Below, piece after piece: positions 1 through 64,000 of a stretch of 64,000 nt of DNA. This stretch comes from Desulfovibrionaceae bacterium (lineage in GTDB: Bacteria; Desulfobacterota; Desulfovibrionia; Desulfovibrionales; Desulfovibrionaceae), in the NCBI GenBank assembly GCA_015709315.1, contig JACCQI010000009.1, positions 1 to 64,000 of the forward strand, in the 5' to 3' direction. The translations under genes and the position numbers were made by a program. Position 1 is the stretch's first letter; each line of letters opens with the position of its first letter. The notes beneath the pieces are model-generated. The model had not been told where the DNA came from and ran no database searches. It worked only from the letters and a program-made list of their open reading frames with translations.

Positions 1-70
1 TCATGAACAGACAGTAAACAACTGTCTAGACTATTTCAAGAGTTAAATGCTCTAGCGGATTGATCCAAAA

Positions 71-100
71 AGAAAGGGGCTTCTTTTGAAGCCCCTTTTT
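71..100 (-). terminator. Intrinsic terminator after ndk-proC
   Basis: An 8-bp perfect stem (76-83 with 88-95, four-base loop) is flanked by A-runs and T-runs on both sides. It lies just beyond the proC stop codon, so it should end the ndk-proC transcript and could work in both directions. Confidence 0.85.
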
Positions 101-102
101 CG

Positions 103-906
103 TTACTTTTCGCCGAGTTCCACACTTCGATAGTACGACTCGAAGACACCGTCGATGATGTCTCCCCTGAGTGATTGCCTGTCGAAATGCATAAGCGCCC
201 GAATGGTCGTGCCCGCGGGCGAGGTGACCATCTCCCGAAGCTGGGTGACGGGGTGCTCGGACTGCGCGGCCAGCTTGGCCGAACCGAGGAACAGGCCCTT
301 GACCATTTCCGTGGACTGGCCCCGGCTCAGGCCGAGCGCCACGCCCGATTCGATCATGGCCTCCATGAAGTAGAACACGTAGGCCGGGCCGGAACCGATG
401 ACGCCGGTGAAGGCGTCGAACATCTTCTCCGGCAGGACATGCGCCTGGCCGATGGCCGCGAACATGTCGGGGACGAATTGCTTCATCTCGTCGGTCAGGT
501 TTTCATTTTCCAGACAGATGGCGGACACGGATTCGTTGACCAGGGCGGCCGTGTTGGGCATGACCCGAACCACGGCGCAACGCCCCTCGGTCCAATCCTC
601 GAACCGTTTGAGGGGCAGCCCGGCGCAGATGGAAACGAGGCATTTGGAGGCGTCCAGGTTGGCCGCGATCTCCCTGACCACCCCCTCGGCGTGCTGGGGT
701 TTGACCGCGAGCACGATGTAGTCGCAGATCTTGGCCAGATCCACGGCGGTTTCCTGCATGACCACACCGAATTCCTCGGAAAGCTGCCTGAGCTTGGTCA
801 TGTTCTGGTCCGTGCCGTGCAGCTCGATGTCGTCACGGGAGATCAGGCCGCGAATGATGGCCGACCCCATGTTGCCTACGCCTATGAATCCGATTTTCTT
901 GGTCAT
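103..906 (-). CDS. proC: Pyrroline-5-carboxylate reductase
   Basis: Catalyses the last step of proline synthesis, the NAD(P)H-dependent reduction of pyrroline-5-carboxylate, in the cytosol. The 267-residue length is normal for the family. The N-terminal Rossmann motif GFIGVGNMGSA is at residues 6-16, AVKP at 67-70, VMPNT at 115-119, GSGPAY at 171-176, and the C-terminal dimerisation and substrate segment VTSPAGTT at 227-234. Its ATG shares one base with the TAA of ndk, so the two are probably translationally coupled. Nothing looks damaged. Confidence 0.97.
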   Translation of the reverse strand: MTKKIGFIGVGNMGSAIIRGLISRDDIELHGTDQNMTKLRQLSEEFGVVMQETAVDLAKICDYIVLAVKPQHAEGVVREIAANLDASKCLVSICAGLPLKRFEDWTEGRCAVVRVMPNTAALVNESVSAICLENENLTDEMKQFVPDMFAAIGQAHVLPEKMFDAFTGVIGSGPAYVFYFMEAMIESGVALGLSRGQSTEMVKGLFLGSAKLAAQSEHPVTQLREMVTSPAGTTIRALMHFDRQSLRGDIIDGVFESYYRSVELGEK

Positions 907-1328
907 TATCCCACCAGCTCGTCGTCGTTGAAGAAGTATGCCACCTCGGTCTTGGCGGTGTCGGGACCGTCGGAACCGTGGCAGGCGTTGTTCTGGATAT
1001 TCTGGCCGTACTTGGCGCGGATGGAGCCCTCGGCCGCGTCGGCCGGGTTGGTGGCGCCCATCAGCTTGCGGTAGTTCTCGATGGCGTTCTCGCCTTCCAG
1101 GCAGGAGACGACCACCGGGCCGGAAATCATGTAGTCGACCAGTTCACCGAAGAAGGGACGTTCCTTGTGAACGGCGTAGAAGCCTTCAGCCTTGGGACGG
1201 TCCATGCGGATCATCTTCATGCCTTTGATCTTCAGGCCGGAGTCGGTGATCATTTTCAGGATGTCGGCGATCAGTCCGCGCTCGACGGCGTCGGGCTTGA
1301 TGATGGAAAAAGTGCGTTCGTTAGCCAT
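906..1328 (-). CDS. ndk: Nucleoside diphosphate kinase
   Basis: Transfers the gamma phosphate from ATP to nucleoside diphosphates through a phospho-histidine. The protein is 140 residues. KPDAVERG is at 11-18, and the active-site block NNACHGSDG at 113-121 contains the catalytic His117. An upstream in-frame extension exists, but the ATG at 1326-1328 gives the standard N-terminus and has a GGAGG ribosome binding site about 6 nt upstream (1335-1339). It is the first gene of the ndk-proC pair. Confidence 0.97.
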
Positions 1329-1410
1329 GAAAAGCCTCCGTTTGTCGTTATACTTATACGTATCGGCAGGAATTTGCCAGTCTGTCCGAAAGGGCGAACC
1401 GCTTTGATCC

Positions 1411-2208
1411 TTACCCCAACAGCATGCGGTCGGAGACCACCCCGTCCCCGCCGCGAAGGTCGGCGAACCGCTGAAGCAGATCTTCGACCCTGAGATTCTT
1501 CTTTTCCTCGCTCTTGATGTCCAGGACGATCCGGCCCCGGTGGAACATGATGAGCCGGTTGCCCATGGCAATGGCTTCCTTCATGTTGTGGGTGACCATG
1601 AGGGTGGTCAGCTTTTCCGTACCCACGATCTCGTCCGTCAGGTCCAGGACCATGGCCCCGGTCTTCGGGTCCAGGGCGGCTGTGTGTTCGTCCAGAAGCA
1701 GCAGCTTGGGCCTGACCAGGGTGGCCATGAGCATGGTCAGCGCCTGACGCTGGCCGCCGGAGAGCAGGCCGGTGTGCGTCTTCAGCCGGTCCTCCAGCCC
1801 AAGGCCGAGCACGGCCAGCTTTTCGCGGAAAAACTCCCTGTCGCGCGTCCTGACGCCCTTGCCCAGCCCGCGCTTCAATCCGCGCTTGTTGGCCATGGCC
1901 AGGTTCTGCTCGATGGTCGCCCCGGCGCAGGTGCCGAGGAGCGGGTCCTGGAAGACCCGGCCGATGAGCGCGGCGCGCTTGTATTCCGGCCAGCGGGTGA
2001 TGTCCGTGCCGTCCAGGACGACTCTGCCCGCGTCGATGGGGAACATGCCCGCCAGGGCATTGAGAAACGTGGACTTGCCCGCGCCGTTGGAGCCGATGAT
2101 GGTGATGAAGTCGCCGTCGGCCACTTCCAGGTCCACGCCGCTCAAGGCGGTCACTTCATTGACGTCGCCTTTGTTGAACGCCTTTATCATGCCGGTGACG
2201 GAAATCAT
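1411..2208 (-). CDS. ABC transporter ATP-binding protein (TrpXYZ-like)
   Basis: ATPase of an importer, 265 residues. Walker A GSNGAGKS is at 39-46, the signature LSGGQ at 149-153, Walker B with the D-loop at about 168-180, and the switch His at 207. The start overlaps the permease stop (ATGA, 4 nt), showing coupling. The SBP/permease/ATPase order with a PF04392-type binding protein resembles the TrpXYZ-like aromatic-amino-acid or unknown-substrate importers. The substrate cannot be fixed from sequence. Confidence 0.9.
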
Positions 2209-3107
2209 TGCACGGCCCTCCCGGCGAGAAATTTGCGTTTTATCCTGGGCATGACCAGGGCCACGACCACCAGGACGGCGGTGATCAGGTTCAGGTCGCT
2301 CGGGGTGATGGAGAACGAGCCGAGCTTCATGCCCAGGGCCAGGGCGATGGCGATGCGGTAGAGCACCGAACCGAGCAGGGCCGCGACCAGCGCGCGGGAA
2401 ACGGTCTTGTCGCCGAACACGGTCTCGCCGATGATGACCGAGGCCAGGCCCGCGACAATGGTGCCCACGCCCATGTTCACGTCGGCCGCGCCCTGATTCT
2501 GCGCCACCAGCGCGCCCGAGGCGGCCACCAGGGCGTTGGAAAGCCCCACGCCGAAGATGATGACGTTGTCGGTGTTCACGCCCTGGCTGGTAATCATCTG
2601 CATGTTGTCGCCCGTGGCCAGGAAGGCCAGCCCCTGCTCGGTGTGCAAAAACCAGATGAGCACGGCTACCACCGCGAAACAGATGACGGCGAAGAGCAGG
2701 GGAGTGGAGTGTTGCGGCAGCATGCCGGTCCACTCGCGGAATCGGTCAACCACGGTTTCCTGGCCGAGCAGGGCCATGTTGGGCCGCCCCATGATGCGCA
2801 GGTTGATGGAGTACAGCGCGATCATGCTCAGGATGGACGCCAGCAGGTGGAGAATCTTGAACTTGGTGTTCAGGATGCCGGTGATCATGCCCGCCAGAAA
2901 ACCCGCGCCGCCGGCCATGAAGATGGAAACGAGCGGGGAGTGGCCCGAGGTGATGGCCACGGCGGAGACCGACGCGCCCAGGGGCAGGCTGCCGTCCACG
3001 GTCAGGTCCGGGAAATCGAGGATGCGGAAGGTCAGGTACACGCCGATGACCATCAGGCCGTAGGCAAAGCCCTGTTCGACTGCTCCGAAAAATGCGTAAA
3101 AAGTCAT
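2205..3107 (-). CDS. ABC transporter permease (TrpY-like, BPD_transp_2 type)
   Basis: Polytopic inner-membrane permease of about 300 residues and roughly eight or nine hydrophobic helices. It begins with a short stretch followed by LMVIGVYLTFRILDFPDLTV, which is typical of the branched-chain/ribose-type permease family used by TrpXYZ systems. The start chosen is the ATG at 3105-3107. An upstream ATG at 3138-3140 would add 11 residues and cannot be excluded. The 3-prime end overlaps the ATPase start. A hairpin lies between this gene and its binding-protein gene. Confidence 0.88.
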   Translation of the reverse strand: MTFYAFFGAVEQGFAYGLMVIGVYLTFRILDFPDLTVDGSLPLGASVSAVAITSGHSPLVSIFMAGGAGFLAGMITGILNTKFKILHLLASILSMIALYSINLRIMGRPNMALLGQETVVDRFREWTGMLPQHSTPLLFAVICFAVVAVLIWFLHTEQGLAFLATGDNMQMITSQGVNTDNVIIFGVGLSNALVAASGALVAQNQGAADVNMGVGTIVAGLASVIIGETVFGDKTVSRALVAALLGSVLYRIAIALALGMKLGSFSITPSDLNLITAVLVVVALVMPRIKRKFLAGRAVQ

Positions 3108-3157
3108 AATTGTGCCTGTTTGCAGGAAAGCCGCGACCACGAGGTCGTCCGATGCCG

Positions 3158-3192
3158 AAAAAAGAAAAAAGGCGCGTCGCGGGCAACGCGCC
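3158..3192 (-). terminator. Hairpin and U-tract between binding protein and permease genes
   Basis: A 7-bp GC-rich stem (3171-3177 with 3186-3192) is followed on the minus strand by two T-runs interrupted by one C (3158-3170). In this position it should let only part of the transcripts continue into the permease and ATPase genes, a common way to overproduce the binding protein. Confidence 0.75.
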
Positions 3193-3228
3193 TTGTATCC
3201 TTTCTAAGGCCGCTTGGCAAATGCGCGT

Positions 3229-4176
3229 CTATTCAATGACCTTGGCGGCCCGCTTGACGAGGGCCTCGGGCAGGGTCACGCCCATGGCCCCGGCGGACTT
3301 CTTGTTCACATGCAGTTCGAGGTCGTGTAGGAATTCCACGGGCATGGCGCCGGGGGCGGCGCCGTCGACCAGAATCCTGGCGATCATGTCGCCGGTCTGG
3401 AGTCCCATCTTGTAGTAATCCACGGCCACGGCGGCAATGGCTCCGCGCGCCACGGAATCCACGTCGCCGACGATGAGCGGCAGCTTGTTGTCCATGCAGA
3501 CCTTCACAACGGACTCGATGGCCGAGATCACGGTGTTGTCGGTGCCCACATAGACCGCATCGCAGCGGCCGACAAGGCTCTTGGCGGCCTGGTACACGCC
3601 GCTGGAATTGGAGATGGTCGATTCCACGACCTCGATGCCCTGCTTGTCGGCCTCGGCCCTGAGGTCCTTCAGGTTGGGCACGGAATTGGGCTCGCCGGAG
3701 TTGTAGATGATGCCGATGGCCTTCAAGTCGGGCACGACCTCCCTGATAAGGGCCACATGCTTGTCCATGGGGCTCTTGTCGGACATGCCGGTGATGTTGC
3801 CGCCGCCCGAGTTTTGCAGGTCCTTGACCAGACCGGCGGCCATGGGATCGGTGACGCCGGTGAAGACCACGGGACGGTCCTTGATCTTCTGGGCCGCGGC
3901 CTGTGCGCCGGGGGTGGCGATGGCCAGGACCAGGTCGGGCCGCTCGCCCATGATCTGGCTGATGATCTGCGTGTTGGTGGCCATGTTGCCCTGGGCGATA
4001 TGGACGTTGTAGGTCACGTCCAACCCCATCTCCTTCAATCTGTCGGCCACGCCGTTGCGCATGGCGTCCAAAGCGGGATGCTCGACGATCTGGGTGACGG
4101 AAATGGTATAGCTCTTGGCAAAGGCGGTGGCGGCGAGCAACAGGACTGCGGCCGCGATCAAAACGATTTTCTTCAT
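3229..4176 (-). CDS. ABC transporter substrate-binding protein (TrpX-like, PF04392 type)
   Basis: Periplasmic binding protein of 315 residues with a clear signal peptide (MKK, a hydrophobic core, cleavage likely after AFA near residue 20). The mature start SYTISVTQIVEHPALDAMR and the internal segments VFTGVTDP, GIIYNSGEPNS and AVYVGTDNTV match the ABC_sub_bind family. A strong GAGGAGG ribosome binding site precedes the ATG. It is the first gene of the importer operon. Some relatives bind tryptophan or other aromatic compounds, but the ligand here is unknown. Confidence 0.9.
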   Translation of the reverse strand: MKKIVLIAAAVLLLAATAFAKSYTISVTQIVEHPALDAMRNGVADRLKEMGLDVTYNVHIAQGNMATNTQIISQIMGERPDLVLAIATPGAQAAAQKIKDRPVVFTGVTDPMAAGLVKDLQNSGGGNITGMSDKSPMDKHVALIREVVPDLKAIGIIYNSGEPNSVPNLKDLRAEADKQGIEVVESTISNSSGVYQAAKSLVGRCDAVYVGTDNTVISAIESVVKVCMDNKLPLIVGDVDSVARGAIAAVAVDYYKMGLQTGDMIARILVDGAAPGAMPVEFLHDLELHVNKKSAGAMGVTLPEALVKRAAKVIE

Positions 4177-4205
4177 GGGATTGGACTCCTCCTCGAATTA
4201 TTGCA

Positions 4206-4241
4206 GTGAAAACCATTCACAACTGAAGCGGGCAAAGTCAA
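4206..4241 (-). promoter_or_regulatory. Candidate promoter/operator of the ABC importer
   Basis: On the minus strand a TTGACT hexamer (4241-4236) is followed by a GTGAA-N5-TTCAC inverted repeat (4206-4220) where a -10 box would fall. The -10 match is weak, so the operator is the more convincing part. No binding protein can be named. Confidence 0.3.
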
Positions 4242-4264
4242 GGCGTTTCGGCCGGAAGCGGGCG

Positions 4265-4292
4265 AGAAAAAAGGGCCGCGTAAAGCGGCCCC
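4265..4292 (-). terminator. Intrinsic terminator after fliM
   Basis: A GC-rich stem (4273-4279 with 4285-4291, five-base loop) is followed by a T6 tract when read on the minus strand. It lies about 25 nt past the fliM stop. Confidence 0.85.
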
Positions 4293-4316
4293 GGAAAGAC
4301 ATGGGAATCGCGGCGA

Positions 4317-5294
4317 TCAGTAGCGGATTTCCTCCTCCTTGATCACCTTGAATGCCTTGTTGCCCTTGACGCGGCCGGGCAACCCCTTGAACTTGCGGAC
4401 GCCTTCCACTTCGGCTTCCAGCAACTCGTCCTCGTCCGTATCCAGGAGGATGATGTCCCCCTCCTGAAGATAAAGAAGCTGGCGGCCGCTGATGGCGGTC
4501 TTGCCCATGCGGACGACCATTTCCACGGGAGTTTCCATAAGCCGCTCCTTGAAGCGGTTGATCCAGACGTGGTCCACCTCCAGCCGCTCGGACTGGAAGG
4601 AGGCGTGCAGCTTGGACCGGATGGGTTCCATGGTGGCGTAGGGCAGGCAGCAGATGAGCGATCCGATGGCGTTTTCCAGCTCCACCTCGAAGGTCACGAC
4701 AATGACCACGTCCGAAGGCGGAACAATGGCCGCGAACTGCGGGTTGACCTCGGTGCGGACCATTTCCACGTGAACCTCGTGTACCGGCTTCCAGGATTCC
4801 TCCATGTTGGCCAGGGCGATCTTGACCACGCGTTCGACAATGGCCTGCTCGATGGGCGTGAAGTCGCGCCCCTCGACCTTGGGCTGGGAACCCGCGCCGC
4901 CGAAAAAATTCTCGACCAGAGCGAAGACGAGGCGGGAGTCCACGACCAGCAGGGCGTTGCCGCGCAGAGGGTCCATCTTGAAGATCGAGATGGACGTGGG
5001 CACGGGCAGGGACCGCATGAAGTCGCCGAACTTGGACATGTCGATGGAGATGGGGTTGATGTCCACACGCTTTCGCATGGTGTTGGCCAGCGCGTTGGTA
5101 CACAACCGGGAGAAGCGGTCGTTGACGATTTCGAGAACCGGCATGCGGCCGCGAATGATCCTGTCCTGATTGGCCAGGTCGAACGAGACCACCCCGGTAT
5201 CGTCCTCCGGTATCTCGGTCTCCGTTTCGACGTCCCCCCCGGAAAGCCCGCGGAGCAGGGCATCAACTTCATCTTGTTCGAGGATTTTGCTCAT
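4317..5294 (-). CDS. fliM: Flagellar motor switch protein FliM
   Basis: C-ring protein that binds phospho-CheY and sets the direction of flagellar rotation. Length is 325 residues. The N-terminal CheY-P docking peptide is visible as ILEQDEVDALL (residues 4-14), followed by the CheC-like middle domain (for example KFGDFMRSLPVPTSI) and a C-terminal SpoA/FliN-like domain near 250-320 (GRQLLYLQEGDIILLDTDED). It stands alone: its neighbours are a transporter and cell-wall genes, not other flagellar genes. Confidence 0.96.
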   Translation of the reverse strand: MSKILEQDEVDALLRGLSGGDVETETEIPEDDTGVVSFDLANQDRIIRGRMPVLEIVNDRFSRLCTNALANTMRKRVDINPISIDMSKFGDFMRSLPVPTSISIFKMDPLRGNALLVVDSRLVFALVENFFGGAGSQPKVEGRDFTPIEQAIVERVVKIALANMEESWKPVHEVHVEMVRTEVNPQFAAIVPPSDVVIVVTFEVELENAIGSLICCLPYATMEPIRSKLHASFQSERLEVDHVWINRFKERLMETPVEMVVRMGKTAISGRQLLYLQEGDIILLDTDEDELLEAEVEGVRKFKGLPGRVKGNKAFKVIKEEEIRY

Positions 5295-5580
5295 CGGTGA
5301 ACAGCCTCATTTTACGGCCGGTATCCGGCCAACTTGTACCGGCCCATGCCGGGTTTTTGAACATCGCCTTGACAGTAGCAAAAAACGGGCCGGTCCATAC
5401 GCCTTGCCTATCGGCAATTTTCACTATTTGCTTAACTTTTCTTGTACAATGCACCGGCCCGGGTGGCAATGGGCACGCTCCCAACCGGGACAATTATTCT
5501 TGAAAAACACTAGACTTTTTCTAGAAAGTGATTTTCTACGGTTAAATATCAAATAATTACAGTGTGTTGGGCGTTTAGCG

Positions 5581-6813
5581 CTATTGTTTGGGAGGCAGTT
5601 TGGACAGCGAAATCATGGATACGGACGGATCCCTGGTCTTTTGCCATGCACGCAGGGCCTCGAGCGTGGCCTTGTGGGGATGGCCGATGGCAATGGCCGA
5701 TCCGTTGTGCCGTGCGACCCGCTCGGCCTTCCTGAGCTGGAGCACTATGGCGTTCACATCCTTGACGTTGTCCAGGAAGGTGTCTCTTTTGTAGAAGGAA
5801 ATGGCCGTTGAACGGGCAACGCTTTCGCCCACGCTTCGAGGAGAGGTCATGGAGTCCAGGAAAAAAAGTCCATGCCGCTTGAATTCGGCCAGGGCGACGG
5901 CCATGCCCGGCTCGTGGGTGGTGAAGCGGGAACCCATGTGGTTGTTCACGCCGATGGCCTCGGGTATGGCCTTGAGGTTGGACCGGATGCGGTCCAACAG
6001 TTCGGCGTCGGACATGGACACGAACAGGGCGTCGTCGCCGGGATCGACCTTGGGATACCCCCTGGGTTCCATGGGAAAATGCACCAGGATGTCGCGCTGC
6101 TTCTGACTGATCAGTTCCACGGCCTTGCGGGTGAAGCTGGCATTGGGCCAGACAGCGAAGGTCAGCGGCAGGTCCAGCGCGATCAATCCTTTGAGCAGAG
6201 CCTGGTTTTCGCCCACATCGTCGATGACGATGGCCAACTTGGGGCCCTTGGCCTCGGGCCGGGCAATGATCCGGGGCCGGGATTCCAGCAGGAGCCGGTG
6301 GGTGATCCGGCCATTGATCTGAACCAGCGCCTCATCGTCGCCGTTGTCGAACAGGGCTGCGTCGGGCAAACGCTCGAACAACCGCTTGCGCAGGGTGACG
6401 AGAAACTGGCCCCGATTGTCCACCTTGGGGAACTGAAGGACCTGGTAGTGGTAGTCGTGGCCCTCGAAACGGCGCAACTCCACGTCCACCAGGTCGAGGT
6501 CGGCCATGGGCAAACCCAGATCGCGCAGGGTCTCGATGATGGCCAGGTCCGCCTGCTTGACGAAATCCTCCAGTTCGGAGGTGGCCTCCTCGTACTCACG
6601 GGGCGTGGCGGGTTCCGGCGACGCGGCCGGACCGGCCTGTATGACCTCGGGCGGCGGCGTCTTTTCGGTCAAAAGCGAAACGCCGAGCGAGACCAGGGCC
6701 ACGAAGGCCACGATGAAGATGGCAATAAGAGGACCGGGCCGATACACCTTTGCGAAAAATGCATCGAACCCGGTCTTCTTGGATGGCTTCTGTTCGGGAG
6801 ATCGTTCGTCCAT
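5581..6813 (-). CDS. Divergent polysaccharide deacetylase family protein (YibQ-like)
   Basis: Envelope protein of 410 residues with one N-terminal membrane anchor (about 28-48), a linker rich in Pro/Ala, and a C-terminal PF04748-type domain. Visible motifs are IDDVG (197-201), HFPMEP (245-250), NNHMGSRFT (290-298), and a late IAIGHPH. The two Asp and the His residues fit metal-dependent deacetylase chemistry, but activity in this family is not settled. It follows ctpA and the EnvC-like gene in one transcription unit, an arrangement shared with many proteobacteria, which suggests a role in septal or peptidoglycan remodelling. Confidence 0.9.
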   Translation of the reverse strand: MDERSPEQKPSKKTGFDAFFAKVYRPGPLIAIFIVAFVALVSLGVSLLTEKTPPPEVIQAGPAASPEPATPREYEEATSELEDFVKQADLAIIETLRDLGLPMADLDLVDVELRRFEGHDYHYQVLQFPKVDNRGQFLVTLRKRLFERLPDAALFDNGDDEALVQINGRITHRLLLESRPRIIARPEAKGPKLAIVIDDVGENQALLKGLIALDLPLTFAVWPNASFTRKAVELISQKQRDILVHFPMEPRGYPKVDPGDDALFVSMSDAELLDRIRSNLKAIPEAIGVNNHMGSRFTTHEPGMAVALAEFKRHGLFFLDSMTSPRSVGESVARSTAISFYKRDTFLDNVKDVNAIVLQLRKAERVARHNGSAIAIGHPHKATLEALRAWQKTRDPSVSMISLSKLPPKQ

Positions 6814-6832
6814 AAGACGGTCTGCCCGATGA

Positions 6833-8119
6833 TTACTTGATTTCCCGCAGCCTCGGCAGGCTCTTCACCAATTCGAGGGCCATGCGGAGCTGGTTGTCGC
6901 GGCCGAGCATTTCCTTGGCTTTTTCGGCATCCTTGTCCTTTTTGCCCTTCATGTCCTTCTCGCCGTTCTCCAGGTGGCCGCTCAGGTCCTTTTCGCGGAC
7001 CGTGAAGCGTGTACGCATGGAATCGTCATCGCCCTCGTGGGAAGCGACAAAGGGGATGCGCAGGTCAGGCTCGATGCCCTTGGCCTGGATGGAACGGCCG
7101 TTGGGGGTGTAGTAGAGCGAGGTGGTCAACTTGATGCCGGAGCCGTCGGACAGGGGGATGATCTGCTGGACCGACCCCTTGCCGAAGGACCGCTCGCCCA
7201 CCAGCAGGGAACGGTTGTGATCCTGAAGCGCGCCGGCAACGATTTCCGAGGCCGAGGCGGAACCGGCGTTGATCAGCGTGACCATGGGCACGTTGATCTC
7301 GCTCTCGTTCTTGGAGGCGTAGAAGTCCTTGCGGCTGGAAGCGTCCCGGCCCTGGATATAGACGATGGTTCCCTTGTCGATGAAGGTGTCGGCCACGGAC
7401 ACGGCCTGGCCGAGAAGTCCGCCGGGGTTGTTGCGAAGGTCGAAGACGATGCCTTTGAGCTTGTGTTCCTTTTCGTAGTCCGCGATGGCGTCGCGCAGGT
7501 TGCGGGTGGAGGATTCCTGGAACTTGGTCAGGCGCAGGTAAAGGTAGCCGTCCTCCAGGGACTGGGTCTTGACGTTGACGATGGGGATGGTCCCGCGAAC
7601 GATGGGCACCTCGACGGGCTTGTTGGAATCCTTGTGCAGGATGAGCAGCTTGACCGTAGTGCCTTTTTCGCCGCGAATGCGCTTCACGGCGTCCATGAGG
7701 GTCATATCCTGGGTGGGTTCGCCGTCGATCTCCAAAATCAGGTCTCCGGCCAGCAGACCCGCCTTGTACGCGGGCGTGTCCTCGATGGGAGAAACGACCA
7801 GGAGGCGGCCTTGCTCCTGGGTGATCTCAATACCGATACCGCTGAACTTGCCTTCGGTATCCGCCTGCATTTCCTTGAAGTCCTCGGGGGAAAGATAGGT
7901 GGAGTGGGGGTCCAGCTCTTCCAGCATGCCCTTGATGGAATTGTCGATGAGTTCTTTTTTGGAAACGGGTTTCACATAGTGCCCTTCAACCATGTCGAGG
8001 ATCTGCGAGAACCGCTTGAGCGCCTCGAAGTGATCCTCCCGACCGGCCATGGAGGGGCCGGGGGCCACGGTCAGGGTAAAAAGCAGGAGAAAAGTGACTA
8101 TCCAAAGCGATACACGCAT
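6833..8119 (-). CDS. ctpA: S41 family C-terminal processing peptidase
   Basis: Periplasmic serine protease of 428 residues with a signal peptide, an S41 N-terminal helical region, a PDZ domain (about 85-170) and the protease core. GSASASE at 286-292 carries the nucleophile (Ser289 by comparison with CtpA/D1P), and SFGKG has the general-base Lys314, 25 residues later as in the family. It sits directly after the EnvC-like gene, a conserved pairing. The lysine-rich C-terminal tail is low complexity. The symbol follows the family and is not proof of substrate. Confidence 0.93.
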   Translation of the reverse strand: MRVSLWIVTFLLLFTLTVAPGPSMAGREDHFEALKRFSQILDMVEGHYVKPVSKKELIDNSIKGMLEELDPHSTYLSPEDFKEMQADTEGKFSGIGIEITQEQGRLLVVSPIEDTPAYKAGLLAGDLILEIDGEPTQDMTLMDAVKRIRGEKGTTVKLLILHKDSNKPVEVPIVRGTIPIVNVKTQSLEDGYLYLRLTKFQESSTRNLRDAIADYEKEHKLKGIVFDLRNNPGGLLGQAVSVADTFIDKGTIVYIQGRDASSRKDFYASKNESEINVPMVTLINAGSASASEIVAGALQDHNRSLLVGERSFGKGSVQQIIPLSDGSGIKLTTSLYYTPNGRSIQAKGIEPDLRIPFVASHEGDDDSMRTRFTVREKDLSGHLENGEKDMKGKKDKDAEKAKEMLGRDNQLRMALELVKSLPRLREIK

Positions 8120-8168
8120 GCATGCCTCCCGAGTATCGGAGTATTCTAGATTTTGCGGCTACAGTACA

Positions 8169-9275
8169 TCATTTGGAAGCTGTAAGCCAAGTTTTTGGGT
8201 TAATTGGTTTTTGATGAAAACGCAATTCAAAATACAGTCCCGGCCCATCCGCCTTGGGGCAATATCCGGCCACGCCCAGGGGTTCGTCCTTTTCAACCTC
8301 CTGGCCGTTCCGCACGTGGGTTTCGGATAAATAGGCATAAAGACTGTAATAATCATAACCATGATATACGATGACCACATGCCCGAAACCACGCAGGGTG
8401 TCGTTGTGCACCACCTTGCCCCAAAAGACGGACCGGATTTCGGCTCCCTCGGCGGCGCTGATGGTCATCCCCCGGACGGGCGGGGTGGCCCTGAGATTGA
8501 AACCCGCGACCAACCGTCCCTTTACCGGCCAGGGCAGGGTGCGCTTGTAGAGGGAGAACCGCTTGGTTTTTTGTGATTGAAGCTGGTACTTGAGGTCTTC
8601 GATGGTGGCCAGGATGTCGGTCAGCTCGGATTCCGCGTCTTTTCGCTGTTTCCGTATCTTCTTGAGATTCTTTCTGAGGGCGTATTTGTTGTTCAGGAGC
8701 CGGTCCTTGCTCTTGTTGACCTGGGCCAGCTGTTTCTCGGCCTCGATGGCCAGCAACCGCTGGTGTTCGAGGTTGGCCGCGATTTTCTTTGAATTGGCCT
8801 TGGCCTCGTCCAGCTTTCTGCTGGTGGCCTTGTAGATTTCGGCCAGCCAGTTGAACCGCCGGTCGAACATGGCCCAACTGTCCACGCCCACGAACCGCGA
8901 GCGGATGTTCTGCAGATGCACGGGCCACAGGGTTTTCATCAGGCCCGACAATTCAAGCGTGATGCGCTGTTTCTCCTTTTCAAGAATGAAATGATCCTGG
9001 CGGGTCTTTTTCTCGTTTTCCTTGATTTCGCCGAGCGCGGCCTCCTGCTTGCGGATCTTGCGCTGAAGCAGGCCCACGTCGTACTCGATGTCGGTCAGTT
9101 GCGTGGATATCTGTCCCGCCTGCCGGGTCAGTTCGCGGACCTTGGCCTCGTTTTCGTCGGCTCGCTGGTGTTCCTTCTGAAGCGTTTCATTCAAAATCAC
9201 GTCCCGTTCCTGTGCCGCCGCGGGAACGGCCGCCAGGCAGGCAATCAGCAATGTCAGCAGAATATTACGCAACAT
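8169..9275 (-). CDS. EnvC-like murein hydrolase activator (coiled coil plus degenerate LytM)
   Basis: Secreted protein of 368 residues with a signal peptide ending after AAA near residue 21, a long coiled coil (about 25-235, rich in E, K, Q and L), and a LytM/M23-type domain (about 255-365). The usual zinc ligands are missing: the HxxxD region reads MTISAAEG, the YAHLS position reads YAYLS, and HLHFE reads GLYFE. This is the pattern of EnvC, which does not cut peptidoglycan but switches on amidases at the septum. It is cotranscribed with ctpA and the deacetylase gene. Confidence 0.88.
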   Translation of the reverse strand: MLRNILLTLLIACLAAVPAAAQERDVILNETLQKEHQRADENEAKVRELTRQAGQISTQLTDIEYDVGLLQRKIRKQEAALGEIKENEKKTRQDHFILEKEKQRITLELSGLMKTLWPVHLQNIRSRFVGVDSWAMFDRRFNWLAEIYKATSRKLDEAKANSKKIAANLEHQRLLAIEAEKQLAQVNKSKDRLLNNKYALRKNLKKIRKQRKDAESELTDILATIEDLKYQLQSQKTKRFSLYKRTLPWPVKGRLVAGFNLRATPPVRGMTISAAEGAEIRSVFWGKVVHNDTLRGFGHVVIVYHGYDYYSLYAYLSETHVRNGQEVEKDEPLGVAGYCPKADGPGLYFELRFHQKPINPKTWLTASK

Positions 9276-9285
9276 GGACAGGATA

Positions 9286-9936
9286 TCACTCGAGAAACGG
9301 TTTCAGGGGGCAGGTGTCGCACAGCCCCGCCTTCTTTTTGCACCAATCCTTCCCGACACGGACGATCAGGGCATGATATTCGTTGTAGACTGCCACATCT
9401 TGCGGCAATGCGTCCATGAAAATGGCCTGTAATTGATGATAGTCGATATCCTCCCAGGCCAGCCCGTGTCGTCCCATCATGCGCGCGGTGTAGGCGTCGA
9501 CCACGAACGTCGGAAAATCAAGGGCGTAGAGCAGGATGGAATCGGCGGTTTCCGGGCCGATGCCGTTGACTGCAAGCACCTTGGGTCGGATTTCGTCCAG
9601 CGGCATGTCCTTGAGCGATTCCAGGTCGTACTCGGCTTCATCCTTCAGGAAATTCAGGAAGTTGGCAATACGCCGCGCCTTGATGTTGAAATATCCGGCA
9701 GGGCGGATCAGTTCGGCCAGCCTGGGCAGGGGCAGCCCATGCAGGGCCTCGGCGTCAAGGAGATTTTCAGCCTTGAGGTTGGCGATGGCCTTTTCCACGT
9801 TCCGCCAATTGGTGTTCTGGGTCAGGATGGCCCCTATGGCGATCTCGAACGGCGTGTCGCCGGGCCACCAGCGGCTCGGCCCCAGGGCCTCGCGCATGGC
9901 CTCGAACATGGCCAGGATGGTGTCGGCCTGCGGCAT
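9286..9936 (-). CDS. Endonuclease III-related HhH-GPD DNA glycosylase (COG2231 type)
   Basis: Protein of 216 residues with the HhH-GPD fold: the ILTQNTNW block at 37-44, the hairpin GIGPETAD at 125-132 and catalytic Asp147 in VVDAYT. The catalytic lysine of true EndoIII is replaced (Glu129 in GPET), as in monofunctional glycosylases. Only three of four cluster cysteines are present (199, 206, 209); position 215 is Leu and the protein ends at 216. The best description is an EndoIII-like or 3-methyladenine-type base glycosylase of unknown substrate. It starts 5 nt after prmA. Confidence 0.88.
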   Translation of the reverse strand: MPQADTILAMFEAMREALGPSRWWPGDTPFEIAIGAILTQNTNWRNVEKAIANLKAENLLDAEALHGLPLPRLAELIRPAGYFNIKARRIANFLNFLKDEAEYDLESLKDMPLDEIRPKVLAVNGIGPETADSILLYALDFPTFVVDAYTARMMGRHGLAWEDIDYHQLQAIFMDALPQDVAVYNEYHALIVRVGKDWCKKKAGLCDTCPLKPFLE

Positions 9937-9941
9937 GGCGC

Positions 9942-10808
9942 TTACGCCCCTATCCGTTCCCAGACCAGGCAAATCCATTCGCCCTCGACATAGCGATGCG
10001 GCGCGCTCAAGCCCAGCCGGGCATAGGCCGAGGCCACGGCGTCGGACTGCTTGTCCGCAAGGATGCCGGACAAAATCAGCGACCCGCCCGGAGCCAGGTG
10101 GGCAAGGATGTCGGGAGCCATCTCGATGAGCGGCCCGGACAGGATGTTGGCGACCACCAGGTCGAACCGGACGTCCTTGCCCAGGCTTTCGATGGTGCCC
10201 ACGGCCAGTTCCAGGGAGTCGGCCACATTGTTGGCCACGGCGTTCTCCACGGCGCAGGGGATGGCCAGGGGATCGTTGTCCAGGCACACGCCCTTGAGGC
10301 CGAGCTTGGCCAGGCCGATGCCGAGAATGCCGGACCCGGTGCCCAGATCGAGGAAGGTCCGGCCCGGCTCGATGACGCCGGATTCGGACAGGGAACCGAT
10401 GGTCGCCAAGCAGAGCGAAGTGGTGGGATGATGGCCGGTGCCGAAGGCCATCTTGGGTTCGATGACGATGTGCGTGACGCCGTTGTCGTCGCCGTTTTCA
10501 AGCCACGGGGGGAATATCTTGAACGTATCGCCGCAGGTGACCGGATTGAAGAAATCCTTCCAGGCCATGGCCCAGTCCTCGGGTTCCTCCTCCGTGCAGG
10601 TCACGCCCGCGTCCGGGAACCGGGCATGAAATTCTTTGGCGATATCGCGGCCCAGGGCATGGTCCTCCAGGTAAAGCGTGATCTTCACGCCGCCTTCGAG
10701 GGGCGTTTCCTCCCAACCGTGGGCGGCCTTTGAGGCAAGGAATTCGTCCGCCTCTTCGGCCAATTTTTCGTCTATGGTGAATTCGATCTTGAGCAGCGTG
10801 GTCTGCAT
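9942..10808 (-). CDS. prmA: Ribosomal protein L11 methyltransferase
   Basis: SAM-dependent methyltransferase of 288 residues. An N-terminal ferredoxin-like substrate domain is followed by EPKMAFGTGHHPTT (117-130), SAM motif I DLGTGSG (154-160), and the VVANIL segment typical of PrmA. It leads into the EndoIII-like gene. The upstream gap holds a perfect 9-bp GC hairpin. Confidence 0.93.
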   Translation of the reverse strand: MQTTLLKIEFTIDEKLAEEADEFLASKAAHGWEETPLEGGVKITLYLEDHALGRDIAKEFHARFPDAGVTCTEEEPEDWAMAWKDFFNPVTCGDTFKIFPPWLENGDDNGVTHIVIEPKMAFGTGHHPTTSLCLATIGSLSESGVIEPGRTFLDLGTGSGILGIGLAKLGLKGVCLDNDPLAIPCAVENAVANNVADSLELAVGTIESLGKDVRFDLVVANILSGPLIEMAPDILAHLAPGGSLILSGILADKQSDAVASAYARLGLSAPHRYVEGEWICLVWERIGA

Positions 10809-10835
10809 GGCGTTCTCCGAAGCGCGAATACGACA

Positions 10836-10858
10836 GGGCCGGGGAACGACCCCGGCCC
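10836..10858 (-). terminator. GC-rich hairpin between the small gene and prmA
   Basis: Perfect 9-bp stem (10836-10844 with 10850-10858, loop of five). No U-tract follows on either strand, so it is at best a pausing or partial termination site after the 72-codon gene. Confidence 0.4.
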
Positions 10859-10886
10859 GTGATTATGCGTCATCCGTTTGATGCAA

Positions 10887-11105
10887 TTAAAAAACCTTGT
10901 CTATGAAAGAGCCTGTCCCGGTATACCGAAAACCGTAGAGCGTGGCGTTTTCGGCCTTTTTCCGGGCATCGCTCTTGATGACCTGGGGCGACGTTTCGGT
11001 TGTGGGCGGCTGCGTCGAGGACGGTTTCTCCATGCGGTCGATCTCCTCCTCCCTGTGGTTGGGGGAGTATTCCTGCATGGGTCCTATGGGGGCGACGCCG
11101 CTCAT
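10887..11105 (-). CDS. Small hypothetical protein, 72 residues
   Basis: I do not recognise a family. The protein is hydrophilic, Pro/Ser/Thr-rich in the middle, with a basic patch (KSDARKKAE) and a C-terminal GFRYTGTGSFIDKVF. It has no signal peptide or membrane helix. A good GAGGAG ribosome binding site lies 6-8 nt before the ATG, and the gene sits in the dut-argD-prmA unit in the same direction. These points support a real gene. Confidence 0.7.
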   Translation of the reverse strand: MSGVAPIGPMQEYSPNHREEEIDRMEKPSSTQPPTTETSPQVIKSDARKKAENATLYGFRYTGTGSFIDKVF

Positions 11106-11150
11106 GTCTTTTCTCCTCTATGAGGAAGATACGCGGTCGCGGATACGCGG

Positions 11151-12368
11151 TCAAGCCGACGGTCCGTCCAGCCCGGCCAGCACCGTGTCCAGCGTCGCCA
11201 TGAAGGCGGAGATGTCCGACTTCTCGATGGTCAGAGGCGGCACCAGGCGCAGGATTTTGCCCTGGGTCAGGTTGCAGACGATCCGCTTGTCGAGCAGCCC
11301 CTTCCAGACGTCCTTGCCGTCGATGGCGAGTTCGATGCCGAAGAGCAAGCCAAGCCCGCGCGTACCGGCTATCTTGTCGGGATGCTTCGCTTTCAGCTTT
11401 TCAGCTTCTTGCCTGGCAAAGGCTCCCATATCCCTGGCGCGGCCTGCCATGTCCTCTTCAACCATGATGTCCAGGACCTTGGCGGCCACGGCGGACACCA
11501 CGGCCCCGCCGCCGAAAGTGGTGGCGTGCGATCCGGGGCCGAACCCCTTGGCCGTTTCGTTCGAGCACAGAACCGCGCCCATGGGAAGGCCGTTGGCCAG
11601 CGCCTTGGCCGAAGTGAAGATGTCCGGGGTGATGCCGTAGTGCTGGTGCGCCCAGAACCGGCCGGTGCGGCACAGCCCGGACTGGACCTCGTCCACGATG
11701 AGCAGGATGTTGTTTTCCTTGCACAAGGCCACGATGTCGTTGACGTAGTCGGTGGGCAGGGGGCGCACGCCGCCCTCGCCCTGGACCATTTCGACCATGA
11801 CGGCCGCGGTCTTGGCGTTGATGGCTCCGCGCAACGCATTGACGTTGCCGAAAGGCACGGTCACGAACCCCTCGGGCAGGGGGCTGAAGCCGTCCTTGAT
11901 CGGGCCTTGCTGGCCGGTGGCGGTCAGCGTGGACAACGTCCTGCCGTGAAAGGACTTTTCCAGCGTGATGATTTCAAACCTGTCTTTGTTCCGCACCCGG
12001 CGCATGTACCGGCGGGCGAGCTTGATGGCTCCCTCGTTGGCCTCGGCCCCGGAGTTGCAGAAAAAGACCTTGTCCGCCGCGCAGGTGGCAAGCAACTTTT
12101 CGGCCAGGTCGAGCTGCGGCTCCTGGTAGAAGAGGTTGGAGACATGCACCATCTTGCGCGCCTGCTCGGCCATGACGTCCGCCAGGTCTTCCCGGCTGTG
12201 GCCCAGGCTGCACACGGCGATGCCGGCCAGGAAATCGAGGTATTCATTGCCGTCCAGGTCGTAGAGCCTGCATCCCTTGGCCTTGGAAACGGCCAGGGGA
12301 TACCGCCCGTAGGTGTTGCAAAGGAGTGAGGATTCCCGTTCCTTTATCGCATTGAATTTATTGCTCAT
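11151..12368 (-). CDS. argD: Acetylornithine/succinylornithine aminotransferase
   Basis: PLP-dependent class III aminotransferase of arginine synthesis, 405 residues. NSGAEANE is at 105-112, DEVQSGLCRTG at 226-236, and the PLP lysine at Lys255 in SAKALANG. Such enzymes can also act on N-succinyl-diaminopimelate, but this genome segment encodes DapL for lysine synthesis. It starts 9 nt after dut. Confidence 0.93.
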   Translation of the reverse strand: MSNKFNAIKERESSLLCNTYGRYPLAVSKAKGCRLYDLDGNEYLDFLAGIAVCSLGHSREDLADVMAEQARKMVHVSNLFYQEPQLDLAEKLLATCAADKVFFCNSGAEANEGAIKLARRYMRRVRNKDRFEIITLEKSFHGRTLSTLTATGQQGPIKDGFSPLPEGFVTVPFGNVNALRGAINAKTAAVMVEMVQGEGGVRPLPTDYVNDIVALCKENNILLIVDEVQSGLCRTGRFWAHQHYGITPDIFTSAKALANGLPMGAVLCSNETAKGFGPGSHATTFGGGAVVSAVAAKVLDIMVEEDMAGRARDMGAFARQEAEKLKAKHPDKIAGTRGLGLLFGIELAIDGKDVWKGLLDKRIVCNLTQGKILRLVPPLTIEKSDISAFMATLDTVLAGLDGPSA

Positions 12369-12377
12369 TGTGTACTC

Positions 12378-12836
12378 TTAGAGTTTTCCCGTGGACCCGA
12401 AGCCTCCGGCTCCACGGTCGGTGCCGCCGAGTTCCTCCACCTTGAGGATTTCGGCCTGAAATACGGGCATGAAGACGAGTTGGGCTATACGCTGCCCGCG
12501 CGCGATTCGTCGCACCTTGTCCGAGGTGTTGAGCAGGGATACCTTGATCTCGCCCCGGTAGTCGGGGTCGATGACGCCCACGCCCTGGCTGACGGTCAGG
12601 CCGTCCTTGGTGCCCAGCCCGCTGCGGGAAAAAACATACCCGGCGATGGACGGCTCAAGGACTTCGATGGCCACCCCGGCGGGAAAGGCGTGCTTCTGGC
12701 CGGGCGCGATCTCGACAAAATCCTGGTCGATGCACGCGCGCAGGTCCAGGCCCGCTGAATGGCCGGTGGCATAGGCAAGCTCATGCTCGTCCCACACGGG
12801 GTGCATGAATTTCATCTTCACATTAATCCTGTTCAT
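12378..12836 (-). CDS. dut: dUTP diphosphatase
   Basis: Trimeric dUTPase of 152 residues. All five motifs are present: AGLDLRA (28-34), SRSGL (70-74), GVIDPDYRGEI (87-97), RGQRIAQLV (113-121) and RGAGGFGSTG (141-150). The start at 12836 is chosen for its AGGAAG ribosome binding site and normal length; an in-frame extension upstream overlaps the promoter. It is the first gene of the dut-argD unit. Confidence 0.96.
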   Translation of the reverse strand: MNRINVKMKFMHPVWDEHELAYATGHSAGLDLRACIDQDFVEIAPGQKHAFPAGVAIEVLEPSIAGYVFSRSGLGTKDGLTVSQGVGVIDPDYRGEIKVSLLNTSDKVRRIARGQRIAQLVFMPVFQAEILKVEELGGTDRGAGGFGSTGKL

Positions 12837-12864
12837 GTATCTTCCTTTTTTGAGCGGTTGGTTG

Positions 12865-12893
12865 TTTATGTTCGCATTGCGGACGGCTGTCAA
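12865..12893 (-). promoter_or_regulatory. Promoter of dut-argD
   Basis: A perfect TTGACA (-35, 12893-12888) is followed after exactly 17 nt by CATAAA (-10, 12870-12865, 4 of 6 matches), about 30 nt before the dut start. Confidence 0.6.
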
Positions 12894-12897
12894 TCAA

Positions 12898-12936
12898 CCA
12901 AGAAAAAGAGGTGCCGGACACGCGGACCGGCACCTC
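12898..12936 (-). terminator. Terminator after the sodium symporter gene
   Basis: A 10-bp perfect stem (12908-12917 with 12927-12936, loop nine) has an A-rich left flank that becomes a U-tract on the minus strand. It separates the symporter operon from dut-argD. Confidence 0.85.
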
Positions 12937-12960
12937 ATTGTTTCTTTTAATAACGGTATG

Positions 12961-14568
12961 TTAGCATAACCCTTCCCAGCACAGGTCCAGATGTTTCTGC
13001 TCCATGCGTCGGGTGGCCAGGCTGACGCCCACGGCCAGGGCCATGGACACGGGCAGGGCGACCACGTTGGGGTCCACGTACTGCAACAGCCAGGGCCAGG
13101 ACATGGGCGCGGCATCGGCCACCAGGGTGGTCTTGCCGAAGACGGCTTGGCACAGGCCGATGTAGTCGGCTTCCTTCACATGCACGAAAAGCAGCCAGAA
13201 CATGGAGAAGACGAACCCGCCGACCATGGATATCTTGGCCGCGATTTTGGTCATGCCCTTCCAGTACAGGCCGAGCACGTAGATGGGCAAAAACGAGGCC
13301 GCGCACAGGCCGAAGAAGAAGGCCGTGGCCCTGGCGATGACGCCGCCGGGCAAAAGCCAGGCCCAGGCCAGGGTGGCGATGATGGCGATGGTCACGCCCA
13401 GCCGGTTGAGCTTCATGGAAGAACCGCTGTTCCCGATCTTCACGTGTTGCTCCAGGAAGTCGCGGGAAAGCGAGGTGCCGCCCACGTGGTACTGGGAACT
13501 CATGGTCGACATCGCCGCCGCGAACATGGCCACCAGGAACAAGCCGGAGAACCAGCCCGGCATGAAGGAATCAATGTAGGTGGGAATGATCTTGTCCAGG
13601 TTGCCCTTGGCTATGCTGATGGCGATCTCGCCGAATTTCTGGAAGAAAACCACGTTGGACAGGGCCCCGACCATGAAGGCGACGCCGGTCATGAACAGGA
13701 TGAAGATGCCGCCGATGGCCACGGCGCGGTTCAATTCGCGGTCGCTGGGGACGGTCATGAACCGGATGGCGAGCTGGGGCTGGGCCAGGACGCCGATGCC
13801 CACGCCGTAGATGACGGTCGTGTAGATGGTCAGCCCGAGCGGGGATTGGATGTCTGGGCCGGTGGTCCAGCCGGTCACGCCGCCCTTGAGCATTTTTTCA
13901 GGCATCAGGGCCGCCATGTCGGTGAGCGCCTGGTGCGCGTCGGTGATGCCGCCCAACATGTAGTAGGTGGTGACGATCAGGATGAGCATCATGATGGTCA
14001 TGATGGAACCCTGGAACGCATCGGTGTACATGACCGCCCTGAGTCCGCCGGTGACCACGTACAAGGCCACGATGACGGTGACGATCAAAAGCCACGCCTC
14101 GTAACTGATGCCCGGGAAGGCCACTTCGAGCATCCGGCAGATGCCGATGAGAACGGCCGAGGCATAGACCGGGATGAAGACGAAGATGACCACGCCCGCG
14201 AACTGCTGGATGAATTTCGACTTGTAGCGCCTGCCCAGGAGTTCCGGGAAGGTGTGGGTGTTGAGCGCCAGCCCCATGCGCCGGGTCCGCTTACCGAAAA
14301 AGACCATGGCCACGAAGATGCCCACGAAGATTGTCAGGAAGGTCAGCCAGAGCAGAGAGGTGCCGAACAGCCCGGCGGCCCCGCCAAAGCCGATGATGGC
14401 CGAGGTCGAAATGAAGGTCGCCCCGTAGGACATGGCCAGGACGAACGGGTTCATGGCTCGCCCGGCAAGCATGTAGTCAGTTGATTCCTTTGTTCTTTTC
14501 CAAGCTTTGTAGCCAAGATAGAAAATTACGCCGAGATACAGGAGGACGCCGAGGATTTTGCCTTCCAT
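12961..14568 (-). CDS. Sodium:solute symporter (SSS family)
   Basis: Inner-membrane transporter of 535 residues and about 13 helices. SSS-family hallmarks include SYGATFISTSAIIGFGGAAG in helix 2, the GGLRAVMYTD segment, and AMSTMSSQYHVGGTSLSRDF near residue 355, which corresponds to the sodium-site region. The ATG follows directly on the stop of a 44-codon accessory gene. Family members carry amino acids, acetate, pantothenate or sugars, so homology alone does not name the substrate. The Phe-rich leader upstream argues for phenylalanine or another aromatic compound; that step is inference. Confidence 0.92.
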   Translation of the reverse strand: MEGKILGVLLYLGVIFYLGYKAWKRTKESTDYMLAGRAMNPFVLAMSYGATFISTSAIIGFGGAAGLFGTSLLWLTFLTIFVGIFVAMVFFGKRTRRMGLALNTHTFPELLGRRYKSKFIQQFAGVVIFVFIPVYASAVLIGICRMLEVAFPGISYEAWLLIVTVIVALYVVTGGLRAVMYTDAFQGSIMTIMMLILIVTTYYMLGGITDAHQALTDMAALMPEKMLKGGVTGWTTGPDIQSPLGLTIYTTVIYGVGIGVLAQPQLAIRFMTVPSDRELNRAVAIGGIFILFMTGVAFMVGALSNVVFFQKFGEIAISIAKGNLDKIIPTYIDSFMPGWFSGLFLVAMFAAAMSTMSSQYHVGGTSLSRDFLEQHVKIGNSGSSMKLNRLGVTIAIIATLAWAWLLPGGVIARATAFFFGLCAASFLPIYVLGLYWKGMTKIAAKISMVGGFVFSMFWLLFVHVKEADYIGLCQAVFGKTTLVADAAPMSWPWLLQYVDPNVVALPVSMALAVGVSLATRRMEQKHLDLCWEGLC

Positions 14569-14703
14569 CTACGCATCCTCCCCCGGTTTTTTGTTCCCGG
14601 TTTCATTCCACTTCACAATTCCGTAAACCACGCACAGGATGGTCGAGGCGATACTCAGCCAAAAGGCCAGAGCAATCTCGACGCTGCCAAAACCCAACAT
14701 CAT
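14569..14703 (-). CDS. Symporter small accessory protein, 44 residues
   Basis: A frame of 44 codons whose TAG touches the ATG of the symporter. It encodes one hydrophobic helix (about residues 9-30, EIALAFWLSIASTILCVVYG) followed by a KWNETGNKKP-type hydrophilic tail. Single-helix peptides next to SSS transporters form a recognised accessory family. A GAGGGG ribosome binding site precedes two consecutive ATGs (14703 and 14700). It was probably missed in many annotations because of its size. Confidence 0.85.
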   Translation of the reverse strand: MMLGFGSVEIALAFWLSIASTILCVVYGIVKWNETGNKKPGEDA

Positions 14704-14748
14704 ACCCATACCCCTCTTTGTTTCGGCCCCGACAAGCCCTGGCCCGCC

Positions 14749-14786
14749 AAAAGAAAAGGGCCGTAAGCTTGTCGCCTACGGCCCTT
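14749..14786 (-). terminator. Attenuator terminator in the symporter leader
   Basis: A 10-bp perfect stem (14786-14777 with 14765-14756, loop eleven) is followed on the minus strand by UUUUCUUUU, so it has intrinsic terminator form. It stands between the Phe-rich leader frame and the accessory gene, with no other gene upstream to terminate. Its 5-prime arm can instead pair with leader codons 23-25. Confidence 0.8.
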
Positions 14787-14809
14787 GTTTGGTTGCAATC
14801 AGCTAAACG

Positions 14810-14899
14810 TCAGTCGCACACCCCAAGACCGCAGGCGCTTCTAAAAAAGCGAAAGCCGAAAAAGGAAAAGAAGCCGAAGCGGTTCTGGTTGGTGATCAT
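14810..14899 (-). CDS. Phenylalanine-rich leader peptide, 29 codons
   Basis: ATG at 14899-14897, TGA at 14812-14810. Residues 8, 10, 11, 13, 14, 16, 18 and 19 are all Phe: eight in twelve codons, using both TTC and TTT. Other residues are Arg, Gly and Ser, and the tail contains Cys-Gly-Leu at 23-25. No membrane or signal logic explains this composition, whereas leader peptides of Phe-regulated operons look like this. There is no strong ribosome binding site, and the predicted transcript start nearly coincides with the ATG, so translation may be leaderless. A short antiterminator and a terminator follow. Confidence 0.75.
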   Translation of the reverse strand: MITNQNRFGFFSFFGFRFFRSACGLGVCD

Positions 14900-14906
14900 G
14901 GAATAG

Positions 14907-14935
14907 CTCATATTCGTAACCGCATAAAATGTCAA
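14907..14935 (-). promoter_or_regulatory. Promoter of the leader-accessory-symporter operon
   Basis: Consensus TTGACA (-35, 14935-14930), 17-nt spacer, and TATGAG (-10, 14912-14907, 4 of 6). The -10 box ends 7 nt before the leader ATG, so transcription should begin within or immediately before that ATG. Confidence 0.7.
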
Positions 14936-15084
14936 GCATGGCGCTGTTACTGGCTTTTGGCGGAGTGCGGCGGGGCAAAAGGAGGACCGATACGTTTTCC
15001 GTATGGCTTGATATCCTTTGCAATTATTTACAAAATCAATGAAATCAGATGGTTAAAAGTTTTCTTGACAGGTATTATAGAGTT

Positions 15085-15130
15085 GTGGTTTGGTGACTGC
15101 CCCTCAGAATTCAGGCAGACTTCCTGAATT
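15085..15130 (+). promoter_or_regulatory. Possible sigma-54 promoter and hairpin upstream of glutamate synthase
   Basis: A GG-N10-GC arrangement (GG 15087-15088, GC 15099-15100) fits -24/-12 spacing, but the flanking bases match only partly. It is followed by an 8-bp perfect inverted repeat (15108-15115 with 15123-15130). A TTGACA at 15065-15070 has no good -10 partner. The whole 14936-15210 gap holds no gene that I can support. Confidence 0.3.
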
Positions 15131-15155
15131 GTGAAATATACGGAAGCCCTTGCGG

Positions 15156-15183
15156 GTCATCCTCATTGCGAGATGACTTTTTT
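15156..15183 (+). terminator. Possible attenuator hairpin before glutamate synthase
   Basis: GTCAT pairs with ATGAC (15156-15160 with 15173-15177), extended by CTC/GAG after a one-base bulge, and is directly followed by T6 (15178-15183). It lies about 27 nt before the first glutamate synthase start. The stem is short, so this is tentative. Confidence 0.4.
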
Positions 15184-15210
15184 GGCAACAAACGAAAGAG
15201 GTTACCTGTC

Positions 15211-16740
15211 TTGCTTTTTCAGCCCATCAACAAGAACTACCATGAGTTCTGTATTGACCGGGACCCGGACCTGTGCATCAACTGCAAGGTCTGCGTCCGC
15301 CAATGCTCGTACGAGGCTCACTACTGGGATGAAACCCGGCAAAAGGTCATGCACGACAACACCAAGTGCGTGGGCTGCCACCGCTGCGAGGCCCTGTGCC
15401 CCACGTCGGCGTTGAACATCCGCAACAAGCCTTCGGATTTTCGGACCAACAACCTGTGGCGTCCCGTGTTCCTCCAGAACATCTACAAACAGGCGGACAC
15501 CGGCGGCGTACTCCTGGCGGGCATGGGTTCCCCGGTGGACATCCCGGTCTACTGGGACCGCATGTTGCTCGACGCCTCCCAGGTGACCAACCCGTCCATC
15601 GACCCCCTGCGCGAGCCCATGGAACTCAAGACCTTCCTGGGTGCCAAGCCGCGCAAGCTCGACTTTTCGGTGAACAAAAAGACCGGCAAGGCCAAGCTGA
15701 AGACCAAGCTCACCCCGCAGCTCGAACTGGACGTGCCCATCATGTTCGCGGCCATGAGCTTCGGGGCCATCAACTTCAACCTGCATCGGGCCATGGCGCG
15801 CGCGGCCACCGAAACCGGCACCTTCTACAACACCGGCGAGGGCGGCCTGCACAAGTCCTTATATAAATACGGCGACCACACCATCGTCCAGGTGGCCTCG
15901 GGCCGTTTCGGCGTGCATCGGGACTACCTCAAGGCGGGCGCGGCCATCGAGATCAAGGTGGGGCAGGGCGCCAAGCCCGGCATCGGCGGCCATCTGCCCG
16001 GCGAAAAGATCAACGACAAGGTGTCCGAGACGCGCATGGTCCCCATCGGGTCCGACGCCATCTCGCCCGCGCCCCACCACGACATCTACTCCATCGAGGA
16101 CCTGCTCCAGCTCATCTACGCGCTGAAGGAGGCCAGCGAGTACAAGTCCCCGGTTTCGGTCAAGATCGCGGCCGTTCACAACGTGGCCGCCATCGCCTCG
16201 GGCATTGCCAGGGCGGGCGCGGACATCATTACCATCGACGGCATGCGCGGCGGCACGGGCGCGGCCCCGGCCATGATCCGCGACAACGTGGGCATCCCCA
16301 TCGAGCTGGCGCTCTCCCAGGTGGACCAGCGGCTGCGCGACGAGGGCATCCGCAACAATGTGTCCGTGGTCGCGGCGGGCGGCATCCGCTGTTCCGGCGA
16401 CGTGATCAAGGCCATCGCGCTGGGGGCCGACGCCGTGTACATCGGCACGGCCACGCTCATCGCCGTGGGCTGTACCATCTGCGGCCGCTGCTACACCGGC
16501 AAATGCCCGTGGGGCATCGCCACCAACGACACCAAGCTTTCCAAGCGCCAGAATCCGGACATCGCGGCCAAGAAACTGGCCAACCTGATCCGCGCCTGGG
16601 GGCATGAGATCGAGGAAATGCTCGGCGGCATGGGACTGAACTCCATCGAGTCTCTGCGCGGCAACCGCGACAAGCTGCGCGGCGTAGGCATTTCCGACAC
16701 CGAACTCGACATTCTCGGCATCAAGCATGCCGGACGCTAG
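15211..16740 (+). CDS. Glutamate synthase core subunit, FMN-binding, with N-terminal ferredoxin domain
   Basis: Synthase (GltB central-domain) subunit of archaeal-type glutamate synthase, about 509 residues. It has two N-terminal 4Fe-4S motifs (CINCKVCVRQC and CVGCHRCEALC), then the FMN barrel with MSFGAINFN, GEGGLHKSLY, GQGAKPGIGGHLPG, TIDGMRGGTGAAP, VVAAGGIRCSGD, and the 3Fe-4S-type cysteines in CTICGRCYTGKCPWG. It makes glutamate from 2-oxoglutarate and ammonia delivered by a separate amidotransferase. Start: TTG at 15211 with an AGAGG site upstream. An ATG at 15166 would add 15 residues but overlaps the hairpin and U-tract. First gene of a five-gene set. Confidence 0.92.
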   Translation: MLFQPINKNYHEFCIDRDPDLCINCKVCVRQCSYEAHYWDETRQKVMHDNTKCVGCHRCEALCPTSALNIRNKPSDFRTNNLWRPVFLQNIYKQADTGGVLLAGMGSPVDIPVYWDRMLLDASQVTNPSIDPLREPMELKTFLGAKPRKLDFSVNKKTGKAKLKTKLTPQLELDVPIMFAAMSFGAINFNLHRAMARAATETGTFYNTGEGGLHKSLYKYGDHTIVQVASGRFGVHRDYLKAGAAIEIKVGQGAKPGIGGHLPGEKINDKVSETRMVPIGSDAISPAPHHDIYSIEDLLQLIYALKEASEYKSPVSVKIAAVHNVAAIASGIARAGADIITIDGMRGGTGAAPAMIRDNVGIPIELALSQVDQRLRDEGIRNNVSVVAAGGIRCSGDVIKAIALGADAVYIGTATLIAVGCTICGRCYTGKCPWGIATNDTKLSKRQNPDIAAKKLANLIRAWGHEIEEMLGGMGLNSIESLRGNRDKLRGVGISDTELDILGIKHAGR

Positions 16741-16749
16741 GAGCAAGCC

Positions 16750-17199
16750 ATGAAACGAGTTTATCCCGACAAGGAATACTGCATCGGCTGCCATCTCTGC
16801 GAGCTGGCCTGCATCACCGCCCATTCCAAGTCCAAGGACCTGATCATCGCCTTCCGCGAGGAACGGCTCAAGGACGGCCTGGACTCCTGCAAAAAGGTCT
16901 TCGAGAAGGGCGACACCTGCGTGGCCATCTCCTGCCGCCACTGCGACGAGCCGTCCTGCGTGGCCGCCTGCATCTCCGGCGGGCTGCACAAGGACCCCGA
17001 GACCGGCCGCACCGTGTACGACCGCAACAAGTGCGTGGGCTGCTGGTCCTGCCTCATGGCCTGTCCCTACGGGGCGATAAAACGGCATCCGACCGAGAGC
17101 AAGATCATCAAGTGCGACCTGTGCGAGGGCCGCGAGGAAGGCCCGGCCTGTGTCCAGGCCTGCCCCAACGGTGCGTTGAAATTCGAAGAGCGGGACTAG
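16750..17199 (+). CDS. 4Fe-4S ferredoxin subunit of glutamate synthase
   Basis: Polyferredoxin of 149 residues in the HycB/DmsB-like class. Four cysteine groups are visible: CIGCHLCELAC, CRHCDEPSCVAAC, CVGCWSCLMAC and CDLCEGREEGPACVQAC, enough for up to four 4Fe-4S clusters. It lies 9 nt after the synthase core and 10 nt before the flavoprotein, so it most likely shuttles electrons between them. Confidence 0.9.
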   Translation: MKRVYPDKEYCIGCHLCELACITAHSKSKDLIIAFREERLKDGLDSCKKVFEKGDTCVAISCRHCDEPSCVAACISGGLHKDPETGRTVYDRNKCVGCWSCLMACPYGAIKRHPTESKIIKCDLCEGREEGPACVQACPNGALKFEERD

Positions 17200-17209
17200 G
17201 GAGGCATCC

Positions 17210-18496
17210 ATGAAATACGTCATCATCGGCAACGGCATCGCCTCCATCGGGGCCATCGAGGGCATCCGCAAGGTCGATGCCGAGAACGAGATACTGGTCA
17301 TCGGGGCCGAGGATTCCCCGGCCTACGGCCGTCCGCTCATCTCCTACCTGCTGGCGGGCAAGATCGGCCCGGAGCGGCTGGCCCTGCGTCCCCAGGAATT
17401 CTACGAGAAGAGCAACGTCTCCCTGAAGCTGGGCACCCGCGTCATCGCCATCGACACCAAGAAAAAGATCGTGGCCACGGACAAGGGCGAAACTCTCGAA
17501 TATGAAAACCTGCTCATCGCCACGGGCGGCATCCCGTTCACCCCGCCCATCCCCGGCTCCGACGGCGCGGACGTCTATAACTTCACCAACCTGGCCCACG
17601 CCCAGACGCTCATCTCCAAGGCCAAGGAAATAAAGAGGGCCGTGGTCATCGGCGGCGGCCTCATCGGCCTCAAGGCGGGCGAATCCCTGTTCGATCGGGG
17701 CGTGGAAGTGACCATCCTGGAACTGTCCCCGCGCATCCTGAGCCTGGCCTTTGACGAGAACGCCGCCTCCCTGGCGGGAACCCGCCTGGAAGAGGTGGGC
17801 CTGCATGTGCGCTGCGGCGTGTCCGCCAAGGAAATCCAGCGCGACGCCGAGGGCAGCCTCAAGGGCGTCCATCTGACCGATGGCGACTTCCTCCAGTGCG
17901 ACGTGGTGGTCATCGCCATCGGCGTGGTCCCCAACTACGACCTGGCCAAAAAGTCCGGCATCGGCGTGGATCGCGGCATCAAGGTGGACGACCACATGCG
18001 GACCACGGCGGAAGGCGTGTTCGCGGCGGGCGACGTGGCCCAGGCCAGGGACCTGCTGTTCCGCGAGGACCGGGTCATCCCCATCTGGACCAATGCCTAC
18101 AACCAGGGATTCTGCGCTGGCAAGAACATGGCGGGCAGGGACATCACCTTCACCGGCTCCCTGGCCATGAATTCCATTTCCTTTTACGGCCTGCCCACCA
18201 TCTCCGTGGGCACGGTCAACCCGCCGGAGGACGACGACGCCTACGAAGTGGCCGCCTTCCTGGATGAAAAGAAGCGGAGCTACCGCAAGCTGGTGTTCCA
18301 CAACGACCACCTGGTGGGCTACGTGCTGGTGGGCGACATCGACATGGCGGGCATGTACACCGCCTTCGTCAAATTCCAGATGCCCGTTCCCGAGGACGCC
18401 AAGAAGCAGATCCTGGCGGGCGAGCCGGACGTGCTCATGTGGCCCGACGACTTCTTCAAGGACACCTGGAACCCCGGCGTGGTGGAACCCGACTAA
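17210..18496 (+). CDS. NAD(P)/FAD-dependent oxidoreductase of the glutamate synthase set
   Basis: Two-dinucleotide-fold flavoprotein of 428 residues. FAD motif IIGNGIASIGAIEGI is near residues 5-19, the second fold is AVVIGGGLIGLKAGE (about 143-157), and the FAD ribityl motif is VFAAGDVA. It resembles the NirB/rubredoxin-reductase class more than classical GltD. From its position it should take electrons from NAD(P)H and pass them through the ferredoxin subunit to the synthase; this role is inferred from context. Confidence 0.88.
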   Translation: MKYVIIGNGIASIGAIEGIRKVDAENEILVIGAEDSPAYGRPLISYLLAGKIGPERLALRPQEFYEKSNVSLKLGTRVIAIDTKKKIVATDKGETLEYENLLIATGGIPFTPPIPGSDGADVYNFTNLAHAQTLISKAKEIKRAVVIGGGLIGLKAGESLFDRGVEVTILELSPRILSLAFDENAASLAGTRLEEVGLHVRCGVSAKEIQRDAEGSLKGVHLTDGDFLQCDVVVIAIGVVPNYDLAKKSGIGVDRGIKVDDHMRTTAEGVFAAGDVAQARDLLFREDRVIPIWTNAYNQGFCAGKNMAGRDITFTGSLAMNSISFYGLPTISVGTVNPPEDDDAYEVAAFLDEKKRSYRKLVFHNDHLVGYVLVGDIDMAGMYTAFVKFQMPVPEDAKKQILAGEPDVLMWPDDFFKDTWNPGVVEPD

Positions 18497-18521
18497 CGAG
18501 CGGAGCTAAGCGAGTTAAGCA

Positions 18522-19619
18522 ATGAAAGCACCTGAAAGATATTATGATTTCGAGAAGGATATCTCCGGCTGCGGGATATTCGGCGTCATCAACAGGAAGC
18601 GCGGCCTGATTCCGGGCGAAATGCCCATCCAGGCCATGACCTGCATGCATGACCGGGGCAACGGCCTGGGCGGCGGATTTGCGGCCTACGGCATCTACCC
18701 CGAGCAGGCGGACAAGTACTGCTTCCACATGATGTGCGACGACGACGCGGCCATCAAGGGTTCCGAGGAAATGATCAAGAAGTACTTCGATCTCCACTTC
18801 TACGAGCCCATCCCGACCCGGCGCGTCCTGGCCATCCCCAATCCCCCCAAGTTCAACCGGTATTTCGTGACCGTGCCCGAAAAGCCGGAAAACGAATTCC
18901 GCGAACTGCCGGAAGAGGACTACATCGTGGCCGTGGTCATGAAGATCAACACCACGGTCCCCGGCGCGTTCGTCGTGTCGTCGGGCAAGAACATGGGCGC
19001 GTTCAAGGGCGTCGGGTTCCCCGAGGACATCGCCGATTTCTTCCGCCTGGAGGAATACAAGGCGTACATCTGGACCGGGCACAACAGGTTCCCGACCAAC
19101 ACCCCCGGCTGGTGGGGCGGGGCGCACCCGTTCACCATCCTCAACTGGTCCATCGTCCACAACGGCGAAATATCCTCCTACGGCATCAACCGCCGCTACC
19201 TGTGCGAACACGACTATCTCTGCACCATGATGACCGACACCGAGGTCGTGGCCTACGAGCTGGACATGCTCATCCGCAAGCACGGCCTGTCCTGGGAAAT
19301 GGCGGCAAAGGTCTTTGCCCCGCCGTTCTGGGACGAGATCGAGCGCATGGACGGCGACGACAAGGATCTGTACACCGCGCTGCGCGTCACCTACGGCCCG
19401 GGCATGCTCAACGGCCCGTTCGCCATCCTGGTGGCCGACAACACACGGCTCATGGGACTTAACGACCGCATCAAGCTCAGGCCGCTCCTGGTGGCCGAAA
19501 AGGACGACATGATTTTCATGTCCTCCGAGGAATCGGCCGTACGCGACGTGTGCCCCGATCTGGACCGCGTCTGGATGCCCAAGGCGGGCGAACCCGTCAT
19601 CGTGGACCTGGAGGACTAA
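18522..19619 (+). CDS. Class II glutamine amidotransferase (GltB N-terminal domain as a separate protein)
   Basis: Glutaminase subunit, 365 residues, supplying ammonia to the synthase. The class II nucleophile should be Cys17 in SGCGIFGVI. For it to act as an N-terminal nucleophile a 16-residue propeptide must be removed, as in GltB and some PurF proteins. Other family blocks are GHNRFPTNTPGWWGGAHPF near 186 and VHNGEISSYGIN near 212. Its stop codon is immediately followed by the ATG of the next gene. Confidence 0.93.
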   Translation: MKAPERYYDFEKDISGCGIFGVINRKRGLIPGEMPIQAMTCMHDRGNGLGGGFAAYGIYPEQADKYCFHMMCDDDAAIKGSEEMIKKYFDLHFYEPIPTRRVLAIPNPPKFNRYFVTVPEKPENEFRELPEEDYIVAVVMKINTTVPGAFVVSSGKNMGAFKGVGFPEDIADFFRLEEYKAYIWTGHNRFPTNTPGWWGGAHPFTILNWSIVHNGEISSYGINRRYLCEHDYLCTMMTDTEVVAYELDMLIRKHGLSWEMAAKVFAPPFWDEIERMDGDDKDLYTALRVTYGPGMLNGPFAILVADNTRLMGLNDRIKLRPLLVAEKDDMIFMSSEESAVRDVCPDLDRVWMPKAGEPVIVDLED

Positions 19620-20381
19620 ATGGCAGCCAAGAGAAAGAAGAAGACCCTGGTGGCGGGGCGCACATACTACAAGCAGTTCAACGAGGAAATCCGGGCTTTG
19701 GCGGAGCAGGGCGTGACCGACTTCACCATCAAGGAGTGCAACGGCCAGCGCTACATCGCCACCGCGCTGGAAGGGGACCTGACCTTCGACATCTACGGCG
19801 TTCCCGGCCAGGACCTGGGCGCGTTCATGCGCGGCCCCAAGATTCGCATCCACAACAACGCCCAGGACGGCGTGGGCAACACCATGGACAACGGCCGGGT
19901 GATCATCGAGGGCCTCGCGGGCGACGTCATCGGCTACGCCATGCGCGGCGGCGAGATATTCATCAAGGGCGACGTCGGATACCGGGTCGGCATCCACATG
20001 AAGGCATACCTCGATCACCAGCCGAAAATCGTGATCGGCGGCAAGGCCGGGGACTTCCTCGGAGAATATATGGCCGGTGGAATTATTTTGCTCTTGGGTA
20101 TGTTTTCTGGTAAGCCTGATGCGCCTATTGCGGGACGGAGTCTCGGAACGGGCATGCACGGCGGCGTGATCTACGTGCGCGGCAGCGTTCCCGAAGACCA
20201 GCTCGGTCCCGGCCTGACCGCGACCCCCGTAGATTCCGACGACCTGAAGGTCATCGAGGCCCTGGTCAAGGACTACGCCAAAGAGTTAAAGCTGGACAGC
20301 AAGGAAATTATGAGCGAAAACTTCGTGAAAATTCGACCGTTTTCGCACCGTCCATACGGCAACCTGTACGTTCCTTGTTAG
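19620..20381 (+). CDS. GXGXG domain protein (GltB C-terminal domain as a separate protein)
   Basis: Beta-helix GXGXG domain, 253 residues, corresponding to the C-terminal part of bacterial GltB. Repeats such as GVGNTMDNGRVIIEGLAGD, GYAMRGGEIFIKGDVGYRVG and GEYMAGG are visible. It starts with no gap after the amidotransferase gene. Codons 150-178 (20067-20153) are strikingly different from the rest, with only 13 of 29 third positions G or C. Confidence 0.9.
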   Translation: MAAKRKKKTLVAGRTYYKQFNEEIRALAEQGVTDFTIKECNGQRYIATALEGDLTFDIYGVPGQDLGAFMRGPKIRIHNNAQDGVGNTMDNGRVIIEGLAGDVIGYAMRGGEIFIKGDVGYRVGIHMKAYLDHQPKIVIGGKAGDFLGEYMAGGIILLLGMFSGKPDAPIAGRSLGTGMHGGVIYVRGSVPEDQLGPGLTATPVDSDDLKVIEALVKDYAKELKLDSKEIMSENFVKIRPFSHRPYGNLYVPC

Positions 20382-20424
20382 ACGGCGGGGAAGCATACAC
20401 CACTAACCATTTCTGGAGGAACCC

Positions 20425-20775
20425 ATGTTCTTCGATTCCGTAGCCTTTGCCATGGCTCCGCCCGCCGGCGGCGGCGAGGCAGGCGGCCTGGGCGCCATTC
20501 TCGGCGGCCCGCTGCCCATGCTGGTCCTCATGTTCGCCATTTTCTACTTTCTGCTCATCCGTCCGCAGCAGAAGAAGCAGAAGGCCCACAAGGCCATGCT
20601 CGAGTCGCTTTCCAAGGGCGAAAAGGTCTGGACCAACGGCGGCATTCTCGGCACCATCGTGGACATCGACGGCGACAATCTTACCATCGAGATCGCCAGC
20701 GGCGTCAACGTCGTCATCAAGCGCGGTTTCGTCGCCGACAAAGACGGCGGCAAGGCCAAAGCCGACAAGAAGTAG
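20425..20775 (+). CDS. yajC: Sec translocase accessory subunit YajC
   Basis: Small inner-membrane protein of 116 residues. One transmembrane helix (about 29-50, LPMLVLMFAIFYFLLIRPQQ) is followed by KKQKAHKAMLESLSKGEKV and a cytoplasmic domain with GGILGTIVDIDGD. It precedes secD and secF in the usual yajC-secD-secF order. GGAGG lies 6-7 nt before the ATG. Confidence 0.96.
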   Translation: MFFDSVAFAMAPPAGGGEAGGLGAILGGPLPMLVLMFAIFYFLLIRPQQKKQKAHKAMLESLSKGEKVWTNGGILGTIVDIDGDNLTIEIASGVNVVIKRGFVADKDGGKAKADKK

Positions 20776-20805
20776 GTTCTTGCACCCGTTTTCCGAAACG
20801 ATTCT

Positions 20806-20839
20806 GCGGATCGGACCACGTTCGCGTGGCCCGGTCCGC
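20806..20839 (+). terminator. UUCG-capped hairpin between yajC and secD
   Basis: A 15-position stem (20806-20820 with 20825-20839; one mismatch and one G-U pair) is closed by a TTCG tetraloop. No strong U-tract follows, so it is better read as an mRNA-stability or partial-termination element that could set the YajC to SecDF ratio. Confidence 0.5.
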
Positions 20840-20902
20840 GCTTGCGTTTATTGCGTGCTCGTTCGGACAGGTGCAACTAGTTTTGTATTATAGGGAGTTT
20901 TC

Positions 20903-22498
20903 ATGCAAAGTTTGCGTTACAGAGCCATCGGAGCCCTGGTGGTTCTGGTCCTCGGACTGGCCTACATGTTGCCGTCCCTGCCGGGCGTCAAGGACTCCGC
21001 GTTGGGCAATATCCTGCCCGACAACACCGTGAGCCTCGGCCTGGACCTCAAGGGCGGCATCAACCTCACCCTCGGCGTGGACATGGCAACGGCCATGGAC
21101 AACAACCTGGCCCGTCTGGGCGACGACCTCAAGGCCAGCGCCCGGGAAAATGAAATTTTCATTCTGCGGCCCACGGTGCTCGATGAGAACCGGATCGAAG
21201 TGGTCCTGCTCAAGGGCGTCCAGGAAGACGCCTTCAAGGACGTCATCGACAAGTACACGCCGTTCAAGGTGGAAAGCTCGACGGCCATGGACGACGGCAA
21301 GGCCAAATATGTCCTGTCCATTTCGCCCCAGTACCGGGCCGACATCGAAAAGCTGACCATGGAACAGGCCATCAAGACCATCCGCAACCGCATCGACCAG
21401 TTCGGCGTGGCCGAACCCGACATCCGCCGCCAGCAGGACAATCGCATCCAGGTGCAGCTGCCCGGCCTTCAGGACCCCGAGCGGGCCATCAAGATCATCG
21501 GCCAGACCGCGCATCTCGAATTCAAGATGGTCGACGAAACCGCCGACATCGCCAAGGCCCAGCAGGGCATCCTCGCTCCGGGCCGCGAACTGACCACGCT
21601 GATGCACAAGCAGGCGGGCGGCGGCTACTCCGAAACGCCCATCGTCCTCAAGAAGGACGCCGTGCTCACCGGCGAATACGTGACCGACGCCAAGGTCCTG
21701 CTGGACACCTGGAACAAGCCCTACGTTTCGCTGACCTTCAACGCGCGCGGCGGCGCCATCTTCACCAACCTGACCGAGGAAAACGTCAACAAGCGCATGG
21801 CCATCGTGCTGGACGGCAAGGTTTATTCCGCGCCGGTCATCCAGGAACGCATCTCCGGCGGCAGGGCCTCCATCACGGGCAACTTTTCGCAGGAAGAGGC
21901 CCGCGACCTGGCGGTCGTTCTCCGCGCAGGCTCCCTGCCCGCGCCCGTGGTCATCCTCGAACAGCGCACGGTCGGCCCGTCCCTGGGCCAGGAATCCATC
22001 GACAACGGCATCCTGTCCGCCCTCATCGGCATGGCCGCGGTGCTGGCGTTCATGGTCATCTACTACGGAATCGGCGGCCTGGTGGCCGACGTGGTCCTGT
22101 GCGTGAACATCATGCTCATCCTGGCCGGTCTGGCCGCGTTCGGCGCGACCCTGACCCTGCCGGGCATCGCGGGCATCATCCTGACCATCGGCATGGCGGT
22201 GGACGCCAACGTCATCATCTTCGAACGCATCCGCGAGGAACTCCGACGGGGACTTTCCGCCAGGCAGGCCGTGGCCGAGGGCTACGGCAGGGCGACCCTG
22301 ACCATCCTCGACGCCAACGTGACCACGGTCATCGCGGCCATCATCCTGTACCAGTTCGGTACCGGCCCGGTGCGAGGTTTTGCCGTCACCCTCACGCTCG
22401 GCATCATCACCTCCATGTTCACGGCCATCTTCGTGTCGCGCATCCTGTTCGACCTATACACCAGAAACCGTGCTGCCGACGCCAAGCTGAGCCTTTAG
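20903..22498 (+). CDS. secD: Protein translocase subunit SecD
   Basis: Inner-membrane RND-like subunit, 531 residues, that uses the proton gradient to pull secreted proteins out of SecYEG. An N-terminal helix (7-27) is followed by the P1 periplasmic domain with GLDLKGGINLTLGVD, then IRNRIDQFGVAEPDI, and five C-terminal helices with the conserved GMAVDANVIIFERIREEL. Length and order are normal. Confidence 0.97.
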   Translation: MQSLRYRAIGALVVLVLGLAYMLPSLPGVKDSALGNILPDNTVSLGLDLKGGINLTLGVDMATAMDNNLARLGDDLKASARENEIFILRPTVLDENRIEVVLLKGVQEDAFKDVIDKYTPFKVESSTAMDDGKAKYVLSISPQYRADIEKLTMEQAIKTIRNRIDQFGVAEPDIRRQQDNRIQVQLPGLQDPERAIKIIGQTAHLEFKMVDETADIAKAQQGILAPGRELTTLMHKQAGGGYSETPIVLKKDAVLTGEYVTDAKVLLDTWNKPYVSLTFNARGGAIFTNLTEENVNKRMAIVLDGKVYSAPVIQERISGGRASITGNFSQEEARDLAVVLRAGSLPAPVVILEQRTVGPSLGQESIDNGILSALIGMAAVLAFMVIYYGIGGLVADVVLCVNIMLILAGLAAFGATLTLPGIAGIILTIGMAVDANVIIFERIREELRRGLSARQAVAEGYGRATLTILDANVTTVIAAIILYQFGTGPVRGFAVTLTLGIITSMFTAIFVSRILFDLYTRNRAADAKLSL

Positions 22499-22507
22499 GA
22501 GACGATC

Positions 22508-23578
22508 ATGGGACTTCAAATAATCAAGCCTGATACCCACATAGACTTCATCGGCATCAAGAAGATCGCCTTTGTTCTCTCGGCGATCCTGATCCTGGCG
22601 GGCGTTGCCTCGCTGCTCATCAAGGGCGGCCCCAAGTACGGCATCGACTTTGCGGGCGGCATGATCGTCCAGGTCAAAATCGATCAGGACACCGACGTCG
22701 AGGCGATCAAGGACGCCCTCAGCGACGTACAATTGCCCGGCCTGGTCGTCCAGCGCCTGGGCCTGGAAGGCGATCACGAGTACCTGATCCGCACTTCCAG
22801 TTCCGACATCTCGTCCGAAGACGTCCGAAACAAGGTCAACGCCGCGCTGTCCGACAATCTCGACGGCGCGAAATACGAAATCCAGCGACTGGAAATGGTC
22901 GGCCCCAAAGTGGGCGCGGACCTGCGCACCCAGGCCCTTGAGGCGCTGTTCTACGCGGTCCTGCTCATCGCCGTGTACATCTCCGGCCGCTTCGAGCAGC
23001 GCTGGACCGTGGCAGGCGTCATGGCCGCTGCTCTGGGAGCCGGCGTGTACGGCATCGGGCTGCTCGGCCTGGAGATGGGCTGGCTCATCGTGGCCGCGCT
23101 CATCATCACGGTCGGCCTATGCTGGTACCTGAAGCTCAACTACGCGCTGGGAGCCGTCGTGGCCCTGATTCACGACGTGACCATCACGGTCGGCATATTC
23201 TCCATATTGAACAAGGAATTCGACCTGACCATCATCGCCGCGCTGCTGACCATCATCGGCTACTCGCTCAACGACACCATCATCGTGTTCGATCGCATCC
23301 GCGAGAACTCGCTCTCCAACAAGGCGGGCAAGTCCTTCGGCTCGGTCATCAACCTGGCGGTGAACCAGACCCTGTCGCGCACCATCATGACCTCGGCCAC
23401 CACGCTGTTGGTCGTGTTCTGCCTGTACATCCTGGGCGGGGCCGTCATCCACGACTTCGCCCTGGCCCTGCTCATCGGCGTGGGCGTCGGCACCTATTCC
23501 TCCATCTTCGTGGCCAGCCCGATCCTGCTCGGATTCGGCCCCGGCAGCGCAACCCCCGAGGAAACCTCGGAAGCATAG
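22508..23578 (+). CDS. secF: Protein translocase subunit SecF
   Basis: Partner of SecD, 356 residues. The N-terminal helix and the segment GIDFAGGMIVQVK are followed by a small periplasmic domain and five helices containing TIIGYSLNDTIIVFDRIREN and the NQTLSRTIMTS motif. It begins 9 nt after secD and ends before a strong terminator. Confidence 0.97.
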   Translation: MGLQIIKPDTHIDFIGIKKIAFVLSAILILAGVASLLIKGGPKYGIDFAGGMIVQVKIDQDTDVEAIKDALSDVQLPGLVVQRLGLEGDHEYLIRTSSSDISSEDVRNKVNAALSDNLDGAKYEIQRLEMVGPKVGADLRTQALEALFYAVLLIAVYISGRFEQRWTVAGVMAAALGAGVYGIGLLGLEMGWLIVAALIITVGLCWYLKLNYALGAVVALIHDVTITVGIFSILNKEFDLTIIAALLTIIGYSLNDTIIVFDRIRENSLSNKAGKSFGSVINLAVNQTLSRTIMTSATTLLVVFCLYILGGAVIHDFALALLIGVGVGTYSSIFVASPILLGFGPGSATPEETSEA

Positions 23579-23600
23579 AGCTTCACCGCATACGCAAATA

Positions 23601-23634
23601 AAAAGGGGAGGGCCGGTCGGTCCTCCCCTTTTTT
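23601..23634. terminator. Bidirectional terminator between secF and a methyltransferase gene
   Basis: An 11-bp stem (23601-23611 with 23622-23632) flanked by A and T runs serves the convergent genes secF (plus) and the methyltransferase gene (minus). Confidence 0.88.
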
Positions 23635-23658
23635 CGAAAAACGAAATGTTGCGATGGA

Positions 23659-24198
23659 TCAGGCGTCACCCCGGAAAACCTGGAGATAAAAATGTTCGGC
23701 CACCCAGTCCAAGCTGACTGAAGAGAAGGGCAGGGCTTCACGCAGCTCCTCCGGGGAATAGCGGTGGGCCATGGGCGGCCCGAACGGCGTGGCGTGCTTG
23801 GCGATCTCCACCACCGCAAACAACCCGCCGGGAACGAGCAGCCGTTCCACCTCGCCGGCCACGCACAGCAACTGTTCGTCGGAAAAGATATGCAGGACAG
23901 CGGCCATATAGACCACGTCCGCGCACCCGTCCGGCAGGGACGTGCCAAGCGTCATGTCTCCCACCAGAGGCCGGATGTCCTCGGTGGAAATATCGGCTTT
24001 GATCTCCTTGATGAACATGGGATTGGGGTCAACGGCATAGACCACGCCGGGCTTGACCTCACGGTGAAAAAGCCTGGACATGTAGCCGTTGCCGCATCCG
24101 GCGTCCACTATGGTCTGTCCCTGGTGAACGTCCAGAGCGCGCATGATCAGCCGGTCATCCAGCATGCCTTCGGTAAACCGCCGGGTGTGTTTCGCCAT
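23659..24198 (-). CDS. Class I SAM-dependent methyltransferase
   Basis: Protein of 179 residues with SAM motif I VDAGCGNGYMSRLF (about 28-41), acidic VDPNP after strand 2, and a PDGCADVVYMAAVLH segment (motif IV region). The methyl acceptor is not evident; it resembles small UbiE/Methyltransf_11 proteins. The start at 24198 is chosen for its AGAAGGA site and normal N-terminus. It is monocistronic, flanked by terminators. Confidence 0.82.
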   Translation of the reverse strand: MAKHTRRFTEGMLDDRLIMRALDVHQGQTIVDAGCGNGYMSRLFHREVKPGVVYAVDPNPMFIKEIKADISTEDIRPLVGDMTLGTSLPDGCADVVYMAAVLHIFSDEQLLCVAGEVERLLVPGGLFAVVEIAKHATPFGPPMAHRYSPEELREALPFSSVSLDWVAEHFYLQVFRGDA

Positions 24199-24320
24199 GT
24201 TCGGTCCTTCTCTCCTGGCATACGACGAATGATTTCGTGTCACCCGACTTGTGAATACCTCGAACAGAACGGCCGATCAAGTCCCCCCCCACGACAACCC
24301 AACAGCGACTTTTTACGGTT

Positions 24321-24379
24321 TTCGACACATAAAAAAAGCCCTCCCCGGAAACCGGAGAGGGCTTTTTTTATGTGTCGAA
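24321..24379. terminator. Long perfect inverted repeat terminating adk
   Basis: A 23-bp perfect inverted repeat (24321-24343 with 24357-24379) contains an A7 and a T7 tract and an inner CCGG/CCGG stem. It begins immediately after the adk stop codon and can act in both directions. Confidence 0.9.
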
Positions 24380-25045
24380 TTAGTCGAGCTGGCTGATCAG
24401 GTAGTCCTTGATCTCCTGGATGGAATCCTCACCGTTCAATTCGATGAACTTGAAGCCGCCGTCCTTCAGATTCTTGAAGAAGTTGCAGGCGGCCATGGTG
24501 CCGGTATTCTCATCGTAGTAGATGTCGTGGCGCTTGTTGATGGCGTCCTCGTCCTGGTCGTCCTCGCGGGCGGACAGCGCACCGCCGCAGACGCGGCACT
24601 TGTCGCCGTCAGGAGCGATGACCGGGATGCCGACGTTGTTGGGATGATTCGGATTGTTGGCACACAGGCGGCGACCCATGATGCGGGCCTTGGCGATCTC
24701 GCGGGGCAGCTTGATCTCGATCACGTAGTCGAGCGCGACATTGTCTTTCTGCAGGGCTTCCCACAGTTTTTCGCCCTGGACCAGGGAACGGGGGAAACCG
24801 TCGAGCAGCCAGCCTTCGGTGGAGCCGGACAGGACGTCGAGAACCATGGGGATGGTGATGTCATCAGGAACGAGCTCGCCCTTGTTGATGTATTCCTTGG
24901 CCTTCAGGCCGAGTTCGGTGCCGCCGCCGATGTGCTTGCGGAAAATGGCGCCGGATTCGATGTGATCCAGATTGTACTTGTCCTTGGCGATGTCGCCCTG
25001 GGTGCCTTTACCGGAGCCGTTGGGGCCGAAAATCAGAATATTCAT
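24380..25045 (-). CDS. adk: Adenylate kinase with metal-binding LID
   Basis: Interconverts ATP, ADP and AMP; 221 residues. The P-loop GPNGSGKGTQ is at 7-16 and the AMP-site LDGFPRS at 81-87. The LID carries Cys128, His134, Cys150 and Cys153, a C-X5-H-X15-C-X2-C pattern identical to the site described in Desulfovibrio gigas adenylate kinase, which binds zinc, cobalt or iron. Start at 25045 by the AGGAGG ribosome binding site and standard MNILIFGP start. Cys187 is additional. Confidence 0.96.
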   Translation of the reverse strand: MNILIFGPNGSGKGTQGDIAKDKYNLDHIESGAIFRKHIGGGTELGLKAKEYINKGELVPDDITIPMVLDVLSGSTEGWLLDGFPRSLVQGEKLWEALQKDNVALDYVIEIKLPREIAKARIMGRRLCANNPNHPNNVGIPVIAPDGDKCRVCGGALSAREDDQDEDAINKRHDIYYDENTGTMAACNFFKNLKDGGFKFIELNGEDSIQEIKDYLISQLD

Positions 25046-25141
25046 ACGTTCCTCCTGATGATGATACAGCGAAACGCCTATCAAGCGTTTCCGCACTTTG
25101 TGCAAAAGATCACATGCTAATATACCGGGGATGGGCGGAAG

Positions 25142-26152
25142 TCAATGGCCGGGCGAGAAAACAACGCCGGAGCGGGTGATGGCGGCGGTCTTTCCGCCGG
25201 GAAATTGAAAGACCGATCCGATGCGTTTCTCCACCCATGCCTCGTCGAGGCTGAACAGGGTATGGGCAAGGGCCTGGCCGGGACCGAGCGCGGCGAGGCA
25301 CGCCTTGTACATCCGCAAGCGAGCCGCCTTGTGCATTCCACCAAGAGCGTCGTTATCCAGCTCGTCCGTCGCTGATTCTGTTTTCGAATCCCAATAATCG
25401 GCCTCAATCCTGCCAATCTTCCACAATCGAGCCACGGAATCACCGAAATTCGGATTCTCGCGGACAATAAGCGGAAGAATTTCGTTCCTGATGCGATTTC
25501 TTGTCCAGGACGGGTCTTCATTGGTGGCGTCTTCGCGCCAATGTATGCCCAAATGGGTTAAAAACGCCTTCAACGTGGACTTTGGCAACATGAGAAACGG
25601 GCGGATCAGGCGGCGTTCCGGGTCGAATCCCGCCATGCCGGACAGGCCGGGCCAGCCCGTACCCCGGATGAAGCGCATGAGCACATCCTCGCTCAGGTCG
25701 TCCCGGTGGTGGCCAAGGGCTATGAAGTCCGCTCCGGCTTCGTCGAGCACCCGGTCGTAAAAGGCGTACCGGGCATCGCGACCCGCTTCCTCAAGCCCGA
25801 CTCCGGCATCCCCGGCCATTGCGCGGACGTCGCGGGACTCGCTGACGAACTCGATGCCCAGCGTGCCGCACAGCTCCCGGCACCATTGCTCGTCCGCGTC
25901 GGCGTCCTCGCGCAGGGTGTGGTTCAGATGGGCGGCCAGCACGCGGCAGCCCGCGCGGGGGCAAAGGTAGTGCAGGACCATGAGCAGGGCGGTCGAGTCC
26001 GCACCACCCGAAAAACCGACCACGATGCGCTTGCCGTCCAGGGAAACGGCCAGCTCATCGGTGATGAATTTTTCGGTATACAGGCAGAAGTGCGCCCACT
26101 TCGGAAGCAGTTCCTGCAATGATTGCGGAATGTTCACGGGCGCATCGGGCAT
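25142..26152 (-). CDS. tilS: tRNA(Ile)-lysidine synthetase
   Basis: Modifies C34 of tRNA-Ile(CAU) to lysidine, making it read AUA. The 336-residue protein has the PP-loop VVGFSGGADSTALL (about 48-61), the LNHTLRED block and GHHRDDLSEDVLMRFIRG. It lacks the long C-terminal extension of some TilS proteins. It begins 2 nt after the preceding gene. Confidence 0.93.
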   Translation of the reverse strand: MPDAPVNIPQSLQELLPKWAHFCLYTEKFITDELAVSLDGKRIVVGFSGGADSTALLMVLHYLCPRAGCRVLAAHLNHTLREDADADEQWCRELCGTLGIEFVSESRDVRAMAGDAGVGLEEAGRDARYAFYDRVLDEAGADFIALGHHRDDLSEDVLMRFIRGTGWPGLSGMAGFDPERRLIRPFLMLPKSTLKAFLTHLGIHWREDATNEDPSWTRNRIRNEILPLIVRENPNFGDSVARLWKIGRIEADYWDSKTESATDELDNDALGGMHKAARLRMYKACLAALGPGQALAHTLFSLDEAWVEKRIGSVFQFPGGKTAAITRSGVVFSPGH

Positions 26153-26154
26153 TA

Positions 26155-26511
26155 TCAGGCCGCGATTCCCAGCCCGTTGAGGAACTGGTCGAGATAGTCG
26201 ATCATGTGACGCCGCTGATCCGGCGTGGCATAGGCGACGCACGAGCACCGGATCTTGTTCCGGGCGCGGACCAGCAGCTCCAGCCGGACCTGGCACTCGG
26301 ACATGTCGGACGCGCCCTCCACCAGCTCAAGCGCCATGAAAAACGGGCCGCACTCGTCGAGATGGGCCGTCTGCTCGGGCTGGAGCAGGTTTTCCGGAAG
26401 CGGGAGATAGTAAATGCCGTCCAACGGTCCCCGCAACTGCAACTCATCCAGGGTGTCGGCTATTTTCTTCAGGTCGGCGTCAAGAAGGTCTTCCACGAGA
26501 TAACAACGCAT
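26155..26511 (-). CDS. Hypothetical protein, 118 residues, between hemA and tilS
   Basis: Family not recognised. It starts MRCYLVEDLLDADLKKIADT, contains GIYYLPLPENLL and LDECGPFFMALELVEG, and ends with a helix (YLDQFLNGLGIAA). It looks like a small soluble alpha/beta protein, with two cysteines in IRCSCVAYA. Its ATG shares a base with the hemA stop, showing tight coupling. A role linked to haem or tRNA metabolism would be guesswork. Confidence 0.8.
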   Translation of the reverse strand: MRCYLVEDLLDADLKKIADTLDELQLRGPLDGIYYLPLPENLLQPEQTAHLDECGPFFMALELVEGASDMSECQVRLELLVRARNKIRCSCVAYATPDQRRHMIDYLDQFLNGLGIAA

Positions 26512-27881
26512 TATTGTTCCTTTTTGGATGAATCGATGAACCGCTCTATGTCTTCGGGCGAACACGCGCCCGGCTTGCGGTCCATGTGCGCGGTGTCCGG
26601 GACCACTTCGTCGTCCAGGTTGTACATGCGGCGGGCGAGGTCGATGAACCGTTCGGCGGACCCTTCCTCCTGGGTGCGGCGCTTGAGGAAACAGATGGGC
26701 TCGTGCAGGGACTTGCGGGCCACGGACAGCACCAACGTCTCAAGGGAGCTGCGGGTCGCCTCGTTCACCGGGCCGATCTTCTTGAGCGTCTTGCCCAATT
26801 CGCGCATGGCCACATCCTCGGCCTTGTCCACCAGATCCACGATGGTCGGCTTGAGGCTCAATGAATTCAGCCAGTTGCCGAACGTATCCGTTTCCAGGTC
26901 CACCACGGCGAGGGCCTTGGTCGCCTCCTCGCGGCGCTGGGCCATGTTCTCGTCCACCACGTCCTTCAGGTCGTCGATGTCGTAGAGATAGACGTTGTCC
27001 AGGCTGTTGACGTCCGGGTCGATGTCGCGGGGCACGGCGATGTCGATGAAAAACATGGGCTTGTGCTTGCGCCGCTTGAGCACGTCCTTGACGTCCCTGG
27101 TGCGGATGACGGACACCGGCGAGCCCGTGGAGGAAATGACGATGTCCACCTCGTGTAGCCTCTCCGGCATGCTCTCGATCTGGATGGGTTCGCCGCCCAG
27201 GGATTCGGCCAGTTCCTTGGCCCGGGACAGGGTGCGGTTGGCGATGATGACATCCTGCACCCCGTTGCGGAGCAGGTGGGTGGCGGCCAGCTCGGCCATC
27301 TCGCCCGCGCCCACCAGCATGGCCCTGGTGCCGTGCAGGTCCCCGAATATCTTGCGCGCCAATTCCACGGCCGCAAAGGAAATGGACACCGCGCTGGACG
27401 CAATGGCCGTTTCGGTGCGGATGCGCTTGGCAACGGAAAAAGACTTGTGAAGAAGGCGGTTTACAATGGTCTTGGCCGTTCCTTTGTCCACTGCGGAGCG
27501 GTAGGCGTCCTTGAGCTGGCCGAGAATTTGCGGCTCGCCCATGACCATGGAGTCCAGGCTGGAGGCCACGGTGAAGACGTGCTTCACGGCATCCAGTCCG
27601 GTGTAGCGGTAGGTGTTTTCCAAAAGCAGTTCCGGGTCGCCTCGGCACACGCCTGCCCAATACTGGATCAGGGAATCCATGACCTCGTGCTCGGGCACCT
27701 GCTTGGCCACGGCCACGATCTCCACCCGGTTGCAGGTGGACAGGGCCAGACATTCCTGGACGGGACAGTGGGCCATGAGGCCCTGTTCGACATTCTCCAC
27801 GTCGGTCAGGGCGAACTTTTCACGCACGTCCACCCCGGCTGTCTTGTGGTTCAGGCCAATGAGAATGATCTGTTTGTTCAT
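26511..27881 (-). CDS. hemA: Glutamyl-tRNA reductase
   Basis: First committed enzyme of C5-pathway tetrapyrrole synthesis, reducing Glu-tRNA to glutamate semialdehyde. Length is 456 residues. The catalytic Cys50 is in LSTCNRVE, the NADPH-binding domain has LVGAGEMAELAATHLL, and ISSTGSPVSVI follows. The start at 27881 overlaps the upstream gene by 4 nt (ATGA). A C-terminal extension with KSLHEPICFLKRRTQEEG belongs to the dimerisation region. Confidence 0.96.
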   Translation of the reverse strand: MNKQIILIGLNHKTAGVDVREKFALTDVENVEQGLMAHCPVQECLALSTCNRVEIVAVAKQVPEHEVMDSLIQYWAGVCRGDPELLLENTYRYTGLDAVKHVFTVASSLDSMVMGEPQILGQLKDAYRSAVDKGTAKTIVNRLLHKSFSVAKRIRTETAIASSAVSISFAAVELARKIFGDLHGTRAMLVGAGEMAELAATHLLRNGVQDVIIANRTLSRAKELAESLGGEPIQIESMPERLHEVDIVISSTGSPVSVIRTRDVKDVLKRRKHKPMFFIDIAVPRDIDPDVNSLDNVYLYDIDDLKDVVDENMAQRREEATKALAVVDLETDTFGNWLNSLSLKPTIVDLVDKAEDVAMRELGKTLKKIGPVNEATRSSLETLVLSVARKSLHEPICFLKRRTQEEGSAERFIDLARRMYNLDDEVVPDTAHMDRKPGACSPEDIERFIDSSKKEQ

Positions 27882-28690
27882 GGCATCACCCTGAAGGTAA
27901 TGGTGTGGTGAATGAGGGAGATGCACATACCGGCGAAGACCCACAGCGTCAGGATGGCGGGCTTGCGGCCGCGCCAGCCCAGGACCACGCGCTGATGAAA
28001 GAGAAAAGCGTAGAGAAACCAGACGGCCAGTGAGCCTATCTTCATGATATCCCAGGTAAATTGCTTGTCAGGGGCGATCCAGTACCAGAAAAAGGACGAG
28101 AACAGCCCCAGGGTGTAGAGCGGAAAACCGAGAAGCACGGCCCAGCGGTTGACGGAATCGAACTTGTTCAGGGACGGGATGGCGTCGCCCATCTGCTTCA
28201 GCCCGGCCTTGGTCTTGAGCTTGCGGTTGTAAAACAAAAAGGCCAGGGCCGCGCCAAAGGCCAACATGAGCACGCCGAGCGTCAGGACCAGCGAGCCGAC
28301 GTGCAGGCCGAAGAACAGGGCCGTCAGATGCGGCGGCATGAGCACCCGGATGCCGCCCACGGACATGGAGGCCACAAAGAGCAGCAGGGCCAGCGGCAGG
28401 GCGGTGATGGCCAGGAATTCAAGCCTAAGCCGCCACCAGAGGAAGAAATACACAGCCAGCACGGACCAGGCCAGGGTGTTGAAATAAAAGGCGCCTTGAG
28501 CCAGGGCGGCGGAATCCCGGCCGAGAATCAGGGCCAGGTCGACGGTGTTCAGGGTAAAACCGATGACGGCCAGCCAGATGGACATGCGCCGCAGCCGGTT
28601 GTTTCCGGTGACCGTGCCGGTCAGGAACAGGACCGAGCCCAGCGCGTACAAGGCGATAATGCAGATGTGAAGGGAATCATACAAGTCCAT
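27878..28690 (-). CDS. HemX/CcsA-like integral membrane protein
   Basis: About eight predicted helices in 270 residues of the cytochrome c assembly (CcsA/HemX) superfamily. The tryptophan-rich WWD signature of true CcsA is not evident; the matching region reads FFWYWIAPDKQFTWDIMK, so this is better placed with HemX-type proteins that accompany hemA in several bacteria. Coupled on both sides: it overlaps the siroheme gene by 14 nt and hemA by 4 nt. It may influence glutamyl-tRNA reductase or haem handling. Confidence 0.85.
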   Translation of the reverse strand: MDLYDSLHICIIALYALGSVLFLTGTVTGNNRLRRMSIWLAVIGFTLNTVDLALILGRDSAALAQGAFYFNTLAWSVLAVYFFLWWRLRLEFLAITALPLALLLFVASMSVGGIRVLMPPHLTALFFGLHVGSLVLTLGVLMLAFGAALAFLFYNRKLKTKAGLKQMGDAIPSLNKFDSVNRWAVLLGFPLYTLGLFSSFFWYWIAPDKQFTWDIMKIGSLAVWFLYAFLFHQRVVLGWRGRKPAILTLWVFAGMCISLIHHTITFRVMP

Positions 28691-29354
28691 CAAGCAGCTC
28701 CGGGATAGTGGAATGCAACGGTTCGGGCAACGATTCTTTAAGAATTTCCACGGCCGAGTCAAGGTTTCGGGCCTTGAGGGCGGCCAATAAATCCGAGTTC
28801 GCCAGGGAACGAAAGACCCCGGTGTTTTCCTCGGTGGGGCGGTCCAGGCCGAGCATCAATGGGCGGACACGTCCCATGACGGTCAGAAGACCGGCGTATT
28901 CGTCACCGAAATTTTCTTGCAATTCCTTGCGGATGCGCTTTGCGACAGCCGGGCTTCGGCCCGCCGTGGAAACCGCGATGGTCAGGTCTCCCCGATCAAC
29001 CGTGGCCGGGACGATGAAACCGCTTTTTTCCGGCTGGTCCGCGATGTTGCACAATATGCCGCGTTGCTCGCACAGTTCGGCGATACGGCCGTTGACCGCC
29101 TCGCTGGAGGTGCAGGCAATGACCAGGAATACCCCGTCCAGGTCCTGCTCACTGAATTCACGGCGGGAAAAGGACACGTTTTCCCGCAACAGGACGGCTT
29201 TGGTCCCGGCATCGGGCTCGCGGGTGTCAACCACATGCACGCGGCCCGCCCCGAAATCGAGCAGCGACAGGAGCTTGCGTTTGCCGACCGCGCCCGCGCC
29301 GACCACCAGGCAGGTCCTGTTCTCAAGATTCACGAACATGGGGTAATAGCGCAT
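28677..29354 (-). CDS. Precorrin-2 dehydrogenase / sirohydrochlorin ferrochelatase (Met8p/CysG-N type)
   Basis: Oxidises precorrin-2 to sirohydrochlorin and may insert iron; 225 residues. The NAD-binding motif CLVVGAGAVGKRKLLSLL lies near residues 14-31, NIADQPEKSGFIVPA holds the catalytic Asp position, and ISTAGRSPAVAK-like spacing follows (AVSTAGRSPAVAKRIR). There is no methyltransferase domain. Sulfate reducers need sirohaem for dissimilatory sulfite reductase. The start at 29354 is the last plausible one; an ATG 15 nt downstream is possible. Confidence 0.9.
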   Translation of the reverse strand: MRYYPMFVNLENRTCLVVGAGAVGKRKLLSLLDFGAGRVHVVDTREPDAGTKAVLLRENVSFSRREFSEQDLDGVFLVIACTSSEAVNGRIAELCEQRGILCNIADQPEKSGFIVPATVDRGDLTIAVSTAGRSPAVAKRIRKELQENFGDEYAGLLTVMGRVRPLMLGLDRPTEENTGVFRSLANSDLLAALKARNLDSAVEILKESLPEPLHSTIPELLDGLV

Positions 29355-29458
29355 GTGTCTAGATAACCAATGCGGGCGGCCATGTAAAATGGCAATTTGC
29401 CCGGTTCTTGCAAGAATCATTGGAATATCGTTTGATTCTTGACGCACCGATAATAAGC

Positions 29459-30712
29459 ATGAAGCACTACCTGATCATACAACTCGCCCGTTTCGGCGAT
29501 CTGGTCCAGACCAAGCGGCTGGCGGCCACGCTCCTGGCCCGGCCCGGAGCGGCCGTTCACCTGTGCGTGGACGCATCCCTGGAACCCTTGGCCCGCCTAG
29601 TCTATCCCGAAGCCGAGGTGCATCCCATAATGGCCCACGGCATGGGCCTGGGCGGATGCGAGGCCGCCCTCCGCGCGCTCACGGACAACCGCAGGGCCTT
29701 CGACCGGCTGACGGCCGTGAATTTCGAAACCGTGTACAACCTCAACTTCTCCGGTCTCAACTTCAGGCTGGCCGCGCTGTTCGACCCGGAGAGGGTGGAG
29801 GGGTACGCCTGGAAGAACGGCCAGGAGATCACCGGCACGTGGCCCGCCATGGCCATGCGCTGGACCGGCCACCGCCGCATCGGCATCAATCTCGTGGATT
29901 TCTGGGCCGGGTACTGCCCGGACATGATCGCGCCCGATGCGGTCAATCCCACGGCCGTGCCCAAGGGGGAGGGCATCGGCGTTGTTCTGGCCGGTCGCGA
30001 GTCGCGCCGGTCGCTGCCCGCGCCGCTTCTGGCAAGGATGGCCGCGACCACGGCCGGAACGCAGGCAAGCGAACGGATCGTCCTTCTGGGCGGCCCGTCC
30101 GAGGCACGGGCCGGGCAGGAGGTCGTCAAAAACCTGCCCGCCCAGTTGCAGGACAAGACCGAAAACCTTGCAGGCAAAACCAACTGGCGGTCCCTTGCGG
30201 ACGTGGTCGGCTCCCTGGACATGCTCCTGACGCCGGATACGGGCACCATGCACCTTGCCGCGCACCTGGGCACGCCGGTGACGGCATTTTTCCTGTCCTC
30301 GGCCTGGTGCTTCGAGACCGGGCCATATGGCCGGGGGCACATCGTGTATCAGGCCGTGCGCGACTGCCTGCCGTGCCTGGAAAGCGCGCCATGCCCTATT
30401 GAAACCGCCTGCCTGGACGGGTTCGCCGATCCCGGCTTCCAGCGGCTGCTGGCCACGCGCAAGGCGGCACACGCCCCGGAAGGCGTCATGGGCCTTGCCT
30501 CGGATTTCGACGCCCTGGGCCAGATATACGTCCCGTTTGCCGGAAAGGACGTTGACGCGGGGCAGCGGAGCCGGTTCCGCGATTTCCTCGGCCAGCACCT
30601 TTCCGGCAGGCCGCACGCCGCAACCGATGCGGACCATGCGTTCGCCAGCCAGTTCTATCAGGAAAAGGACTGGATTGCGAAAAGACAACACATTGACACC
30701 ATTGGATATTGA
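29459..30712 (+). CDS. Glycosyltransferase family 9 (heptosyltransferase-like)
   Basis: Protein of 417 residues. The start MKHYLIIQLARFGDLVQTKR is the classic GT9 N-terminus, with the later nucleotide-sugar segment LLTPDTGTMHLAAHLGTPV and a SSAWCFETGPYG stretch. Cysteines in DCLPCLESAPCPIETAC are typical of GT9 relatives. It runs divergently from the siroheme gene and lies 3 nt before another glycosyltransferase. Likely acts on lipopolysaccharide or another surface glycan. Confidence 0.88.
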   Translation: MKHYLIIQLARFGDLVQTKRLAATLLARPGAAVHLCVDASLEPLARLVYPEAEVHPIMAHGMGLGGCEAALRALTDNRRAFDRLTAVNFETVYNLNFSGLNFRLAALFDPERVEGYAWKNGQEITGTWPAMAMRWTGHRRIGINLVDFWAGYCPDMIAPDAVNPTAVPKGEGIGVVLAGRESRRSLPAPLLARMAATTAGTQASERIVLLGGPSEARAGQEVVKNLPAQLQDKTENLAGKTNWRSLADVVGSLDMLLTPDTGTMHLAAHLGTPVTAFFLSSAWCFETGPYGRGHIVYQAVRDCLPCLESAPCPIETACLDGFADPGFQRLLATRKAAHAPEGVMGLASDFDALGQIYVPFAGKDVDAGQRSRFRDFLGQHLSGRPHAATDADHAFASQFYQEKDWIAKRQHIDTIGY

Positions 30713-30715
30713 TCT

Positions 30716-31987
30716 ATGAACAGCCTGCGCGTACTCGTTGTCCTGCCCCTGTATGGCGGCTCCCTGCCCATCGGGCGCTACGTGGCCTCGGCCCTTGAAG
30801 AGGAGGGACACATGGTGGAGGTCTTCGAGGCCCCGTCCTTCTACCCGGCCTACGAATCGCTGGACGACCTCAAGGTCACCACCGACCGCCTGGAATATTT
30901 GCAGAATTCATTCCTGAACGTGGTCAGCCAATCCGTGCTGGCCAAGGTGGAAACCTTTGAGCCGGACATGGTGCTGGCCATGGCCCAGGCCCCGCTCAAC
31001 CGGCAGGCCCTGAAACGCCTCAGGCGAGACGGGGTGACAACGGCCATGTGGTTTGTGGAGGACCACGAACTGTTCACCTACTGGAAGGGCTTTGCCCCGC
31101 TCTACGACATCTTCGCGGTCATCCAGAAAGGGGAGTTCTTCAACGATCTCAAGGCAATCGGCCAGCCAAACGCGCTTTATCTTCCCCTGGCCGCACAGCC
31201 CGACTTCCACCGGCCCATGGAACTCTCGGCCGTGGAGCGGCGCAAGTTCGGCTCCGACATATCCTTCATGGGAGCAGGGTATCCCAACCGCCGGGTGGCC
31301 TTCCGCGAACTGGTGTCCCGCGATTTCAAGATTTGGGGCAACGAGTGGGACGGCGACCACGTCCTGGCCCCGCTCGTTCAGCTCAAGGGGGCGCGCGTCA
31401 CGCCCGAGGAATGCGTCAAGATATTCAACGCCACGCGGATCAACCTGAACCTGCATTCCAGCATCCAGGTGAACGAACTGGTCACGGGCGGCGATTTCAT
31501 CAATCCGCGCACCTTCGAGCTGGCCGCCTGCGGCGCGTTCCAGCTTGTGGACGAACGCTCGCTCATGGGGGATGCCTTTGTGGACGACGAACTGGAGACC
31601 TTCACATCCATGAATGAACTGGTTGAAAAAATTGATTATTTTTCAGCACATCCCGACGAAAGGGCGGCCTACGCAGCCAGGGGGCGGGAACGGGTGCTCG
31701 CGGAGCACACCTATGCACACCGCATGCGCGCGCTCATCGAGTTCACGGCCGAGCGCATTCCGGGCTGGCCCAAGCCCCGGTCCGCCTCGCCCGCCTTTGC
31801 CGAGGACTTTCCGCCCGAGCTGGAACGGGACATCCGCGAGCTGATCGCCCGGTTGGGACTGCCCGAGGACGTGTCCTTCGAGGACCTCGTTTGGGCGGTC
31901 CGCAAGCAGGAAGGCAAACTATCGTCCCTGGACACGGCCGTCCTCTTCCTCGACGAATGGCGAAAGCTCTATGGAAAGAAAAAATAA
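30716..31987 (+). CDS. CgeB-type glycosyltransferase (DUF3880 plus GT1-like C-terminal domain)
   Basis: Protein of 423 residues. The N-terminal part contains TAMWFVEDHELFTYWKGFAP and YDIFAVIQKGEF, typical of the DUF3880 fold. The C-terminal part has FMGAGYPNRR, INLNLHSS, and NPRTFELAACGAFQLVDER, the Glyco_trans_1_2 signature. Acceptor unknown. It forms a two-gene operon with the GT9 gene, consistent with surface glycan or flagellin glycosylation. Confidence 0.88.
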   Translation: MNSLRVLVVLPLYGGSLPIGRYVASALEEEGHMVEVFEAPSFYPAYESLDDLKVTTDRLEYLQNSFLNVVSQSVLAKVETFEPDMVLAMAQAPLNRQALKRLRRDGVTTAMWFVEDHELFTYWKGFAPLYDIFAVIQKGEFFNDLKAIGQPNALYLPLAAQPDFHRPMELSAVERRKFGSDISFMGAGYPNRRVAFRELVSRDFKIWGNEWDGDHVLAPLVQLKGARVTPEECVKIFNATRINLNLHSSIQVNELVTGGDFINPRTFELAACGAFQLVDERSLMGDAFVDDELETFTSMNELVEKIDYFSAHPDERAAYAARGRERVLAEHTYAHRMRALIEFTAERIPGWPKPRSASPAFAEDFPPELERDIRELIARLGLPEDVSFEDLVWAVRKQEGKLSSLDTAVLFLDEWRKLYGKKK

Positions 31988-32000
31988 CCGTATGGAATTA

Positions 32001-32040
32001 AAAAAAGAAAACGGCTTTTCGGGAATTCCGGAAAGCCGCT
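32001..32040. terminator. Bidirectional terminator between the glycosyltransferase operon and rarA
   Basis: A stem of CGGCTTT with AAAGCCG (32012-32018 with 32032-32038), extended by one G-U and one C-G pair, sits with A-rich and T-rich flanks between convergent genes. Confidence 0.8.
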
Positions 32041-32048
32041 TTTGCATG

Positions 32049-33272
32049 TCAGCGCTGGCGCTTGAAATGCCTGAGCCAGGAGAGCAGGCGGGGTTCCTCG
32101 CCCTGGTCCTTGGGGTGATAGAATTTGCGGCCCGTCAGCTCGTTGGGCAGGTAGTCCTGGTCCGCCCAACCTTTGGGGAAGTTGTGCGGGTACAGATAAC
32201 CGCGCCCATAGCCCCATTCCCGTTGCAGGGCGGTGGTGGCGTTGCGGAGGTGCAGCGGCACGGGCATGGGGCCGTTTTCCCGAACCTCCTTTTGCGCGGT
32301 CCGGTAGGCGGCATAGGTGGAATTGGATTTCGGGCATAGGGAAAGATAGACCGCCGTTTGGGCCATTGGGATGAAACCTTCCGGCATTCCAATGGCTTCC
32401 ACGGCCTGATGGCAGGCCATGGCCCGTCCCAGTGCGTCGGGATCGCCCAATCCGATGTCCTCGGAGGCCGAGATGATCAGGCGGCGGGTCACGAAACGGG
32501 GGTCCTCGCCGCTTTCCAGCAAACAGGCCAGGTAATAGAGGGCCGCGTCCGGGTCGCTGCCCCGGATGGACTTGATGAGCGCCGAGGCCAGCTCATAGTG
32601 GGAGTCGCCGTCGCGGTCGCCGCGCACCAGGATTTCCGGCAGGGACTCGCGCAAACAGTCCGGGCATCGCCGGTCCTTGGGCAATTCCGCCGTGTATTCA
32701 AGTAAATTCAGGAGGGTGCGTGCATCGCCGCCCGCCATGGCCGCAAGCATCTTGTGGCTTTCCTCTTCCAACTCCACGCTCAGTTCCTCGGCCCCGCGAT
32801 GGCTGACGGCCACCAGTTCCTCCCGGCTCAATTGCCGCAGGCGCAGGACGTGAAGCCGGGAAAGCAGTTGGCGGGTGACGCTGAAGGACGGGTTTTCCGT
32901 GGTGGTGGCCAGCAGGGTGATTTCGCCGGATTCCAGGACGGGCAAAAAGAAATCCTGCTGCGCCTTGGAGAAGCGGTGCAATTCGTCCAGAATAAGAATA
33001 TCCTGTCCGGGCAGCATCTTGCGAAGGGCGGTCAGCCCGGCTTCGGGCGCGCTCACGCGCAGATATTTCTTGCCGGTCAGCCGGGCCAGGAGCAGGGCGA
33101 GGGTGGACTTGCCGCAACCGGGCGGGCCGAACAACAGCAGGCTCGGCATGCGCTTGGATTGGGAGAACGCCTCGATGCGATTGCGGATATGCGTCTGGCC
33201 CACGAAATCGTCCAGGCTCGTCGGGCGAATTCGGTCCGCAAGGGGGTGGGTTTCTTCTATTTCCAGCTTCAT
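32049..33272 (-). CDS. rarA: Replication-associated recombination protein A (MgsA/RarA AAA+ ATPase)
   Basis: Homotetrameric AAA+ ATPase acting at stalled forks, 407 residues. Walker A GPPGCGKST is at 49-57, Walker B DILILDELHR at 91-100, sensor 1 LLATTTENPSF follows, and the C-terminal MgsA_C domain contains GSDPDAALYYLACLLE and SEDIGLGDP. Its ATG overlaps the rsmE stop by 4 nt. Confidence 0.95.
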   Translation of the reverse strand: MKLEIEETHPLADRIRPTSLDDFVGQTHIRNRIEAFSQSKRMPSLLLFGPPGCGKSTLALLLARLTGKKYLRVSAPEAGLTALRKMLPGQDILILDELHRFSKAQQDFFLPVLESGEITLLATTTENPSFSVTRQLLSRLHVLRLRQLSREELVAVSHRGAEELSVELEEESHKMLAAMAGGDARTLLNLLEYTAELPKDRRCPDCLRESLPEILVRGDRDGDSHYELASALIKSIRGSDPDAALYYLACLLESGEDPRFVTRRLIISASEDIGLGDPDALGRAMACHQAVEAIGMPEGFIPMAQTAVYLSLCPKSNSTYAAYRTAQKEVRENGPMPVPLHLRNATTALQREWGYGRGYLYPHNFPKGWADQDYLPNELTGRKFYHPKDQGEEPRLLSWLRHFKRQR

Positions 33273-34009
33273 GGCGTTTCCTGTCCGCTATAAAAACCAA
33301 GGCTCAGGCAATAGGCGGCCGCCGTTTCCCAGCGCAGGATGGAGTCGCCGAGGGTCACGGGCGCAAATCCGGCCCCGGCCAATTTTTCGGCCTCCAGCCT
33401 GTCAAAGCCGCCTTCAGGGCCGATTACTACAAGAGTGCGCCCTTTGGAAAGCGCGGAAGGCGCAAGCGGCGTGGAAATGTCCTCCGACTCCCAGGCCAGC
33501 AGGCATTGATCAAACCCGGCCGCGCGTTCGATCAGCTCGTCAGCACCGCCCGGCAGAGTCCCGAGAACCGGAAGATGCGGGTTGCCGCATTGCTTGGCGG
33601 CCTGCACGCATTTGTCCATCCAGGTATCCTTGGGACTGTCCGGGACGCGCCCCTGGCTCCTGGCCGCCTGCCAAAAAATCAATCCGATTCCTTTCAATTC
33701 AACTGTCTTTTCAAAGAGATAGTCGCGCCGCTTGGACTTGCACCAGCCGATGGCCAGGGTCAGGCCCGAAACCGGGGCAGGGTGGATGTCCAGGCTGTCG
33801 GCCACAAGCCGGGCGCGATTTTTGGCGATATCCTCGACCGTGAACAGGCCGGTCCGGCCCGTGCCGTCGAACAGCCTGACCGCGCGGCCAGCTTCCGTCC
33901 GCAACACAGTGCCCATGTGGCGGGCTTCAGCCCCCGCAAGGGTCACGACATCCCCGACCGAGGCGGGCCATTGGTCCGGGGGCAGGAAAAAGGTGTTCAG
34001 TCTGGCCAT
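33269..34009 (-). CDS. rsmE: 16S rRNA m3U1498 methyltransferase
   Basis: SPOUT-class methyltransferase of about 246 residues. An N-terminal PUA-like part (AEARHMGTVLRTEAG) is followed by the SAM knot region VVIGPEGGFDRLEAEKL and VTLGDSILRWETAAAYCL at the C-terminus. Start at 34009 gives the usual MARLNTFFLP opening. A terminator separates it from lysA upstream. Confidence 0.93.
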   Translation of the reverse strand: MARLNTFFLPPDQWPASVGDVVTLAGAEARHMGTVLRTEAGRAVRLFDGTGRTGLFTVEDIAKNRARLVADSLDIHPAPVSGLTLAIGWCKSKRRDYLFEKTVELKGIGLIFWQAARSQGRVPDSPKDTWMDKCVQAAKQCGNPHLPVLGTLPGGADELIERAAGFDQCLLAWESEDISTPLAPSALSKGRTLVVIGPEGGFDRLEAEKLAGAGFAPVTLGDSILRWETAAAYCLSLGFYSGQETP

Positions 34010-34024
34010 GATCACGTCCCGATC

Positions 34025-34052
34025 AAAAAGGCCGGAGGCGAACCCCCGGCCC
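34025..34052 (-). terminator. Terminator after lysA
   Basis: A GC stem (34030-34038 with 34044-34052, one mismatch) is followed by T5 on the minus strand, just after the lysA stop and just before the rsmE start. Confidence 0.78.
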
Positions 34053-34060
34053 TGTGTCAA

Positions 34061-35299
34061 CTACAGCTCGTTGGCTACAATATCTTCATATGTCTCGCGT
34101 TTCCTGGCGACTATAACCTTGTCGCCGTCAACGATCAACTCGCACGCCCGGGGGCGGGTGTTGTAGTTGGAAGACATGGTGAAACCATACGCACCGGCGG
34201 AGAAAACGGCCAGGCGCTCGCCCTGCTCGACGGCGGGCAGTTCGCGGTCGCGGGCCAGGAAGTCGCCGGATTCGCAGATGGGGCCGACCACATCAAAAGC
34301 CCTGGCCGGACGATGATGTTCCTCGACCTCGCCGATGCGATGGAAGGAATCGTACAGGCTGGGCCGGATCAGGTCGTTCATGGCCGCGTCCACGATGAGG
34401 AAGTTCTTGGCGGGGTTGGACTTGGTGTAGATCACCTCGGTCACCAGGATTCCCGCGTTGCCCGCAATGACGCGGCCCGGTTCCAGGATGACTGTGAGCG
34501 GCATGTCCTTGAGCCGGGCGCTCAGGGCGGCGCCGAACTCGGAGGGATGGGGCGGCTCCTCCTCGTCATAGGGGATGCCCAGGCCGCCGCCCAGGTCGAG
34601 ATACTTGATGCCGATGCCCAGCCCCTTCAATTTTTCATAAAATTCCAAGAGCTTGTCCAGGGCTTCCAGAAACGGCTCAAGAGTGGTGAGCTGAGAACCT
34701 ATGTGGCAATCCATGCCCACGGGATCGACGTTTTCCAGCTCTGCGGCCATCTTGTAGGCCGCAAGGGAACTCTCGATATCCAGACCGAACTTGTTCTTGG
34801 CCATGCCGGTGGAGATGTAGGGATGGGTCTTCGGGTCCACGTCCGGGTTGATGCGGAAACTGACCTGCGCCGTGACGCCCTTGTTGCCGGCCACCTCGTT
34901 GATCCGGGCCAATTCGGCCACGGATTCCACGTTGAACATCAAGATGCCTGCGGCCAGGGCCTCCCGGATTTCGGATGCGCGCTTGCCCACGCCGGAATAG
35001 ACGATCTTGCGCGGGTCCACGCCGGCCTTGAGCGCCCGGTACAGCTCGCCGCCCGACACGATGTCCATGCCCGCGCCTTCCTTGGCCAGCATCTTGAGCA
35101 CCGACAGGTTGGAGTTGGCCTTGACCGAAAAACAGGTCAAATGGTCCAGCCCGTCGAAGGCGGAATCAAACGCCTTGAAATGTCTGCGGAAAGTCGCGGC
35201 AGAGTAGATGTAGAGCGGGGTGCCGTAAGTCTTGGCCAGCCCGGAAATCCCGATTTCCTCGGCGAACAGCGCGCCGTTGCGATATTGAAAATGATGCAT
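34061..35299 (-). CDS. lysA: Diaminopimelate decarboxylase
   Basis: PLP enzyme converting meso-diaminopimelate to lysine, 412 residues. PLP Lys60 is in CFSVKAN, HIGSQ follows near 200, the phosphate-binding loop is in LDLGGGLGI, EPGR is near 295, and the active-site pair lies in GPICESGDFLA. It forms the lysine-pathway partner of dapL elsewhere in this window. Last gene before a terminator. Confidence 0.96.
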   Translation of the reverse strand: MHHFQYRNGALFAEEIGISGLAKTYGTPLYIYSAATFRRHFKAFDSAFDGLDHLTCFSVKANSNLSVLKMLAKEGAGMDIVSGGELYRALKAGVDPRKIVYSGVGKRASEIREALAAGILMFNVESVAELARINEVAGNKGVTAQVSFRINPDVDPKTHPYISTGMAKNKFGLDIESSLAAYKMAAELENVDPVGMDCHIGSQLTTLEPFLEALDKLLEFYEKLKGLGIGIKYLDLGGGLGIPYDEEEPPHPSEFGAALSARLKDMPLTVILEPGRVIAGNAGILVTEVIYTKSNPAKNFLIVDAAMNDLIRPSLYDSFHRIGEVEEHHRPARAFDVVGPICESGDFLARDRELPAVEQGERLAVFSAGAYGFTMSSNYNTRPRACELIVDGDKVIVARKRETYEDIVANEL

Positions 35300-35396
35300 G
35301 GTTCAATCTCCTCAATGTGGTATCAGGAGGATCAGTACGCCGGTTGGCGAAATATCATCCAATACTTTTCTTGTATCGAACGGATGAAAAAAAAGA

Positions 35397-35840
35397 CTAC
35401 GGAAGCGACTCGTACACGTCGGTGCTTTCGAGCGGCATGGCGGGCAGCTCGCTGGTCCCCACCACGCGGAACCGATATTCCACGCCGGGCTCCAGGCCGC
35501 AAAGGCTGAGCTTGAGAATAGAGTCCTGCAAGTTGAAATCACGCCGTTCACGGGTGAATTCCTTGGCCTCGCGGGGCACGAAGGGGCAGCCGGAGCACCC
35601 CTGGCCTTCCTCGGTTCCCACGGCCTCGTACTGGATGGACACGCGCCAAAGCCGATTCGCGGCACCGTTCACGGCCACGTCGAGCAACAGGCAGTTGTCG
35701 CGGCGCACGCCCTCAACCAGCTTCAGGGTGAAGCGGTCTTCGCTCTGCTGGACGGAGGGCCATTCCTTCTTGCCCATGGCGCAGCCCGCAACCATCAGGC
35801 AAAGCGGGAGAAAGGCGGCGGCGATGAAAAATCTACGCAT
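35397..35840 (-). CDS. Putative lipoprotein, 147 residues
   Basis: The signal peptide ends in a lipobox LMVAGC with lipidated Cys20, so it should be membrane-anchored. The mature part contains a CSGCPF pair (CxxC) and a region resembling a fibronectin-like strand set (GLEPGVEYRFRVVGTSELP). Function unknown. It starts 2 nt after the mutS stop. The gap 35300-35396 shows nothing clear. Confidence 0.83.
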   Translation of the reverse strand: MRRFFIAAAFLPLCLMVAGCAMGKKEWPSVQQSEDRFTLKLVEGVRRDNCLLLDVAVNGAANRLWRVSIQYEAVGTEEGQGCSGCPFVPREAKEFTRERRDFNLQDSILKLSLCGLEPGVEYRFRVVGTSELPAMPLESTDVYESLP

Positions 35841-35842
35841 GG

Positions 35843-38470
35843 CTATTCCTTGATCATGTCCTTCCACTGGTTGAGCAGCATCAACGCCTGGATGGGGGTC
35901 ATGCCGTCCACGTCGAGATCCGTCAGTTGCGTGATGATCGGGTGTTCGGTCAACTCCCCGCTGATCTCGATGGGCGGCGCGCCAAAGCCGGGCAACAGGG
36001 TTTGCGAGGCCCGGTCCACGGCGCGTTTTGATGCCGTATCCTGCGATTTTTCTTCGAGCTTCGCAAGAATTTCCCGCGCGCGGTCCACGACAGGGCGGGG
36101 CACGCCTGCCAGCCGGGCCACCTCGATGCCGTAGCTTCTGTCCGCCGGGCCGGGCACAAGCCGCCGCAAAAACACGATATCCCCCTTCCATTCCTTGACC
36201 GCGATGTTGAGGTTCCTGAGTCCCTCGATCTTGCCTTCCAGGCTGGTCAGCTCATGGTAATGGGTGGCGAAAAGAGTGCGGATGCCGGCCTGGGCGCGGG
36301 AGGAAAGCTCCTCGACCACGGCCCAGGCCAGGGACAGGCCGTCGTAGGTGCTGGTACCGCGCCCGATCTCGTCCAAGATGACCAGGCTCCGCTTGGTGGC
36401 CTGGCGCAGGATGCGGGCGGTCTCGGTCATCTCCACCATGAAGGTGGAGTGCCCCTGGGCCAAATTGTCGGACGCGCCCACGCGGGAAAAAACGCGGTCG
36501 GCCAGTCCCAACCGGGCGGACCTGGCCGGAACGAAGGAACCGATCTGGGCCATGATGACCATGATGGCCACCTGCCGAAGCACCGTGGACTTGCCCGCCA
36601 TGTTCGGGCCGGTGATGAGCAGGATGCGGCGGTCCTTGTCCATGCGCAGGTCGCCGGGGATGTAGTTGGACGCGCCCAGGGCGTCCTCCACCACGGGATG
36701 ACGGCCCGCCTCGATCTCGATCTCCATGCCATCGTGCATGAGCGGCCGGGACCATTCGTTGACCCGGGCGGCCTCGGCCAGCCCCTGGCAGTAGTCCAGG
36801 ACGGCCACCGCGTCCGCCATGCGCAGGAAACGGTCGCGGGCCTTGGCCAGCCGCTGGCGCAAATCCTGGAACAACTTGTATTCCAAGGTCTTGCGTTCCT
36901 CGGATGCGGAGATGATGCGATCCTCCATCTCCTTGAGCTCCGGGGTGATGTAACGCTCGCTGTTGACCAGAGTCTGGCGGCGGATGAAATGTTCCGGGAC
37001 CTGGCCCTTGTACGCCTTGGATACGTCGAAATAGTAGCCGAAGACCTTGTTGAACCCGAGCTTGAGCTTGGGAATCCCTGTCCGGGCCTGTTCCTTTTTG
37101 TGCAGCGCCTTGAGCTTGTCCTCGCCATGCTCGTGCAGTTCGATCAACTCGTCGAGCACGGGATCGAACCCCTTGCGGAACAGGCCGCCGTCCATGACGG
37201 ACGGGGGAGGGCTGTCCACCAGGGCTGATTCAAGAAGGGCGGATAAATCATCCATCCCATCCCATTTATTGACGATTTTTTTCAGGTCCGGGGCGGATTC
37301 AAGGGATTGGCCGTCGAGATGGGCCTTGAGCACGGGCAGCATCTTCAGGCTTTGGCGCAAGGCCACGAAATCCTTGGGCGTGGCCCGGCCCAGAAAAATG
37401 CGCGTGGACAACCGTTCCAGGTCGTACACGGAATCCAGGCCATGCCGGATGTCGGCGCGCAACTGGTCGCGCTCGAAGAAGAAGGACACGGTATCGAGCG
37501 TCTTCTCGATGGGCGCGAGATGTCGCCATGGCTGATGCAGCCGGGCCTCCAACAGCCTCCCGCCCATGGGTGTCATGGTCCTGTCCAGCACCCGCCACAG
37601 GGTCCCGACACCTGTTTTGCCGTCAAGACGGCGAAATATTTCAAGGTTTCGCTCTGTAACTTCGTCCAGAAGCAGATGTTTGCCGAGATTCAGAGGCTTG
37701 AATTCACCCAGATGGCCGAACGCGCCTTTCTGGGTCTGCTCCAGGTAGGTGAGCAACGCCCCGCAGGCCCGGACCAGTTCTCCGGCATCCACCACGCCCA
37801 GGCTGGCCAAATCGGCCACGGACTGGGATTCCAGCAGCTTGTCCGTGGCCGAGGAGAGATCGAAAAACGAGGGGGACACGTTGGTCACCTGGGCGGACAA
37901 ATCGCTGAACTGGGACGGGGGCTTCACGCCTTGCGGCAACAGCAGTTCCCTGGGATTGATCTTGGCCATCCACTGCCACAATTCCTGCTCGCGCCGGGCG
38001 TGCAGGCCGGACCACTGGCCGGTGGAGAAGTCCACCCAGGCCACGCCCCCGGCGTCCTTGGCCGAATCCCAGAAGAACGCGCCGAGATAGTTGTTGGCCT
38101 TGCTGGACAGGTTCGAGTCCTCGACCACGGTGCCCGGGGTGAGCACGCGGGTCACGTCGCGCTTGACCAGCCCCTTGGCTTCCTTGGGGTCCTCCACCTG
38201 GTCGCAAATGGCGATCTTGTAGCCCTTGTCGAGCAATTGGCTCAGGTACGGCTCCACGGAGTGATGCGGCACGCCGCACATGGGGATGGGGTTCTCGTCA
38301 TTGGGATTGCGGCTGGTCAGGGCGATCTGCACGGCCTTGGACACCACTTCGGCATCCTCGAAAAAAAGCTCGTAAAAATCGCCCATGCGGAAAAAGAGCA
38401 GACAGCCCGGGTGCTCCTCTTTGAAGCGGAGGTATTGCTCGAGCATAGGCGTCAGTTTTCTTTTGGACAC
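35843..38470 (-). CDS. mutS: DNA mismatch repair protein MutS
   Basis: Mismatch recognition ATPase of 875 residues. The base-wedge Phe-X-Glu is F32-Y-E34 in GDFYELFFEDA. Connector, lever and clamp regions precede the ATPase with GPNMAGKST, TFMVEMTETA, and VILDEIGRGTSTYDG. A C-terminal helix-turn-helix tail is present. Full length for MutS1. Upstream neighbours are lapB and lapA. Confidence 0.97.
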   Translation of the reverse strand: MSKRKLTPMLEQYLRFKEEHPGCLLFFRMGDFYELFFEDAEVVSKAVQIALTSRNPNDENPIPMCGVPHHSVEPYLSQLLDKGYKIAICDQVEDPKEAKGLVKRDVTRVLTPGTVVEDSNLSSKANNYLGAFFWDSAKDAGGVAWVDFSTGQWSGLHARREQELWQWMAKINPRELLLPQGVKPPSQFSDLSAQVTNVSPSFFDLSSATDKLLESQSVADLASLGVVDAGELVRACGALLTYLEQTQKGAFGHLGEFKPLNLGKHLLLDEVTERNLEIFRRLDGKTGVGTLWRVLDRTMTPMGGRLLEARLHQPWRHLAPIEKTLDTVSFFFERDQLRADIRHGLDSVYDLERLSTRIFLGRATPKDFVALRQSLKMLPVLKAHLDGQSLESAPDLKKIVNKWDGMDDLSALLESALVDSPPPSVMDGGLFRKGFDPVLDELIELHEHGEDKLKALHKKEQARTGIPKLKLGFNKVFGYYFDVSKAYKGQVPEHFIRRQTLVNSERYITPELKEMEDRIISASEERKTLEYKLFQDLRQRLAKARDRFLRMADAVAVLDYCQGLAEAARVNEWSRPLMHDGMEIEIEAGRHPVVEDALGASNYIPGDLRMDKDRRILLITGPNMAGKSTVLRQVAIMVIMAQIGSFVPARSARLGLADRVFSRVGASDNLAQGHSTFMVEMTETARILRQATKRSLVILDEIGRGTSTYDGLSLAWAVVEELSSRAQAGIRTLFATHYHELTSLEGKIEGLRNLNIAVKEWKGDIVFLRRLVPGPADRSYGIEVARLAGVPRPVVDRAREILAKLEEKSQDTASKRAVDRASQTLLPGFGAPPIEISGELTEHPIITQLTDLDVDGMTPIQALMLLNQWKDMIKE

Positions 38471-38491
38471 GGGATATCGATCTGTCTTGAA

Positions 38492-39643
38492 TTACTCGGA
38501 AATATCGGTTCTGAAGGCAATGGAGTGCCAACTGCGGCAACGGGGACAATTGAAAAAGAGCTGGTCGCGCTTCAGTCCGCAGTGGCGGCAGAAGAAACGG
38601 CGAACCCGGCGGGCGCGGGCAATGAAGAATTCAAGCTGTTCCTTGTAGAAGGGGGTCAGGGTCTGATCGGAACGCGAAAGCTCGAACAGTTCCAGGCGGG
38701 CAAGCCAGAAATCGGGCAGCATGACCAGGGTCTTTTCCAGCCAGGACCGGGCCTCTTCGAAGTCGTCCACGCGCAGCAGGAAAAGCGCTCCATAATAAAG
38801 CAGAAGCACGTCGGGGTCCTGCTTCTCAAGGATCGGCACAACCGCCTTGACCAGCTTCGCGTCCTTGCAGGCACGCGACCACTCGGTCTCCTCGCCGTAG
38901 GCGGCCTGCCGGGCCTGTTCCGCCTTGTCCGCGGCGTGCAGCAGCCCCTCGAACAGGACGAAGCGGATTCCCGGCTGCACCTTTTGCAAGGCTTCTTCCA
39001 GGATATCGGCGACCTTGGCCGCATTGCCGGATTTGTAGACCTGAATCATCTGTTCGAGCCATGCCTCCACCACGCCGGGGTAGGCGCGGACGGCGTGCCG
39101 GAGAGCCCGGTTTCCCTGCGACGACTCACCCTCGGCAAAATGGTCCATGGCCAGACGAACCAGGTAATGGGCCTGGGGCAGGGGAAGTCCGAGCCGGCCG
39201 CAGGATTCGGCGGCCTTCTCGAAATCGCCGCGTTCGGCGGCCAGCCGGGCCATTTCCTCAAGGATAAAATTCGCGGGATGGCCGAGGGCGCGGGCCTCGT
39301 TGAAGGCCCTTTGGGCGCGGTCGAGAAATCCTGCGCGCCGGAAGTCCCGGCCAAGCTCGAACCAGGCGCGGGCCTTGAATTCACGGTCAAGGCCCGGCCT
39401 GACGATAAGGCTGTTTCTGATCTGGATGGCACGCTCTATCTCGCCTTGCGAACGATAGAGGCTGCCGAGGGCAAGATAGATTTCAACCGCTTCGGGATCA
39501 TTCTTGACAACCTTGCTGAGTTCCTCGATGGCCGCGCGGGTGTCCTGGACCGGCAGGGAAACCCCGCCGCCGGCCTGTTGCGCCGCCTTCCGGTTGTCGT
39601 CAAAGGAAACCGCCTTTCTGCGATTGAAAAACTTCCAAGCCAT
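38492..39643 (-). CDS. lapB: LapB-like tetratricopeptide protein with C-terminal zinc ribbon
   Basis: Protein of 383 residues with TPR-type helical repeats over about 35-335 and a C-terminal rubredoxin-like module, FFCRHCGLK then FNCPRCRSWH, giving two CxxC pairs as in LapB/YciM, which controls LpxC degradation and so lipopolysaccharide supply. Unlike the enterobacterial protein it shows no N-terminal membrane helix (starts MAWKFFNRRKAVSFDD). The adjacent LapA-like gene supports the assignment. Confidence 0.85.
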   Translation of the reverse strand: MAWKFFNRRKAVSFDDNRKAAQQAGGGVSLPVQDTRAAIEELSKVVKNDPEAVEIYLALGSLYRSQGEIERAIQIRNSLIVRPGLDREFKARAWFELGRDFRRAGFLDRAQRAFNEARALGHPANFILEEMARLAAERGDFEKAAESCGRLGLPLPQAHYLVRLAMDHFAEGESSQGNRALRHAVRAYPGVVEAWLEQMIQVYKSGNAAKVADILEEALQKVQPGIRFVLFEGLLHAADKAEQARQAAYGEETEWSRACKDAKLVKAVVPILEKQDPDVLLLYYGALFLLRVDDFEEARSWLEKTLVMLPDFWLARLELFELSRSDQTLTPFYKEQLEFFIARARRVRRFFCRHCGLKRDQLFFNCPRCRSWHSIAFRTDISE

Positions 39644-39652
39644 GTCAGCTCC

Positions 39653-40006
39653 TTAGAGGTTTTCCTCTTCCTTGGGCTCGGTATAGGGCTGGGCCTCCTC
39701 GATGGGCATGTTCCGCAGGGAATTCAGCTCCTGCTCCAGGCTGGCCATGCGGGTGCGGCATTCCTTGAGCTTGGATCGGGACCGGAACTTGTCCACGGCG
39801 AAATACACCACGGTCAGCAGACAGCCCGCGGTAAAGGCGGCCAGGATGATTACGCCGAACGGCAGGGGGAGGGAGTGTAGCGTGGCCACATACGGAATGT
39901 CCAGAACCAGTTGCAGATCCTGAAGCAGCGTATCCGAGTTCTGGCTGAAGAACAAAATGGAAAAAACGAAAAGAAACAAAAGAAACAAAACCTTGATGAA
40001 GCGCAT
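39653..40006 (-). CDS. lapA: LapA family membrane protein (DUF1049)
   Basis: Small inner-membrane protein of 117 residues with two hydrophobic helices (about 4-20 and 48-70), then a basic stretch and a coiled-coil-like tail (CRTRMASLEQELNSLR). This is the LapA/DUF1049 layout. It lies 9 nt before lapB, matching the lapA-lapB pair of many Gram-negatives. Confidence 0.85.
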   Translation of the reverse strand: MRFIKVLFLLFLFVFSILFFSQNSDTLLQDLQLVLDIPYVATLHSLPLPFGVIILAAFTAGCLLTVVYFAVDKFRSRSKLKECRTRMASLEQELNSLRNMPIEEAQPYTEPKEEENL

Positions 40007-40016
40007 TCACTACTCC

Positions 40017-40505
40017 TTAAGTGTTTATTTCATCGAATAGCGGCTTGAGCCGGTTATACGTTGAAGACAGGTGTTCGGGAATGACCGTGGTTTCACCGAA
40101 TACGGCCATGAAGGACGCATCGCCGTTCCACCTGGGCACGATCTGGAAATGCAGGTGCTGGGCAATGCCCGCCCCGGCCGCCTCGCCCAGGTTGAGGCCG
40201 ATGTTTATCCCTTGGGGATTAAAAGCTTTTTTCAAAATATCCGTGCAGCAGCGAAGCCACAGCATGCAGTCGTTGCACTCCTCCGTCGTCAAATCGTTCA
40301 GGTCGGAAACATGGCGGTATGGCGTGACCATCAAATGCCCGTTGTTGTAGGGAAACCGATTCATGATCACGAAGCAATGATTTCCGCGCGCCAGGATGCA
40401 CCGCTCCTCGTCCTCGGACGTGCCCTCGGGAATGCAGAACACGCATTCCTCGGGCTTGGGACCCAGTATGTAGTTCAGGCGCCAAGGTGCCCATAACACT
40501 TCCAT
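40017..40505 (-). CDS. HIT family hydrolase (Ap4A phosphorylase-like)
   Basis: Protein of 162 residues. The histidine-triad segment reads AGIAQHLHFQIVPRWNGD, close to the QHLHxHxVPRW form with one His position as Gln, as in Ap4A phosphorylase-type HIT proteins. Cysteines in ECVFCIPEG at the N-terminus suit a zinc site. Probable nucleotide or dinucleoside polyphosphate hydrolase. It leads into lapA after 10 nt. Confidence 0.9.
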   Translation of the reverse strand: MEVLWAPWRLNYILGPKPEECVFCIPEGTSEDEERCILARGNHCFVIMNRFPYNNGHLMVTPYRHVSDLNDLTTEECNDCMLWLRCCTDILKKAFNPQGINIGLNLGEAAGAGIAQHLHFQIVPRWNGDASFMAVFGETTVIPEHLSSTYNRLKPLFDEINT

Positions 40506-40608
40506 AACTCAACAATCCATCGTTTTTGGCCGTAATGCGACACGCATCACAACACCTTGATTTATCTACACGGCTTGTCCTTCGAGGGCAAGCGTGAAAC
40601 ACGGCCGC

Positions 40609-43290
40609 CTAGTCGGTCCCGGCCGCTCGCGAACTCAGGTCCTTATGAAGTTTCCGGGCCAGTTTCAACTGATCGTCGCGGGTTGTGGCCCGTCCGTCGA
40701 TCATGGCATTGGTGAGCTTGGTCAGAATTTGGCTGTAAATGGGGCCGGGTTCGATGTCCATCTCGGCAAGATCATTGCCGTTCACCTCGAGCGTAAGGTA
40801 GCGAAGCCTGGACAGGTACTGCGAAATGTTGCGCCGGATGTGCTCCTTGCGGCTCCGGGCCATGAGAAAGAGGACGCCCTCCACCGGAATGGGGTGCAGG
40901 ATGGAATAGAGCCGGCTCAACTTGGACCGCCCCTCGCGCCAACCCATGAGCTTCATCAGCGCATCGCCGATCATGCCGCGCAATTGCAGGAAATCGCGCT
41001 CCTCCCGTTTGGTGAAATGCAGCCGCTTGGTGACCTTGCCGATCTGGTCCCGCTTGATGCCCATGGTCATGCCCAGCACATAGAGCTTCCAGGGCGTGAC
41101 CTCGGGTTCGAGGTAGAGGAGCTTGTACCAGTTGTGGATCTTGACCAGCTCGGTCAGGACCTGAATCCGGTCCTTGTTCAGCTTGAGCAGGGGATGGATG
41201 GCCTCCATGATGCTCAGTTCCTCCATGCGCGTCAGGCAGGCGAGCGGGTCCTCCTCGTTCATGATCCATTGCAGCTCGTGCATGACGCGCGTGCCGGAGA
41301 GCTTGCTGAACAGCTCAAGGCTCAGGGCGTTCTTGATAAGCCGCATGGTCTGGCCGCCTATCTGGAAATCGAACCGCCGTTCGAAGCGGATGGCCCGGAG
41401 AATACGGGTCGGGTCCTCCACGAAGCTCAGGGAGTGAAGCACGCGGATGGTCCGGTTGCGGATGTCGCGCTCGGCCCCGAAGAAGTCCACCAATTGGCCG
41501 AAGCGGCCGGGATTGATCCGCAGGGCCAGGGCGTTGACCGTGAAATCCCGGCGGTACAGGTCCATCTTGATGGAGGAAAGCTCCACGGTGGGCAGGGCGG
41601 CCGGGTATTCGTAATACTCCAGGCGGGCGGTGGCCACGTCCACCCGCTGGCCGTCCTCCAAAATGACCACGGCTGTCTTGAACTTGAAATGTTCCTTGAC
41701 GCGGCCGCCCAGCTTTTCGGCGAACTGCCTGGCGAACAGGATGCCGTCCCCCTCGACCACCAGATCCAGGTCCAGATTGGGCCTGCCCAAAAGGATGTCG
41801 CGTACGAACCCGCCCACGGCGTAGACCTCCCAGCCCAACTCCTGGCCCAAGGCACCCGCAGCGTTCAGCAGGTCGATCATGGCCTGGGGCAGCCTGTTTT
41901 TGACCTGGGCGGCGATATTGCGCTCCGTGCGCCGTTCCGGCAGCAGGGAATCCGGGATGCGGGCCGGCTCCTCGATGAGCATGTTCATCAAATCCGTGCG
42001 GGTGATGACCCCGGCCAGGTCGCCGTTCTCGAGCACGGGCAGCATGCGCTGGCGGTTGCTCAGGATGATCTCCATGACCCGGTAGAGGTCGGTCCTGGTC
42101 TCCACCGTCTCGAACGCCCGGGTCATGTATTCGCTCAAGCCCACGTTGCCCAGGTTGTGGGAAACCGCCTTGTCCGCGGTCTTGTGGCCCACAAGGCCGA
42201 CGCACTGCAGGGTGCCGGGCCTGACCACGGGCACGTCCTTCAATCCGTAACGGGTCATGAGTTCCACGGCGTCGGCCATGGTCTTGTCGCCCTCGATGAA
42301 AACGGCTGGGCGGGACATGAGGCTGTCCACCACGATCTGCGGGTTGATCTCGGAGTAGAGGAGGGCGAACAGGTCGTCGCGCACTTCGGCCAGGGTCTTG
42401 TCCTTGACCGTTGCCGAGGCGGCCGCCCCGTGGCCGCCTCCGCCCAGTGAAGCGCAAATCCTGCCCACGTTGACGTCCGGGCTGCGGGAGCGGGAGACCA
42501 CATGGATGCGGTCGCCCATCCGGCCGAGGGCGAAGCAGACCTCGATCTTCTCCATGTCCATGAGCTTATGCACCAGCAGGGCGAAATCGGGCACGAAGCG
42601 GTCGGTGGACATCTCGGTGATGATCACGTCTATGCCGTGGATTTCATAGGTCTTCGCATTCTTGAGCAGCTCGCCGAGGTGGGTGACCTGCTCGGTGGAC
42701 AACTCGTGGGACAGGATGTCGCTGATGGCCTCGATGTCCATGCCCTGGGACTTGAGCCATCCGGCGGCCTCGAAATCGTGCGGGGTGATGGAGTTGAAGG
42801 AAAAATTGCCGGTGTCCTCGTAGATGCCCAGGCCGAGCAGGGTGGCTTCCTCGGGGGAGAGCGCCAATCCCTGCTCCCGGATCTCGTGGGCGATGATGGT
42901 CACGGTGGCCCCCCACTTGCGGACCACGCTTTTTTCGGCAGGCAGGTCCTCCTCCGTGTCCGGGTGGTGGTCGTAGAGATGTATCCTCAAACCGGGGTTG
43001 GAGAGTACGGGCCGGACGTGCGGAATGCGCGAACGCTGCCGGGTGTCCACCACGACCAGAAGCTCCACGCTGGCCGGGTCGATATCCTTGAACGCCTTGA
43101 AATTAAAAAGATATGTTGCGCTTTCAATAAAGAAATGGCGCAGGCTGGTTTCCTGGCTGCCGGGAAAGATGAGCACCGCTCCGGGGTAAAGCTTGGAAGC
43201 GGCGACCATGGCTCCCAATGCGTCGAAATCCGCGTTGGCATGGGCGGTGATCACGATGGGAGCGGCCAGTTTTTCTGTCTTTTTCGTCAT
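40609..43290 (-). CDS. DHH phosphoesterase-CBS-tRNA nucleotidyltransferase fusion
   Basis: Protein of 893 residues with three parts. An N-terminal DHH/DHHA1 domain has AHANADFDALGAM, DHHPDTEED and GGGHGAAASATV. Two CBS modules follow at about 315-435 (MSRPAVFIEGDKTMADA; VLENGDLAGVITRTDL). A class II nucleotidyltransferase has GGFVRDILLGRPNLDLDLV, RRDFTVNALAL and EDPTRILRAIRFERRF. Fusions of this kind add A or CC to tRNA 3-prime ends in bacteria with split CCA activity, so this may be only one half of CCA synthesis. Confidence 0.92.
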   Translation of the reverse strand: MTKKTEKLAAPIVITAHANADFDALGAMVAASKLYPGAVLIFPGSQETSLRHFFIESATYLFNFKAFKDIDPASVELLVVVDTRQRSRIPHVRPVLSNPGLRIHLYDHHPDTEEDLPAEKSVVRKWGATVTIIAHEIREQGLALSPEEATLLGLGIYEDTGNFSFNSITPHDFEAAGWLKSQGMDIEAISDILSHELSTEQVTHLGELLKNAKTYEIHGIDVIITEMSTDRFVPDFALLVHKLMDMEKIEVCFALGRMGDRIHVVSRSRSPDVNVGRICASLGGGGHGAAASATVKDKTLAEVRDDLFALLYSEINPQIVVDSLMSRPAVFIEGDKTMADAVELMTRYGLKDVPVVRPGTLQCVGLVGHKTADKAVSHNLGNVGLSEYMTRAFETVETRTDLYRVMEIILSNRQRMLPVLENGDLAGVITRTDLMNMLIEEPARIPDSLLPERRTERNIAAQVKNRLPQAMIDLLNAAGALGQELGWEVYAVGGFVRDILLGRPNLDLDLVVEGDGILFARQFAEKLGGRVKEHFKFKTAVVILEDGQRVDVATARLEYYEYPAALPTVELSSIKMDLYRRDFTVNALALRINPGRFGQLVDFFGAERDIRNRTIRVLHSLSFVEDPTRILRAIRFERRFDFQIGGQTMRLIKNALSLELFSKLSGTRVMHELQWIMNEEDPLACLTRMEELSIMEAIHPLLKLNKDRIQVLTELVKIHNWYKLLYLEPEVTPWKLYVLGMTMGIKRDQIGKVTKRLHFTKREERDFLQLRGMIGDALMKLMGWREGRSKLSRLYSILHPIPVEGVLFLMARSRKEHIRRNISQYLSRLRYLTLEVNGNDLAEMDIEPGPIYSQILTKLTNAMIDGRATTRDDQLKLARKLHKDLSSRAAGTD

Positions 43291-43313
43291 AATATTTCAA
43301 TCTGTTGCGGCAA

Positions 43314-44219
43314 TCACATGGATGATCTCGGATGAAACTTCCGATGCAGGCTTCTGAGCCTTTCGGACTCCACATGGGTGTAGATTTCCGTGGCGCTGAT
43401 GTCGGCATGGCCCAGCAGGATCTGGACGGTGCGCAGGTCAGCGCCGCCTTCCAGCAGATGCGTGGCGAACGAGTGCCGGAAGGTATGGGGCGAAATCGAC
43501 CGTTTTATGCCTGCCATTGTAGCGAATTTTTTGATTAATTTCCACACGCCCTGACGGGTCAGTCCCTTGCCGGATCGATTGAGAAACATGAAATCTTCCA
43601 CGGGCTTGAAGGAAGGGCGGGTAAATTCAAGATATTGGGCCAGGTATTCCTGCGCCGTGAAGTGAATGGGCACCAGCCGCTCCTTGGCCCCCTTGCCGAA
43701 AACCCGGAGCATGCCCACCTGGGGATCGAAATCGAGCACCTTCATGGAAATCAGCTCGGACACCCGCAATCCGGCCGCATAGAGCAATTCCAGCATGGCC
43801 TTGTCGCGCATGCCGAGCGGGGTGGAGGTGTCGGGCAGGGCAAGGACGCGGGCGACCTCGTCGCGGGTCAAAAATTCCGGGAGTTTTTTCGGCAGCTTGG
43901 GATTCTCCAGCAGATGCCCGGGGTCCTCCTTATACCACTTCTCGTCCATGGCGAAGGCAAAAAAGCCGCGCAGGGAGGAAAGATGCCGGGCCAGGGAACG
44001 GCTCTTCAGCCCTTTGGCCCGCAGGTGGGTGAGGTAAAGAAAAAGGGTGCTGTCGGTCAGCTCCTTGAGCGCAAAGGACTTGTCCGCAAGGAAAACGAGC
44101 AGGGACTGGAGGTCGGCGGCATAACCGGCCAGGCTGTTTTCGGACAGCCCCTTTTCCACAAGCAGATATTCGAGATAACGGTCAACCCAGGGGTGATTAA
44201 TGGTATCGGCTGATTTCAT
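43314..44219 (-). CDS. xerD: Tyrosine recombinase XerD/XerC
   Basis: Site-specific recombinase of 301 residues that resolves chromosome dimers. Catalytic residues are visible: Arg152 in GLRVSEL, Lys near 177 in GKGAKE, His245 and Arg248 in HTFRH, His271 in LGHADIS, and nucleophile Tyr280 in EIYTHV. The C-terminal tail RLRSLHRKFHPRS is XerD-like. The start at 44219 is chosen over an in-frame extension for normal length. No other mobile-element genes are nearby, so it is the housekeeping enzyme. Confidence 0.93.
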   Translation of the reverse strand: MKSADTINHPWVDRYLEYLLVEKGLSENSLAGYAADLQSLLVFLADKSFALKELTDSTLFLYLTHLRAKGLKSRSLARHLSSLRGFFAFAMDEKWYKEDPGHLLENPKLPKKLPEFLTRDEVARVLALPDTSTPLGMRDKAMLELLYAAGLRVSELISMKVLDFDPQVGMLRVFGKGAKERLVPIHFTAQEYLAQYLEFTRPSFKPVEDFMFLNRSGKGLTRQGVWKLIKKFATMAGIKRSISPHTFRHSFATHLLEGGADLRTVQILLGHADISATEIYTHVESERLRSLHRKFHPRSSM

Positions 44220-44345
44220 TACTTTTCGCGGCTTCAGGATCACGACAGGATCACGGTTTGATACATTAATAATATTGGATGATATCAATGGCTACAGGAT
44301 AATCGTCCCCGAAGTCACATCCCATACCGTCTAGCTATCAAGGGC

Positions 44346-44399
44346 GGGGTCAAAGAGCAACGGTTCGCGTTGACAGTTGCTCAGGCCCCAATTATGTAA
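44346..44399 (+). promoter_or_regulatory. Promoter and overlapping hairpin upstream of dapL
   Basis: TTGACA (44370-44375), 17-nt spacer and TATGTA (44393-44398). The -35 box lies in the loop of an inverted repeat, GAGCAAC/GTTGCTC (44355-44361 with 44376-44382), itself inside a GGGG/CCCC pair (44346-44349 with 44386-44389). The symmetry suggests an operator overlapping the promoter. Confidence 0.5.
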
Positions 44400-44433
44400 G
44401 TTTTTCCATTGTGAATCCAAGGAGACACCAACC

Positions 44434-45600
44434 ATGTCCGATTTCAAGTTAGCCGACCGCCTCTCCACCTTGCCGCCGTACCTGTTCGCGGCCATCGACA
44501 AAGCCAAGGCCGAGGTGGCTGCCGGCGGCATGGACATCATCAGCCTGGGCATCGGCGATCCCGATCTGCCGACCCCGGACTTCATCATCGAGGCCCTGTA
44601 CGAAGGGGCCAAGAAACCTGAAAATCACCAATATCCTTCTTATATCGGCATGCCTGCATACCGCCGGGCCGTGGCCGACTGGTACAAGCAGCGCTTCAAC
44701 GTCGACCTGGACGCCGACACCGAGGTCGTCAGCCTGATCGGCTCCAAGGAAGGCATCGCGCATTTCCCGCTGGCCTACGTCAATCCCGGCGACATGGTCC
44801 TGGTGGCCACGCCCAACTATCCGGTCTACGGCATCGCCACGGAATTCGCGGGCGGCGTGGTCGAATACCTGCCGCTGCTCGAGGAAAACGACTTCCTGGT
44901 CGACCTGGACGCGGTGAGTGACGACACCTGGGCAAAGGCCAAGATGATCTTCGTCTGCTACCCGAACAACCCGACCGCGGCCACGGCCACCAAGGGATTC
45001 TATGAGCGTCTCATCGAGAAGGCCAAGGAATTCAACGTGATCGTCGTTTCCGACGCCGCGTACACCGAAATCTACTACGATCCGGCCAACAAACCCCTGT
45101 CGATCCTGGAATGCGAGGGGGCCAAGGACGTGGCCATCGAGTTCCACTCCCTGTCCAAGACCTACAACATGACCGGCTGGCGCGTGGGCATGGCCGTGGG
45201 CAACGCGAGCCTCGTGGCCGGGCTGGGCAAAATCAAGGAAAACGTGGACTCCGGCATTTTCCCGGCCGTCCAGGAAGCGGGCATCGCCGCGCTGACAAAG
45301 GGCGAGCCGTTTGCCGAACAGTTCCGCGCCATCTACAAGGAACGCCGAGACGTCATGTGCGCCGCCCTGAACAAGGCGGGCATCAAGCACCGCGTGCCGG
45401 ACGCTTCCTTCTACATCTGGTGCAACACTCCCGAGGGCCTCAAATCGTCGGAATTCGTGACCAGCGTCCTGAAACAGACAGGCGTGGTGCTCACTCCCGG
45501 CAACGGCTTCGGGACCCCGGGAGAAGGGTACTTCCGCATCTCCCTGACAGTGAAGAACGATCTGCTTGAGGAGGCGGTATCCAGAATTTCGAAACTGTGA
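44434..45600 (+). CDS. dapL: LL-diaminopimelate aminotransferase
   Basis: Class I PLP aminotransferase making LL-diaminopimelate directly from tetrahydrodipicolinate, bypassing the acylated route. The 388-residue protein has GIGDPDLPTP (39-48), PNNPTAA (177-183) and PLP Lys242 in SLSKTYNMTGWR. Close relatives with the same fold act on alanine or other amino acids, but the overall pattern and the lysA gene nearby favour DapL. AAGGAG lies about 9 nt upstream of the ATG. Confidence 0.88.
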   Translation: MSDFKLADRLSTLPPYLFAAIDKAKAEVAAGGMDIISLGIGDPDLPTPDFIIEALYEGAKKPENHQYPSYIGMPAYRRAVADWYKQRFNVDLDADTEVVSLIGSKEGIAHFPLAYVNPGDMVLVATPNYPVYGIATEFAGGVVEYLPLLEENDFLVDLDAVSDDTWAKAKMIFVCYPNNPTAATATKGFYERLIEKAKEFNVIVVSDAAYTEIYYDPANKPLSILECEGAKDVAIEFHSLSKTYNMTGWRVGMAVGNASLVAGLGKIKENVDSGIFPAVQEAGIAALTKGEPFAEQFRAIYKERRDVMCAALNKAGIKHRVPDASFYIWCNTPEGLKSSEFVTSVLKQTGVVLTPGNGFGTPGEGYFRISLTVKNDLLEEAVSRISKL

Positions 45601-46100
45601 TCTGCTACGTGAGCCTCGGCTCGAACGTGGGAGACACCGAAGACAATATACACGAGGCGCTGGTCCTGCTCGAGGACTACGGCGACGACATCCGGCTCAA
45701 GGGCGTGTCCGACTATTACGTGACCGAGCCGCAGGGCGACGTCAAGGACCAGCCGTGGTTCACCAACCAGGTGATCGAACTGGAGATCGACGCGGAAATC
45801 TGGTCGCCGCCGGGCTTCCTGTCCACATGCACGGCCATCGAGGCCAAAATGGGCCGCACCCGGACCGTCCCCGGCGGGCCTAGGCCGCTCGATATGGACA
45901 TCATCGCCTGGGGCGATGTCGAGATGGACATGGACTTCCTCACGCTGCCGCATCCACGCGCCAAGGAAAGGGCGTTCGTGCTGGTTCCGCTCAAGGAAAT
46001 AGCGCCCGATTTCGTCTTTCCCGACGGCACGACCATTGACGCGGCCCTTGAGGCCATCGATTACCGGATTGAAGGCAACAAGATCTGGCAGGACTCCTAA
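45597..46100 (+). CDS. folK: 2-amino-4-hydroxy-6-hydroxymethyldihydropteridine pyrophosphokinase
   Basis: HPPK of folate synthesis, 167 residues. YVSLGSNVGD at the N-terminus, GPRPLDMDIIAWGD near 95, and LPHPRAKERAFVLVPL give the family signature with the two metal-binding Asp residues in LDMD. Starts with GTG at 45597 overlapping the dapL TGA (GTGA), so translation is coupled. Confidence 0.93.
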   Translation: MICYVSLGSNVGDTEDNIHEALVLLEDYGDDIRLKGVSDYYVTEPQGDVKDQPWFTNQVIELEIDAEIWSPPGFLSTCTAIEAKMGRTRTVPGGPRPLDMDIIAWGDVEMDMDFLTLPHPRAKERAFVLVPLKEIAPDFVFPDGTTIDAALEAIDYRIEGNKIWQDS

Positions 46101-46123
46101 CCCCAACCGGAGCGAGGCGTAAC

Positions 46124-46405
46124 ATGTTGTTGAAATTGATCATCATCGGCGTAGCGATCTTTATCGTCTACAAGCTTTTCATGGGCGACAAAAAGAAAAA
46201 GGACATGCAAAGCAAAAAGGCCACCAAGCAGCGCGTTGCTGCCGGGGAGATGGTCAAGGACCCCATCTGCGGCACCTACGTTGAGAAGGACGGCAACATC
46301 CGCGTCCGGGAAGGGGAGAAGGTCCACGTCTTCTGTTCCTACGAATGCCGGGACAAATTCCTCAAGCAGATCGAAGCCACCACCATCGAAAAAGTCGACG
46401 ACTAG
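46124..46405 (+). CDS. Membrane-anchored YHS/TRASH-like protein, 93 residues
   Basis: One N-terminal helix (about 2-19), a lysine-rich cytoplasmic linker, then a small metal-binding module with DPICGTYVE and VFCSYECRDKF. The three Cys (one plus a CxxxC) fit YHS or TRASH domains that bind a metal ion. Substrate unknown. It follows folK by 23 nt and is followed by a terminator. Confidence 0.85.
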   Translation: MLLKLIIIGVAIFIVYKLFMGDKKKKDMQSKKATKQRVAAGEMVKDPICGTYVEKDGNIRVREGEKVHVFCSYECRDKFLKQIEATTIEKVDD

Positions 46406-46432
46406 TCCCTCGCGCCACATCATCCCAAATGT

Positions 46433-46459
46433 AAAAGGCCCTGCAAAGGGCCTTTTTTT
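46433..46459 (+). terminator. Terminator after dapL-folK-YHS gene
   Basis: A 9-bp stem (46433-46441 with 46448-46456) is followed by a T-run. Works on the plus strand and may also serve the convergent pseudogene. Confidence 0.88.
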
Positions 46460-46499
46460 ATGGTATTTCTTGATAAGTCGAAAAAAGGGCGGTGGACCG

Positions 46500-46906
46500 T
46501 CATTGAATGCGGACGCCGTCGCCGCAGCAGTCCCCAAAGTAGCGACGCACCAGCCTGGAGATTGTGCCGTTCTCGATCAACCGGGCCAATGCGGCGTCGA
46601 TCTCCGGCATTTTCGCTATGTGGGAAGACCGTTTCGACATGGCGATCCACGCCCGTGGCTATGTCGGCCTGTCCGTTTTCCAGCTCCAGCAAACATCTTG
46701 ACCACGGGCGGGGTGCCATTTGAAGGTGACATTGAGTTCACGGCCGATGGCGTTGAGAATGTCGTGGTCAAGGCCACGCCGCCCGCATCCGTTTGGGTAC
46801 GAAACGGGGGCCGGTATTCGGTGGTCACGATAAGCACGTCTTCCGAAGCGAACGCGGGAAGGGCGCAAAGCACGGCGCAGACGACGAAGAAACAGATACG
46901 CTTCAT
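46500..46906 (-). pseudogene. Decayed periplasmic amino-acid-binding protein (SBP_bac_3 type)
   Basis: The first 35 codons from 46906 read as a normal signal peptide and mature start (VLIVTTEYRPPF). The sequence then continues in a second frame (DHDILNAIGRELNVTFKWH), a third (CLLELENGQADIATGVDRHVET), and ends in another with IDAALARLIENGTISRLVRRYFG, the usual C-terminus of the family. About half of the normal 250-residue protein is absent. At least three frame changes and one large internal deletion make it non-functional. Confidence 0.85.
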
Positions 46907-47377
46907 GGGTTCGGCTCGATTCTTTTATCCAATACGACCCCAACTGACTATTTGTCAAAAGCTTAGGCTTCACCGGCCCCCTTTAATTCTTTCCTGAGAG
47001 GGCATAGGTACGACTTCCCGCCCCAAGACGAGCACGAACCCGTTCTTTCATTCAAAATGCCTTAGAAACGAAATGCGGGCGAAGACATTCGCGGCCGGGT
47101 GATGCATCGCTTTACGATAAGCGCTTGCACAGGTAACCGAATCTCAAACATTTCGCTATTTCAGTATGTTGTATAATTGTCTCATAATGTAAATTATGTA
47201 AACTTTTAACAAATATGCCTGAAACAGAGGCATCGAAAACCCGGCGCTTTCACCTCTCCTCTTTTGGGACCCGTTGTTGCCGTAAACGTTGAATGGTGAT
47301 TGAGAGTTTTGATGGGTGCTGGTAATGGTTCCCCATCGGAAACAATGAAAAGTCGCTTGTGCGGCGTATGAGGCACA
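46907..47377. other. 471-bp AT-richer gap upstream of the TPR-type gene
   Basis: I see no supportable gene. It contains a TATAAT (near 47172-47177) and next to it a perfect CATAAT-N4-ATTATG inverted repeat (47183-47198). These could be the promoter and operator of the downstream gene. A 79-codon minus-strand frame across 47206-47445 lacks coding signs. Confidence 0.5.
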
Positions 47378-49474
47378 ATGAAATCATTTATCGCATCCAT
47401 CCTGTCCCTTTCGGTCATCCTTCCTTTCACCCTGGCGACCGCCATCGCCGCGCCCGACCGGACCTTTCAGGAATGGCTTGAACAATACGATGCATGGGAT
47501 CGCCTGGAACATGAATATTCCCAGGCCCCCTCCCAGGATTCGCCGGAGAACATCCTTAAACGCGCCGAGGTGTACCTCAACCTCAATTCGCCGGAGAAAG
47601 CGCTTGAAATCATCGAAATGACGCCATCGTTCACCGACGAATCCATGGAGGCCCGCCGTTTGTGGATGGGTGGACAGGCCCAGCGCGCCCTCGGCGACCT
47701 GTCCAAGGCCGTGTTATGGTTCACCCAAGCCGGTACGCATATGGAAGAATCAGCCATGCGCTCGCAATTCCAACAAGAACCCGGCCTGAGCGCCATCTGG
47801 CAGGATGTCTGGCTCAAGATGTACTGGTCGTATGCGTCCAATTACACCCTTTCTAGGGACACGCAAAAAGCCACCCTGATGCAGATGCTGGATACCGCAC
47901 GTGCGGTCTGGGGAACGACTTTCTGGGAAACCGCCCATTCGCTGCTGAATCCGGCTCCAATCGCCCCGGCCGAGGCCTCGGTTCACCCCGCCCCCACGCC
48001 TGAAGCGACAGCCATCCCTGTGGTCACCGTCCGTGACACGCAATTGATTGCACGGTCCATGGCATTGGTATCCTTGGAGGAATTCAGCGATGCATTGACG
48101 ACCGTGTCCGGCATTTCATCTGTCCCGGCCAAGACCTTTTGGACATCCATCGTCATCTTTGTGGAAAACGGCAGCCTGCCCTCCAACCTTGATGTATTCC
48201 TTGAGGGCAACTACCTGAAAGCAAAAGCCTTTTGGGCCGGAAACGTGCTGGCGGCCCATTCCTTGTCACGCAGCCAATGGTATCTCGGCAACCCGGACTC
48301 CGGTCCTTGGACGAAATTTCGCAACAACGTCCTGAACATGGACTTCAACCAAGCCATCAAGGCCATCGACAATGAATTGGGTTCCATGCTCATCTCCGAG
48401 CAGACGACCACCTTGCTCAACAGCTTCAAGCTCGCCCTTTCCCTGGCGAACGGCGATTTCATTTCTTCAACAACTACTTGGAATAAATTGAATAAAAAGA
48501 ACCTCCCCATCACCCTGCGGTTGGCGGGGATGTTGGCCTTCAAGGAGGACTTTAAGAACGTCCTGCCGGACAATCCGGCCGAGGCGTACCGCCTCTACCC
48601 TGTTTTGTCCGCCCTTTCCGGCGCGGCCGGGCGGGAAGTCCATGAACGGACGGACGCCCCCTTCTGGACCACGGCCCAGCCTGACCAATTGCGAAGCCTG
48701 GTCAAGGAGCAATATCCTTTGGACCGTCTGCTGTTGCTCGCCTATTGGCAGCAGTATTTCGCGGACAACCCATCCGTGGCCCTGGCCAAGCGGGCCGCCT
48801 TTCTGTTCGACGACACCTCGTTCGGCATCCGAAGCCTGATCTTCCTTGCGGACGACGCGGTCAATGCCAAGAAGCTCCAAATGGGGGCGTTCTACCTGAA
48901 CCGGATCAATGAGGCCACCCTGCCCCCGGACCTCCAGGTCGCCTGGCTGGACATCAAAACGCGGCTTGAGCTCAATTCCGGCAGACAGGCCACCGCCCTC
49001 ACCACCTACAAGGAAATGGTGGCCACGGGGGAATCCATTCCGGTCATGACCCGGCTCCGCATGGCACTGCTCTACCAGCAGCGCAAGGAATACAAGGCCG
49101 CCCAGGCCGAGTTGCTGGCCATGTGGGACCAGCGGGCCTCCATGACCACCGCGTTGCAGGCGGAAACCCTGTTCTGGCTCGGCGAAGGCGAACATGCCAT
49201 GGGCAACACGGATAAGGCCCTGGACTATTACCTGCGGCTGGCCTGGCAATATCCGCAGGAAAACATCTGGTGCCTGACGGCCATGTATCGCGCTTCCCTG
49301 ATCTACGAGAAACGGGGCAAGTACGAGACCGCCAAAAAATTGCTCGGAACCGTGGTTCGCAACGCCTCCCGCAAGGAGCAACGCGAGGCGGCCAAGGCCC
49401 GCATCGACGCCATCGAGCGCAAGATGGGCAGCGAGGAGAAAGACGGCAAAAGCACCCTCGTATACCCCTTCTAG
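47378..49474 (+). CDS. Secreted tetratricopeptide-type protein, 698 residues
   Basis: The signal peptide ends near AIAA (residues 22-25), so the protein is exported. The remainder is mostly helical with TPR-like units, clearest near 57-85 (ILKRAEVYLNLNSPEKALEI) and at 560-680 (ALLYQQRKEYKAAQAELLAM; AETLFWLGEGEHAMGNTDKA; ASLIYEKRGKYETAKKLLG). A Pro/Ala linker (PAPIAPAEASVHPAPTPEAT) lies near 195-215. I do not recognise a specific family; it may scaffold an envelope complex. It ends 1 nt before azlC. Confidence 0.85.
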   Translation: MKSFIASILSLSVILPFTLATAIAAPDRTFQEWLEQYDAWDRLEHEYSQAPSQDSPENILKRAEVYLNLNSPEKALEIIEMTPSFTDESMEARRLWMGGQAQRALGDLSKAVLWFTQAGTHMEESAMRSQFQQEPGLSAIWQDVWLKMYWSYASNYTLSRDTQKATLMQMLDTARAVWGTTFWETAHSLLNPAPIAPAEASVHPAPTPEATAIPVVTVRDTQLIARSMALVSLEEFSDALTTVSGISSVPAKTFWTSIVIFVENGSLPSNLDVFLEGNYLKAKAFWAGNVLAAHSLSRSQWYLGNPDSGPWTKFRNNVLNMDFNQAIKAIDNELGSMLISEQTTTLLNSFKLALSLANGDFISSTTTWNKLNKKNLPITLRLAGMLAFKEDFKNVLPDNPAEAYRLYPVLSALSGAAGREVHERTDAPFWTTAQPDQLRSLVKEQYPLDRLLLLAYWQQYFADNPSVALAKRAAFLFDDTSFGIRSLIFLADDAVNAKKLQMGAFYLNRINEATLPPDLQVAWLDIKTRLELNSGRQATALTTYKEMVATGESIPVMTRLRMALLYQQRKEYKAAQAELLAMWDQRASMTTALQAETLFWLGEGEHAMGNTDKALDYYLRLAWQYPQENIWCLTAMYRASLIYEKRGKYETAKKLLGTVVRNASRKEQREAAKARIDAIERKMGSEEKDGKSTLVYPF

Positions 49475-49475
49475 C

Positions 49476-50171
49476 ATGAAAATCAGCGGGTTGAGCCTTG
49501 ATTCCGCGCGGTACGGGGCCATGCGGTCACTGCCTGTTGCCGTGTCCGTCTTCGCCTACGGCATGGTCTATGGCCTGTTGACCCGCGAAGCGGATCTGTC
49601 ATTCACGGAGGCAGTTCTGAGCAGCGGCCTGGTTTTCGCTGGGTCCGCCCAATTCGTGGCCTTGGACATGTGGACCCATCCGCTTCCTGTGGCCGCCTTG
49701 ATTTTCACCACTTTCATCGTCAACCTGCGCCATGTGCTCATGGGCGCATCCCTTGCGCCCTGGCTCGATCCATTGCCTCGCCGGCACCGCTGGCCCCTGC
49801 TTTTCCTCATGGCGGACGAAACATGGGCCTTGACCTATGGCGCGATCCACAAAGACAAGTCGGACATGGGGTTCATGGTGGGTGCCGGAGCCGTCATCTG
49901 GGCCGCCTGGATGGGTGCGACCGTCACCGGCCGCATGGTCGGGACGATCATCCCGAATCCCGAAGCCTTTGGCCTGGACTTCGCGTTCACCGCCGTCTTC
50001 CTTGCGCTCCTGGCCGGCCTATGGAAGGGAAAGGGGGATATTCCGCCCTGGCTCGTTGCCGCCACCACTGCCTTGGTCGCGCACCACTTCATTCCCGGCA
50101 AATGGTATATCGTGGCCGGCGGACTGGCCGGAAGCCTGACCGGCCTGTGGGGGAACCGTGCAGACGGATAG
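49476..50171 (+). CDS. azlC: AzlC family branched-chain amino acid exporter, large subunit
   Basis: Membrane protein of 231 residues with about five helices. The block FAGSAQFVALDMW followed by TTFIVNLRHVLMGASLAPWL is the AzlC signature. Works with AzlD to export branched-chain amino acids (YgaZ in E. coli). Overlaps azlD by 14 nt, and begins directly after the TPR-type gene. Confidence 0.93.
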   Translation: MKISGLSLDSARYGAMRSLPVAVSVFAYGMVYGLLTREADLSFTEAVLSSGLVFAGSAQFVALDMWTHPLPVAALIFTTFIVNLRHVLMGASLAPWLDPLPRRHRWPLLFLMADETWALTYGAIHKDKSDMGFMVGAGAVIWAAWMGATVTGRMVGTIIPNPEAFGLDFAFTAVFLALLAGLWKGKGDIPPWLVAATTALVAHHFIPGKWYIVAGGLAGSLTGLWGNRADG

Positions 50172-50454
50172 CCTGATAGCCATAGTCGGCATGGCCCTGG
50201 TCACCTACCTGACCCGCATCGGCGGTCCGCCGCTCGTCCGCCTGGTCCGGGGCAACCGCCGCATGGAGGCGTGCCTCGCCCGGCTGCCCGGCTCCATCCT
50301 GGCCGCCCTGCTCGCCCCGCTCGTCTTTGCGGTTGGCCCCGCCGAAGCCGCGGCCTCGGCCGTCACCCTGCTGGTTTCGGTCAAATTCCGGTCCATGCCC
50401 CTGGCTCTTGTCGCAGGCGTCTGGGCTGTGGTCATCTTTCGGCATATGATATAG
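50158..50454 (+). CDS. azlD: AzlD family branched-chain amino acid exporter, small subunit
   Basis: Small membrane partner of AzlC, 98 residues, with about four short helices. AIVGMALVTYLTRIGGP at the start and FRSMPLALVAGVWAVVIFR at the end are typical (YgaH-like). Reading overlaps the end of azlC. Confidence 0.92.
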   Translation: MQTDSLIAIVGMALVTYLTRIGGPPLVRLVRGNRRMEACLARLPGSILAALLAPLVFAVGPAEAAASAVTLLVSVKFRSMPLALVAGVWAVVIFRHMI

Positions 50455-50468
50455 AACTTGTCGTGATT

Positions 50469-50502
50469 AAAAGAAAAAATCCGAGAGCCTTCGCTCCCGG
50501 AC
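50469..50502 (-). terminator. Terminator after mgsA (convergent with azlCD)
   Basis: A stem TCCGAGAGC / GCTCCCGGA-like (50480-50488 with 50492-50501, one bulge) is followed on the minus strand by T6-C-T4. Probably serves mgsA and may also stop azlCD. Confidence 0.75.
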
Positions 50503-50533
50503 TGATGCTTTTCCCGTGTGCGACACCGTCCGC

Positions 50534-51004
50534 CTACGGCAAATCCCGTCTGACGTAGGCCGAATAATCCGTCTTGTGGATGACGAACTCATGGTCGAAG
50601 AACGGCGAGGAAATCAGGAACTCCGCCGACGACCGATTGCTGGCCGTGGGGATATTGTAGAGCACGGCGATGCGCAGCAGCGCCTTGACGTCCACGTCGT
50701 GCGGCTGGGGCTGCATGGGGTCCCAAAAGAAAAAGAGCACGTCCACCTTGCCATCGGCGATGGAGGCTCCCAGTTGCTGGTCGCCACCCAAGGGGCCGGA
50801 CTTCAACCGATGGACTTCCTTTACCTTTTCACCTCCCGACTTGGCCGCCAACTCCTTGAGCAGGTCTTCGACCAGACCGCCCGTGGTGCCGGTGGCCATC
50901 AGGTTGTGCTGCCGCAGCACATCATAATTGCAGGCAATGAAATCCAGCAATTCCTTCTTGCAATTGTCGTGTGCCACCACTGCGATATTCTTTATTTTTT
51001 TCAT
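50534..51004 (-). CDS. mgsA: Methylglyoxal synthase
   Basis: Converts dihydroxyacetone phosphate to methylglyoxal, relieving sugar-phosphate stress; 156 residues. TGTTGGL binds phosphate, SGPLGGDQQLGA is the active-site loop with the catalytic Asp, and FFWDPMQPQPHDVDVKALLR holds the conserved Asp and His, followed by ASNRSSAEFL. Relates functionally to tpiA in this window, whose product controls the same substrate pool. Confidence 0.95.
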   Translation of the reverse strand: MKKIKNIAVVAHDNCKKELLDFIACNYDVLRQHNLMATGTTGGLVEDLLKELAAKSGGEKVKEVHRLKSGPLGGDQQLGASIADGKVDVLFFFWDPMQPQPHDVDVKALLRIAVLYNIPTASNRSSAEFLISSPFFDHEFVIHKTDYSAYVRRDLP

Positions 51005-51155
51005 ATGTTATCCCTATCAGAAAGTTCGTGAATCAACACATGCCAAGTCTTGTCACAACGGGCCGGAATATTCAATGCGGGGCACGAAAAAGACACAGGG
51101 TTTTCAAACGACAGAACAAACGGCGATCTCCCGACACAAAGCGTACCGCCAATTC

Positions 51156-51776
51156 CTATTCGATAAAGCCCAACAGCGACAGGCCGTCCCGAAACAGCAT
51201 GACGCCCAACAGGCACAGGGCCAGTCCCAGGACGCGCATGATCCAGGCATACACCTTGCCCTGCAAAAACGCCTTGGATCGTCCCGCCAGCACGGCCGTG
51301 ACGACTTTGGCACCCACCAGGCAGACGTAAAAGCCCAGGAGAAAGGCGACAAGTGATGCAATGCCTCTTTCCAGCGCCCCGGCCATGATCGAACCGCCCA
51401 CACTGAGCCAGAACAGGTACGGGTGCGGACTCAGGGCATTGACCAAAACGCCCTTGAGCAGGGACCGGGGCCTTGCGTCTTCGACCTCGACCACAACGCC
51501 CCTTGTGCGGAGGGATTCCCACCCCATATAAAGAATAAAGCCGCCGCCAGCCAAAGAAACGGCTCCGAGAACACTCTTGAAACCAGACAGTTGCGAAAGG
51601 AACAAAAGGGTCAGCAGGATGATGGGGGCGTCCGTGACCAGCGGAGACAGGGCCACCCGAACCCCGGCCCCGATGTCGTGGCGCAGGGTCTCGGAAATGA
51701 CCAGCGCCAGCAACGGACCGGGCGAAAACCCGGCCGACAGGCCCAGCACCATACCGAGGAATAAATAATGCGTCAT
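51156..51776 (-). CDS. LysE family amino acid exporter
   Basis: Six-helix membrane protein of 206 residues. GLSAGFSPGPLLALVISETLRHD at the N-terminus is the LysE/RhtB signature, with the ALSPHPYLFWLSVGG segment in the middle. Exported substrate unknown. Monocistronic; the gaps on each side show no gene. Confidence 0.9.
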   Translation of the reverse strand: MTHYLFLGMVLGLSAGFSPGPLLALVISETLRHDIGAGVRVALSPLVTDAPIILLTLLFLSQLSGFKSVLGAVSLAGGGFILYMGWESLRTRGVVVEVEDARPRSLLKGVLVNALSPHPYLFWLSVGGSIMAGALERGIASLVAFLLGFYVCLVGAKVVTAVLAGRSKAFLQGKVYAWIMRVLGLALCLLGVMLFRDGLSLLGFIE

Positions 51777-51872
51777 CTCACGGAATTCCTGCCTGAAGAC
51801 GGGGGATTAGGCAAGTACTGGCCGGATTCCGGTTGCCGGGACCTATGATTCTGTGCCTATGCCGAACAAGAG

Positions 51873-51945
51873 AGACCGGCCAGGCAAGGCGCGGTCGGCT
51901 CGAACAACGTCGAACGTCCGTTCCTTTCAACTCCCTGGCCGGTCT
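51873..51945. repeat. 12-bp perfect inverted repeat with a 49-nt interior
   Basis: AGACCGGCCAGG (51873-51884) is the exact reverse complement of 51934-51945. The interior contains two TCGAAC copies. It lies in the 254-bp gap between torD and the LysE gene, with no coding sequence of its own that I can support. Could be an untranslated-region structure or remnant of a mobile sequence. Confidence 0.6.
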
Positions 51946-52002
51946 GCACGTAATCGTTGTTGACGCAAACCGTTCCGCCGCCCTCCCCTGTCAGGCCGCA
52001 AT

Positions 52003-52017
52003 GAGGTCACTGACCTC
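52003..52017. promoter_or_regulatory. 15-bp perfect palindrome downstream of torD
   Basis: GAGGTCA and TGACCTC flank one central C. Too short a loop for RNA hairpin use, so a protein-binding site is more likely. It lies 14 bp from the torD stop, upstream of the LysE gene by about 230 bp. Confidence 0.4.
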
Positions 52018-52030
52018 TTTCAACCCGGAG

Positions 52031-52732
52031 TCAGGCGGTCTGCCGAATATCTTCCGCCAATGCCTGCGAAAGCACGGCGGCGGACGCCAGAAGATGCACC
52101 CAGAAAGGTGTCTTCACCACATCGGCGAGCTGCCGGAAGCACTCGGGCGCCCAGCGTGTGAAATGCTGGTCCAGGAAATCCTGAACATCCTCCAAAGTGG
52201 GCTGCGGCCCGTCATGATCCGGTGCTCCGTCATTGGCGGCCGCATCGAAAAGCCATCCGCAAAAGGCCGCTTCAAAACCGATATGGTCTTCCGCCTCATA
52301 TCCCACCCGTTGGATTTCCCACTGGAAGCGGGCATACCACGCGCGAACATCGAAGCTTTCCTCGGTGAACAGTATCTTTTCCTTGGAAAGCCACACGGAT
52401 TCCCACAGGGGCACTGGAAGTTCGGGCATGTGGAACACCCCGTTGAACTCATCCAAAGCCCGTTTCAATTCGGCTTCGTCCTCAAGGAGGGCGCGGATGT
52501 CTTTTCCCAGAAACTCCACCGGGGCATCGTCAAGACCGATGTTTTCAAAAAAGACTCGCCAGGAGTCCGACAGGCTTGCCGCCCTGTTCAGGACGGGCCT
52601 GCCGGACTCCCCGGCGATAAGGTTGAATCCATTGCACGCCACGCCGACAAACTGGAGAAAGGACCCCAGCGCCGTCGGGCTGCCCGCGTCGGCCGCGGGA
52701 TTGTAAGCCGTAGACTGTTCAGCAACCGACAT
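52031..52732 (-). CDS. TorD/DmsD family molecular chaperone
   Basis: Cytoplasmic all-helical chaperone of 233 residues that binds Tat signal peptides and helps insert molybdopterin into reductases. The conserved EAEDHIGFEAAFCGWL near 150 matches the family E-P-D-H motif. Last gene of the dmsABC-torD operon, so its client is almost certainly the DmsA-like subunit encoded here. Confidence 0.88.
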   Translation of the reverse strand: MSVAEQSTAYNPAADAGSPTALGSFLQFVGVACNGFNLIAGESGRPVLNRAASLSDSWRVFFENIGLDDAPVEFLGKDIRALLEDEAELKRALDEFNGVFHMPELPVPLWESVWLSKEKILFTEESFDVRAWYARFQWEIQRVGYEAEDHIGFEAAFCGWLFDAAANDGAPDHDGPQPTLEDVQDFLDQHFTRWAPECFRQLADVVKTPFWVHLLASAAVLSQALAEDIRQTA

Positions 52733-52781
52733 GCTTCACATCTCCCCCGGCTGACGCCTGTGATTATTGAAATGCATCATC

Positions 52782-53567
52782 TTAACCGCCCAGCCGGATG
52801 TTGGCAGCGTAGAAGAGCATGCGGCCGACAACCGCGCCGACGAGTATGATGACGAACCCGATCTGGGCCAACATGCGCTTCCCGGGAACTCCAAAGGCGG
52901 TCAGGACGCCTCCTGCGGCAAAGCAGGTCATCTGCGTCAAAGTCACGCAAATGGTCGCCGTGGCAAAGGTTCCCAACAGCACGGGATTCAGCGGGGACAG
53001 CACGCCGCCCACCCAGAAGATGGGCATGGACAGGGCAAACAGCCCTCCCACCAACGCCGAACTCACTCCGGCGACCACGGCGGGCCGTTCCCACGCATCC
53101 GGGGCCAAGGCCAGGACCGCCGTCCCGCCGAGCAGGAGCATGGTTCCCAGGAAGGACAGAATCGGCCCCCAGGAATGCCACAGCGGCGCGACGGCGTTTT
53201 GGGCGTAGATCTGGCTCATAACCAGAACGAAGATGACGCCCACTATGCCCACAAGCCAATTGGTGCCTGCCTTGAGCACGTTCCAGACGCGCAGAGCGAT
53301 GAGAACGAAGAAGATGGCTCCCAGGAGTATCTCGCGCGACAGCCACGAACTCCCCACATTCGACAGGGCAAAGGGTGTCGCCCCGAACGATTGCAGGTGG
53401 AAGAAGGCGCTCACGCCGGCCACGGCAAGAGTCGCCAGCGACACAATCCAGGCGCGCCGTTCCTCGGCCGGATGTTTTTGCAGCCCCGTCAGGCAGATGA
53501 GGAGCGCGATGCCGGCAGCGAGTTGTCCGAGGACGGTAAAGAAGACAAGAGGATACTCGTATGTCAT
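52782..53567 (-). CDS. dmsC: DMSO reductase membrane anchor subunit DmsC
   Basis: Eight-helix quinol-oxidising anchor, 261 residues. The N-terminus YEYPLVFFTVLGQLAAGIAL is characteristic of DmsC; FFHLQSFGATPFALSNVGSSWLSRE follows. It passes electrons from menaquinol to DmsB. Start at 53567, which has an AGGAG site; it lies 2 nt after dmsB. Confidence 0.93.
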   Translation of the reverse strand: MTYEYPLVFFTVLGQLAAGIALLICLTGLQKHPAEERRAWIVSLATLAVAGVSAFFHLQSFGATPFALSNVGSSWLSREILLGAIFFVLIALRVWNVLKAGTNWLVGIVGVIFVLVMSQIYAQNAVAPLWHSWGPILSFLGTMLLLGGTAVLALAPDAWERPAVVAGVSSALVGGLFALSMPIFWVGGVLSPLNPVLLGTFATATICVTLTQMTCFAAGGVLTAFGVPGKRMLAQIGFVIILVGAVVGRMLFYAANIRLGG

Positions 53568-53569
53568 GG

Positions 53570-54196
53570 CTAAAACTCCTCTCTGTTTGCCAACACGGCG
53601 GCCGACTTGCTTACCGAGAGACTGTCCCGGTGCTTGATCAGACACAGGTTGGGTTCAGTGAGTCCGCTCGGAGGCAGCGGAGCGGCTTCGGCCCGTCCGA
53701 GCTTGGCAACGGCTTCCTTGCGCGGTGCGATTGTCAGGGCCCGGCTGGGACACGCAGCGACACAGGCGGGCAGCTTCCCGACAGCCAGATAGTCGCGGCA
53801 CATGTCGCACTTGGTCATATGCTTCTTCGCGCGGTCCAAAACCGGCGCGGAATAGGGACAGTTCCACCGGCATTCGCCACAGCCCACGCAGAGGTCGGTA
53901 TCGATGGCCACAATGCCGTTTTCGACAATCTGCATGGCGCCGGTGGGACAGACTGAGACGCAGATGGGATTCTCGCAATGGTTGCAGGCCACGGACATGT
54001 AATAGGCAAGTACGTTTTGCGTGTACGAGCCGTCGGGCGCTTGGGCCCAATCCCCGGAGGTGCATTCAAGCACCTTGCGCCATGAGACGCCGACGGGATT
54101 GTCATGCTTGTCCTTGCAGGCGATCATGCAGGTTTTGCAGCCGATGCACCGGGATGAATCCATCACAAAGACGAGTTCTTGGTTCAGATCAATCAC
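53570..54196 (-). CDS. dmsB: DMSO reductase iron-sulfur subunit DmsB
   Basis: Four-cluster ferredoxin subunit, 208 residues, linking DmsC to DmsA. Cysteine groups: CIGCKTCMIAC, CNHCENPICVSVC, CVGCGECRWNC, and CDMCRDYLAVGKLPACVAAC. An extra C-terminal tail of about 40 residues follows. Lies 10 nt after dmsA. Confidence 0.94.
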   Translation of the reverse strand: MIDLNQELVFVMDSSRCIGCKTCMIACKDKHDNPVGVSWRKVLECTSGDWAQAPDGSYTQNVLAYYMSVACNHCENPICVSVCPTGAMQIVENGIVAIDTDLCVGCGECRWNCPYSAPVLDRAKKHMTKCDMCRDYLAVGKLPACVAACPSRALTIAPRKEAVAKLGRAEAAPLPPSGLTEPNLCLIKHRDSLSVSKSAAVLANREEF

Positions 54197-54206
54197 GGCC
54201 GCCTCC

Positions 54207-56672
54207 TTATATCCTGTCCACCTGGACGAGGTTGGTGTGCATGGGATTGGCCCTGCTGATGGCCGTGGGCCGGTACTTGGTCAGAGTATTGATGCAGCCT
54301 CCGACGTCCACCTTGCTTCCCTGGGCCATGGGCCTGTGCCAGGCGCCCTGCCCCATGGCGAGAACGCCCGGAATGATGCGCGGCGTGACCTTGGCCCGGA
54401 TGTGTACCTCGCCACGCTCGTTGGACACCTTGACCATGTCATTGTGACTGATGCCCCGCTGGGCGGCATCGATGGGGTTGATCCACACCATTTGCGGCAA
54501 CGCTTCCAGCAGCCAATCCACATTGGCGTAATGGGAGTGCGTGCGCCCCTTGTAGTGGAAGCCGATGAGCTGCAGCGGATACGTCTCCTTGGCCTTGACG
54601 TCCTCGCAGCCGTCCCAGGTGGGAACATACTGCGGTACGAACGGGATGACGTCGCCCAGCACGTTGCTGTCGAGCTTGCGCTTCTGCGACAGGGCGTACA
54701 GCGCTGCGGAATACAGCTCCACCTTGCCGGACGGGGTCTTCAGCGGATTCGCCACAGGGTCCTGGCGGAAATCGGCGAAGGGAACCGGGAAGTCCCTGCT
54801 CTTGGCGCGATAGTGGACGCCCAGCTTGCGGGCTTCGGCCACGGTCGCGGGCATTTCCGGGAATATCTTCCGCGTGCCGGTCTGGTAGAGGTGTTCGATC
54901 CACCCTTCCCTGTCGCGGCCTTCGGTGTACTCCTGTTCCACGCCCATCCTTCTGGCCAGGTCCACGCACACGTCGTAAACCGGCCTGGAATCGAAGAAGG
55001 GCTTCACGGCCTCGGTGAGCAACGCCCAATCAGTGTTCATGGCGTAGCTGGGACCAACGATATCGGTCTGTTCCGGGTACATGCAGCTCGGCAGGACGAT
55101 ATCGGCCCACTTCGCGCTCGAAGTCATGTGGGTGTCCATGACCACGATCATCTCGCATTTGCTCTCGTCGGAGAGGACGCGCTCGGTTTCGGCGATCTCC
55201 GAATGCTGGTTGATGAGCGTGTTGCCCGCGTAGTTCCAAATGAACTTGATGTCCGCGGGATACCGGTCTCCGCCGATGATGCCGTCCTGGTCCGCCGTCA
55301 TGCTCTTGCCGTCCTCAACGGCCTTGAGCCACAGGAAGACCGGGAACCGGGTCTTTACGGCGTTCTGGCCGATGGGCATGCGCGGCGTCTTGCTGGAATG
55401 GTAGGCATCCAGGTCGCCGTTGTTGCCGCCCCGCAGGCCGACGTTGCCGGTCAGGTTGGCCAGCGCGGCAATGGCCATCACGTTCATTTCGCCAGCGGCC
55501 TGGCGCTGAACGCCCCATCCCTGCATGATGTAGCAGGGCTTGGCCTGGCCGATCTCCCTGGCCAGTCCGTAGATTCTGGCGGCAGGAATGCCCGTGATGG
55601 AAGCGGCCCATTCCGGCGTCTTGGGAACCATGTCGTAGCCGGTGCCCATTATATAATCGGAATAGGACGAGTTCTCGGGCGCGCCCTCGGGAAGAGTCGC
55701 GACGTCGAACCCTACGCAGTGAGTATTCAGATACTCCCTGTCGATCATGTTTTCCTTGATGAGCACATAGGCCAGGGCCGAGGCCAAAGCGGCATCGGTG
55801 CCCGGACGGATGGGAATCCATTCGTCGGCAACGGCCACGCTGGTATCGGTGTACCGGGGGTCGATGATGATGATCCGGGTGTTGCCCTTGCGCTTGGCCT
55901 CCATGATCTCATACTGCAGGCCGCCGCCGCTGGAGCGGGTTTCGCACAGGTTCGCGCCGAAGAACACGGCCAGCTTGGTGTGGACGATGTCCGAAATGGC
56001 GTTCCCCGAATAGCCGGGCTTGCCGTAGAGATACCGAAGCCCCGCCTGGTTCTGGGCGGAACTGTAATCGGAATAGCCGAGCGAGAAACCGCCCAGGAGA
56101 TTCATCAACCTCCAGAAGTTCTCGCGCCGGGTCATGGGGCCGGTGATGACGCCGCTGGCATAATGGCTGTACACGGACGCATTGCCGTATTCCTTTATGC
56201 AGTGCTTCAACTTCGCGGCCACGATGTCCAACGCCTCGTCCCAGGAGACCGGCTCGAACTTCCCCTCGCCCCGCTTGCCGACCCGCTTGAGCGGTGTCTT
56301 CAGCCGACCGGGGGAATACATGTGCCGCCGCATGGACCGCCCGCGCGGACAGGCCCGAATCTGGAAGATGCCGTTTTCCCAATCATCTTCCACACCGTCA
56401 TCCGTTTCGATGCGGACCACCTTGTCATTCCTGACGAACGCCTTCAACACGCACGTGCTGCCGCAGTTGTTGACGCATGTGGTGTAGATGAATGGATCAT
56501 CGGATGCCTTAGGAACGTCGAAAGCTTCGGCTTCCGTCGGCTGGAACAAATGGCTCAATCCGAGCAGCCCGCTCCCTCCCGCAGCTCCGGCTGCGCAGGA
56601 AAGCGCACCAAACTTCAGAATGTTTCGCCGTTCGGAGCTGAAAGCACCAGTGCCCTTTTTATTTCGTGCCAT
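54207..56672 (-). CDS. dmsA: DMSO reductase-type molybdopterin catalytic subunit DmsA
   Basis: Mo-bis-MGD oxidoreductase of 821 residues, exported folded by Tat: the signal has the twin arginine ERRNILKFG (residues 14-22). The 4Fe-4S site is C66-X3-C70-X3-C74-X33-C108. The Mo-ligand region reads GYSDYSSAQNQAGL, placing a Ser where DmsA-type enzymes ligate Mo. Late segments GEVHIRAKV and QGAWHRPM bind cofactor. Substrate is an S- or N-oxide or related acceptor, not decidable by sequence. Starts after GAGGAG. Confidence 0.93.
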   Translation of the reverse strand: MARNKKGTGAFSSERRNILKFGALSCAAGAAGGSGLLGLSHLFQPTEAEAFDVPKASDDPFIYTTCVNNCGSTCVLKAFVRNDKVVRIETDDGVEDDWENGIFQIRACPRGRSMRRHMYSPGRLKTPLKRVGKRGEGKFEPVSWDEALDIVAAKLKHCIKEYGNASVYSHYASGVITGPMTRRENFWRLMNLLGGFSLGYSDYSSAQNQAGLRYLYGKPGYSGNAISDIVHTKLAVFFGANLCETRSSGGGLQYEIMEAKRKGNTRIIIIDPRYTDTSVAVADEWIPIRPGTDAALASALAYVLIKENMIDREYLNTHCVGFDVATLPEGAPENSSYSDYIMGTGYDMVPKTPEWAASITGIPAARIYGLAREIGQAKPCYIMQGWGVQRQAAGEMNVMAIAALANLTGNVGLRGGNNGDLDAYHSSKTPRMPIGQNAVKTRFPVFLWLKAVEDGKSMTADQDGIIGGDRYPADIKFIWNYAGNTLINQHSEIAETERVLSDESKCEMIVVMDTHMTSSAKWADIVLPSCMYPEQTDIVGPSYAMNTDWALLTEAVKPFFDSRPVYDVCVDLARRMGVEQEYTEGRDREGWIEHLYQTGTRKIFPEMPATVAEARKLGVHYRAKSRDFPVPFADFRQDPVANPLKTPSGKVELYSAALYALSQKRKLDSNVLGDVIPFVPQYVPTWDGCEDVKAKETYPLQLIGFHYKGRTHSHYANVDWLLEALPQMVWINPIDAAQRGISHNDMVKVSNERGEVHIRAKVTPRIIPGVLAMGQGAWHRPMAQGSKVDVGGCINTLTKYRPTAISRANPMHTNLVQVDRI

Positions 56673-57112
56673 GTGCTATTCTCCTCTTTCAAATAGTGAA
56701 TTACATTCGACGGCATATGTTCCATAATATGAAACTCCGGAAATGCCGCTGGTAAACCATCTTGAGAAACAGCCCATTAAACAATAAAAGGTACTGTTGT
56801 TACATTGACCGTTTGACGCTTCCTTTGCCTTTAAATTGAAATTCAATCAATCCTGATCAAATTATACTATTCCTATATTTAATTTTTAATTCATCAGAAT
56901 TTGAACGTCAATAAAAAGGCATAAATTAATTTTAGGCGGGAATTATACTTGAGGCCATCTCAGATGGCGCATAAATCGATATTTTTCAGCGAGTTGTGCG
57001 ACAAAACCGGCGACAGGCATAACGAAACCAAAGCCAGGCCTCCTCCAATCAGGCACGGCGGCAATTTGAAATCTGCATTTCCGGCCTGGATGACGCAATG
57101 AGAATTACAAAG
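56673..57112. promoter_or_regulatory. 440-bp AT-rich control region upstream of dmsA
   Basis: Strongly AT-rich compared with the flanks. It contains an 11-bp palindrome TTGAA-A-TTCAA (56836-56846) and next to it TCAAT-N4-ATCAA (56847-56860), one perfect and one partial half-site of an FNR/CRP-type box. A 15-bp palindrome GCCATCT-C-AGATGGC sits at 56954-56968. No gene is supported in this stretch. Confidence 0.5.
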
Positions 57113-57148
57113 AAAAAGGGTTGCAGCCTGTTGGCTACAACCCTTTTG
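57113..57148 (-). terminator. Terminator after tRNA-Leu
   Basis: A 15-position stem with one mismatch (57114-57128 with 57133-57147), four-base loop and U-rich tail on the minus strand, 7 nt past the encoded CCA. Confidence 0.85.
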
Positions 57149-57154
57149 ATTACG

Positions 57155-57241
57155 TGGTGCCGAGGGGGGGATTCGAACCCCCACGGAATTTCTTCCACTG
57201 CCCCCTCAAGACAGCGTGTCTACCAATTCCACCACCTCGGC
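57155..57241 (-). tRNA. tRNA-Leu(GAG)
   Basis: Acceptor stem GCCGAGG/CCTCGGC, D-loop with AATTGGTAGAC, anticodon stem CTGTC/GGCAG with loop TTGAGGG giving anticodon GAG, a long variable arm typical of leucine tRNAs, and a T-arm with GGTTCGAATCC. The CCA is encoded (57155-57157). It lies 17 nt after secG. Confidence 0.93.
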
Positions 57242-57258
57242 ACGTATATGCTTTGAGC

Positions 57259-57606
57259 TTATTCGCTCTTGGCTTCGTCGCCGGTATCCTGGAAGGTGAC
57301 GCCGGGCTTGGCCGGTTCGGCCGGGGCCGTCGTTTCGACGGCAGCGTCACTGTTCAGCATGATGGACCCCTCGTCGGAGACCTTGTTGCCGGTCAGGATA
57401 TTGTAGCCAAGGGAAGTCACCAGGAAGACCGTTGCCAGGCCGGCGGTAACCTTTACCAGAAGTCCGCCCGCACCGGAGCTGCCGAACATGGTGCTGCTTC
57501 CGCCGCCAAAGATGACTCCCATCCCCTCGTGGCCGGACTGAAGCATTACAGCGCCGATCAGAAAGATGCAAGCCAAAACATGAATGACGATGACGAAAGT
57601 TTCCAC
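57259..57606 (-). CDS. secG: Preprotein translocase subunit SecG
   Basis: Small SecYEG subunit of 115 residues with two helices (about 2-20 and 52-70). HVLACIFLIGAVMLQSGHEGMG and the FGGGSSTMFGSSGA stretch are diagnostic. An acidic, alanine-rich tail extends about 40 residues. Between tpiA and tRNA-Leu, an arrangement with partial parallel in E. coli (secG-leuU). Confidence 0.95.
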   Translation of the reverse strand: METFVIVIHVLACIFLIGAVMLQSGHEGMGVIFGGGSSTMFGSSGAGGLLVKVTAGLATVFLVTSLGYNILTGNKVSDEGSIMLNSDAAVETTAPAEPAKPGVTFQDTGDEAKSE

Positions 57607-57621
57607 GATAATTCCCTTTTT

Positions 57622-58398
57622 TTATACCTTGTTAGCGATTGCGGAGCCAGCCAGCACGATCCGTGAAAAGCTTTCGCTCTGCAAGCTCGCGCCTCCTACC
57701 AGCACTCCGTCGACATTGTCAAGCGCAATAATCTCGCCGCAGTTGTCCGGCTTGACGCTTCCACCGTACAATATCCTCATTTCATTGGCATTTTCTCCAA
57801 ACACCGAAACGAGGATTTTTCTGACGAATCCATGGGCGTCCACAATTTCGGCAGGACCGGCCACCTCGCCGGTGCCGATGGCCCATACCGGCTCATAGGC
57901 GACGGAAAGACGATCCGGGGCCACATCCCTGGGCACGTCCGCAAGTCCCGCGCGCAACTGGCGCTCAAGCACTTCCTCGACCTTCCCGGCCCTGCGCTCG
58001 TCGATCTTCTCGCCCACGCACAAAATCACCTTGAGGCCGCACTCCAGGCCGTAGGCGGTCTTTTGGCCCACGAATTCGTCCCCTTCGCCCAGCACGTGCC
58101 GACGCTCGGAATGACCGGTCAAGCCGTAGGCCGCGCCCGCATCCTTGAGCATCATCGGAGAGATTTCGCCGGTGAAGGCACCCTCTTTCTCTATGTAATA
58201 GTCCTGGCCGCCCGCAAAGAACCCGTCCGCGTCCAAGGCATTGGACACGCCCTTCAAGGCCGTGAACGGCGGGAAAACAAGGACTTCGCGGTCCTCGGGC
58301 AGCTTGTCGGCCGTCAGCCCGACCAGTTCCCTGGCCGTGGTTTCCGCCTCGTCCCAGGTCTTGTACATCTTCCAGTTGGCGGCCATCAGTTTTTTCAT
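57622..58398 (-). CDS. tpiA: Triose-phosphate isomerase
   Basis: Glycolytic enzyme of 258 residues. Catalytic Lys10 (NWKM), His96 (GLTGHSERR) and Glu169 (YEPVWAIGTG) are all present, as is the phosphate loop ILYGGSVKP. ATG overlaps the pgk stop by 4 nt. Confidence 0.97.
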   Translation of the reverse strand: MKKLMAANWKMYKTWDEAETTARELVGLTADKLPEDREVLVFPPFTALKGVSNALDADGFFAGGQDYYIEKEGAFTGEISPMMLKDAGAAYGLTGHSERRHVLGEGDEFVGQKTAYGLECGLKVILCVGEKIDERRAGKVEEVLERQLRAGLADVPRDVAPDRLSVAYEPVWAIGTGEVAGPAEIVDAHGFVRKILVSVFGENANEMRILYGGSVKPDNCGEIIALDNVDGVLVGGASLQSESFSRIVLAGSAIANKV

Positions 58399-59597
58399 TG
58401 CATGCACTCCTTTAAGGCCGTGAAGGCGGGAAGCTCCTTGCCTTCGAGAAATTCGAGGAACGATCCGCCCCCGGTGGATATAAAGCTGAACGAGTCGGCC
58501 AGCCCCATGAGATGCACCAGGGCGTCCGTGTCGCCGCCGCCCACGATGGTCAATGCGTCCTTGAGGTCGGCAACGGCCTGGCACACGGCCAGGGACCCCT
58601 TGGCAAAGGCCGTGGTCTCGAACAGACCCATGGGGCCGTTCCAGACAACGGTCCTGGCCCCGGCCAGCACGGATACGAAATTCTCGATCGTTTTCGGCCC
58701 GATATCAAGCACCAACGCGTCGGACGGAACGGTTTCAGCCGTGCAGACGCCCTCGGCGGACTGCGCCTTGTGGGTCTTGGCGTATTTGAAGTCCACGGGC
58801 AGGTGAAGCCTGGAGCCCATGGATTCCGCCTTTTCCATGATGGACTTGGCGTCGCCCACAAGCTCTTCTTCAATCAGGGACTTGCCCATGCCGTACCCTT
58901 GGGCCAGAAGGAAGGTGTTGGCCATGGCCCCGCCGATGATGATGTCGTCCACCTTGCCCAGCAGGTTGTTCAGTATGCCGAGCTTGGTCGACACCTTGGC
59001 CCCGCCGGAAACGCAGACGTACGGCCGCTTGGGGTCTTTCAGGGCATCGCCGAGGAAGTCGTTCTCCCGCTTGAGCAGGAACCCGGCGCAACACGCGCCC
59101 TTGATGTGCCGGGGCACGTCCACGACCGACGCGTTCTCGCGGTGGGCGACGCCAAAGGCGTCGTTGACATAGACATCGGCCAATTCCGCCAGGCGCTTGC
59201 CGAAATCGCCCCGGGCCTCGGGAGTCTTGCCGGTCTCCTCGGGGTTGTAGCGCAGGTTGTCCAGCATGACGACCTGACCGGGCACAAGGGACTCGGCCAC
59301 AAGCCGGGCCTGGTCGTCGATCACGCCGGGCACCAGGGGCACGGCCACGCCGAGCAGTTCGCCGGTCCTCTTGGCCACCGGACCGAGGGACAGCTCCGGC
59401 ACGACCTTGCCGCCGGGCTTGCCCAGGTGAGCGCACAGAATCACGGACGCGCCCTGGTCCAGGGCGTACTTGATGGTCGGGACGGCCGCCTTGATCCGGT
59501 TGTCGTCGGTAATGATCCCCTCTTCCAGCGGCACGTTGAAGTCCACCCTGAAAAGGATCCTTTTCCCTTTAATATCAATGTCGTCAATGCATTTCAT
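58395..59597 (-). CDS. pgk: Phosphoglycerate kinase
   Basis: ATP-generating glycolytic enzyme of about 400 residues. RVDFNVPL near residue 17, the substrate Arg/His patch AHLGKPGG, DVPRHIKG region, GGAKVSTK, and C-terminal IVGGGDTDALV. The start MKCIDDIDIKGKR at 59597 fits the usual N-terminus and has AGGGG upstream. The ATG at 59624, which overlaps the rimI stop, is an alternative that adds nine residues. Confidence 0.95.
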   Translation of the reverse strand: MKCIDDIDIKGKRILFRVDFNVPLEEGIITDDNRIKAAVPTIKYALDQGASVILCAHLGKPGGKVVPELSLGPVAKRTGELLGVAVPLVPGVIDDQARLVAESLVPGQVVMLDNLRYNPEETGKTPEARGDFGKRLAELADVYVNDAFGVAHRENASVVDVPRHIKGACCAGFLLKRENDFLGDALKDPKRPYVCVSGGAKVSTKLGILNNLLGKVDDIIIGGAMANTFLLAQGYGMGKSLIEEELVGDAKSIMEKAESMGSRLHLPVDFKYAKTHKAQSAEGVCTAETVPSDALVLDIGPKTIENFVSVLAGARTVVWNGPMGLFETTAFAKGSLAVCQAVADLKDALTIVGGGDTDALVHLMGLADSFSFISTGGGSFLEFLEGKELPAFTALKECMQ

Positions 59598-59620
59598 TTT
59601 TTTCATCCCCTGCTGTTTTG

Positions 59621-60064
59621 TCATACAAAATCATAGCGAAACAATAGTGCATCCTCCCGGGTGTCCGGGTAGTATTTTTTTCTTATGCCGATCTGCTTGT
59701 AACCGAATTTTCGATACAATCCCAGCGCCGGTTCATTGGAAATCTTTACGTCCAGGAAACTTTTACCGACGTTTTCCTCGATACAAACCCTGAAACACTC
59801 CCGCAAGAGCTTTTCCCCCAAACCACGCCGCCGGAAATCGGGATGCACTGCCAGGTTAAGGACTTCCATCTCATCCTTGATGATCGAAAAGGCGAGATAG
59901 GCGACCAAGACTCCGGCCCGGCGGATGCCGAGAACGCGGTAGGCGTTCCGCTCAAGGCCCAGGAGAAACTGTTCCTGCGTCCAATGATAGCTGAAGCACA
60001 GTTTTTCAAGGACCATCAGGTCCCGGACGTCCTCGGCACCCAATCGCGCCACTTCGTCTTTCAT
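59621..60064 (-). CDS. rimI: Ribosomal-protein-alanine N-acetyltransferase
   Basis: GNAT-fold acetyltransferase of 147 residues acting on the N-terminus of ribosomal protein S18 in the reference system. The acetyl-CoA pyrophosphate loop reads RRRGLGEKLL (about 97-106), preceded by VLNLAVHPDF and followed by NEPALGLYRKFGYKQIGIRKKYY. First gene of the rimI-pgk-tpiA-secG-tRNA unit. Confidence 0.88.
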   Translation of the reverse strand: MKDEVARLGAEDVRDLMVLEKLCFSYHWTQEQFLLGLERNAYRVLGIRRAGVLVAYLAFSIIKDEMEVLNLAVHPDFRRRGLGEKLLRECFRVCIEENVGKSFLDVKISNEPALGLYRKFGYKQIGIRKKYYPDTREDALLFRYDFV

Positions 60065-60152
60065 CGAACCAACCTCTTCAAGGTACTGGAAATATCAAGC
60101 CATCAAGTGTATAGGTCTTGATAACCAAAACAAAGGATTCCATCAAAAGCCC

Positions 60153-60692
60153 ATGATATTCGACACCAAGACGCTGGAAAGCATTCAGGACGGACAGGCC
60201 ATCGAGGTCATCAGCGAAGACAACCGCCCTCTGGCCATCATGCCCAAGCGACTGGTGCATCGGCAACTGCTCATGCACCGCTCGGTCCAGGTCATGGTCT
60301 TCAATCCCGAGCGAAAAATCTATCTCCAGCGGCGCAATCGGTTCAAGCAGTTCTTTCCCGGCCGCTGGGACATCTCCGCCCGGACCCACCCGCTGGCCGG
60401 GGAATCCACCTATGACGCGGCTCTGCGGGCGCTCGACCACGAGCTGAACCTCGATGTGGAGCATCCCGTCCTGGTCCGTGAACTGCCCGCAGGACCGACA
60501 ACGGGGTTCGAGCGTGTTTCCCTGTACGCCGTGTACAAGAACACCCTGCCCATCATACCCAACGGTGACGAGGTGGACGAAGGCTATTATTACTCCCAGG
60601 AAGAACTGACATGCCTTGTTAAGGAATTCAGGGAGTTGCTTACGCCCAATCTGGTCGTGCTCTGGGAATCCGGGCTGCTCTCCCCGGCCTAG
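60153..60692 (+). CDS. Nudix hydrolase, IPP-isomerase-like
   Basis: Protein of 179 residues. The Nudix region reads HPLAGESTYDAALRALDHEL; the REUXEE part appears as RALDHEL, so one of the usual Glu residues is replaced. The surrounding layout (LQRRNRFKQFFPGRWDISART before the box) resembles YfcD and isopentenyl diphosphate isomerase. Substrate unknown. Divergent from rimI. Confidence 0.85.
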   Translation: MIFDTKTLESIQDGQAIEVISEDNRPLAIMPKRLVHRQLLMHRSVQVMVFNPERKIYLQRRNRFKQFFPGRWDISARTHPLAGESTYDAALRALDHELNLDVEHPVLVRELPAGPTTGFERVSLYAVYKNTLPIIPNGDEVDEGYYYSQEELTCLVKEFRELLTPNLVVLWESGLLSPA

Positions 60693-61480
60693 CCCTCCTC
60701 GCAGAGAAGGGCGCTCAACTCTTCGTGAATACGGCCGTTGGTGGCCAGGATCGACGTGGCCCCGAAACGATACGGCACGGCCGCGTCGAATTCGCTGACG
60801 CGCCCGCCCGCTTCCCGGACCAGCAGCAGCCCGGCCGCCGTGTCCCACGGATTGAGCGCGTTTTCATAAAAACCGTCATACCGCCCACAGGCCACGAAGG
60901 CCAGGTCCAGCGCTGCGGCTCCGGGGCGGCGGATGCCCTGCGCCAGCGGCAGCAGCCGCCTCAGGTTCTTGATGACCGGCTCCAGATAGGCATTGATGTC
61001 ATACGGGAATCCCGTGGCCAGGAGGCACCGCTCCATGACGTCCTCCCCGGACACGGAAATGGGAGCGTCGTTGAGATACGCGCCCTGCCCCTCCACGGCC
61101 GTGAACAGCTCGCCCATGAGCGGCAGGTTGATCGCGCCGAGCACCACCCTGTCCTCGTGCCACAGGGCAATGGAATTGGCCACGAACGGCAGGTTGTGGG
61201 CGAAATTGGTGGTCCCGTCCAACGGATCGATGATCCAGGTCAGTTCGCCGGGCCGCGTGTCGTTGGCGGTTTCCTCGGCCAGGAAATCCGAGCCGGGCAG
61301 CAGACGGGCAAGCTCCTCCTTGAGCATCAACTCCACGGCCATGTCCGTTTCGGTCACCAGATCTATGCGCCCCTTGTGGCGGACGTTGCGGGTTTTGGAC
61401 GCCCCGTCCCTGACGATGTCCCCCGCCTTGGCGGCCGCGGCCTTCAGGCCGTCCATGATCATGGTATAGTCAATCGACAC
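60689..61480 (-). CDS. Inositol monophosphatase family protein
   Basis: Mg-dependent phosphatase (SuhB-like) of about 263 residues. DLVTETDMAVE, the metal site IDPLDGTTNFAHNLP, and WDTAAGLLLVREAGG are all present. The start is probably GTG at 61480, 6 nt after a GAGGAGG site; the first ATG in frame would leave the site too far. It ends 4 nt into the convergent Nudix gene. Confidence 0.92.
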   Translation of the reverse strand: MSIDYTMIMDGLKAAAAKAGDIVRDGASKTRNVRHKGRIDLVTETDMAVELMLKEELARLLPGSDFLAEETANDTRPGELTWIIDPLDGTTNFAHNLPFVANSIALWHEDRVVLGAINLPLMGELFTAVEGQGAYLNDAPISVSGEDVMERCLLATGFPYDINAYLEPVIKNLRRLLPLAQGIRRPGAAALDLAFVACGRYDGFYENALNPWDTAAGLLLVREAGGRVSEFDAAVPYRFGATSILATNGRIHEELSALLCEEG

Positions 61481-61496
61481 GAAATGCCTCCTCAAG

Positions 61497-61518
61497 AAAA
61501 AGGGCGGATGAACCGCCC
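61497..61518 (-). terminator. Terminator after the cysteine-rich small gene
   Basis: A 6-bp GC stem GGGCGG/CCGCCC (61502-61507 with 61513-61518) is followed by T5 on the minus strand. It separates the DUF6485-like gene from the monophosphatase gene. Confidence 0.75.
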
Positions 61519-61544
61519 CTTGCCGAAACATGATACAAGGCCGC

Positions 61545-61748
61545 TCAAGACCTGCGCTGGATGAAAAATTCGATGGACCTGTTGTAGGTTTTTTCTTCTT
61601 CCTCGGTGAAATAGCAGGCGGGCAGCTCGCCGCGCTGTCTGTGATAATGCAGACATTCACAACACAGCCCGTGCTTGTCGCAATTGTACGAACACGTACA
61701 GTACTGCTCATTTATTTTCGAGCGTGGGCATTGATCCTTTTTCTTCAT
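61545..61748 (-). CDS. DUF6485-like cysteine-rich protein, 67 residues
   Basis: Seven cysteines in a short protein: one near the start, then CTCSYNC, GLCCEC and PACYF, with YHRQRGELP between. This is the layout of a small conserved family of presumed metal- or cluster-binding proteins in anaerobes. No known function. Has its own terminator and is divergent from the 580-residue gene. Confidence 0.82.
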
Positions 61749-62021
61749 CCCCGAATCCCCTATTCCAACCGTGATAAAGGTTATTCAATAGCCAAGGCAA
61801 TAAACATAGCCAACTGCTTCGAGAGTGTCAATGATATGAGCCTATTGATATAATCGTTGGCTGCGGGGCGCCCAGATCGCCGCTCCCCGCCCAAACAGCG
61901 GGAAAGCAATGAACATTCCGCTCAAATCATTGTATTCCGCGTCGTATGGGTGTATGTTTTGATGATCTGTTCATGCGGGTATTTTCCCCGCGTCACATCA
62001 TCCGGCAAGGTCGATCAGTTC

Positions 62022-63764
62022 ATGTGGAAAAAGGCGTTCAGCAAGGCACCCAACTACCGGGGGAAACGGCGGGGGAGAAACCGCGGCCCTCAGTTGCGGA
62101 CGCTTGAGGAACTCAAGGAATTCATCGATTACGAGCACATCAAGCACTGTCTCCTCAAGCCCTATTTCGAGGTCGACAAGTACCCGCTTGTGGAGGCCCG
62201 CGAACTCCTGCCCTCCTTCGAGGTCGATCTGTACGAATTCAAGAACCTGCCGGGATTCACCATGGTCGCCTTCGAGCGCCAGTTGAACTCCTTCCAGGAG
62301 ATATTCCAGTACGACACCCTGCACGCTCCATCTGAATGGGAGGACATGCTCAAGCGGGTCAACTGCACGGTGGAAAGCAACATGATCGCCACCAACACCC
62401 GCACCTTCCAAAGTCGTCTGCCCAAACGGTATCGCCAGGATTTCCTCAAGAAATTCGACTGCAAGGATATCTGCACCATGCAGCACTACCCGGCCATGCT
62501 TCCTTTTCTCCTGGAGCTGGAACGGGCGCATATACTGGCCCATGATTCCTCCGGCCGGTTCACCCTGCAGGGCATCTACGCCTCGCTGCCCTCCAACCTG
62601 GACAGCGAACTCAAGCAGTTCGGGCTGAAGATCGGCAAGTTCAAGCCGGGCAATTCCATCATGTACGAATGCAACCGGCTTTTCGTGTACCAATTCCTCA
62701 TGGAGCTGCACGGATTCCCCATCGTTTCCGAGCGGCGCACCTCCTCGGCCATGTTCGCCCTGCGCCTGCTCCGGCAGCATGAACGGTTCATCGTGCGCGT
62801 GCTGGGCCAGAGCGACCGGACCATCACCACGCTCATGTCCCCGCCCGAGGGCACGCATCGAAAAAGGCTCAAGCACCCGCAGGTGGAGAAGATCGCGCTG
62901 GTTCAGGTTCACGAGAACCAGAAGGAATTGATCGAACTGCTCAAGGACCAGGGATACTTCGTGGATGCGAAAAAACGGGTGGTCATCCTCCGCGTCACCT
63001 ACCAGCAGCACGACTACAGCCCTCGGAACGTGCGCGAGGACCGCGCCCTGTCGGTACGCACCCAGGAGATCATCCATCCCCTCACGGGAGAGGTCAAGGA
63101 GGGGCTGAACATCATCCAAAACGTCCGCAACATGATCCTGCGGCTCAACGACATCGTGCGCGGGGAATACCGCATCCCCGTGAACTACAAGCGCAGCGAA
63201 ATCCTCACCGGCACGGATTCGCACGAGGACCGGCTCAAGGTGCTCTACGTCTGGCTCTCCAAGCACATGCACCGCATCGTGGACTATTCCGACGACTACT
63301 ATTCCCAGATCGTCCGGGTCCTGGACGAATACCTGCTCTCCCCGGACAACTACGCCGCCTTTGACGAGCTGCACGACCTGCACCAGGAAGTCTGGGCCAG
63401 GTACGGCCAGATCCAACAGGCACGCAAGGTCCGCATCCTTGAGGACTTGCGGGAGCGCAAATACCGGGGCGAACCCATCTCCTATCACCGCATGCTCGAA
63501 CTGATGACCCAGATCCTGAACGAACTGAAGTACGAAATCGTAAACTATTTCGACAATTTGGTTGTCAAGGTCCTGATCATCGGCAACGAAGTGGTCGCGG
63601 ATTCATACCTGCGGCGCAAGTACGTGAATGTGGACGAAAAACGACTTTCCCCGTACGGACGGGACATCAAACGTATGTATCAACTGCTGGTCATGCTACT
63701 CGACGAATTCCGGTCCATCCGTAAATCCCGGGTCTTGAGCGGCGCATCCCCGAACCAGCCCTAG
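62022..63764 (+). CDS. Conserved-looking protein of unknown function, 580 residues
   Basis: No family recognised. Highly charged, mostly helical, rich in Arg/Lys/Glu/Tyr, no signal peptide or membrane helices. The N-terminus is basic ([21 protein letters not shown]), suggesting nucleic-acid or ribosome contact. Segments such as [38 protein letters not shown] and [18 protein letters not shown] may be core elements. The start at 62022 is preferred to an earlier frame because the 55 extra residues have no coding character. gcvT starts 20 nt later. Confidence 0.85.
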
Positions 63765-63784
63765 AACTTTCAAAGGAGCATTCT

Positions 63785-64000
63785 GTGGAAAATCTCGCAA
63801 CCACCCCGCTGACCGCATGGCACCGTGAAAACGGCGCCAAGATGGCCCCGTTCGCCGGGTTCGACATGCCGGTGCAGTACAAGGGCATCATTGTCGAACA
63901 CAAGCACACGCGCGAGAAGGCGGGCGTATTCGATATCTGCCACATGGGCGAATTCAGCCTGTCCGGCGCGGGCGCAAAGGACGCGCTTAACAAGGTGGTC
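63785..64000 (+). CDS. gcvT: Glycine cleavage system aminomethyltransferase, 5-prime part
   Basis: The first 72 codons of the T-protein; the rest is outside the window. The start is GTG at 63785 with AAAGGAG upstream. [33 protein letters not shown] and [13 protein letters not shown] are typical of GcvT. It uses tetrahydrofolate to release ammonia and methylene-THF from the H-protein. Confidence 0.93.

Follow-up and report, generated by a model that had tools for sequence, protein, structure and literature searches.

A candidate phenylalanine attenuator upstream of a sodium:solute symporter in Desulfovibrionaceae, with relatives before aromatic biosynthesis genes

A ribosome-mediated transcription attenuator of the trp/phe type probably controls the genes for a small accessory protein and a sodium:solute symporter (SSS) in the Desulfovibrionaceae DNA analyzed here. 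We put the probability of this reading at roughly 0.87, judged from sequence comparison. The window, meaning the whole stretch of 64,000 nucleotides, carries these elements on its minus strand. A first-pass annotation had already proposed the logic of trp and phe attenuation attached to an SSS transporter, and the leader, the terminator, and the antiterminator that this logic calls for are present, conserved, and covarying. The features are as follows.

14907..14935, minus strand: promoter-like site TTGACA-17-TATGAG, whose -10 ends 7 nt before the leader AUG
14810..14899, minus strand: leader peptide ORF of 29 codons with eight Phe codons, predicted leaderless
14879..14883, minus strand: region 1, ACCGC, possible protector strand for region 2, pairing with GCGGU
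14825..14837, minus strand: region 2, antiterminator 5' strand, inside the leader ORF right after the last Phe codon
14774..14786, minus strand: region 3, terminator 5' arm, with 14773-14785 as the antiterminator 3' strand
14756..14768, minus strand: region 4, terminator 3' arm, followed by the U tract 14755-14749
14569..14709, minus strand: symporter small accessory protein, 46 aa (NCBIfam NF045580, 58.7 bits, cut-off 35)
12961..14568, minus strand: sodium:solute symporter (SSS), 535 aa (Pfam PF00474, 182.5 bits, residues 32-451)

The minus-strand frame 14899-14810 translates to MITNQNRFGFFSFFGFRFFRSACGLGVCD followed by the stop codon, with Phe at positions 8, 10, 11, 13, 14, 16, 18, and 19, exactly as the annotation had read it. 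An attenuator leader is a short ORF rich in codons for the sensed amino acid; here eight of 29 codons specify Phe, and the layout recurs at 64 loci. When every frame was taken from its first start codon and ORFs of 12-60 aa with at least six Phe in 12 residues were collected, the leader was the sole one on both strands of the 64-kb window, and no comparable ORF appeared in 60 dinucleotide-preserving shuffles of the window.

The symporter was searched for in 149 family genomes, 35 of which had a match, and in 36 genomes of Pseudodesulfovibrio, the genus of the window, of which 32 had one. The search for the accessory protein covered 288 family genomes, with matches in 66, and 297 phylum genomes, with matches in 29, the window's own among them. 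Family genomes beyond the 149 were covered through the accessory protein only, and symporters without it could be missed there. The leader layout was found at 64 loci in four genera of one family, 58 with Phe leaders and six with Tyr leaders, and every one of them has the terminator and the antiterminator duplex. Leaders occur in 31/31 examinable Pseudodesulfovibrio genomes, 13/13 genomes of g7, and 3/3 of g13, while genus g21 contributes 17 leader loci in 10 genomes; the 32nd genus genome was left out because its locus (L055) ends at a contig edge. Each Pseudodesulfovibrio leader has 6-12 Phe codons (31/31 examinable symporter-bearing genomes). The frame and its Phe codons, whose retention in close relatives the annotation had named as a check, are thus kept in all examinable genus genomes that have this symporter and in three more genera. 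The leader was not found in 11 family loci outside the leader clade, nor in 29 loci of other families (L105-L133). Weak frames of other residues with a hairpin were seen in five of the 29 (Thr in three, Leu in one, Trp in one, none Phe or Tyr), in a scan that could miss leaders of other kinds. Two loci with the accessory gene but without this symporter (L100, L134) were left out of all counts.

In a symporter tree built by a quick method, the leaders all fall in one clade of 64 rows (SH-aLRT 91), of which 57 have Phe leaders, six have Tyr leaders, and one has none; outside it, 0/38 rows have a leader. The Phe count is 57 rather than 58 because L093 was left out, one of three short or weak symporter stretches omitted (with L115 and L130) along with identical proteins, the overlapping shorter loci L075-L104, L037, and rows cut by contig ends. 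The one row without a leader inside the clade is the second gene of a tandem in genome G021 (L017 and L059), where two symporters lie about 117 nt apart behind one leader and the second has neither a leader nor a detected accessory gene.

Phe conservation was read codon by codon in the 29-residue genus leaders with RFF at 17-19 (24 of the 64 loci, 22 distinct). Columns 17-19 are fixed by this choice of rows, and conservation was therefore read only from the other columns. Phe is kept in 21-22 of the 22 leaders at columns 10, 11, 13, 14, and 16, and both TTT and TTC are used at four of these five columns; columns 2-5, 9, and 15 vary in residue. The synonymous variation at Phe codons fits translation of the leader, with a ribosome-binding site that is absent or weak. 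We infer that the leader is translated and that Phe-tRNA is sensed.

The terminator stem (14786-14756), which lies between the leader and the structural gene and covaries, has 13 pairs and a U tail (-24.5 kcal/mol). The annotation had the U tail right and counted 10 bp, which has to be raised to 13. The antiterminator pairs 14837-14825 with 14785-14773 in 13 contiguous pairs, three of them G-U (duplex -24.9 kcal/mol); the pairing and its three G-U pairs had been proposed before, with a run of only nine pairs that is now extended. The two structures exclude each other, and the antiterminator 5' strand follows the regulatory codons, with region 2 starting inside the leader at 64/64 loci.

Both stems covary. 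On 63 distinct sequences and 500 shuffles, in a kind of test that kinship among the sequences inflates, the terminator had eight pairs changed on both sides, in 67 cells (shuffled mean 19.1), and the antiterminator five such pairs, in 36 cells (shuffled mean 16.3); 0/500 shuffles were as high in either case, in line with the compensating changes that the annotation had named as a check for both stems. Other measures were not unusual, namely the terminator pair count (8 vs 6.4, 73/500) and pair types (18 vs 17.9, 317/500) and the antiterminator pair types (19 vs 17.3, 51/500). Sliding the antiterminator by -1 gave 39 both-sides-changed cells against 36 in register, with paired percentage and score not higher. 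At alignment column 142 in arm 3, a standard pair with region 2 is present in 61/63 sequences and the terminator is mismatched in 30/63.

These comparisons bear on whether the Phe-rich frame and the hairpin came together by chance, the hairpin ending an upstream transcript and the frame being untranslated. The small size of the frame is all that speaks for such a coincidence, which we consider extremely improbable. The frame is unique in the window and absent from the 60 shuffles, the 64 loci keep it together with promoter spacing, terminator, and antiterminator, and Phe is conserved codon by codon. The upstream gene (15166-16740) runs in the opposite direction, and the minus-strand frames there (15202-15852 and 15859-17301) have no family match in the profile libraries searched, so that no upstream transcript to be ended is evident. 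A chance frame beside an unrelated terminator was therefore rejected on the shuffles, the 64-locus conservation, and the covariation. The upstream gene, on the plus strand, encodes a glutamate-synthase-like protein with 4Fe-4S domains and is transcribed away from the leader.

A promoter-like site that the annotation had not listed lies just before the leader, with TTGACA at 14935-14930, a 17-nt gap, and TATGAG at 14912-14907. An automatic promoter scan omits this site because its rule demands a T ending the -10. Transcription usually starts 6-7 nt from the -10, so transcription in the window would begin on the leader AUG or at most 2 nt away. All 64 leader loci have a -35 with at least 5/6 matches to TTGACA and a -10 starting with TA that ends 6-8 nt before an in-frame ATG (6 nt in 24 loci, 7 nt in 31, and 8 nt in nine), in a scan open to any gap from 4 to 9 nt and to in-frame ATGs further upstream; when the upstream bases were shuffled, 0.57 of 64 loci satisfied this rule at gaps of 6-8 nt. 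When the hexamers were matched more loosely and each locus was given a single fixed ATG, 56/64 had a gap of 6-9 nt. The longest AGGAGG substring before the leader ATG is shorter than 3 in 38 loci, 3 in 18, and 4 in eight; at the accessory gene, a length of 5 or 6 is reached in 39/64. Fixed promoter-to-AUG spacing together with weak ribosome-binding sites indicates that the symporter leader mRNA is probably leaderless.

In the proposed mechanism, transcription would begin on or beside the leader AUG, and a ribosome would translate the Phe-rich leader close behind the polymerase. With ample charged Phe-tRNA, this ribosome would move on and cover region 2, regions 3 and 4 would form the terminator, and transcription would end without reaching the accessory and symporter genes. 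Under Phe-tRNA shortage, it would stall at codons 8-16, region 2 would pair with region 3, and the transporter would be made. Our stall model lets the ribosome shield 14 nt, counted from the start of the A-site codon. The antiterminator then has, before arm 4 is made, a mean pair probability of 0.85-0.91 for A sites tested at codons 2-16, 0.68 at codon 18, 0.44 at codon 19, and 0.00 from codon 21 on. This agrees with the earlier proposal that a pause up to about codon 16 would leave region 2 free and that a ribosome at the stop codon would cover it. Stalling at Phe codons 18 or 19, being so close, would partly cover region 2.

At full length, the equilibrium model favors the terminator (at least 0.81 in every state), with the antiterminator at 0.15 or less even with a stalled ribosome. 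Readthrough would thus have to be kinetic, the antiterminator forming first, as is usually assumed for such switches. With no ribosome, the antiterminator reaches 0.88 before arm 4 is made and the protector stem 1:2 loses to it, which makes the protector role and the untranslated default uncertain. The minimum-energy fold of the window RNA contains the ACCGC:GCGGU pairing of region 1, as does the full-length model.

Stalled ribosomes can also protect mRNA, and the leader might act on accessory-gene translation or transcript stability instead of termination. We regard this as very unlikely, given that a U-tailed terminator stands between leader and gene at 64/64 loci and that the alternative stem targets the terminator 5' arm.

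In the tandem symporter pairs of six g21 genomes, a Phe leader precedes the first copy, a Tyr leader precedes the second, and both leaders have terminators of their own. In G142, the Phe leader is MNNLTTNFLFAFFGFRGIQACGSVECVQT and the Tyr leader is MNTINRHMNSYFYAYYGYRVLKTCGSVECA. Five TTY codons of the Phe leader align with TAY in the Tyr leader within similar flanking sequence, and the Tyr leaders retain one Phe. The six Tyr-leader symporters form one group (SH-aLRT 97), sister to their six Phe-leader partners (99), which is compatible with, but does not prove, one gain of the leader followed by one Phe-to-Tyr switch after tandem duplication. As Tyr replaces most Phe codons in the second copy, its read-out was probably re-specified from Phe to Tyr, and this copy probably imports tyrosine. 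Specificity is also mixed in places, with Tyr before region 2 in 19 of the 58 Phe leaders and two or more in five.

Exchange of Phe for Tyr codons in otherwise similar leaders fits codon sensing, not ligand binding. It therefore argues against another leader-RNA sensor, such as a T-box, an amino-acid riboswitch, or an RNA-binding protein, to which the Phe frame would be secondary. Although the leader could still fold differently, we take a sensor of this kind to be highly improbable. Neither window positions 12000-17000 nor ten related loci gave a match at gathering score to any Rfam family, leader and T-box families included. With E allowed up to 1, the matches were BjrC68 (19.9-23.4 bits against 39), ctRNA_p42d (20.7 against 50), and sR38, the last away from the leader site.

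Leaders of this type are not confined to symporters. A covariance model built from the 64 leaders has matches in at least 259 of 288 family genomes at E 0.01, and since 57 of these genomes account for the known symporter leaders, most matches lie elsewhere; weak ones may be bare terminators. We read 49 non-symporter loci, comprising 18 from a set of 19 stretches, L177, and the best place in each of 30 of 32 genomes, and left five weak matches in the window genome (E 0.035-0.6) out of the reading. All 49 precede a homologue of 2-amino-3,7-dideoxy-D-threo-hept-6-ulosonate (ADH) synthase, which is the first enzyme of aromatic amino-acid synthesis (family names by profile for two), and so do six further family loci. 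A 3-dehydroquinate synthase homologue comes next in 39 loci, whose leaders we call operon leaders. Trp codons are found in the sensing segment of 33/39 operon leaders, 0/7 lone-ADH leaders, and 0/64 symporter leaders, and Tyr in 39/39 operon and 2/7 lone-ADH leaders. For these counts, L160 was omitted for want of a terminator under the rule, and L185 and L200, with tandem ADH synthase genes and mixed leaders, were kept apart. Because the model was built on Phe-rich leaders, the Phe richness of its matches is partly built in; their Trp content and targets are not. Leader codon content thus appears to track gene role. An SD-like sequence (loose rule) is present in 11/39 operon leaders, and the leaderless layout is not common to all relatives.

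The window genome has three strong members, namely the symporter leader and two leaders before ADH synthases.

G000:C23:22081-22216 (L156): leader MHNHTARFFFFFGFFNRNACGLGVR before a lone ADH synthase, Phe-only
G000:C24:20077-20226 (L177): leader MTTATVSNAYFSNFYFWYWYGRARGLGRGVA before ADH and dehydroquinate synthases, Phe/Tyr/Trp

Two ADH synthases under Phe-only and Phe/Tyr/Trp leaders are reminiscent of the DAHP synthases of E. coli, which are regulated separately. In D. hydrothermalis, an aldolase gene and a dehydroquinate synthase gene lie in a run with pheA, aroA, tyrA, and trpE (PMC4162548), with which a three-way leader makes sense; the word symporter does not occur in that paper. The symporter leaders are relatives of the putative attenuators before aromatic amino-acid biosynthesis genes in the same genomes.

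Similar leaders appear to extend beyond the family. Among 297 genomes of a phylum sample, 52 match the covariance model at E 0.001, 11 of them from the same family. An aromatic-rich frame (at least four F/Y/W in 14) is present in 26 of 29 loci read outside the family. For 20 of these loci the count is 18, whereas four shifted control positions gave 0, 3, 2, and 4, and the opposite strand gave 5. Profiles above cut-off identify four out-of-family targets as ADH synthase, DAHP synthase, indolepyruvate oxidoreductase alpha, and, through Pfam PF13458, a periplasmic binding protein whose LivK-like NCBIfam match is below cut-off. An acyl-CoA-ligase-like target is below every cut-off; the targets of L228, L229, L235, L241, and L242, among others, were named by eye only. 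Phe- or Phe/Tyr-rich leaders stand before an ABC-type periplasmic binding protein at L224 (1501-2896) and L227 (minus strand) by profile and at L228 and L229 by eye. This adds a second kind of transporter under what appears to be an aromatic leader, in other families of Desulfobacterota. Tyr/Phe-rich leaders precede an indolepyruvate ferredoxin oxidoreductase alpha gene at L244 (minus strand, gene 490-2220) and an acyl-CoA-ligase-like protein at L243 (gene 913-2988), and these two might mark aromatic amino acid synthesis from aryl acids. L219 and L246, from two genomes of family f16, share a similar Phe/Tyr frame, MITHQSR..F.YFVFSGFIGAPMG, which at L219, the one locus where the gene was seen, precedes a metallo-beta-lactamase-fold protein.

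The layout at the symporter is like that of E. coli pheA (with pheL) and trp (with trpL), the classical attenuators, with a leader rich in the sensed residue, an antiterminator strand after the regulatory codons, and a U-tailed terminator. Unlike pheA and trp, which encode gammaproteobacterial biosynthesis enzymes, the target here is a sodium symporter of Desulfovibrionaceae, and the leader is apparently leaderless. Leader ORFs that start with the first base of the transcript also occur in rhizobia (trpL) and in mycobacteria (cysteine-rich ORFs), where they serve other amino acids and genes in other phyla. The ilv and thr attenuators sense more than one amino acid, and their mixed regulatory codons have a counterpart in the Phe/Tyr/Trp operon leaders, although here the amino acids are aromatic and the targets are ADH and 3-dehydroquinate synthase homologues. 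Both pheA and trp are under attenuation (PMC5343134), and one survey describes a possible origin in gammaproteobacteria for the amino-acid attenuation motifs listed in Rfam, most of whose targets are biosynthesis genes (PMC3766115). Among the open-licence papers listed in our literature searches we found neither an SSS transporter with an amino-acid leader peptide, of which the annotation likewise knew none, nor an aromatic attenuator in sulfate reducers. The mechanism is of a known kind and well supported by comparison; the symporter target, the probable codon re-specification, and the predicted leaderless layout set this case apart.

We slightly favor a broader reading, in which Desulfobacterota would have a codon-written aromatic regulon based on one re-programmable attenuator. 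Phe, Tyr, and Trp codons would govern the operon, Phe codons a second first-step enzyme and the symporter, and Tyr codons the duplicated symporter, so that the codons would state the transporter substrates. If true, the change in substrate specificity went with five Phe-to-Tyr codon changes in the leader, and these would be the first phenylalanine and tyrosine importers of the SSS family and the first Tyr-specific peptide attenuator; we know of no earlier example of either. For uncharacterized transporters, sequence alone seldom reveals the substrate. The regulatory codons point to a candidate in this case, and the tandem pairs, with one copy under a Phe leader and the other under a Tyr leader, provide an internal test of the prediction. 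The distribution suggests that amino-acid attenuation is common in Desulfovibrionaceae and probably wider in Desulfobacterota, and that it reaches transporters, with a leaderless start and mixed Phe/Tyr/Trp sensing.

The symporter belongs to the SSS family, with a PF00474 match over the core. PutP and other SSS symporters (PF00474) share this family, and the window symporter is paired with the NF045580 accessory protein. It matched 11 NCBIfam models and reached the cut-off of none; PutP (TIGR02121, equivalog) is the best, with 188.4 of the 515.5 bits demanded. Named matches to the window symporter are all from Pseudodesulfovibrio (5/5). We consider it likely that the symporter imports phenylalanine, and the case for an aromatic substrate is strengthened by the tandem paralogues with Phe and Tyr leaders and by the homologous leaders before aromatic biosynthesis genes.

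Alternatively, the attenuator may sense Phe-tRNA while the symporter carries an aromatic precursor or product that is needed at Phe shortage, such as phenylacetate, phenylpyruvate, or shikimate. SSS proteins include carboxylate carriers, and the ActP, MctC, and MctP profiles match the symporter weakly. The ligase-like protein and the indolepyruvate oxidoreductase subunit behind Tyr/Phe-rich leaders in the phylum could also join aryl acids to amino acids. However, the best curated profile is a proline symporter, though far below its cut-off, and none of the longest frames flanking the symporter at 21 loci, inspected by eye, was recognized as an aryl-acid enzyme. We therefore hold a precursor carrier to be possible but doubtful and prefer phenylalanine itself as the substrate.

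Flanking genes were also considered as a guide to the substrate and set aside, as no neighbour was common across genera in the same 21 loci (longest flanking frames, by eye). The substrate pocket was sought in solved structures as well, with 16 distinct sequences; these are distant SSS relatives, such as SGLT1 and a bacterial sodium/glucose transporter, and no pocket was assigned for that reason. Comparison of five Phe-leader with six Tyr-leader paralogues from a single genus gave 32 alignment columns in which each set is fixed for a different state, in one case a gap. Positions 294, 295, and 298 of the window protein form a cluster, which with the changes at 422 and 425 may serve as substrate leads only. 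Closely after the symporter on the same strand (11151-12893, minus) lie dUTPase and acetylornithine-transaminase-like (argD-like) genes. They might be co-transcribed with the symporter and, if so, would share the leader control without an aromatic role.
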